This document shows, piece by piece, positions 1-34,670 of a stretch of 34,670 nt of DNA; the stretch's first letter is position 1; each line of letters starts with the position of its first letter. A model generated the notes under the pieces. It saw nothing but the letters and a program-made list of their open reading frames with translations, had not been told where the DNA came from and did not search any database. The stretch comes from an uncultured Halieaceae bacterium (GTDB taxonomy: Bacteria; Pseudomonadota; Gammaproteobacteria; Pseudomonadales; Halieaceae): positions 1 to 34,670 of the forward strand of contig CAJWWA010000005.1 of the NCBI GenBank assembly GCA_913048495.1. The letters are read 5' to 3'. The position numbers and the translations under genes are program-made.

Positions 1-12
1 GGCCACGGCGTC

Positions 13-381
13 CTACATCCTCGTGACGGGGTACCTGCTCCAGGACGCGCAGAAGCGCGGCGCGGCGCTGCCGCCGTCATCGGCGCCCCCGCCGTCTTCG
101 CCTTCGCCGCTCTCAGCTTCGCCGGCGTCGCTATCCCCTGCGCTGTCGGTCTCGACCCAGGCTATCGCGTCACCCTCGGCCAGCTGATCGCCCTCCTTGA
201 CCAGCAGCTCCGCCAGGGTGCCTGCTACTGTCGACGGGATCTCCATGGAGGCCTTGTCGGACTCCAGGACAATGAGCCCCTGCTCGACCTCGATGCTGTC
301 ACCGGGCCCTACCAGCAGTTCCACGACCTCCGCCGCCTCGGCGCCGCCGATATCGGGAACGAGTACCTGTTCTTTCGCCAC
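13..381 (-). CDS. aceF: Pyruvate dehydrogenase E2, N-terminal lipoyl domain (partial, broken)
   Basis: This is the start of dihydrolipoamide acetyltransferase, which carries acetyl groups on lipoyl-lysine in the pyruvate dehydrogenase complex. Residues 1-80 form a lipoyl domain, with the lipoylation lysine in the ESDKASMEIPS motif at about residue 43. An acidic Asp/Glu/Gly linker follows to about residue 108. The start is GTG, with AGGAG 8 bases upstream, 26 bases after the aceE stop, so the two genes are co-transcribed. The last 15 residues (beginning RFCASW) do not look like an E2 linker and run into a TAG at 13-15. The further lipoyl, E1/E3-binding and catalytic domains expected of this family are absent. 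Either a frameshift lies in the linker or the first ~70 bases belong to different DNA. Family identity is firm; the true 3' end is not visible. Confidence 0.88.
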   Translation of the reverse strand: MAKEQVLVPDIGGAEAAEVVELLVGPGDSIEVEQGLIVLESDKASMEIPSTVAGTLAELLVKEGDQLAEGDAIAWVETDSAGDSDAGEAESGEGEDGGGADDGGSAAPRFCASWSRYPVTRM

Positions 382-407
382 CTGACGCTCCTGGTTCTGG
401 CCGGCCC

Positions 408-3059
<2,652 letters not shown>

Positions 3060-3077
3060 GGTCGGGGAGGCTCCTGG

Positions 3078-3112
3078 CGTTGCACTGACAATCGTTGCAG
3101 GCGCTCGTTGCA
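3078..3112 (-). repeat. Three CGTTGCA direct repeats in the aceE leader
   Basis: The heptamer CGTTGCA (TGCAACG on the aceE coding strand) occurs exactly at 3078-3084, 3093-3099 and 3106-3112, spaced 15 and 13 bases. It lies 19-53 bases ahead of the aceE start. Three exact heptamers in 35 bases is well above chance. They could be half-sites for a regulator of pyruvate dehydrogenase or part of a leader structure. They do not match the PdhR box (AATTGGT-ACCAATT type). No function is shown. Confidence 0.5.
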
Positions 3113-3125
3113 ACATTTATAGGTT

Positions 3126-3146
3126 CCTAAAAAGAACCTTTTTAGG
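3126..3146. promoter_or_regulatory. A/T-rich palindrome upstream of aceE
   Basis: CCTAAAAAG (3126-3134) and CTTTTTAGG (3138-3146) form a perfect 9-bp inverted repeat around a 3-base centre. A second, overlapping pair GGTTC/GAACC sits at 3122-3126 and 3134-3138. On the aceE strand a TATAAA box follows immediately (revcomp of about 3116-3121), but no good -35 is seen at 17 bp. The position, about 65-90 bases before aceE, suits an operator over the promoter. A 3-base loop and the lack of a one-sided T tract argue against a simple terminator for the upstream protease gene. Confidence 0.45.
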
Positions 3147-3261
3147 TGCGCAATAGCGACCCGAGGGCGCGGACTCAGACCCGCGCGCCACAAAGTGGTT
3201 GTCATGCTACAGGAAACGTGCGCCTGAAGGAAATAACAATTCCCAATTAGAACTAAAGCGC

Positions 3262-6117
3262 TTAGTCGACCACCCAGGTCGCGTGCCCCGCCTTGATCGC
3301 CGTCGCGCTGTCGACCCGCCGGCCGGCGGTATCGGGGACGATCCCGCTGGCGCCGGGGGCGATCACCTGCAGCGAACGCGCCTCCTCCCGGAAGACCTCG
3401 CGGAAGTAGGCCGCCCACTCGTCCCGGTCGAAGTCGTTGACTGCCGCGGCCAGCTGCCGGCGCCCGTCAAAGGCGTACTGGCGCTTGGCGATGGACTGCC
3501 AGTAGAACTCCGCGCGCTCGAACAGGTTCTTGTCGGGCTCCTCGATCTCCGCCACCAGGGCTTCCCGGTGGCGCTGGAAGCGCGGGTCGTCCAGGGACGG
3601 CAGCACCTCGTCGAGGAAGCTGTCCATGGCCGCCGTGACGTGCGCGGCATCGTGGCTCGGGGACTGCACCAGCAGCACGAGACCCGGGATGTCGAACTGC
3701 GGCCAGGCAAAGGCGCTGACCACGTAGCCGAGCTGCTGCTCCGTCCGCAGCTGCTGGAAGAACCCGGACTTCATCACCTGCGCGGCCAGCGCGGTGCCGG
3801 CGCGGTCGCGCCAGCTGTCGCCGCCACCCTGCAGGTACCAGGTCACCACCGCGTCGTCGTGCGGCACGTCGGTCACGAACTGCAGGGTCTCGCCGGCAGC
3901 GAGGCGCAGGACCTCGAGCGGCGGCATCGCCGGGGCATCCCCTTCCGGCAGCAGCGTGCCCAGGGCCCCGGCGAGGTCGCCCACCGCCGACTGCGGATAG
4001 TTGCCGTAGAGCAGGGCCTCCGCGCTCGCGCTGTCCCAGAAGGCGCGGGCATAGGCTTCGATGGCGGCGAGGTCGAGCCCCTGCAGCGCCTCGATCAGCG
4101 CTTCCTCGCCATAGTCGCCGTAGAGCAGCGCCTCGCGCAGGTCATCGATCACCTGCGACGACGGGCGCTTGGCGACCGCATTCTCCAGGCCCCGGACCAG
4201 GTCGGCGCGGATGTTCTCGAAGCGGGACGGATCGAAGGACGGGGCCTCGAGGGTGTCGAGCAGCCGCTCCAGCAGCACCTGCTGCTTGTCGTTGTAGCCA
4301 CTGATGCGCAGGCTCACGCCGCGGGCGTGTTTATAGAGGCTGAAGTCGAGCCCCGCGAGCCGGGCCGGGTAGGTGAACGGGTTGACCGCATCCGTAAGAA
4401 GGTTGGTGTAGAGCAGGGCCGCCGCGACATCGCGGGCATCACCGACCGCGAGCGGGGAACGGAAATTCACGTACATCGCCCCGCGGGGTACGCGGAACGC
4501 CTCGGCCTGGCGGAACCAGATGCGCGTGCGCGAGGTGTCCAGGGCAATCGTCGGCGTCTCGGGATTGTCCGCCGACAGCGGCACCAGCGAGAGGTCCTCG
4601 GCAATGAAGGCGTTCGGCGCGGGCAGATGCAGGCTCTCCGTCGCCGCCGGAGCCCAGCGGGACGCGAGCGCCGGACCCTGCTCCACGGCGTAGGGCACTT
4701 CGTAGTAGGGCGACTCGCGATCCACCGGCACGCCGGGCGCAGTCAGCACGACCTGCGCCAGCGCCGGCCGCATGCCCTCCAGGGCCTCCGCGATGAGGCC
4801 CGGCGCGAAGCGCTCCATGAGGTACGGGCCCCGAAGGACATCCTCGGGGGCGTAATCATGCATGCCGCTGGCCAGGGCGCTGACGTAGCCGATCGGTTCG
4901 CCGTGCTCCCGGAAACGGAAGTCGATGGCCGCCAGTTCCGACTGCTCTTCGTAGAGCCAGCGCTGCGGCCCCTCCTCGCGAAGCATGTCGAGGTAGCTGA
5001 ACAGCAGCGCCAGCACGCGCTCGTGCTCCTCGACACCGCGCTCGGTGAGGGAGACGGTGACGCTGAACAGGGAGCCGCCGCGCCAGGACAACCCCTCTCC
5101 GGCCGCGAGGCCCTCCGCCAGGCCCTCATCCTTCAGGGCGAGCAGGAGGCTGCCCTCCCCCTCGTGACCGATCAGGTTGCCGAGGTAGGCCATGGGCTTG
5201 GCCCGGTACTCGTCGCGGTAGTTCGGCACCTGGAAGTTGACCTGCAGCTGCCGGAGCGTCGCCTGCGGCTCTACCGTGACCTTCATGGGCAGGGATGCCG
5301 GCTCGAAGAGCGGCGCGTCCAGCGGCTCCGGCTCGTAGTCGTGGTTGGGCACCTGCGCAAACAGCGGCGCCACCAGCGCCTCGAGCTCGTCGAGGGGCTC
5401 GGCACCGAGCACTACCAGGCGCATGGCGTTGGCGGAGTAGTGCTTGCGGTAGAAGGCGAGAAGATCGTCCCGCACCGGCGCGCCGGGGCGGTCCGCCAGC
5501 GACTCGAGGCTGCCGACGGAGAACTGGCTGTAGGGGTGGGCAGGGTTCATGACCGCCTGCAGCACGTCGAGGCCGCGCCGCGGGTCGCTCTTCAGCCCCA
5601 TCTGGTACTCGGCCTGCACGGCGTTCTTCTCGCGGTCCACGTAGACCGCGTCGAAGCGCGGCGCAATGAAGAACTGGGCGAAGCGGTCCAGGCCCTCTTC
5701 GAGGAAAGGCGCGTTGATGTCGAAGAAGTAGTTGGTGTGCTCGAAGCTCGTGTAGGCGTTGCGGGAACCGCCGTGCTCCGTGATGTACTGCTCGTACTCG
5801 GCGGCGTCCGGGTACTTGTCGGTGCCGAGGAAAAGCATGTGCTCTAGGAAATGGGCCAGCCCCCCGCGCCCCGGCGGGTTGTCGCCGCTGCCGACCATCA
5901 CGTCCAGGGATGCCGCGGCCTTCTGCGTATCCGGGTCCGAGATGAGCAGCGCCTGCAGCCCGTTCTCCAGCGTGACCAGGCGATAGGCATAGTCATCGGC
6001 CGGGCTTTGTGCCGGCTCCACGTGCTCGCGGACGGGGCTGGCGGCACAGGCCGCAAGCAACATCGACAACAGCAGGACAGGGAGCGCCGGCAGACGCGGC
6101 GCAGGTCGCAGGGGCAT
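3262..6117 (-). CDS. Insulinase-family (M16) zinc metalloprotease, pitrilysin type, lipoprotein
   Basis: Predicted outer-membrane-anchored periplasmic peptidase of the pitrilysin/insulysin branch, which degrades peptides enclosed in a two-half clamshell. The protein is 951 residues; E. coli protease III is about 962. The inverted zinc motif HFLEH is at residues 89-93, and the third ligand is probably E170 in the EKNAVQAEYQ stretch. The C-terminal half carries the usual inactive M16 repeats, including RTEQQLGYVV. The N-terminus is a lipoprotein signal with lipobox LAAC and Cys24, unlike the ordinary signal peptide of PtrA. It starts 3 bases after the permease gene ends, so the two form an operon. 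About 200 bases separate its end from aceE. Confidence 0.93.
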   Translation of the reverse strand: MPLRPAPRLPALPVLLLSMLLAACAASPVREHVEPAQSPADDYAYRLVTLENGLQALLISDPDTQKAAASLDVMVGSGDNPPGRGGLAHFLEHMLFLGTDKYPDAAEYEQYITEHGGSRNAYTSFEHTNYFFDINAPFLEEGLDRFAQFFIAPRFDAVYVDREKNAVQAEYQMGLKSDPRRGLDVLQAVMNPAHPYSQFSVGSLESLADRPGAPVRDDLLAFYRKHYSANAMRLVVLGAEPLDELEALVAPLFAQVPNHDYEPEPLDAPLFEPASLPMKVTVEPQATLRQLQVNFQVPNYRDEYRAKPMAYLGNLIGHEGEGSLLLALKDEGLAEGLAAGEGLSWRGGSLFSVTVSLTERGVEEHERVLALLFSYLDMLREEGPQRWLYEEQSELAAIDFRFREHGEPIGYVSALASGMHDYAPEDVLRGPYLMERFAPGLIAEALEGMRPALAQVVLTAPGVPVDRESPYYEVPYAVEQGPALASRWAPAATESLHLPAPNAFIAEDLSLVPLSADNPETPTIALDTSRTRIWFRQAEAFRVPRGAMYVNFRSPLAVGDARDVAAALLYTNLLTDAVNPFTYPARLAGLDFSLYKHARGVSLRISGYNDKQQVLLERLLDTLEAPSFDPSRFENIRADLVRGLENAVAKRPSSQVIDDLREALLYGDYGEEALIEALQGLDLAAIEAYARAFWDSASAEALLYGNYPQSAVGDLAGALGTLLPEGDAPAMPPLEVLRLAAGETLQFVTDVPHDDAVVTWYLQGGGDSWRDRAGTALAAQVMKSGFFQQLRTEQQLGYVVSAFAWPQFDIPGLVLLVQSPSHDAAHVTAAMDSFLDEVLPSLDDPRFQRHREALVAEIEEPDKNLFERAEFYWQSIAKRQYAFDGRRQLAAAVNDFDRDEWAAYFREVFREEARSLQVIAPGASGIVPDTAGRRVDSATAIKAGHATWVVD

Positions 6118-6120
6118 GAA

Positions 6121-7197
6121 TCAGTCTCCTTGTACGGCTTCCGGTTCCACTTCCCGGGTGGGCCAGGCGTTGATGACCGCCTTGATCAGCGTGGCCAGGG
6201 GGATGGCGAAGAAGACCCCCCACAGGCCCCAGATACCACCGAAGAACAGCACGGCGATGATGATGGCCACGGGGTGCAGGTTGACCGCCTCGGAAAACAG
6301 CAGCGGAACCAGCACATTGCCATCGAGGATCTGGATGACGATATAGACACCCATCACCACGTAGAATTCCCCGCCCAGGCCCCACTGGAAGAACGCGACC
6401 ATGAGGATCGGGATGGTGATCAGGAAGGCGCCGATGTAGGGGATGATCACGGACAGCCCCACCAGCAGCGCGAGCAGGGCCGCGTAGTTGAGCCCGAGCC
6501 AGGTGAAGGCGACGTAGCTGGCGGCGCCGACGATGATGATCTCCACCATCTTGCCACGGGCATAGTTCGAGAACTGGACGTTCATCTCCGCCCAGATCCG
6601 GGTGAGCAGCGGGCGCCGCCGGGGCAGGAAACTGGTCAGCCAGTTGGTGATCTGCTGCCGGTCCTTGAGCAGGAAGAAAACCATGATCGGGATGAGTACC
6701 AGGTAGACCGTTACGGTCAGAAAGCCGGGAATGCCGGCCAGGGTGCGGGTTACCAGCCGCTGGCCGAAGCCGGCGACCTCGACCTGCGCCGCGGCCACCA
6801 CCTGGTTGAGCTGCTCCTGGCTGAACAGCTCCGGGTACTGGGCGGGCAGCACCGCCAGCAGCTGGCGCCCCTGCTCGAGCATGCGCGGCACTTCGCCAGC
6901 AAGGGCCACGAGCTGGCGCCAGACCAGCGGCAGCAGGCCGAGAATCACGCCGAAGAAAGCGCCGATGAAAATAATGAAGGCCAGGGTGAACCCCAGCCAC
7001 TGCGGCAGGCCGGTGCGCTGCAGCACGTTCGCAACGCCCTGCACGAGGTAGGCGAGGACGACGGCGGCGAGCACCGGCGCCATGATGTCGCCGATGGTGA
7101 CGAGCAGCACCGTGCCGACGAGCAGCAGGAGAAGGAGCAGTATGGACTCCTCCTCCTGCAGGTAGCGCCGGTACCACTTCCTGAAGACTTCCATCAT
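6121..7197 (-). CDS. AI-2E/PerM family inner-membrane permease
   Basis: Polytopic membrane protein of 358 residues, matching the ~350 of E. coli PerM. Hydrophobic segments are near residues 18-55, 68-95, 155-180, 215-235, 240-275 and 300-345, with the family's long soluble stretch (about 100-150) between early and late segments. Late-half features include GLSVIIPYIG and ILDGNVLVPLLFS. Some family members export autoinducer-2 or act as Na+/H+ antiporters, so the substrate here is unknown. Two adjacent ATGs (7197, 7194) share a GGGAG about 10 bases upstream. PerM-type genes sit beside bepA in E. coli; here an acyltransferase and a TusA-like gene lie between them. The M16 lipoprotein follows after 3 bases. 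Confidence 0.9.
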   Translation of the reverse strand: MMEVFRKWYRRYLQEEESILLLLLLLVGTVLLVTIGDIMAPVLAAVVLAYLVQGVANVLQRTGLPQWLGFTLAFIIFIGAFFGVILGLLPLVWRQLVALAGEVPRMLEQGRQLLAVLPAQYPELFSQEQLNQVVAAAQVEVAGFGQRLVTRTLAGIPGFLTVTVYLVLIPIMVFFLLKDRQQITNWLTSFLPRRRPLLTRIWAEMNVQFSNYARGKMVEIIIVGAASYVAFTWLGLNYAALLALLVGLSVIIPYIGAFLITIPILMVAFFQWGLGGEFYVVMGVYIVIQILDGNVLVPLLFSEAVNLHPVAIIIAVLFFGGIWGLWGVFFAIPLATLIKAVINAWPTREVEPEAVQGD

Positions 7198-7299
7198 GGG
7201 AAAGTCGACTCCCTCAGCACGCCGCGGGGCCGCCCCGCCGAACCCGTTTATGATGCCCGAGCGCGCGGTGGGATGTATACGCCGGCGGCACGCGGCGGC

Positions 7300-9264
7300 T
7301 CAGCGCGCGCCCGGCGCGCCCGCCCCAAGCAGTTCGCGGACCGGGTCCGGGTGGACCTCGGCAAAGCGCTCGCCGGTGTAGCGGGCGAAGGCGCGGGAGT
7401 GGTGGTGCTTGTCGTAGAACGCCGGCACACCGTCCGGGGTTTCCGTCCGGCAGCGCTCGGGGCGCCGCTCGCTGCAGAGCAGGTCGACGCGGTCGATGTA
7501 CAGGTCCGTGATCGCCATGAACGGCTCGAAGAGCCGGTCGCTGGCCGGGTCTGCCTCGAAGTAGTCCAGGTTTTCCGGCCGGCCGCAGGCGGCGCTGACC
7601 CCGGTCTCGTTGATAAGGCGGGCACAGGGCACGCGGGTCTTCATGTAACTGCCGAAGGTCATCACGCGCAGCGACGGGTTGTACGCCCGCAGTGCCCGCG
7701 TCGCGACGAGGAAGGGCTCCGCAATCCGCGAGAACGCCCGGTTCGAGGCCGAGACCGCAACCACGTGAAAGCGCTGCGCCACCTCGGGCGTCATCAACGC
7801 TGCGAAGCGATCCGTGCAGGCGGGGTACTGCGCGCGCACCGTGCCGGCCACCACCCGGAGCCGGCCGCACTTCTCCGTACCGCCAAACAGCACCAGGGCG
7901 ACCTCCGGGTCGTTTTCATAGATGGCCCGGAGGAAGTTGTAGCCGTCCACCTCGTGCGAATTCCCGAGCACGAGCACCTGGATCGCCGCACCGGCGCAGG
8001 CCCCGTCCGTACCCAGGCGCAGGTTGCAGGCACTGCGGCTATCGAGGAAGCGTCGCTGCTCACCCGCCTCGATCGCCGCGGCGGAGAGCTGCTGCCGCGG
8101 GTAGCGCCAGCCCCAGCCATCGCCCAGCCAGGCGTGCAGCGCCGGGGCCGCCAGCACGGCGACCAGGCCGGCGACGACGAGGGCGAAGCGGCCGTCCGGC
8201 AGCCGCGCGGCGGGGCCCGGATCGCCCGCGCGCGAGTAGAAGCGCCGCTCGACGCCGGCGTGCAGGAGCCAGGCCAGCAGCAGCATGACGGCGCCGAGAA
8301 CCAGCTGCTCAAGCGGGGCGAGCGCTCTGCCCGTGTGATAGCGGTAGAGCGCCACCACCGGCCAGTGCACGAGGTACAGCGCGTAGGACACCTTGCCCAG
8401 CCAGGTGGACAGCGGGTGACGCAGGGCGCGGAAGAGCGGGCCGCCCGCCCCCTGCGCGGCGGTGCCGAGGAGCGCCAGCGCGGTCCCGAGCGTCGGCACC
8501 AGCGCCGCCCACCCGGGGTAGAGCGTGTCACCGTCGAGGCCAAGGACACTCGCCAGCACCAGAATGAGCCCCAGCGCCAGGGCCCCGCGCGCCACCGCCT
8601 CCCGGGCACCCAGGCGCCCTGCCGGACCGGAAGCGAGCAGGAACGGCAGCGCGGCGCCGGTCGCAAACTGGAAGACCCGGAACGGCGACAGGAAGAACGC
8701 CGCTGAGGCATCGACACCCGTGTACCAGACGGTCACCGCGGCGCTCGCGACGGCAAGCCCGCCCAGCGATGCACCGAGCGGCAGGCGCCCGCGCAAGCGC
8801 CAGAGCAGGAGCAGCAGCGCCGGCCAGGCCAGGTAGAACTGCTCCTCGACGCCGAGGGACCAGGTATGCAGCAGCGGCTTCAACTCCGAGTCTGCGTCCC
8901 AGTACCCGGCCTCGGCGTAGAAGACGATATTGGACACACTGACCATGGCGGCCAGCGCGGAGCGCGCAAAGGGTCCGAAGTCATAGGGGTTCAAGAGCAG
9001 GGCCGCAGCGGCAAAGGTCGCCGCCACCGTGGCCAGGAGCGGCGGCAGGAGCCGCCGGATGCGCCGCAGGTAGAAGCCGGCGAGGGAGAAATCACCCCGG
9101 GCAACGCGGGCCAGGATGAGCTGGGTGATCAGGTAGCCCGAGATCACGAAGAACACGTCGACCCCGACAAAGCCGCCGGCGAGCGGCTCGATACCGAGGT
9201 GAAAGAGCACGACCGCCATGACGGCGACGGCGCGAAGGCCGTCGATTTCCGGGCGGTAGGTCAC
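7300..9264 (-). CDS. OafA-type acyltransferase with C-terminal SGNH domain
   Basis: Membrane acyltransferase expected to move acetyl or another acyl group onto a surface polysaccharide or O-antigen. Residues 1-345 are the acyltransferase-3 domain with about ten membrane helices; family motifs are PEIDGLRAVAV near the start, FYLRRIRRLLPP and GVEEQFYLAWP. The periplasmic C-terminal SGNH domain has VLVLGNSHE with Ser436 as nucleophile (GNSH rather than GDSH) and DKHH with D618/H621. Length is 654. The frame is open about 60 codons further, but that part overlaps tusA and is not protein-like, so I start at GTG 9264, just ahead of TYRPEIDG. The ribosome site there is weak. A short ATG frame overlapping the tusA stop ends at this GTG, suggesting coupled translation. 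The polysaccharide target is not in this window. Confidence 0.88.
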   Translation of the reverse strand: MTYRPEIDGLRAVAVMAVVLFHLGIEPLAGGFVGVDVFFVISGYLITQLILARVARGDFSLAGFYLRRIRRLLPPLLATVAATFAAAALLLNPYDFGPFARSALAAMVSVSNIVFYAEAGYWDADSELKPLLHTWSLGVEEQFYLAWPALLLLLWRLRGRLPLGASLGGLAVASAAVTVWYTGVDASAAFFLSPFRVFQFATGAALPFLLASGPAGRLGAREAVARGALALGLILVLASVLGLDGDTLYPGWAALVPTLGTALALLGTAAQGAGGPLFRALRHPLSTWLGKVSYALYLVHWPVVALYRYHTGRALAPLEQLVLGAVMLLLAWLLHAGVERRFYSRAGDPGPAARLPDGRFALVVAGLVAVLAAPALHAWLGDGWGWRYPRQQLSAAAIEAGEQRRFLDSRSACNLRLGTDGACAGAAIQVLVLGNSHEVDGYNFLRAIYENDPEVALVLFGGTEKCGRLRVVAGTVRAQYPACTDRFAALMTPEVAQRFHVVAVSASNRAFSRIAEPFLVATRALRAYNPSLRVMTFGSYMKTRVPCARLINETGVSAACGRPENLDYFEADPASDRLFEPFMAITDLYIDRVDLLCSERRPERCRTETPDGVPAFYDKHHHSRAFARYTGERFAEVHPDPVRELLGAGAPGAR

Positions 9265-9292
9265 CCGTCGCTGCCCGGGCGCAGCGCGCGCG

Positions 9293-9526
9293 TCATACCT
9301 TGCGCAGGAGGTAGCGGTAGACGCCGTCGCGCTCGTCGCTGAAGAGGAGCTCGTGACCGCTCTGTTCGCAGAACACCGCGAAGTCCCGCACCGAGCCGCT
9401 GTCCGTCGCGAGCACCGCCAGCGCCTGCCCCGGAGCGAGGGCATTCAGGGCGCGCTTGGCCTTCAGCAGCGGCATGGGGCAACGCAGGCCGCGGGCGTCA
9501 ACCTCGCTGTCGGCGGTCTCGAGCAT
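9293..9526 (-). CDS. TusA/SirA-family sulfur-carrier-like protein
   Basis: Small 77-residue cytoplasmic protein with the family signature DARGLRCPMPLLKAK; Cys16 in CPxP is the persulfide-carrying residue in TusA. Family members relay sulfur to tRNA thiolation, molybdenum cofactor or other pathways. ATG at 9526 has GGAGG about 11 bases upstream. The gene sits head-to-head with bepA, and nadA is beyond it. The same trio (a TusA-like gene, bepA, nadA) is linked in Pseudomonas aeruginosa (PA1006-PA1005-PA1004, from memory), where the TusA-like protein supports nitrate respiration. That makes it more likely the PA1006 type than the tRNA-modifying TusA, but sequence alone does not settle it. Confidence 0.9.
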   Translation of the reverse strand: MLETADSEVDARGLRCPMPLLKAKRALNALAPGQALAVLATDSGSVRDFAVFCEQSGHELLFSDERDGVYRYLLRKV

Positions 9527-9684
9527 GGGGTGGTGTCCTCCGGTCGCCGCGGTGAACTTTTGCCCACGGCGGTCGCCTAACTCTGCGCGCGGGCCCGATC
9601 ACCGATACGGAACGGGCCCGGTCGCGTAGAATACGTCAAGCCGCCCGAGCAGACCATGGGCGCCCGGACACCAGGTTGATCTTC

Positions 9685-11139
9685 ATGCCCCGCCGCCCCC
9701 GCCAAGCAATGACTGCAGCCCTGCTCGCGCTGGTGCTCGCGGCCGTGCCCGTGGCCGCCGTCGAGGACCTGAAGCTGCCCAACCTGGGCGAGTCGAGCAC
9801 CAGCCTTTTTTCTGCAGAGTACGAGTACCAGCTGGGCCGGGCCTGGCTGCGGATCTTCCGCGGGCAGGTACCGACGGTGAACGACCCCCTGCTCTTCGAT
9901 TACCTGGAAGGCCTGGTTTTCCGGCTAGTGAACCACAGCCAGCTAAAGGACCGGCGGGTCGACCTCGTGATCGTGGACAACCCCACGATCAATGCCTTTG
10001 CCGTACCCGGCGGGGTCATCGGGGTGCACAACGGCCTGCTTCTCTACGCCCAGAGCGAGGACGAGCTGGCCACCGTACTCGCCCACGAGATCGCCCACCT
10101 GAGCCAGCGGCACTTCTCCCGGCGCGTGGAATTCGCGAAGAAACAGCAACCGCTGACCCTGGCGACCATGCTCGCCAGCTTCGTGCTGATGGCCGCCGCC
10201 GGGGGCGACGCGGGGCTCGCTGCGCTCAGCGCCGCCCAGGCCGCCGCGCAGGACTCCGCGCTGCGCTACAGCCGCGGCAACGAGGCCGAGGCAGACCGGG
10301 TGGGGATGCAGACCCTCGTCGCCGCCGGCATGGACCCACACGCGGCGCCGGCGATGTTCGAGCGCATGCTGCAGGCGTCACGGTACGCGACAGGCAACCG
10401 GATTCCGGAGTTCCTGCGCACGCACCCGCTGTCGGAGAGCCGCATCGCCGACACCCGCAACCGCGCCCGCCAGTACCCGAAGCAGATCCGGACCACGGAT
10501 CTTACCTACCAGCTGATGCGGGCCCGGGTCATCAACCAGCTGGCGGAGACCCCGGAAGAAGCCATCCGCAAGTTCCGCAGCGAGCTCGACGGCTCACCGC
10601 GCTCGCAGACCGCCGCGCGCTACGGCCTCGTGCTCGCCCTGACCGAGGCCGGGCGCACTGACGAGGCCGCCCTGGAACTCGACACGATCTGGGCGGCGGA
10701 CCGCGAGCGGCTGGAATACCTCCTGGCCGACGCAGAAATCGATCTCGCCCGCAACCAGCCGGAGAAGGCGGTCAAGAAGCTCTCGGAGCGGCTGCTGCTG
10801 TCGCCGGGCAACCACCCGCTGGTCATGACCTATGCCCGGGCCCTGCTAAAGAACGAGCAGCCCCATATCGCGGAGCAGGTGCTCGCGGAACAGAGCAAGC
10901 AGCGCCCCGACGACCCCTACCTGTGGTACCTGCTGGCGGAGGTCCAGGGGCTGGCCGGCAACATCGTCGGCCTGCACCAGTCCCGGGCCGAGTACTTCAT
11001 CCTCAACGGGGTGCTCGACGAGGCCGAGAAGCAGCTGCGGTACGCCCTGCGCAGCGTGAAGTCCGACTACACCACCAGCGCCCGCCTCAACGAGCGCCTC
11101 AAGGATGTAGTCGAGATGAAGGAGCAGTTGGAGTCCTAG
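9685..11139 (+). CDS. bepA: BepA-like periplasmic M48 metalloprotease/chaperone with TPR domain
   Basis: Periplasmic quality-control protein that in E. coli helps assemble or degrade LptD and other outer-membrane proteins with BamA. Length is 484; the E. coli protein is 487. Order: signal peptide to about residue 25 (MTAALLALVLAAVPVAA core); M48 domain with HEIAH at 134-138 and the third zinc ligand E200 in NEAEAD; then TPR-like helical repeats from about 270 to the end (LAEQSKQRPDDPYLWYLLAEV is typical). The frame opens at a TTG nine bases earlier, but ATG 9685 gives a cleaner signal peptide; a third choice is ATG 9709. It is divergent from the TusA-like gene and converges on nadA with 17 bases between stops. 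Confidence 0.94.
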   Translation: MPRRPRQAMTAALLALVLAAVPVAAVEDLKLPNLGESSTSLFSAEYEYQLGRAWLRIFRGQVPTVNDPLLFDYLEGLVFRLVNHSQLKDRRVDLVIVDNPTINAFAVPGGVIGVHNGLLLYAQSEDELATVLAHEIAHLSQRHFSRRVEFAKKQQPLTLATMLASFVLMAAAGGDAGLAALSAAQAAAQDSALRYSRGNEAEADRVGMQTLVAAGMDPHAAPAMFERMLQASRYATGNRIPEFLRTHPLSESRIADTRNRARQYPKQIRTTDLTYQLMRARVINQLAETPEEAIRKFRSELDGSPRSQTAARYGLVLALTEAGRTDEAALELDTIWAADRERLEYLLADAEIDLARNQPEKAVKKLSERLLLSPGNHPLVMTYARALLKNEQPHIAEQVLAEQSKQRPDDPYLWYLLAEVQGLAGNIVGLHQSRAEYFILNGVLDEAEKQLRYALRSVKSDYTTSARLNERLKDVVEMKEQLES

Positions 11140-11156
11140 GGCGCGCCCCGGAGCCG

Positions 11157-12230
11157 TCAGTCCCCGGACCGGCGTAGCGCCGCGGAAAAGTCGAGCATAC
11201 GCCGCAGGGGACGCATGGCGCGCTCGCCGATGACCGGGTCCACGTGGATCTCGTTGTCGTCCCGCTCGAAGACCGTGGCCAGGTTGGCAAGCTCGTTCAT
11301 GGCCATCCATGGGCAGTGCGCACAGCTGCGGCAGGTGGCGCCCTTGCCGGCCGTCGGCGCGATGATGAATTCCTTTTCCGGGGCCTTCTGCTGGAGCTTG
11401 TAGAAAATGCCCTGGTCCGTCGCCACGATGAAGCGCTCGTTGGGCATTTCGGTGGCGGCGTTGATGATCTGCGTGGTGGAACCGACGCGGTCGGCCATCT
11501 CCACGACCGCCGCCGGCGACTCCGGGTGCACCAGCACGGCCGCATCCGGGTAGACCTTCTTGAGGTCCGCCAGGCCCCGGGCCTTGAACTCTTCGTGCAC
11601 GATGCAGGCGCCATCCCACATGAGGATGTCGGCGCCGGTCTCCCGCCGCACGTAGTCGCCGAGATGCTTGTCCGGCGCCCAGAGGATCTTCTTCCCCTCA
11701 TCGGCGAGGTGCTCGGCGACGTTGAGGGCGATGCTGGAGGTGACGACCCAGTCCGCGCGGGCCTTCACGGCAGCGGAGGTGTTGGCGTAGACGACCACTT
11801 CGCGGTCCGGGTGGGCGTCGCAGAAGGCCGAAAACTCATCCGCCGGGCAGCCGAGATCGAGGGAACAGGTCGCTTCCAGCGTGGGCATGAGCACCCGCTT
11901 GTCCGGCGTGAGAATCTTGGCGGTCTCGCCCATGAAGCGGACCCCGCAGACCACGAGTGTGCTCGCGGGGTGGTCGTGGCCGAAGCGGGCCATCTCCAGC
12001 GAATCGGACACGCAACCGCCGGTCTCCTCGGCCAGGGCCTGGATCTTGGGTGACGTGTAATAGTGAGCGACTATCACCGCGTTGTGCCGCGCCAGGTCGG
12101 CCTTGATGCGGTCGATGAGGCCCGCCTCTTCCTCGGGGGTCAACTCCTCGGCCTCGGCACGGTCGAGATGCTGCTGCACCTGGAGGCGGATCGCTTCCAG
12201 CTTATCGGATGCAAGGCTCATGAGGGGCAT
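11157..12230 (-). CDS. nadA: Quinolinate synthase
   Basis: 4Fe-4S enzyme that condenses iminoaspartate with dihydroxyacetone phosphate to quinolinate in de novo NAD synthesis. The protein is 357 residues. The three cluster cysteines are recognisable: C122 in [11 protein letters not shown]209 in [11 protein letters not shown], and C306 in [10 protein letters not shown]. Other conserved stretches are [14 protein letters not shown] and [14 protein letters not shown]. Two ATGs (12230 and 12221) are possible; neither has a strong Shine-Dalgarno sequence. A GATAAAAT element on the coding strand about 35 bases upstream could be the -10. It is divergent from the GGDEF-EAL regulator. nadB and nadC are not in the window. 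Confidence 0.96.
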
Positions 12231-12373
12231 GCCAGTCGTTCAGTGGAACCCCCTATTTTATCACACACGCGACACGCTTCCCCATGGCCCCGCCGGCCTG
12301 CGCCCGGCCCTGCGCTAGGCAACGGCGGCCATCGGTGATAGCCTCCCCGGAACGTCTGTCACACGCGCACGAC

Positions 12374-14206
12374 ATGACCTCGCAGCCGCAAGCGAAAGTG
12401 ACACCGGCCACGGTGCAGCCGAAGGCCAAGATTCTCGTCAGTGATGACGACATGAACGTGCGCCTGCTGACCCGCCAGTGCCTCGAGGCCGAGGGCATGA
12501 CCGTTGTCGAGGCCGCCGACGGCCAGCAAGCGCTGGAAGCCTTCCTCCGCGAGCGGCCCGACCTGATCTTCCTCGACGTCGAGATGCCGGGGCTCTCGGG
12601 CCTGGAAGTGTGCCGGCGTATCCGCGCGATGCCCCAGGGGGAGAATATCCCCATCATGATCGTCACCGGCTCCGATGATCGGAAGTCCATCGACGACGGC
12701 TTCGAGGCGGGCGCCACGCAGTACAAGACCAAGCCGGTCAACTGGTCGCTCCTGGGCCGCGACGTTCAGTACATGCTGCGGGCGAGCAATGCCTTCAACA
12801 GCCTGAAGCGCCAGGAAGACCGGCTGCGCTACCTCGCCTACTACGATCCGCTCACGAACCTGCCCAACCGGCGCAGCTTCAACGAGCAGCTGACGCGGAT
12901 TCTCAAGCGGGCACAGCGACTGAACCACAGTGCCGCGCTCCTCTTCATCGACCTCGACAACTTCAAGCGCATCAACGACTCCATCGGCCATGGCCGCGGG
13001 GACCGGCTGCTGGTCGAAATCGCCAAGCGCCTGGCCGGGGAACTGCGTGAAGACGATGCCATCAACTATTTTTCCGACAGCAATGCGGACGACGTGGACC
13101 CCCGCGACCGCAATACGGAGATCGCCCGCCTGGGCGGGGACGAGTTCACCGTGGTGCTCTCCGACGTGCGCGACATGCGCGATGTCGAGGGTGTCGCGCA
13201 GCGCGTCATCAAGACCCTGTCGGAGCCGATCTCCCTGCATTCCCACAACCCGGTGGTGACACCGAGCATCGGCATCGCCATGTATCCCCAGGATGGCCTC
13301 GACGCCGACAGCCTGGTGCGCAACGCCGATACCGCCATGTACGCGGCAAAGGCCGACGGCCGCGCCTGCTTCCGCTTCTACAACGAAGAGATGAATGCGC
13401 GGTCCGTCGAGCAACTGAAGCTCGAAGAGGACCTGCGCGAGGCCATGCGCGAGGGTCAGCTGGAACTTCGCTACCAGCCACAGGTGGACACCCTGACGGG
13501 GCGGGTAGTGAGCCTGGAGGCCCTGGTGCGCTGGAAGCACCCGATCCGCGGTCTGATATCACCGGGCGACTTCATCCCCGTTGCGGAGCGGACCGGGCAG
13601 ATCATCGAGCTGGGCGAATGGGTGCTGGCCGAAGTGGCCCGGCACTGCACCTACTGGGAGACGCTCGGCCTCGTGGACTTCCGGGTCTGCGTGAACATCT
13701 CGCCGCTGCAGTTCAACCAGCCGAACCTCGTGGAGCGGGTGCGCCACTTCCTGGACACCTCGGGCATCGACCCGGCGCGGCTGGAGCTCGAACTGACCGA
13801 AAGCGCCATCATGACCGACGCCAAGACCAACATCGACAAGCTGCGCCAGCTCAACGAGCTTGGGCTGGATCTCGCGGTGGACGACTTCGGTACCGGGTAC
13901 TCCTCGCTCAGCTACCTCAAGCGCTTCCCCATCAACACGCTGAAGATCGACCAGAGCTTCGTGGCGGACATGTCGAGCCAGGATGGCGTTGCCATCGTCG
14001 ACGCCATCATCGTCCTGGCCAAGACCCTCAACCTGCGGTCCATCGCCGAGGGCATCGAGACACGCGACCAGCTTCGTCACCTCGCCGCGCAGCACTGTGA
14101 CCTGATGCAGGGCTTCTTCTTCGCCCGCCCGCTCTACCCCGAGGACGTACCCGACGCCCTGCGTACCGATTACGCCCGGGATATCGCCGACGCGCTCAGA
14201 GATTGA
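12374..14206 (+). CDS. Response regulator with GGDEF and EAL domains (c-di-GMP turnover)
   Basis: Two-component output protein of 610 residues expected to make and/or break cyclic di-GMP. Receiver domain: about residues 17-135, with acidic SDDD near the start, phospho-acceptor D68 in LIFLDVEMPG and the lysine in KTKPVNW. GGDEF domain: about 160-330, with intact GGDEF at 254-258. EAL domain: about 345-600, with EAL at 382-384 and catalytic residues in VNISPLQF, ELTESAIM, DDFGTGYSS, KIDQSFV and AEGIE. Both active sites look complete. A ~15-residue acidic insert precedes GGDEF and the RxxD inhibitory site is not in its usual place. I start at ATG 12374 (MTSQPQAK); the frame opens 30 codons earlier with unlikely sequence, and no clear ribosome site is seen. 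The S8 protease gene begins 9 bases after the stop. Confidence 0.92.
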   Translation: MTSQPQAKVTPATVQPKAKILVSDDDMNVRLLTRQCLEAEGMTVVEAADGQQALEAFLRERPDLIFLDVEMPGLSGLEVCRRIRAMPQGENIPIMIVTGSDDRKSIDDGFEAGATQYKTKPVNWSLLGRDVQYMLRASNAFNSLKRQEDRLRYLAYYDPLTNLPNRRSFNEQLTRILKRAQRLNHSAALLFIDLDNFKRINDSIGHGRGDRLLVEIAKRLAGELREDDAINYFSDSNADDVDPRDRNTEIARLGGDEFTVVLSDVRDMRDVEGVAQRVIKTLSEPISLHSHNPVVTPSIGIAMYPQDGLDADSLVRNADTAMYAAKADGRACFRFYNEEMNARSVEQLKLEEDLREAMREGQLELRYQPQVDTLTGRVVSLEALVRWKHPIRGLISPGDFIPVAERTGQIIELGEWVLAEVARHCTYWETLGLVDFRVCVNISPLQFNQPNLVERVRHFLDTSGIDPARLELELTESAIMTDAKTNIDKLRQLNELGLDLAVDDFGTGYSSLSYLKRFPINTLKIDQSFVADMSSQDGVAIVDAIIVLAKTLNLRSIAEGIETRDQLRHLAAQHCDLMQGFFFARPLYPEDVPDALRTDYARDIADALRD

Positions 14207-14215
14207 TCACCACGC

Positions 14216-16189
14216 ATGAGCGGTAGGACCAGGGGGCTGCTGCTGGCCATCATGGCCCCCGCGCTGTGTACCCTCACCACTGCGGCGCACGCCGACCCGA
14301 AGTCGGTAATGCTCCAGGGTACCTCGGCAACGGCACTTCGCGAGCAGGTCGAGGCCGTCGGCGGCGCTGTGACTCACTTCCTGCCCATCATCGACGCGGT
14401 CGGCGCACAGCTGACCGCCGCCCAGGTGGACCAGCTGCGCGACCGCCCGGGCATCCACCGCATCATCGACGACCTCGACCGGGAGGAGCCGGAAGCGCCG
14501 CCGCCCCCGTGTCAGCTGGGTGGCGCCCTCGAACTCGACATCGACGGGACCTCGGTGCGGTGGCGGCTCTACAACAAGAGTGGGGATGCGGTCCAGTTGA
14601 CGGGTGTCGAGCTTACCTGGCCCGCCGCCCTTGGAGCATTAAAGAAAGCAGACTTCGCAGGCAGTGCACTGGCTGTGGAGCCAGGGGAGTCGAGCGGCGG
14701 CGCCACCCTGCGACCGACTACCACGGCTGCGCTCCCCGGCGACGCGCGCGGCACGTTGGCGCTCGAGTTCTCCCGACCCTGGCCCGAGGGGACGCTCTTC
14801 CAGCGCGACCTGGAGCTCACCGTCAACTACGGGGATGAATGCGATGTCGAGCTGATACCCGGCTACGACGACAACGACGGCGACAGCTACTACAGCACCG
14901 TGGCCGGTGCGGACCTGCTCCACCGACACGGCATCACCGGGGCCGGCGTAACCGTGGCCGTGCTGGATTCCGGCCTCTGGGACGACCCCAGGCTCACCCA
15001 TGACACGCAGGGTGAGCCGCGCGTCCTGGCCAGCTACGACGCCATTGCGGGCGAAGAAGTCACCACCGTTTTCGACGAGAGCGGCCATGGCAGCCACATG
15101 ACCAGCATCCTCGCGCAGAGCCGGGCCATCACCCGGCCCGGCGCTGACCCCGGCGCCTGGCGCGGCGTGGCTCCCGATGCGCGACTCGTGGTCGTGAAGG
15201 CCTTCAGCCGGGAAGGCCAGGGCGGTCTTCTCGATATCGTCCGCGGTGTGCAGTGGATCGTGGACCACCGGGAAGAATACGGCATCCGCGTGGTCAACCT
15301 TTCCTTCGCCGCCAAGCCCCGGTGGCCCTACTGGCAGGACCCCATCAACCAGGCCCTCATGCGCGCCTGGGACGCGGGCATTGTCTCCGTGGCAGCGGCG
15401 GGCAACGAGGGTCCGGACGCCATGACCATTGGGTCACCGGGCAACCTGCCCTACCTGATCACCGTCGGTGCCATCACCGACAGCTGGACCGTTGACGACC
15501 GCAACGACGACTACCTGCCCGACTTCTCCTCGCGGGGGCCCACACCGAGCGCCCACATAAAGCCCGATCTCGTGGCCCCGGGCGGGCATATGGCGGGGCT
15601 CACGAGGCCGGGATCCACGTTGACCGTAGACTTTCCCGAGTACCAATTGGTGAATGGCGACTTTGTGATGACCGGGACCTCACAGGCCGCCGCGCTCGTA
15701 TCGGGTCTTGTGGCCCTCCTGCTGCAGGTAGAGCCGGAGCTGACCGCAGACGACGTGAAGTGCAAGCTGTTGTCCTCCGCCGACCCCGCCATCAACGCCG
15801 ACGGTCTCCTCAGCTACTCACCCTTCGAGCAGGGAGCCGGCGCCGTGAGCATCCAGCGCGCACTCACCCTCGGGGACACGGGCTGCGGCAACCGGGGCCT
15901 GGACCTGCAAGCCGACATGGCCGGCGACAGCCACTTCGAAGGCCCGGCGATCCTGGCGAAGGATGGCTCCCCCACGCTTCCGGGCCTCGATCGCATGGTC
16001 GCCCCCGAGCCACCGGAGAAGGGCCCCAGCGACAACCGCCGCTGGGGGATCAAGGCCCACATCGAGCGGCCGCGGCTTACGCCCGGGGAAGCCGACATGC
16101 CCGCTGACCCACAAACACCCTTCGACTGGCACGGTCTCTACCTCGAGGAGAAGGCGCGGGTGGAACAACTGTCCCGCCCGGCGGAGTAA
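14216..16189 (+). CDS. Secreted S8 (subtilisin-type) serine protease
   Basis: Exported subtilase of 657 residues. Signal peptide about 1-26. Residues 27-90 resemble an inhibitor-I9 propeptide (FLPIIDAVGAQLTAAQVDQL). A Cys-flanked, probably beta-rich segment follows at 95-225. The catalytic domain spans about 235-545 with D251 (VAVLDSGL), H291 (ESGHGSH), oxyanion N397 (AAGNEG) and nucleophile S489 (MTGTSQAAA). All catalytic residues are present; GTSQAAA replaces the common GTSMAAP. The last ~100 residues are Pro/Asp-rich and look disordered; no autotransporter barrel or sorting signal is visible. Composition matches the G+C-rich flanks. The gene sits 9 bases behind the c-di-GMP regulator, so the two are probably one transcript. 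It is 268 bases ahead of the secreted repeat protein, which makes that protein a candidate substrate; this last point is inference. Confidence 0.92.
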   Translation: MSGRTRGLLLAIMAPALCTLTTAAHADPKSVMLQGTSATALREQVEAVGGAVTHFLPIIDAVGAQLTAAQVDQLRDRPGIHRIIDDLDREEPEAPPPPCQLGGALELDIDGTSVRWRLYNKSGDAVQLTGVELTWPAALGALKKADFAGSALAVEPGESSGGATLRPTTTAALPGDARGTLALEFSRPWPEGTLFQRDLELTVNYGDECDVELIPGYDDNDGDSYYSTVAGADLLHRHGITGAGVTVAVLDSGLWDDPRLTHDTQGEPRVLASYDAIAGEEVTTVFDESGHGSHMTSILAQSRAITRPGADPGAWRGVAPDARLVVVKAFSREGQGGLLDIVRGVQWIVDHREEYGIRVVNLSFAAKPRWPYWQDPINQALMRAWDAGIVSVAAAGNEGPDAMTIGSPGNLPYLITVGAITDSWTVDDRNDDYLPDFSSRGPTPSAHIKPDLVAPGGHMAGLTRPGSTLTVDFPEYQLVNGDFVMTGTSQAAALVSGLVALLLQVEPELTADDVKCKLLSSADPAINADGLLSYSPFEQGAGAVSIQRALTLGDTGCGNRGLDLQADMAGDSHFEGPAILAKDGSPTLPGLDRMVAPEPPEKGPSDNRRWGIKAHIERPRLTPGEADMPADPQTPFDWHGLYLEEKARVEQLSRPAE

Positions 16190-16302
16190 CCAGCCACGCG
16201 CGCCGTGGCACACCGGCCCGGATCACCCACCCCTCTCGCGAGGCTCCTGCTCCCTCATCGCACTCGAGGCTTTGCCTGCGGTAAGCCCCCCGAATAGCCC
16301 CC

Positions 16303-16318
16303 TACCCCAAAGGGGGTA
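16303..16318. promoter_or_regulatory. TACCCC-GGGGTA palindrome, NarL/LuxR-type operator-like
   Basis: TACCCCA, two bases, then GGGGGTA gives two inverted heptamers in a 7-2-7 layout. NarL-type response regulators bind heptamers close to TACYYMT in this arrangement; here the last position of each heptamer differs. The centre lies at about -53 relative to the start predicted from the downstream -10, a usual place for an activator. No LuxR/NarL regulator is encoded in the window, so the assignment rests on pattern only. Confidence 0.4.
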
Positions 16319-16328
16319 CCCCCCCATC

Positions 16329-16357
16329 TTCATCAAATACGACCTCACATCTAAGGT
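16329..16357 (+). promoter_or_regulatory. Candidate promoter of the repeat-peptide gene
   Basis: TTCATC (16329-16334) and TAAGGT (16352-16357) are separated by 17 bases, giving a weak sigma-70 match that would need an activator. The TACCCC/GGGGTA palindrome sits just upstream. Transcription would begin near 16364 and leave a leader of about 94 bases before the ATG at 16458. Confidence 0.35.
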
Positions 16358-16457
16358 CTGATCAAACGCGAGAAGAATGATCGTTACAGGATCAACTCAG
16401 GCACCAGGCGCGCGGCGCTGGTTAATCGATTTTGATGAAGAAGGTAGGCGTAGGACT

Positions 16458-17003
16458 ATGAAGACACTGGTAAAAGAGACGGCGTTTGCCATTCTCGGCG
16501 TTGGAATCGCGCTGACACCAGCGTTCGTAGCTGCTGAAGAGAGTCAGCGAGCCGGCAGTGTGCGCACCGAGATAGCGAAGGCCATGCTTTACGGCACGCA
16601 CGCAAAGAGTGACTCGGGCTACAAGTGGAGTTCACGAGATAGTGTACGTATGAACGCCAGCCAGGTTGCAACCGCACAGCCTAAGGCTATGGGCAACGCC
16701 TCAGGCTACAAGTGGGGTCGAGTAGAAGGTGACAGCGACAGCGCGTCAACCAAACCCACAGGGGCCGTTGCCGCAGCGGAAGCTGGCTACAAGTGGGGCA
16801 TCCGCTCCAACGCCGACCAGGCTGGCTACAAGTGGGGCATCCGCTCCGGCGCCGACCAGGCTGGCTACAAGTGGGGCATCCGCTCTGACGCCGACCAGTC
16901 TGGCTACAAGTGGGGCATCCGCTCTGACGCCGACCAGGCTGGCTATAAGTGGGGCATTCGCTCCGACGCCGACCAGGCTGGCTATAAGTGGGGCATTCGC
17001 TAA
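16458..17003 (+). CDS. Secreted protein with tandem GYKWGIR repeats; candidate multi-copy peptide precursor
   Basis: I do not recognise a family. The 181-residue protein has a signal peptide (MKTLVKETAF...AFVAA, likely cut after Ala26). Residues 27-109 contain two degenerate GYKW motifs, GYKWSSR at 54 and GYKWGRV at 83. From residue 110 there are five exact 13-residue units GYKWGIRS(N/G/D)ADQ(A/S) and a sixth that stops right after GYKWGIR. The seven-residue core never varies while the linker does, and each core ends in Arg. This layout resembles precursors that release several copies of a peptide; the neighbouring S8 protease could do the cutting. A self-assembling or binding repeat protein is the main alternative. 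I start at ATG 16458, where the signal peptide begins; GGTAGG lies upstream. A strong terminator follows, so it has its own transcript. No modifying enzyme is nearby. Confidence 0.8.
   Translation: MKTLVKETAFAILGVGIALTPAFVAAEESQRAGSVRTEIAKAMLYGTHAKSDSGYKWSSRDSVRMNASQVATAQPKAMGNASGYKWGRVEGDSDSASTKPTGAVAAAEAGYKWGIRSNADQAGYKWGIRSGADQAGYKWGIRSDADQSGYKWGIRSDADQAGYKWGIRSDADQAGYKWGIR
16785..17000 (+). repeat. 39-bp in-frame tandem repeats (5 full units plus a 21-base partial)
   Basis: Units begin at 16785, 16824, 16863, 16902 and 16941, with a partial unit at 16980-17000 followed by TAA. Each encodes GYKWGIR plus a six-residue linker. Differences are few: AAC, GGC or GAC at the ninth codon, GCT or TCT at the last, TCC or TCT for the Ser, and TAT/ATT in place of TAC/ATC in units 5 and 6. 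The shared synonymous changes of units 5 and 6 point to recent unit duplication, so copy number probably varies between strains. Confidence 0.95.
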
Positions 17004-17042
17004 ACTCCCACTAGCCCGCAGCAAGCTAGGCAAGTTCCTAAG

Positions 17043-17075
17043 GGCCAGCGTCTACGACGCTGGCCTTCTTCTATT
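17043..17075 (+). terminator. Rho-independent terminator after the repeat-peptide gene
   Basis: GGCCAGCGTC (17043-17052) and GACGCTGGCC (17056-17065) form a perfect 10-bp G/C-rich stem with a TAC loop, followed by TTCTTCTATT. It begins 39 bases after the stop and separates this gene from the sensor kinase. Confidence 0.85.
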
Positions 17076-17103
17076 ACGACCCTTCTAAGCTATCTGCTAG
17101 ACT
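17074..17103 (+). promoter_or_regulatory. Candidate promoter of the sensor-kinase pair
   Basis: TTACGA (17074-17079), 18 bases, then TAGACT (17098-17103) preceded by TGC, which resembles an extended -10. Start of transcription would fall near 17110, about 20 bases before the ATG at 17131. It lies directly after the terminator, as expected if the sensors have their own promoter. Confidence 0.4.
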
Positions 17104-17130
17104 CGCCTAAATAGCTTGCGTGTCTGTGCG

Positions 17131-20100
17131 ATGCTTCGAAGATCAACTTCCATCAGGGCAACACTGCTCTTAACCGCACTACTTTCTCCGCTTTTCGCTC
17201 AATCGGCAGAAGAGCCTCCAACGCAGTACCAATTTCAACTCGCGGATATTTCAGACGATCTTACACAGAGCTCTGTACAAGACATCCTTCAATCCAAGTC
17301 AGGTGAATTGTGGATTGCAACACAGGAAGGCTTAAACCGTTACAACGGCCACACCCTTGTCACGCATCGCAACTCGCCGTCTGAGCAGGGAACTATATCC
17401 TCAGACGCCATCACGAGCATAACCGAGTCATCAGATGGCAGCGTTTGGATCGCGACAATAAATGGCGGCCTGAATCGCTTTGATCCAACTTCGCGAAAGT
17501 TTGAGAGCTTCTTTGCATCATCTGCGGCCAATAGCCCAGTATCGAATGATATCTATTCAGTCTACGCGGACTCGCGAGGAGGTATATGGATTGGATATGA
17601 GGGTGCAATAAGCCATCTTGACCCCAAAACAATGTCGTACCGACACCTTGTTTATGAGCAGGATTTGGGAAGGTCACTTGGACTTGTTACCAGCTTTGCC
17701 GAAAATGAGGCAGGTGACATCTGGGTCTCGACCACCGAAGCTGGGCTATTACAAATCGATAGGCGACTGGAGATCAAACGCCGGCACATCATAGAAAGCA
17801 CGAACACGTCACCCTCCAGGCTAATTCAACCCTCGCAGCTAGCATTCAATGGGGAAGAATTATGGGTCGGAACGCTCAATAATGGCTTGTTCATGTTGGA
17901 GACCGGCAGCGGGAAGTTCACCCAATACACCAGTTCGACCGGACCAGCGCGGCTGCCATCAGATACGATCTACGACATCTACTTCGATGACCAGTCGAAC
18001 CTCTGGGTCGGCACCAACTCCGGACTAGCTATACTCGACAGAACGCGAACCACTATTCAACTGTATAGTAATGAAGACAGCGCCTTGCCAGCTGCTCGAA
18101 TTACTTCGATAGCCCAAACGAGAGACGGTACATACTGGATTGGCACGTTCTTCGGTCTCTCCAAGGCTAGAAGATCGTACTTTACTAAGTACACAGAAGA
18201 GAACTCTGGACTCTCAAATGCCTCTGTAAACGCTTTTGCCATGACAATCGACGGCAGTATCTGGGTTGGCACTGATGACGGACTGAATCAACTTACCCCC
18301 GAGAGTGATGAATTCAAGTGGTACAACACATATACGAATCCTGCACTCTCGGACGATGCTGTAATGTCTCTACTAGGTGAGGGCAACACTCTCTGGGTTG
18401 GCACTTACTCTGGAGGCCTAAATAAGTACGAACTGAAGACAAATAAAATCACCACGATCCGCGCCTCAAATGACGCGGAAAGAGTGCTGGCTGCAGACGG
18501 TATAACTTCGCTCCTCAGAACCTCCACCGGCCACCTAATCGTAGGGACCTACCAAGGAGGACTTTCGGTCTTTGAACCGGGAGAGAAACATGCAACAGTC
18601 TATCTACATAATCCAACTGACAGTCAGTCTCTAAGCAACAACAATGTTCTTGCACTCCTAGAAGACTCATGGGGCAGGGTTTGGGTCGGCACCGAGAACG
18701 GACTCAACCTTTTCAGTCTTAAATCTCGGCAGTTTAAGAGGTATTACGCAGAGAAAGGCAATACAAACAGCTTGTCCAGCAACATGGTGTGGAGTCTGCA
18801 CGAAGACAGCAGCGGCAATCTCTGGCTGGGCACCAACGGAGGTGGGTTAAACCTGTGGCGAAGGAACGAAATCGAGTCAAGTAACCCTCAGTTTGAGCAC
18901 TTTTCCGAGAACATATCTCTCCCGAGCAGCTCTATCTTCGGCATTGAAGAGGATGAGAGCGGCAACCTCTGGTTGAGTCACAACAAGGGTGTGACGCGCT
19001 TCAACCCATCAGCGCTTGAAGTGCGTCATTTCCGAGAGGTAGATGGCCTACAAGATTCAGAATTCAACATGGGCGCGTCATTCAGCGACGGGCAAGGGGC
19101 CATCTTCTTCGGCGGACCAAGAGGCTACAACAAGATACTCCCTGCTGCAGTCCCCGAGAAGGCCCCAATACCGCAGGTCTCCATCGCCGACATACGGGTA
19201 ATGAACCAACCGGCAGCGCTCGATAAACCATATAACGAAGTAACACACTTGCGCCTTGACTACACCGACAGAATGTTCACTGTAGATTTCTTTGCAGCGG
19301 ACTTCTCCTCACCAGACAGTATTCGATACGCCTACAAGCTTGACGGAATATCGCCAGATTGGGTGATCTCACGTGATGCACGAAAAGCCTCGTTCACGAC
19401 ACTGCCTGCTGGGGAGTATCGCCTCAAACTGGCTGCAGCCAACGCTGCAGGCACATGGAACTGGGACGCCAAGCAGATTGATATCACCGTTGCGCCTCCT
19501 CCATGGCTGAGTAGAACCGCATACGTATTCTACGCAGTACTTGTGACGGCCATCGCACTCGCTGTCATCGCCTCAGTCACGTCCCGCGCAAGACGAGCTG
19601 AGGCTCGGCGACTCGAACTTGAGGCCAAAGTTAGAGAACGTACACATGAGTTGGAGGAAGCCACGGAGATTGCCGAGCAGGCGAACAAAGCAAAATCACA
19701 GTTCCTGGCCACAATGACTCATGAAATCCGGACACCGATGCATGGAATCATCGGAATGTCCGAGCTGCTTCTCAACTCTAAACTTACTCCTTCCCAACGC
19801 CGATTCGCTGAAACAGCAAAACAGAGTGGAGAGTCCCTACTTCAACTCATAAACGACATTCTCGACCACTCCAAACTGGAGGCTGAGAAAACTGAGATAG
19901 AGAACACTAGTTTCGATCTTGTGACCTTGGTTGATGATGTATGTCGACTGCAATCCGAAGTCGCCTACAGAAAGGGAATCCAGGTCTATAACATATGCGA
20001 TGAATCCGGCCCTCGGTGTTTCATAGGCGACCCCACCCGAATTCGGCAAATCGTTACCAATCTTGTCGGTAATGCAATCAAGTTTACAGAGCAGGGATCT

Positions 20101-21627
20101 GTAAGAGTAAAGCAGAAAGTCAAGGGTCCTGCTACCGGACACACTCGATTCGAAGTCACGATAGCAGTTGAAGACGACGGTATTGGCATGGACGAAGAGA
20201 CGCAGGAGAAAATCTTCGAATCGTATACTCAGGCCGACGCTAGCACGACAAGACGTTTCGGTGGATCGGGTTTAGGATTAACTATTTCAAGAAAGTATGC
20301 CGAGCTGATGGGCGGTGAGATACACGTCAACTCACGTATCAATATCGGCTCGACAATATCTCTCGTTGTTCCGCTAGAGGCAGAGACCATAGAGGGATTG
20401 CAGCGCTCGCAGATAGATCCATCCCTCCGCTGCACAATAGTCTCAGAGGACACCCTTACAGGCAGAATGCTAGAGTCGCACCTCCGCTCTCTCTCTGTGT
20501 CCAGAGTAGCGCACGCCACCAGTCTTTTAGAGGCTGAGAAAGAGGAAATGGAACCTGGGGCTTCGCTTGGACATATTGTTTTTGCTCCGATGAAGCATGG
20601 ACAGAAAAGCAACAAACTTAGAAATCCCCCGAAAGGTAGTACTACTAACACGGTGGTGTTCTACAGCTACTCTGCCAGCGAGGTCGCATTAGCATTGGAT
20701 GAGGGGATGCACGCTCTTCACCTCCCAGTCGTCAGCGCTGAAATGGAAATGGTTCTTGTCCACCGGGGAGCCAACGGCCTCTATGAACCCGAAAGGCACT
20801 TCGACTCGAGCTTGCTGAGCGACGCAGATAGCCCAATAAAGGCTCATGTACTCGTTGCGGAAGATATGCCAGTCAATCAAATGATTATCGGTGAGTTTCT
20901 TCATGCGGCTTCATGCTCTTTTGACATAGCAAACAACGGCAAGCAGGCCGTGGAACTATTCTCGACGAGAAAGTACGACCTGGTTTTTATGGACTGCCAG
21001 ATGCCGATCATGGATGGTTACGCGGCAACCAAGGAAATCCGACGAACACAGGCTGGGCGCGGGCACACGCCAGTGGTTGCACTAACTGCGGGTGGAAGCA
21101 AAGAGGACTTAGCGGAATGCAGGGAGGCGGGAATGGACAAAGTCCTGCAGAAACCTTTCAAGCAGGCCGACATTACCGGAGTGCTTGACGAGTACACCCA
21201 GGTTAGCCGTGTGGAAGGTCTGCCCGCGCTAGAGTCTGACGGTGAAGCCGGAGCGCACCAAAGCACACACACAAACGCAGAAATCGATGAAAACGTAATT
21301 AATGGGTTGCGACGCCTTGCGTCGCAAACATCCAATCCCGAGTTAATCATGCGCCTCTTAGAAGGGTATAGCGAGCAGATGAGTAACAAGCTTGGAGAAC
21401 TTGGAGAGGAGGAATCAAAAACTAATGCCGAACATATTGCCAGTATTGCCCACGCCATAAAGTCAATGAGTGCCAACATGGGTGCTGCGCTGGTAAGAGA
21501 AGAAGCCTCCAAGCTTGAGAAAGAGGCGAAGGAAAATCGGATTGCGGACTTTGAGGCGCACCGAGAACGCATCAGAGGCGCATTTGCATCCTTCATGAAC
21601 ATCGCGAGACGGATGCCACTTCAGTAG
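17131..21627 (+). CDS. Hybrid histidine kinase with double beta-propeller sensor, Y_Y_Y, REC and HPt domains
   Basis: Membrane sensor of 1498 residues. Signal peptide about 1-26. The periplasmic part (30-690) has about 14 Reg_prop motifs of the form LWVGTxxGLNxF (for example [36 protein letters not shown]), enough for two seven-bladed propellers. A Y_Y_Y domain (about 700-790) and one membrane helix (797-819) follow. Inside: HisKA with H864 in THEIRTP; HATPase with [16 protein letters not shown] and FGGSGLGL; a degenerate receiver lacking the Asp (about 1085-1230); a true receiver with D1288 in [12 protein letters not shown]; and an HPt domain with H1441 in [13 protein letters not shown]. This is a complete phosphorelay ending in HPt, so a separate response regulator must receive the phosphate. 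The outer half resembles Bacteroidetes HTCS glycan sensors, without their AraC output. A TTG five codons upstream is possible but ATG 17131 suits the signal peptide. Base composition is far lower in G+C than the flanks. Confidence 0.9.
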
Positions 21628-21640
21628 TGGTGCCACAGAG

Positions 21641-24600
21641 GTGGTTTTTGTTCCTTATGTCGTGAAACACCTGCTGATTGTCTTCCTGTTTTCTCTTCCT
21701 ACCGCAGCTGCCAGCGGGACTCCACTATCCCATATACCTACAAGTTTTCTTAATACCACTCCGACCGTTCTGGAAGAGGTGTCGGGAACAACCTTTACCA
21801 ATGTCGTGCTTCGTCCAGATCGCGATGTATGGGCAGCCAGTCTTGATACTATCGTTCGTTATGATGGGCACGGTGTAACAAGCTATCGCCTGCCCGGCAT
21901 AAGCAGCGCAGGTCTCCCCGTCGCCAGAGTTGCGGAACTTTTCGTCGATTCAGCGCAACGTATTTGGGCGGCGGGGTTCGATGGACGGGTGTTCAATTTC
22001 AACCCGGATATTGAGCGATTTCAACTTGCCGTCTCCATTGATTTGCATGCAGCCAGAGTGGTCGAAGCAAAACACGACGGAGGGACAGGCCTATGGTTTG
22101 GGTTCTCCGACGGGAGCTGTTTCGTATATGACATAGAGCGACAGACTACCCAGCAGAGGTGCCAAGGATTGGAAGGAGCTACTGTTGACTTCGCTTTTGG
22201 TTCGGCATCGACACTAGCTCTGTCTGAAGGCGGCACCATCCTTAATCTCAAGCCCAATCCCAATCCGACAGCAGGCCCCGAAAACACTGAAGACAACTGT
22301 TCCTTACCAGGCACAACATTCACTGAGATATCAGCATTAACCAGAGACACGGTGTTACTTGGGACTCACGGAGCCGGTTTGTTCAAGTGTTCGACACAAG
22401 ACGGCGGCGACAAGTTACGCGCTGCAGAGAGTGTTGATGCAGTTTCCCGAAAGACGACTGTTCATGAGATTCTAGTGGCAGAGTCCACAGGAAAGGTATT
22501 TGTTGCCACAGATTCCGGCTTAGATGTCCTTGACGCAGAGTCCCTAAAACTGCTCTACAGTTCCAAGTTCGCGAGCGATCTGGTCAACACTGAGTTTACT
22601 GCGCTAGCTTTACAAGGTACTGATACGATCTGGGCATCTAGCTTCGCCGGACTCTACAGGCTACATGCTTCCGCTACCGTAATCACAAAGGACCTGCCCG
22701 GGAATCCGACGCCGTCAATAATTGGTTTCACGAGCCTAGGTGATCACGTAATTATTGCAGACTACGCCGGTCTTTTCCTTAGCGACCAGAAAGGGCTAGG
22801 AAGAAACATCGGAAGTGCTATACATCATATGTGCGACATCTCCGGAGGGATTACGGCAGTAACCACTTGGGAGAATCATGTTGTTTACGGACTTCGGAGC
22901 GGTGGCGTCTTTAGGCTTCCTTTCGAAGCCGGGCAGGCACATTGTGGCGCATCAAGCCTAATCAGCGATATTGGTCCGATAAGCACGCTGATACCCGCAA
23001 ATGACAGCCTTCTCATTGGAACATTCGGCAAGGGCGCGTATAGATTCAATGCTAAGACTGGTCTTCAAAAGATAGAGGCATCGACGCGTAGCGACCCTGA
23101 TCAGAGCAGGGTGCTGCACATTGAAGAGATAGAAAGCTTAGGCCTTCTACTGCTTACTGAGGGCGGGATTGTCGTAGCACCGGATGAACCGAACTCACAG
23201 ACACCATTAATGCAGGTTGCTTTGCTGCTTAAGGGAACTATCCCTTGGGCAGCATCTACATTCGGAGACTATTTGTGGCTTGCCACTCCCACTAACGGTG
23301 TCTTCGCACTTTCTCTCAAGGGTATTCCCGCTCGAGAACCAGAAATCATCATCCACCATGCGCTCCCCGGAGAAACTATTCAGGCTGTTGAGGCAATATC
23401 AAGCACTGAAGCCCTTGTTTCTTCTACAACGGGTTTATTCAGATTATCTACGAAGGGTTCCGTGCAACACGCTTTTAACGCAACAGGTAAAACCGCAGTG
23501 AGGTTCGACTTTGGGGCTTCATTGAGGTACCAGTCGGGCATTCTTTTCGGCGGGACTGGCGGGTACGCAAGGATAGATCCAACAATTATCCGACCCGCCA
23601 TGACCACACCCCGTCATAGAGTTACTGCTTATGCGATCGATGATAGAGAATTCCGTCTATATCGACCTTTGAAGCAAGCAGACAAAGTGTTGGTGACGGC
23701 GGGAAAACAACGGCTAACATTCAAACTGGGCTCGCTAGCACCGTGGGCAACCCACGAACTTAGACTTAGATATCGACTTGAAGGGTTTGATTCCGCCTGG
23801 AGGCAGGGCAAGCTAGAGGACAAGATCTCTTATACCAATTTGCCTCCGGGAGGCTACGAGTTTCAATCACAGCCCAAAACGCGGGGAGGAAAGTGGAGCT
23901 CCTCGGTTCTATCGCTACAAGTAGAAGTGCTCCCGCCGTGGTGGCGTTCCATTTGGGCATTAATTGTTTACGCGATTGCCGCGACCGGACTGGCTGCGAT
24001 CGCAAAGCATTATTACGGAACCATCCTAGTCTCCCGCCGGGCCACACAGCTATCCCGTGAGATGACCGCGACTGCAGAGCAAGCAATAGAAGACATGCAG
24101 GACGAGGTCGAGACGCAGGCACGCCTGCTTGAGAACGTGACCAGCAGGAATGTAGCAACGCTTTCCTGGATCGGGGAGGTTGTGGGTCGGCAGGCCGATA
24201 CGCTGCCCGATGCGTTGTCCTCGGAGATGGCGAAGGTTTCCCTTGGGCGTATAGAAGCCTTCGTTTGCCTTGAGCATGCGCTTCGGTACCGGGATGACCG
24301 CGTTCTGGCTGATCTGCGCTGTTTTACGGACGAGTGCAGTGCCATGTTGTTGTCTCGTCGCAGCAACGGCAGCACGGTCACGCTGATCAACGAGGTCAGC
24401 GATACACTCGTCGATGCAGAGCATGCTGCCCGGCTGGCAACGGTCATCTACGAGTTGCTCGCGAATGCGCTGGACCACGCGTTTGTCGGTCGGGAGTATG
24501 GCAACTTTCTCCGGGTCGCCCTTGAACTCACGCCCGAACCGCGGGTAGGGGCGATAACGGCAACCGTCACCGTGGAGGACAACGGTATCGGCCTGCCCGA

Positions 24601-24751
24601 GGGCGTTTCGCTGGAGGAATACGAGACTGCAGGCTTTTCGCTGATCCGTGAAGTGACGGCCCACTACGGCGGGCGAGCGGCGCACAAGACGACCAGTGGC
24701 GGATCGTCACTTCGCGTCGAACTAACGCTCCCGGAGGACGCTGTAGCCTGA
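21641..24751 (+). CDS. Second propeller/Y_Y_Y sensor with HisKA_2-like kinase region lacking the phospho-His
   Basis: Membrane sensor of 1036 residues starting 13 bases after the hybrid kinase, surely co-transcribed. Signal peptide about 1-25. About 14 diverged propeller motifs follow (VWAASLDTIVRY, IWAAGFDGRVFNF, LLGTHGAGLF, LWLATPTNGVFAL, ILFGGTGGYARI), then a Y_Y_Y-like region (about 675-760) and a membrane helix (about 767-788). The cytoplasmic part fits HisKA_2 by its RIEAFVCLEHALRYRDD stretch, but the HHRVKNNL site reads TSRNVATL: Ser835 stands where the phosphorylated His belongs. The ATPase domain keeps ELLANALDHAF, EDNGIGLPEG and GFSLIREV. It may act as a co-receptor or ATP-binding partner rather than a kinase. 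The start is uncertain: GTG 21641 or GTG 21662 (KHLLIVFLF), neither with a well-placed ribosome site. G+C rises sharply after about 24040. Confidence 0.82.
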   Translation: MVFVPYVVKHLLIVFLFSLPTAAASGTPLSHIPTSFLNTTPTVLEEVSGTTFTNVVLRPDRDVWAASLDTIVRYDGHGVTSYRLPGISSAGLPVARVAELFVDSAQRIWAAGFDGRVFNFNPDIERFQLAVSIDLHAARVVEAKHDGGTGLWFGFSDGSCFVYDIERQTTQQRCQGLEGATVDFAFGSASTLALSEGGTILNLKPNPNPTAGPENTEDNCSLPGTTFTEISALTRDTVLLGTHGAGLFKCSTQDGGDKLRAAESVDAVSRKTTVHEILVAESTGKVFVATDSGLDVLDAESLKLLYSSKFASDLVNTEFTALALQGTDTIWASSFAGLYRLHASATVITKDLPGNPTPSIIGFTSLGDHVIIADYAGLFLSDQKGLGRNIGSAIHHMCDISGGITAVTTWENHVVYGLRSGGVFRLPFEAGQAHCGASSLISDIGPISTLIPANDSLLIGTFGKGAYRFNAKTGLQKIEASTRSDPDQSRVLHIEEIESLGLLLLTEGGIVVAPDEPNSQTPLMQVALLLKGTIPWAASTFGDYLWLATPTNGVFALSLKGIPAREPEIIIHHALPGETIQAVEAISSTEALVSSTTGLFRLSTKGSVQHAFNATGKTAVRFDFGASLRYQSGILFGGTGGYARIDPTIIRPAMTTPRHRVTAYAIDDREFRLYRPLKQADKVLVTAGKQRLTFKLGSLAPWATHELRLRYRLEGFDSAWRQGKLEDKISYTNLPPGGYEFQSQPKTRGGKWSSSVLSLQVEVLPPWWRSIWALIVYAIAATGLAAIAKHYYGTILVSRRATQLSREMTATAEQAIEDMQDEVETQARLLENVTSRNVATLSWIGEVVGRQADTLPDALSSEMAKVSLGRIEAFVCLEHALRYRDDRVLADLRCFTDECSAMLLSRRSNGSTVTLINEVSDTLVDAEHAARLATVIYELLANALDHAFVGREYGNFLRVALELTPEPRVGAITATVTVEDNGIGLPEGVSLEEYETAGFSLIREVTAHYGGRAAHKTTSGGSSLRVELTLPEDAVA

Positions 24752-24757
24752 GGCCTG

Positions 24758-25516
24758 TCAGCGGCCGCTGAACTCCGGGGGGCGCTTATCCTTCAGGGCC
24801 GCAAATCCCTCGGCGAGGTCTTCGGACGCCTCGCATAGCGCTGCTAGGCGCTTTGCTTCTTCCCGGTCATGCGTTCCCGCGGCGACCTTGCCGATGATCT
24901 GCTTCATGGCACGCACGGAGAGTGGCGCCAGCCCGGCCAGCTGGGTGGCATAGTTCGCCACGGTCTGCTCGAGCTGCGCCGGCATAACGAGGTGATCGAG
25001 GAATCCGATGCGCAGCATCTCGTCGGCGTTCAGGGTTTCCGAGGCAACGAGGATACGCTTGGCCACGCCTGGACCAAGGCGCTGCACGAACCGCTCGATG
25101 CCACGGACCGGGTAACAGAGGCCGATCGATGCCGCCGGCACGCGCATGCGCGTGCCCTCGATGCCGATACGGAAATCACAACTGAGCGCCAGTTCGACGC
25201 CGCCGCCGAAAACATTGCCACTGATCGCGCACACCGTCGGTATAGCCAGGTCAGCGATGGCGTCCGTCATGTCCTGGTAGTCGTCGCCGCGGATCTCGCC
25301 GGCGTTGAGTTCCTGCAGGGAGGCCCCTGCGCAAAAAGTCTTGTCGCCCTCGCCGGTAAGCACCAGCACGCGAACGCTGTCGCTCGCCGCCACCTCCGCG
25401 ACCGCCGAGCGGAGGGCGTCGAGTTCCTTCCGCCCGAGCGCGTTGTGCTTCTCGGGATTATTGAGGGTGAGGCGCGCTACATGGTTTTCAATGCTGAACG
25501 TGACCGTCTCTGACAT
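24758..25516 (-). CDS. Enoyl-CoA hydratase/isomerase (crotonase) family protein
   Basis: 252-residue acyl-CoA enzyme of the crotonase fold. The two oxyanion-hole segments are present: FCAGASLQE near residue 62 and GNVFGGGVELALSCD with Glu108 at the position of the first catalytic Glu of enoyl-CoA hydratase. The second catalytic Glu, normally in a PE pair about 20 residues later, is Ala128 here (VPAASIGLCYP), so a plain hydratase is doubtful; an isomerase, hydrolase or lyase is possible. I start at ATG 25516, which has a strong GAGGAGGGG upstream; the frame continues 18 codons further. It is convergent with the second sensor gene (6 bases apart, no terminator seen) and divergent from tag. Confidence 0.9.
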   Translation of the reverse strand: MSETVTFSIENHVARLTLNNPEKHNALGRKELDALRSAVAEVAASDSVRVLVLTGEGDKTFCAGASLQELNAGEIRGDDYQDMTDAIADLAIPTVCAISGNVFGGGVELALSCDFRIGIEGTRMRVPAASIGLCYPVRGIERFVQRLGPGVAKRILVASETLNADEMLRIGFLDHLVMPAQLEQTVANYATQLAGLAPLSVRAMKQIIGKVAAGTHDREEAKRLAALCEASEDLAEGFAALKDKRPPEFSGR

Positions 25517-25584
25517 ATCCCCTCCTCGCCGGGCGCTGGTATTCTGGCACAAGGACCCGGGGGCCGCCACGGAGGAGCAGCAGA

Positions 25585-26211
25585 GTGCCAGGGAAGCACA
25601 GTACCCATAAGACGCGCTGCTCCTGGTGCGGCGACCACGCAGACTACCGGGCCTACCACGACGAGGAGTGGGGCGTGCCGGTTACCGATGAAGGCCGGCT
25701 CTTCGAGTTCCTGAACCTCGAGGGTGCGCAGGCTGGCCTGTCCTGGCTGACAATCCTGCGCAAGCGGGAGGGTTACCGCCGGGTCTTCGAGGGGTTCGAC
25801 CGGGAGCGGCTGGCCCGCTGGACCGATGCGGACCTGGCATCGGCAGGGACGAGCACTGACATCGTTCGCAACCAACTCAAGATCAAGGCGGTGGTGACCA
25901 ATGCCCGCGCGGCCATCGCGCTGGCGGAGAGCGGGCCCGGGCTCTCGCGGTTCCTCTGGGACCAGGTCGACGGCCAGCCGCTGCAGAACCGCTGGCAACG
26001 GCACGAGGACGTTCCCGCAGAAACGCCCCTGTCCAGGCAGCTCAGCCGGGAGCTGAAGCGTCGCGGTTTTACCTTTGTCGGCCCGACCATCTGCTATGCC
26101 TTCATGCAGGCTGTCGGCATGGTCAATGACCACCTCGTCGACTGTTTCCGCCACGAGGAATGTCGTCGCCTGGGAGCCCGGTTTACCGGGCCCGGCGGAG
26201 ACCGTTCCTAG
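25585..26211 (+). CDS. tag: DNA-3-methyladenine glycosylase I
   Basis: Base-excision repair enzyme that removes 3-methyladenine from alkylated DNA. Length is 208. The zinc-snap ligands of the family are all present with the right spacing: C12, H25, H183 and C187. The base-binding pocket is seen in LNLEGAQAGLSW (E46, W54) and YHDEEWGVP. The start is GTG at 25585, with GGAGG 9 bases upstream. It is divergent from the crotonase gene over a 68-base gap and lies 78 bases ahead of the double TetR gene, with a palindrome in between. Confidence 0.96.
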   Translation: MPGKHSTHKTRCSWCGDHADYRAYHDEEWGVPVTDEGRLFEFLNLEGAQAGLSWLTILRKREGYRRVFEGFDRERLARWTDADLASAGTSTDIVRNQLKIKAVVTNARAAIALAESGPGLSRFLWDQVDGQPLQNRWQRHEDVPAETPLSRQLSRELKRRGFTFVGPTICYAFMQAVGMVNDHLVDCFRHEECRRLGARFTGPGGDRS

Positions 26212-26230
26212 ACAGGAACAAATAAAATAC

Positions 26231-26251
26231 TTAAAGTTGGAATTTCCAACT
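26231..26251. promoter_or_regulatory. 21-bp palindrome, probable operator of the double TetR regulator
   Basis: AAAGTTGGAA (26231-26240), a single T, then TTCCAACTTT (26242-26251): ten exactly complementary pairs. It lies 38 bases before the regulator's ATG in otherwise A/T-rich sequence, next to a TAAAAT box at 26221-26226. The size and symmetry are typical of TetR-family operators, and the gene it precedes is a TetR protein, so autoregulation is likely. Confidence 0.75.
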
Positions 26252-26289
26252 TTTGAGTCAAGCCACTGCGGGAGCAGCGCCGGCGCAGC

Positions 26290-27591
26290 ATGAGTAGCAG
26301 CGAGCCATCCACCTCTCGCGCCCAGCCCTTCAACCGGCAGGCGCAGCACGACGCCAAGCGCACCGCGATCCTCTCCGAGGCCGCCCGCCTCTTCAACGGC
26401 AAGGGCTCCCGGGCAACGACACTGCAGGATATCGCCGCGAGCCTCGGCCTCACCAAGACCAGCCTCTACTACTATGTCCGCACCAAGGAAGAACTGATCT
26501 ACCAGTGCTACCTGGCAACGCTGCAGCGCCAGCACCAGGCCCTCGATGAACTGGAAGCGCGGACCGGTGTACCCGTCGAGCGAGTCGTTGGCTTTCTGAA
26601 GCGTCAGTTCGACCAGTGGCAGGATGCCCGCAGCGGCCGCGACGTGCACCTGGCGGCGCTCCTCGAGATTGCATCCCTCAACGATGAGCATCGGGCCGCG
26701 ATCGAGGGCGCCTACATCGACCTGTTCAGGCGTCTCCGTGGCTACCTGCGGGACGGCATGGCGGACGGGTCACTGCGCGACGGCGACAGCACCTCCATGA
26801 CCCGCGCCATCATCGGCTCCCTGGACTGGGTATTTCACTGGCTGCACAGTGTTCCGGAGGACGACGCCGCGGCCGCGGCGGAGCAGGCCGCAGACCTTCT
26901 GCTGCATGGGCTTTATGCCGGTCCGGGCTGCTACCACAGCGCCATCGGGCAGGCCGACGTCGACAAAGGGGTCACCAGCAGCGGTTTCGACCGCGACGAG
27001 CAGAACCGCCTGAAACAGGAAGCGTTCTACAAGGCCGGCACCTGGCTGTTCAACAAGAAAGGGTTCAATGGCGCCTCCCTCGATGAGATCGCCGAGTACC
27101 TGAATGTCTCCAAGGGCGCCTTCTACTACCACATACGCAATAAGGAAGACCTGCTCTACAACTGCTACAGCCACTCTCTCGCTATCGTTGAGCGCGTCTA
27201 CCGGGAGGCCGATCGTGCGGGCAGTACCGGCATCGAGAAGATCGACTATGCGAGCCGGCGCACGTTCCTCATCCAGAACTCGGACCTGGGGCCCCTCATC
27301 CGCTACAACACGATCACGGCCCTGCCCACGGACAGGCGGTTGGAGGTCCTTGCCCGCACGGACGCAGCCAACAACCATTTCCTCGACTTTCTTGCCCAGG
27401 GGGTAGCCGACGGCAGCATCCGGGCAGTAGACCCGCTGGTGGCGAGAAACCTCCTCGCCGGTGCCATCAACGCTTCCATGGATATCTCGCTGTGGCGTCG
27501 CGTCGATGACATCGACGATGCAGCACGGGACTACTTCGACGTCTTCTTCAACGGGCTCCTTCCACGCGAGCCCGCACCTGCAACGGACTGA
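26290..27591 (+). CDS. Tandem TetR-family regulator (two complete TetR units in one chain)
   Basis: 433 residues, about twice the usual TetR length. The first helix-turn-helix is at about 24-70 (AARLFNGKGSRATTLQDIAASLGLTKTSLYYYV), followed by a ligand-binding half to about 220. The second is at about 243-290 (TWLFNKKGFNGASLDEIAEYLNVSKGAFYYHI) with its own C-terminal half to 430. The two halves are clearly related but diverged. TetR proteins normally dimerise to read a palindrome; this one could do so as one chain or as a two-palindrome dimer. The tesB gene starts 2 bases after its stop and acyl-CoA genes surround it, so a fatty acyl-CoA ligand is a reasonable guess. The predicted operator is just upstream. 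A GGAG about 15 bases before the ATG is a loose ribosome site. Confidence 0.9.
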   Translation: MSSSEPSTSRAQPFNRQAQHDAKRTAILSEAARLFNGKGSRATTLQDIAASLGLTKTSLYYYVRTKEELIYQCYLATLQRQHQALDELEARTGVPVERVVGFLKRQFDQWQDARSGRDVHLAALLEIASLNDEHRAAIEGAYIDLFRRLRGYLRDGMADGSLRDGDSTSMTRAIIGSLDWVFHWLHSVPEDDAAAAAEQAADLLLHGLYAGPGCYHSAIGQADVDKGVTSSGFDRDEQNRLKQEAFYKAGTWLFNKKGFNGASLDEIAEYLNVSKGAFYYHIRNKEDLLYNCYSHSLAIVERVYREADRAGSTGIEKIDYASRRTFLIQNSDLGPLIRYNTITALPTDRRLEVLARTDAANNHFLDFLAQGVADGSIRAVDPLVARNLLAGAINASMDISLWRRVDDIDDAARDYFDVFFNGLLPREPAPATD

Positions 27592-27593
27592 CT

Positions 27594-28460
27594 ATGGACC
27601 ACGGACCCATCGACCGTCTTCTCGAGTACCTGGAAGTACAGCGGGTGGACCGCTACCTGTTCACCGGGCAGAGTCCAGCTCGGCCGCGCCGCATCTTCGG
27701 CGGCCAGGTCCTGGCGCAATCGCTGAACGCCGCGCTGCGCTCGGTCGACGAGGCCCTCGAAGCGCACAGCATGCACGCATACTTCCTGCGCCCGGGGGAC
27801 CCGTCCCGGCAGATCGTTTTCGAGGTGGACCCGATCCGCGACGGGCGCAGCTTCGCCACGCGCCGGGTGGTCGCCAAGCAGGATGGGCGGGCCATCTTCA
27901 ACACGGCCATTTCCTTCCAGCGCAGCGAGGCAGGCCTCGAGCACCAGGCCAGCCCGGTGACGGTGACTCCCCCCGAGGAACTGGAATCGGACTACGACTT
28001 CTGGACGCGGAAGCACGAGGAAAACCCGGACCGCTACCCCGCTCCCCTAGCCCAGGCCATCGAGCGCCGGGTGGTGAACCGGCGCGATTACGACAACCCG
28101 CAGCCGCAGGACCCGGTGCAGCACAGCTGGTTCCGCGCCAATGGCGAGGTGGGCGACGACCCGCGCCGGCACCAGGTGCTGCTCGCTTTCATGTCGGACT
28201 TCGCGCTGCTCGGCGCGTCCCTGCTGCCGCACCCCTACACGGCGCAGAGCCCGGGCATGCAGGTCGCGAGCCTGGACCACGCGCTCTGGTTCCACCGGCC
28301 CGCTCGCGCCGACGAGTATCTTCTCTACGCCATGGACAGCCCCAACGCCAGCGGCGGGCGCGGCTTCTGCCGCGGGCAGTTCTTCACGCGCGACGGGCGA
28401 CTGGTCGCATCCACCGCCCAGGAGGCCCTCATCCGGCGGCGCGAAGAATCCGCAGGCTAG
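27594..28460 (+). CDS. tesB: Acyl-CoA thioesterase II
   Basis: Double-hotdog thioesterase that hydrolyses acyl-CoA to fatty acid and CoA. Length is 288, close to the E. coli protein. The catalytic triad aligns with a constant two-residue offset: D202 (FMSDFALL), S226 in place of the E. coli Thr228 (VASLDHALWFH), and Q276 (STAQEALIRR). Other family signatures are RIFGGQVLAQSL, MHAYFLRPGD and ARGF-like GRGFCRGQFFTRDG. It begins 2 bases after the tandem TetR stop, so translation is probably coupled and the regulator may control it. It converges on the frameshifted phosphatase gene with 12 bases between. Confidence 0.95.
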   Translation: MDHGPIDRLLEYLEVQRVDRYLFTGQSPARPRRIFGGQVLAQSLNAALRSVDEALEAHSMHAYFLRPGDPSRQIVFEVDPIRDGRSFATRRVVAKQDGRAIFNTAISFQRSEAGLEHQASPVTVTPPEELESDYDFWTRKHEENPDRYPAPLAQAIERRVVNRRDYDNPQPQDPVQHSWFRANGEVGDDPRRHQVLLAFMSDFALLGASLLPHPYTAQSPGMQVASLDHALWFHRPARADEYLLYAMDSPNASGGRGFCRGQFFTRDGRLVASTAQEALIRRREESAG

Positions 28461-28472
28461 TGCCCTGTCCGG

Positions 28473-29043
28473 CTAGTTGACGACCGTCTCGAGTTCGGTA
28501 CCCAGGCGCACGACCTCCAGCCGGCCGTCCGGCAGGATCGCGATTTCATGCACCGAGCCGTTGTCCGGCCAGAAAGCCAGAACGTCGTCCAACCCGCGGG
28601 CGTGGGCTACCACGGCATTGATCACCAGGAAGTGCGTGAAGATGACCGCTAGCCGGTCGAGACCGGCCAGCGCATCGAGCAGGCCCTGGCGCCACGCCAG
28701 CACCTCCGGGTGATGGCAGGCAGACCAGCGCTCGCGCAGGAAGCCCCGCAGCCAGTCGCGTCGTTCCGCCAGGGGTACCGGTGCCGGTATCTCCCGGAAG
28801 GTCGGCGCCAGGCTCGCTTCACGACCTGTGCGCGCGGCGAAGGTCGCCGCGGTTTCCCGGGCCCGGGCCTTGGGGCTTGTGAGAATCGCGCAGTCATCCG
28901 GTACACCAAGGGCCAGCAACTCCTCTGACGCCCGCTCCGCCTGCTGCCGCCCCAGGGGCGGACAGCCCCGGATCCTCTTCTTCTCCCCAGTGCGCGGCCG
29001 CTTCACCGTGGCGCACGAGGAAACAGCGCGTGCCCACCGCCAT
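28473..29043 (-). pseudogene. SixA-like histidine phosphatase split by a +1 frameshift
   Basis: The start ATG at 29043 overlaps the stop of the preceding phosphatase gene (TGATG), and the first codons give CFLVRHGEAA with the catalytic RHG. That frame reads DPGLSAPG and then loses sense, while another frame picks up at PLGRQQAERASEELLALG and runs to 28473. Removing one C from the run of four C (plus-strand G run at 28955-28958) joins them into DPGLSALGRQQAER, exactly the family pattern. The second part keeps LTSPKARARETA and the second His in IFTHFLVINAVV. So the gene is intact apart from one extra base. It may be a sequencing error in a homopolymer or a real, possibly phase-variable, mutation. 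If whole it would be about 190 residues. The substrate is unknown. Confidence 0.85.
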
Positions 29044-29750
29044 CAGCGGTAGGTCACCAGTTCTTCGTCGCGCTGCCGGCCTAGCACGCGCAGGAAGGAG
29101 CAGTCGTTGAAGTAGGACAGCGAGACCCGCTCGGCGCTATAGAACAGCTGTGTCACGGAGCAGTTGAAGACCGGCTCGTAAAACTTGTAGGCGTGACTGC
29201 CATCGAGGCCCAGCACCGCGGCAACGATGGTGGCAATCGTGCCCCCGGAGGTGAAAACGGCCACGGTCTTGCCCGCGCCCTCCCGCGCCATCAGCTCCTT
29301 CAGCGCCGCTTGCACGCCGCCCGAGTAATCGGCCCAGCTCTGGATCTGCGGCACGTCACAGGCATCGGAGACCCAGTAGTTGAATACGGCGTCGATGACT
29401 TTCTGGTAGTCCTTGGAAGACCTGAGGCCCCGGTCCACCACGGCCTGCAGGCGCTCGTTGCCCTCGAGCACGATGGGCAGCAGGTGCTCGAGGTGCTCGT
29501 CGTTGCGTACCTCGTCGAAGCGCGGGTCCTCAGTCACCGCCACTTCGCCGGGCTGTGCAGCCAGTACCCGCTCCGCCGTGTGCCGCTGGCGTTTCAGGCT
29601 GCCGCAATACACGCTGTCGAGAACGATGCCGTGGTCGCGGAAGTACTCGCCCACGCGCTCCGCCTGGCGAACACCGAGCTCCGACAGCCGGTCATAGTCA
29701 TCCGTGCCAAAGGACGCCTGCCCATGGCGCACCAGGTATATCGTAGCCAT
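29043..29750 (-). CDS. Histidine phosphatase (phosphoglycerate-mutase fold) protein
   Basis: 235-residue protein with an N-terminal IYLVRHGQASFG, where the RHG His would form the phospho-intermediate. Other family parts are SELGVRQAERVGEYF and YCGSLKRQRHTAE. The second catalytic His, normally in a T/S-H-G-G motif near the C-terminus, is replaced: the sequence reads FTSGGTIATIV. That suggests altered or lost phosphatase activity. The frame continues 36 codons upstream, but ATG 29750 overlaps the aceK stop in a TGATG and begins the domain. It is thus translationally coupled to aceK on one side and to the SixA-like gene on the other. Role unknown; context is aceK and acyl-CoA catabolism. Confidence 0.88.
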   Translation of the reverse strand: MATIYLVRHGQASFGTDDYDRLSELGVRQAERVGEYFRDHGIVLDSVYCGSLKRQRHTAERVLAAQPGEVAVTEDPRFDEVRNDEHLEHLLPIVLEGNERLQAVVDRGLRSSKDYQKVIDAVFNYWVSDACDVPQIQSWADYSGGVQAALKELMAREGAGKTVAVFTSGGTIATIVAAVLGLDGSHAYKFYEPVFNCSVTQLFYSAERVSLSYFNDCSFLRVLGRQRDEELVTYR

Positions 29751-31495
29751 CAGCCGGCCCTTTTGAGTGGAGTTTTCTTGCGCGGGAAGCTCAGTCGCCG
29801 CCGGTACGGGTAGAATGTCGTGATCACACCGTCGTTGATCTGCCGCTGCAGGCGCCACCAGAACTCCACGTCATAGAGGTCACTGTGGCGCGCGTCGAAG
29901 GCCTTGCGGGCGCGCTGGTTGCCGGAAAAGAAAAGACGGAACTCCTCCGGAAAGACGTCATTGGGGCCGACGGAATACCAGGGCTGCCCGGACATTTCCT
30001 CTTCTTCCGTGCGCGGCTCCGGTATGCGGCGGAAGTTGCACTCCGTGAGCGGCATGATCTCGTCGTAGTCGTAGAACACCACACGGCCGTGGCGGGTCAC
30101 GCCGAAGTTCTTCAGCAGCATGTCGCCGGGAAAGATATTGGCCGCCGCAAGCTGCTTGATGGCGTTGCCGTACTCGTCCATCACATCGTCTACCTGCTCG
30201 TCCGTCGCGTGCTGCAGGTAGAGGTTGAGCGGGTCCATGCGCCGCTCCACGTACACGTGGTTGAGGATGAGGGCGCGGCCGCGCTCCTCGATCTGCGACG
30301 GCGCCTCGCGGTAGAGCTCTTCCATAAGCTCATCGGAGAACTGGTCCCGGGCGAACACCAGCTTGCGGAACTCCTGCGTGTCGGCCATCCGCCCGGCGCG
30401 ATCCCAGCGTTTTACCAGCTGGTACTTGTGCATGACCTCTTCCCTCGTCACCTCCTTCGGTGCGGTGAAGCGGTCCTTGATCACCTTGAACACATACTCG
30501 TAGGACGGCATGGTGAAAACCAGCATGACCATGCCCTTGATCCCCGGGGCGATGGAGAACTGGTCCGAGGTGTTCTGCATGTGCCGCACGGCCGTGCGGT
30601 GGTAGACGGTCTTCCCGTGCTTGTAGTGCCCGATGGCGCTGTAGACTTCCGAAATCGGCTTGGCCGGCATGAGCTGCTTCAGGAACAGCACGTACTGGGA
30701 CGGGATCGAAGCGTCGACCATGAAGTAGCTGCGGGTGAAGCTGAAGATCACGCTCACCCGGTCCGCACCGAAGAGCACCGTGTCGACATACACCGCGCCG
30801 CGCTCGTTGTGGCGCACGGGCAGCGCAAAGGGCATCTGCTCCTCCCCGGCAACAATGCGCCCGACGATGTACGCGCTCTTGTTGCGGAAGAAGTGGTGTT
30901 CCAGCACCTCCAGGCGCAGCGGCCCGGCATCGAGGTCGATGCGAGGGGGCACCAGCACCTCGTCAATCACGTCGACGATGGAGCCGACATCCCGGTCCCG
31001 GTCTTCCCAGGGCACGTTGAAACGGTAATCGTCGAGGAGCCTGGTAAAGGCGGCGCGGAAACCCTCCTTCACGGGATAGCGGCGCAGCACCTTGCTCATG
31101 TCCGAGGGCGGCATGTCGCCCTGCGGCGAGAACACGAAGGCGTAGTCGTCGCGGATCTCCGCGTGATCCAGCACCTTGCAGAACACGGAGTTGAAGAACG
31201 TCTCGGCGATCTCGAAGTTGTTGTGGCCGCGAATCAGCTCCGCGTAGACCGGCTTGGCCTGGCGCCAGAAATCCAGGTTCTCGAGCTGGTCGCCGGCCAC
31301 CAGCTTCACGTAGTCGAGAACGGCCCCGATCTTCGTCTTGTAGAGGTCGATGCGGTCCCGGGAACCCCGCTGTACACCGTGCCAATCCGCGTTCTCGAAG
31401 CGGGTCCGGGCGGCGAGGGTGATGTTCTGGAAGTCGGCGAAGTAGGACTCGAAACCGTTGAGGATGATGCGCGCGAAGCGCTCCTTGCGTTCCAT
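29750..31495 (-). CDS. aceK: Isocitrate dehydrogenase kinase/phosphatase
   Basis: Bifunctional enzyme that phosphorylates and dephosphorylates isocitrate dehydrogenase, setting the split between the TCA cycle and the glyoxylate bypass. 581 residues against 578 in E. coli. The ATP-binding loop FSIAPGIKGMVMLVF and the kinase-type stretches ANIFPGDMLLKNFGV and RVVFYDYDEIMPL are conserved. In E. coli it is in the aceBAK operon; here no aceA or aceB is present and it instead lies downstream of two acyl-CoA dehydrogenases and an SDR, 27 bases after the SDR stop. That fits a need for the glyoxylate bypass when acetyl-CoA comes from fatty acids. The stop overlaps the next gene's ATG. Confidence 0.97.
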   Translation of the reverse strand: MERKERFARIILNGFESYFADFQNITLAARTRFENADWHGVQRGSRDRIDLYKTKIGAVLDYVKLVAGDQLENLDFWRQAKPVYAELIRGHNNFEIAETFFNSVFCKVLDHAEIRDDYAFVFSPQGDMPPSDMSKVLRRYPVKEGFRAAFTRLLDDYRFNVPWEDRDRDVGSIVDVIDEVLVPPRIDLDAGPLRLEVLEHHFFRNKSAYIVGRIVAGEEQMPFALPVRHNERGAVYVDTVLFGADRVSVIFSFTRSYFMVDASIPSQYVLFLKQLMPAKPISEVYSAIGHYKHGKTVYHRTAVRHMQNTSDQFSIAPGIKGMVMLVFTMPSYEYVFKVIKDRFTAPKEVTREEVMHKYQLVKRWDRAGRMADTQEFRKLVFARDQFSDELMEELYREAPSQIEERGRALILNHVYVERRMDPLNLYLQHATDEQVDDVMDEYGNAIKQLAAANIFPGDMLLKNFGVTRHGRVVFYDYDEIMPLTECNFRRIPEPRTEEEEMSGQPWYSVGPNDVFPEEFRLFFSGNQRARKAFDARHSDLYDVEFWWRLQRQINDGVITTFYPYRRRLSFPRKKTPLKRAG

Positions 31496-31522
31496 GGCGT
31501 TTCCGGGCGCTGGCAGAAGGCC

Positions 31523-32314
31523 TCAGATTGTAGGGTTGCCAAAGCGGCGGCGCAATTTACGCATTCCCCCGAGCCAGCGATCGTAGTCCTGTGCCTTGCG
31601 CTGCCGGTACTCCTCGACCTGCGGGTGCGGCAGGATCAGGAAACGCTCGTCCGCGAGCCCCGCGAGCACCGCCTCGGCCACCTGGGCGGGGGAGATGACG
31701 CCATCGACGCCGGCGGTGCCGCCGCCCTCCACGGAGGCGATCATCTGCGTGTCCACCGCCTGCGGGCACAGGCAGGATACCTTGATGCCGTCGTCTCCGT
31801 GGGTGATGGCCAGCGCCTCGGCAAAGCCGATGGCGGCGTGCTTGGTCGTGGAGTAGGCCGCATCGCCCACCTGGTTGAGCAGACCGGCCGCGGACGCCGT
31901 GTTGAGGAAGTAGCCCTCGCCGCGTTCGATCATTGCCGGCAGGCAGGCCCGGGCCGCGTAGACGTGCGCCATCACGTGGATCTCCCACATGGCCTGCCAG
32001 GTCGCGTTCGGCGCGGAGGTGGCGTACCAGGGTTCGCCGTCGCCGGCGATAATACCCGCGTTGCTGCAGAAGAGGTCGATGCGGCCATGCCGCCGTTCCA
32101 CGTCTTCGACGAGGGCCCTGACGGCGTCCTCGTCGCGAACGTCGAGTCCGTGGCCCTCGCCACCGATCGCCGCGGCGACGGCTTCGGCCGCTGCCGCGTC
32201 GAGGTCCGCCGCGACAACCGCTTCTGCCCCGGCGCCTGCAAAGGCTTCGCAGAGCGCCTTGCCGATGCCGTTGCCGCCACCGGTGACGACGACGATCCGG
32301 TCCCTGATATCCAT
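31523..32314 (-). CDS. Short-chain dehydrogenase/reductase (classical SDR)
   Basis: 263-residue NAD(P)-dependent oxidoreductase. Cofactor motif TGGGNGIG at 11-18, SNAG with N85, and the catalytic set S141 (NTASAAG), Y154 and K158 (YSTTK). Asp at about 37 (AADLD) at the end of the second strand suggests NAD+ preference. It lies 16 bases after the second acyl-CoA dehydrogenase and 27 before aceK, so a role in oxidising a hydroxyacyl or alcohol intermediate of the same pathway is likely. The exact substrate cannot be read from sequence. Confidence 0.93.
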   Translation of the reverse strand: MDIRDRIVVVTGGGNGIGKALCEAFAGAGAEAVVAADLDAAAAEAVAAAIGGEGHGLDVRDEDAVRALVEDVERRHGRIDLFCSNAGIIAGDGEPWYATSAPNATWQAMWEIHVMAHVYAARACLPAMIERGEGYFLNTASAAGLLNQVGDAAYSTTKHAAIGFAEALAITHGDDGIKVSCLCPQAVDTQMIASVEGGGTAGVDGVISPAQVAEAVLAGLADERFLILPHPQVEEYRQRKAQDYDRWLGGMRKLRRRFGNPTI

Positions 32315-32330
32315 GGCGCCCCCGGGCGGC

Positions 32331-33479
32331 CTAGGCCGCGTTCCTGCCGTAGCTCAGGGCGTTGAAGCGACCCTGGTGGTAATCCCCGTTGCCGAAGATC
32401 GCGTTGATCATCATCAGCCGCTTGGCATAGTGGCCGATGTCCAGCTCGTCCGTGATACCCATGCCGCCGTGGAGCTGTATGGCCTCGCCATAGATATGCT
32501 TGCCCGCCTTGTCGATCATCACCTTGAGCGCGTGGATGTCCCGGGCCGGGTCCTCGTCCGCCTTTTCCAGCGCGCAGACTGCGCGGTACAGCAGCGACCT
32601 GGCCTGCTCGTAGGACATGAAGGTGTCGACCATGCGGTGCTGCAGGGCCTGGAAGCTGCCGATCGGCACCCCGAACTGCTCCCGGGTCCGGGTGTACTCG
32701 AGCGTTTTCGCGTTCAGCTGGCCCATGATGCCGAGCGCCTCGGCGCCGAGGGCCACGCAGGCTTCCTGAATGACCGCCTGCATCAGGGACAGACCCTCAT
32801 CGACGGCACCGACGACATGGCTCGCGCCCAGGGCCACGTCGCGCAATACGACGTTGGCAACGCGCTGGCCGTCCATGAGCCGGTAATCGATGATCTCCAC
32901 GCCCGGTGCATTGGCCGGCACCAGGAACAGCGTGATGCCGTGGTCGTCGGTCTGCTCGCCGGCTGTGCGCGCCGAGACAATCAGGGTGTCGGCGTTGGCG
33001 CCGTTGAACACCACGACCTTCTCGCCGTGCAGCAGGTAGTCGTCCCCGCTGCGCGTGGCGGTGGTCTTGACGTCGGCCAGCTCGAAGCGGCTCTGGCGCT
33101 CGAGGTAGGCGAAGGCGCCGAGACAGCTGCCCTCGATGATGCGCGGGATGAAGTCGGACTGCTGCGCCTCGCTGCCGCCATGACTCAGCAGGCCGCCAAA
33201 CAGCACGACGGTTGCCAGGTACGGCTCGACGACCAGCCCCTTGCCGAATTCCTCCATCATGACCATGAGGTCCACCGGACCGCCACCGAAACCGCCGAAC
33301 TCCTCGGCAAAGGGTACGGACAGCCAGCCGAGTTCGGCAAAGGTGTCCCAGTTCTCCTTGCTCATGCCCGCATCCGAGGCGACGATCTTGCGGCGGGTAT
33401 CGAAGCCGTAGTCGTCCTGGATGAAGCGCGCCACGCTGTCGCGCAGCATCACCTGCTCGTCGGAAAAGTCAAAATTCAT
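32331..33479 (-). CDS. Acyl-CoA dehydrogenase family protein (subunit 2 of a pair)
   Basis: 382-residue FAD-dependent dehydrogenase that would introduce the 2,3 double bond in an acyl-CoA. N-terminal MNFDFSDEQVMLRDSVARF, middle beta domain with DDYLLHGEKVVVFNGANAD, and C-terminal FGVPIGSFQALQHRMVD and IQLHGGMGITDELDIG. The last stretch is of the type lacking the MCAD-position Glu. It follows the other dehydrogenase by 22 bases with GAGG before ATG 33479; the frame is open upstream but runs into the neighbour. Paired dehydrogenases like this form alpha2beta2 enzymes in sterol side-chain breakdown, where only one subunit carries the catalytic base. That is a possible but unproven parallel. Confidence 0.92.
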   Translation of the reverse strand: MNFDFSDEQVMLRDSVARFIQDDYGFDTRRKIVASDAGMSKENWDTFAELGWLSVPFAEEFGGFGGGPVDLMVMMEEFGKGLVVEPYLATVVLFGGLLSHGGSEAQQSDFIPRIIEGSCLGAFAYLERQSRFELADVKTTATRSGDDYLLHGEKVVVFNGANADTLIVSARTAGEQTDDHGITLFLVPANAPGVEIIDYRLMDGQRVANVVLRDVALGASHVVGAVDEGLSLMQAVIQEACVALGAEALGIMGQLNAKTLEYTRTREQFGVPIGSFQALQHRMVDTFMSYEQARSLLYRAVCALEKADEDPARDIHALKVMIDKAGKHIYGEAIQLHGGMGITDELDIGHYAKRLMMINAIFGNGDYHQGRFNALSYGRNAA

Positions 33480-33501
33480 GTCACTAACCTCGCGGCGGCT
33501 G

Positions 33502-34569
33502 TCAGAGGCCCAGAACGGCCTTGGCAATGATGTTCTTCTGCACTTCGTTCGAACCGCCGTAAATGGTGGCAGCACGGCCGTACATGAAGGCCTGGCGGGC
33601 ATCGCTGCCGAAGCTGTGGCCGAGCACCTCGGGGGAAAGCTCCGTGGGCAGTACGCCCTGGTAGTAACCCGCCAGCTCCATGCGCAGCTCCTGGATCGCC
33701 TGCTGGATCTCCGTGCCCTTGATCTTCAGCATGGACGAGACCGAACCCTGTGCGTCGGACGAGCCGAACAGCATGCGCAGATTGGTCAGGCGCATGGCTT
33801 CCAGATCGATCTCGACTTCCGCCACCTTGGCCGCGAACAGCGGGTCCTGGGCCAGCGGTGCGCCATTGCGCTTGACCTTGCGGGCCAGGGCCTTGAGCTG
33901 GTTCAGCGCTTCGGAGGAGGCGCCGACGCCGGCGATATTGGTGCGTTCATGGCCCAGAAGATACTTGGCGATCGTCCAGCCCATATTCTCTTCGCCGACC
34001 AGATTGGCGACCGGCACGCGGACATCGGTGAAGAAGACTTCATTCACCTCGAAGCCGCCTTCGATCAGCTTGATCGGGCGCATTTCGATGCCCGGCGTGT
34101 TGATGTCGACCAGGACGAAGGAAATGCCCTGCTGCGGCTTGCCCTCGGTCGAGGTGCGCACGAGGCAGAAGATCTTGTCGGCGAACTGGCCCAGCGTGGT
34201 CCAGGTCTTCTGTCCGTTGATGATGTAGTCGTCGCCGTCGCGCACGGCGCGGGTCTTCAGGCTGGCCAGGTCGGAACCGGCGCCGGGCTCGGAATAGCCC
34301 TGGCACCACCAGTCCTCGCCAGTGAGAATGCGTGGCAGGTATCGCTGTTTCTGCTCTTCGGTGCCAAACTTGATAATGACTGGCGCCACCATGTTGACGC
34401 CGAAAGGCACGGAACGGGGCGCACCATAGCGGGAGGACTCTTCATCCCATATGTGTTTCTGAACCGGGCTCCAGTTCACGCCGCCATATTCTTCCGGCCA
34501 GTGAGTGGCGTACCAGCCCTGTTCATTGAGGATTTTCTGCCAGCGCTGATGGTCCTCCTTGGACCAACC
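33502..34569 (-). CDS. Acyl-CoA dehydrogenase family protein (subunit 1 of a pair), 5' end missing
   Basis: FAD-dependent dehydrogenase and first gene of the acyl-CoA/aceK operon. Conserved pieces include QGYSEPGAGSDLASL, GDDYIINGQKTWTT, GWTIAKYLLGHERTN and the C-terminal RAATIYGGSNEVQKNIIAK, where Gly stands at the Glu position of MCAD. Family-like sequence continues upstream as GWSKEDHQRWQKILNEQGW and HWPEEYGG to about 34569, with no start codon other than the internal GTG at 34479 that would remove a needed part. Beyond 34569 the frame reads unlike the family for 16 codons and hits TAA at 34618-34620. The first ~40-50 residues are therefore missing, by an assembly join or an insertion. Confidence 0.88.
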   Translation of the reverse strand, partial: GWSKEDHQRWQKILNEQGWYATHWPEEYGGVNWSPVQKHIWDEESSRYGAPRSVPFGVNMVAPVIIKFGTEEQKQRYLPRILTGEDWWCQGYSEPGAGSDLASLKTRAVRDGDDYIINGQKTWTTLGQFADKIFCLVRTSTEGKPQQGISFVLVDINTPGIEMRPIKLIEGGFEVNEVFFTDVRVPVANLVGEENMGWTIAKYLLGHERTNIAGVGASSEALNQLKALARKVKRNGAPLAQDPLFAAKVAEVEIDLEAMRLTNLRMLFGSSDAQGSVSSMLKIKGTEIQQAIQELRMELAGYYQGVLPTELSPEVLGHSFGSDARQAFMYGRAATIYGGSNEVQKNIIAKAVLGL

Positions 34570-34670
34570 CCGTTCATCGTGATTACGCCCTGTTCGCCGT
34601 TTGGTACTTCTGTGATCTTAAAGGTCAGTATTATGAAAATGATACTCTTGCATTATTGCCAACTGGTGGT
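34570..34670. other. A/T-rich terminal segment not matching the interrupted gene
   Basis: These 101 bases do not continue the acyl-CoA dehydrogenase in any frame. Composition is much richer in A+T than everything for 9 kb to the left. A plus-strand frame stays open to the end and reads protein-like (DYALFAVWYFCDLKGQYYE), and a minus-strand frame also reads plausibly (ITEVPNGEQGVITMN). I cannot tell which, if either, is real. It could be foreign DNA from a misjoin or the edge of an insertion. Confidence 0.55.

Follow-up and report, generated by a model that had tools for sequence, protein, structure and literature searches.

A Trp-motif repeat protein encoded between a subtilase and propeller sensor kinases in Halieaceae: a candidate protease–sensor module

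Described systems and the locus

Yeast alpha-factor is a multi-copy peptide precursor which is cut by the subtilase Kex2. HTCS proteins carry an AraC-type DNA-binding output in the same chain, LapA/LapG is a case of c-di-GMP-controlled periplasmic proteolysis, and the functional amyloids curli and Fap consist of brief tandem repeats that keep a Gln and tend towards beta structure. Few peptide signals are known in Gram-negatives, and, apart from the Bacteroidetes systems that sense glycans, little is known about what propeller sensors bind. Parts of the logic proposed below, in which peptides are processed and a propeller acts as sensor, are already known. The proposal concerns a locus within a 34,670-nucleotide stretch of DNA (the window) from an uncultured Halieaceae bacterium, in which an earlier note, made from the letters of the sequence, had picked out one gene as a possible multi-copy peptide precursor. 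This gene encodes the repeat protein P0001 and stands third in a cassette whose conserved order is REC-GGDEF-EAL protein, S8 subtilase, repeat protein, HK1 and HK2 (Table 1). The trio of subtilase, array and sensor looks like an undescribed bacterial signalling module. We tentatively read the repeat protein as a chain that carries many copies of one short recognition motif centred on Trp and that belongs to a protease–sensor module; the motif would be a ligand for the propeller sensor and the subtilase its processor, a reading that we favour at a confidence somewhat short of probable.

The likeness to alpha-factor and Kex2 lies in a signal-like N-terminus, tandem near-identical cores, variable spacers, a terminal core and a subtilase partner. 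Unlike that system, the present one is bacterial, its subtilase is genetically linked, it has no universal dibasic or Arg site, its putative receptor is a propeller kinase instead of a GPCR, and it is known from genes alone. Near-identical cores with drifting spacers (Gln12 excepted) and a linked protease, as expected of a multi-copy precursor, are found, and a conserved cleavage residue at the core border is not (R/K in 48 of 56 arrays). The closest solved structure to HK1 is the HTCS relative 4a2l (E 2.7e-89), and by Pfam HK1 shares with the HTCS its Reg_prop propeller, Y_Y_Y, HisKA, HATPase_c and REC domains, plus Hpt; it differs in pairing REC with Hpt and in having no HTH. The papers found on such systems deal mostly with polysaccharide use by Bacteroidetes or gut symbionts, the rest being concerned with PorZ, whereas the present cassette holds a subtilase and a repeat protein. 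Pfam scans of the five cassette proteins found no glycan enzyme and no RiPP-type modifying enzyme, and with the latter result a modified-peptide (RiPP) reading was set aside. HK2 has Y_Y_Y and HATPase_c without HisKA by Pfam, and its phospho-acceptor is not evident.

As in LapA/LapG, a protease, a c-di-GMP protein and a repetitive secreted protein occur together, but here the protease is an S8 subtilase and not a cysteine protease such as LapG, the repetitive protein is a small Trp-motif protein and not a giant adhesin, and propeller kinases stand in place of LapD. P0001 shares short tandem units, a conserved Gln and perhaps a beta propensity with curli and Fap; it differs from them in its Trp-centred 12–13-mers, in the freely variable spacing seen in relatives, and in that the Pfam and NCBIfam scans are empty. 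In the literature searched, in which subscription journals are scarcely covered, the module is not described in such text as was accessible, no paper contains GYKWGIR, and nothing joins two component regulator propeller, subtilisin and peptide, or Reg_prop, serine protease and histidine kinase.

Table 1. Features of the cassette and its flanking elements in the window
Feature	Position	Strand	Detail
REC-GGDEF-EAL protein (c-di-GMP turnover), first cassette gene	12284..14206	+	Pfam
S8 subtilase, signal-like N-terminus (by eye), propeptide-like domain, C-terminal tail	14216..16189	+	PF00082, E 2.4e-47
Single core-like motif in subtilase tail, DNRRWGIKAHIER, RWG(V/I)K	16031..16069	+	pattern in 39/59 tails
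16-bp dyad TACCCCAAAGGGGGTA, presumed regulator site upstream of repeat gene	16303..16318	+	
Repeat protein P0001	16458-17003	+	ORF, 181 aa plus stop
Array	16785..17000	+	five 13-residue units GYKWGIR-S(N/G/D)ADQ(A/S) and final GYKWGIR core
Intrinsic terminator-like hairpin right behind repeat gene	17041..17067	+	12 pairs
HK1, hybrid histidine kinase with Reg_prop/Y_Y_Y propeller, REC and Hpt	17116..21627	+	Pfam
HK2, Y_Y_Y / HATPase_c sensor protein	21641..24751	+	Pfam

The cassette in related genomes and the constraint on its repeat units

P0001 belongs to a gene family. Among 58 related genomes it has matches in 25 of the 37 that come from the window's own taxonomic family and in 0 of the 21 from other families; in its own genome, the single match is the gene itself. 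Nine loci found through the repeat protein carry a name, Pseudohaliea, Chromatocurvus, Haliea or Parahaliea, three of them being uncultured Haliea assemblies, and the named members are Halieaceae (three of these genera were looked up). The neighbouring subtilase is present in 81 of 120 genomes of the family, and locus regions were taken from 80 of these, the 81st being the window's own. A loose rule finds tandem arrays in 63 of the 80 regions, one of them spurious (L097) and excluded from the array counts, and a stricter rule finds arrays in 58 loci besides the window. The 17 scanned loci without an array include some at contig ends, others with cis repeats (L139–L143), a degenerate case (L133) and two with a single motif (L144, L145); some contigs break at the repeats themselves.

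The order of the cassette is conserved. The larger locus set was gathered through the subtilase, and unbiased support for linkage comes from the nine loci found via the repeat protein, in eight of which the subtilase lies directly upstream, the ninth (L039) starting inside the array. The full five-gene order is present in six of these nine; in L036 HK1 is in two pieces at the end, L035 ends in the array and L039 starts there. Across the wider set, an EAL gene lies at most 400 nt upstream of the S8 gene in 57 of 58 loci, HK1 follows the repeat gene directly in 37 of 44 loci with enough sequence, and an HK2-like match follows HK1 in 29 of the 34 loci that extend over 3 kb past it. Among the seven exceptions to the HK1 position, L111 has HK1 some 1.4 kb further on; the other six comprise five genomes with HK1 elsewhere and one, of 87% completeness, in which it was not found. 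In L008 (L111 as first fetched) a transposase-like frame, recognised by eye, stands between the repeat gene and HK1. In a set of 27 genomes, HK1 is found in 16 of 21 with the subtilase against one of six without it (G019, partial, 31% identity). Gene neighbourhood is, as such, an association only.

P0001 has a hydrophobic N-terminus which by eye resembles a Sec signal peptide (putative), followed by two diverged motifs, GYKWSS at residues 54–59 and GYKWGR at 83–88. The tandem layout which the earlier note had described, a pair of diverged GYKW motifs, then five units of 13 residues, then a terminal GYKWGIR, is borne out by the ORF, in which the last core abuts the stop codon directly, and by Tandem Repeats Finder (16782-17001, period 39 bp, 5.6 copies, 95% match, score 377). 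The program lists one other tandem array in the window (63-100, score 55). No family in Pfam or NCBIfam matches P0001, in agreement with the note, which recognised no described family with this repeat.

The units were analysed in 59 arrays, 56 of period 13 and three of period 12, with 3–20 units in closed genes; loci with fewer than three chained Trp (for example L084, L095, L119) were left out of the constraint analysis, and the three period-12 arrays out of the position and codon tables. Among 338 adjacent unit pairs, the 7-residue core shows 567 synonymous against 28 replacement differences. Because synonymous differences so far outnumber replacements in the core, the copies have diverged in DNA yet are alike as protein, and with the core kept across related arrays while synonymous sites vary, the P0001 array is confirmed as real, beyond chance. 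The linker has 369 synonymous against 268 replacement differences overall, with the exception of the Gln at unit position 12, which at 78 against 2 is conserved as strongly as the core. The core constraint, linker drift and copy-number change that the note proposed to look for therefore recur in relatives, but its invariant core becomes a strongly constrained one in which neither the Tyr nor the final Arg is invariant across the family, and its drifting linker retains one fixed residue.

Trp4 is fixed in all 56 period-13 arrays, Gln12 in 55 and K or R at position 3 in 55; at position 2, 34 arrays have Y and the others S, F, N, M, K or H. Within arrays, identity at core positions is 0.95–1.00, against an entropy of about 1–2 bits at six of the seven positions between species. 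The cores run from GYKWGIR to AFKWGLK, ASRWIIR, GNRWGRR and GSRWRR, all copies changing together, which is as expected if all of them must fit one partner.

The earlier note had gone on to observe that each core ends in Arg, a common protease site, and to suggest that several copies of a peptide of 7 (or 13) residues may be released; taken literally, a Kex2-like cut after Arg would free a 7-residue GYKWGIR hormone. Position 7 is indeed Arg in 45 and Lys in three of the 56 arrays, arrays end at the core, and a subtilase is encoded next door. There are, however, five clear exceptions (N in three, Q in one, G in one) and three arguable ones, L074 being a two-unit tie artefact and L116 and L117 having Arg one position earlier. 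With five arrays clearly lacking R or K, one Arg-directed cut cannot serve the whole family, although it could serve most of it. Moreover, the spacer Gln12 is under core-like constraint, and cutting behind the Arg and nowhere else would yield a 13-mer instead of a 7-mer, so that the 7-residue hormone is very unlikely. The wider precursor idea is strengthened by the gene context, but uniform Arg-directed release of a 7-mer is not supported. In its favour are a subtilase upstream with a propeptide-like N-terminus and an array that ends at the core: in 47 of the 49 closed arrays, that of the window among them, the chain stops two to three residues past the final Trp (open arrays were excluded from the end counts). 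The two other endings are those of L125 and L138. In L138 (G033) the subtilase matches fall in two separate frames, and the adjacent array ends irregularly, with Gln at unit position 7.

Trp motifs in the subtilase tail and in cis

The AF2 model of the subtilase has a mean pLDDT of 88.9, with the propeptide, catalytic domain and most of the tail confident and weak stretches at, for example, 398–406 and 621–630; Foldseek matches the model to pro-subtilisins. Asp251, His291 and Ser489, which we take to be the catalytic triad, are invariant columns in an alignment (A2) of 56 sequences, those of the window and 55 of the 69 remaining once L137–L147 had been excluded. The tail carries a single core-like motif. 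The pattern [KR]W[GSAI][ILVFM][RK] occurs in 39 of 59 subtilase tails and, outside the tail, in none of the 59 proteins (the sequences being related, not independent); in 1000 shuffles it never appeared in more than two of 59. Nineteen of the other 20 tails keep the Trp-Gly with changes beside it, and one tail is missing (L138). In genus g13 (L144–L146) the subtilases are diverged and tail-less, with an N-terminus that is lipobox-like by eye. Beside those of L144 and L145 is a small protein, secreted by its look, which has a single FQWG motif in place of an array; many copies are thus not needed there.

Trp repeats are also found on subtilases themselves. Among 293 genomes drawn from the order, the only match outside the window's own family was a G332 subtilase, P0002, which bears GYIWNM cores in cis, 14 in all, spaced by linkers that range from 0 to 38 residues in length, a freedom which argues for a discrete motif; some of its stretches read DADNAGYIWNM, close to DADQAGYKWGI. 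With P0002 as query, eight further genomes were obtained (three besides the window's own in 369, and five in 398), though the query itself contained repeats and may favour repeat-bearing matches. All eight of these distant gammaproteobacterial subtilases carry aromatic, Trp-centred repeats on their own C-terminus, namely GYLWNN x9, EAFMWD x9, GLIWKN x6, AYLWFD x5, AVIWRL x4 in two, DPWGGGY x3 and VVWNN x2, the fewest being in G994 (2) and G424 (3, irregular). Seven of the eight adjoin a Reg_prop or Y_Y_Y sensor, the eighth (G416) ending at a contig edge, and the sensors of G1038 and G1040 are identified by a Y_Y_Y match and by similarity to HK1, while the others carry kinase, GGDEF or GGDEF-EAL parts. 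In 14 hand-chosen genomes, each of the 14 family subtilases has a Y_Y_Y gene within 6 kb, whereas such a gene is found within 5 kb of two of 53 other subtilases and within 10 kb of five of 53; the last count is six of 54 if a neighbour that had been merged with the family gene of G1040 is counted apart, and all such cases are beside a family subtilase.

Cis repeats occur within the window's own family too: in G007 NYWNAG is repeated 56 times, and in four g9 genomes the repeats are FVWND or YFFND. Unlike the separate arrays, cis arrays do not end at the core. In L139 (subtilase frame 2321-5308, reverse strand) a C-terminal run of 56 NYWNAG copies is followed by HK1, with a REC-GGDEF-EAL match beyond on the other strand. 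In the subtilase of L142 (frame 1235-3787, reverse strand), some 230 residues rich in Asp, Thr, Ser and Gly link the propeptide to the catalytic domain. After the cis arrays of L140–L143, L197 and L200–L202 comes a common ending, N-x-W-(A/V)-x-x-(E/Q), with small variations, that of L199 being looser. L200, L201 and L202 (G1056, G1038 and G1040) have two more subtilase genes beside the repeat-bearing one, less than about 8 kb from the propeller sensor.

The conserved tail motif and the cis arrays on related subtilases might suggest that the array is a partner of the enzyme, a multi-copy docking site or pseudo-substrate which titrates, inhibits or localises the subtilase, the sensor then reading protease activity. 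A propeptide-like inhibitor domain that carries the motif in G009 would also fit. This is a small protein between HK1 and HK2 with a domain that resembles a subtilase propeptide (hhalign E 6e-10; no Pfam match); it bears two SIWKT motifs and lacks a catalytic domain. No subtilase was found in the 13 kb around it, however, and in this arrangement it is therefore the motif, not the protease, which follows the sensor. Tail motif and repeat core, moreover, do not vary together, as judged by eye, and a partner role of this kind is improbable. The motif may be carried by the protease, by a propeptide-like domain or by a separate chain, and what recurs is the pairing of aromatic motif and propeller sensor, with a subtilase nearly always present.

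The main rival of the ligand reading, and an unlikely one, is a sticky or fibre-forming surface or matrix protein, in which the Trp-centred units would be short beta-strands that stack or stick (as an amyloid-like fibre, an adhesin or a cell-surface binding array) and c-di-GMP and the subtilase would control assembly or release. The alternating Y-x-W-x-I pattern, the fixed Gln in each unit and the c-di-GMP protein in the cassette are in keeping with this, the cis arrays on subtilases could be binding appendages, and in the AF2 model of P0001 (39 rows), at low confidence, the WGI of five cores out of six forms a strand of three residues. That model, on the other hand, has a mean pLDDT of 50.6 and a pTM of 0.24 and yields neither solenoid nor sheet nor globular fold with confidence. 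A period of 12 or 13 and the linkers of P0002 are unlike a regular solenoid, and the pairing with propeller sensors is left unexplained. A profile of 39 of the loosely found arrays, window included (A1), matched just lysostaphin 6rk4 (E 0.0013) and LST8 (0.38) in the PDB, which are taken as periodicity matches.

Proposed function and the DNA around the repeat gene

A ligand role for the motif is favoured because its pairing with a sensor recurs and because the copies are near-identical within a cell and differ between lineages. Under this reading, which is drawn from sequence, Sec would export the repeat protein and the neighbouring subtilase would act on it, freeing or trimming units of 12–13 residues. 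Whether released as peptides or still attached to their chain, the identical motifs would then be ligands of the HK1 propeller and perhaps of HK2, and a phosphorelay would bring about a c-di-GMP change, in one direction or the other, via the REC-GGDEF-EAL protein, while a regulator at the TACCCC/GGGGTA dyad may set the amount of repeat protein made. More broadly, one could imagine a widespread gammaproteobacterial form of cell–cell or self-sensing, in which subtilase and Trp-motif array, on one chain or in two genes, provide a propeller-sensor ligand that sets c-di-GMP, the motif differing between lineages but staying near-identical inside each cell, as a species-specific peptide signal might; this extension is possible but doubtful.

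Several observations count against the ligand reading. There is no universal cut residue, some members have a single motif, the cis arrays do not stop at the core, and G002 has the subtilase with neither an array beside it nor HK1 found. Core–receptor co-evolution, to be expected of peptide quorum sensing, was also sought, by partial Mantel tests in 33 loci with EAL divergence removed, and rejected for lack of signal: in this weak test, core and HK1 propeller divergence gave partial correlations of -0.04 and -0.10, with 342 and 393 of 500 permutations as high. Core against the subtilase catalytic domain gave 0.15 (85 of 500 permutations as high; 33 loci), with no clear signal. Linker distance correlates with every part tested (partial 0.22–0.40), which is read as general relatedness.

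Since a candidate ligand, protease and receptor are present in named strains (Pseudohaliea rubra, Chromatocurvus halotolerans, and Haliea and Parahaliea species), the ligand question is directly testable, for which the synthetic 13-mer SDADQAGYKWGIR would serve. The conserved sensor kinases and the cis-repeat subtilases are additions beyond the earlier note. The repeat array is either part of the protease chain or encoded by a gene apart, which has a conserved element of its own upstream and, in roughly half of the cases tested, a terminator-like hairpin.

That upstream element, a dyad of consensus TACCCC-NNNN-GGGGTA, lies 100–190 bases upstream of the repeat gene in most members. It is conserved: of 63 upstream regions, 59 match it at no fewer than 10 of 14 positions, where mononucleotide shuffles would lead one to expect 3.8, the consensus having been derived from the same 63 regions, which are related. 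Its 7-2-7 layout presumably resembles that of NarL/FixJ-type sites. With up to three mismatches allowed, the pattern matches twice in the window, at one place on both strands, where 0.45 is expected, and two matches were reached in 10 of 100 dinucleotide shuffles; the window's single dyad is weak alone, and the case therefore rests on recurrence across upstream regions. Upstream of the cis-repeat subtilases, seven of eight score at a background level of 7–8, and L196 reaches 12 of 14.

On the downstream side, a terminator-like site stands behind 27 of 50 closed repeat genes by our own rule, window included, and such hairpin sites number four in 14000-17400, both strands, against 1.7 +/- 1.6 in shuffles. 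No match to a sigma-70-type promoter was found in 14000-17400. The repeat gene may be its own transcription unit because it has both the conserved upstream dyad and the terminator-like hairpin downstream. In the window's genome the dyad is the only site without mismatch, the reversed control pattern giving one match, and dyads with one mismatch occur at two other places (G000:C48:2594-2609 and G000:C137:4669-4684).
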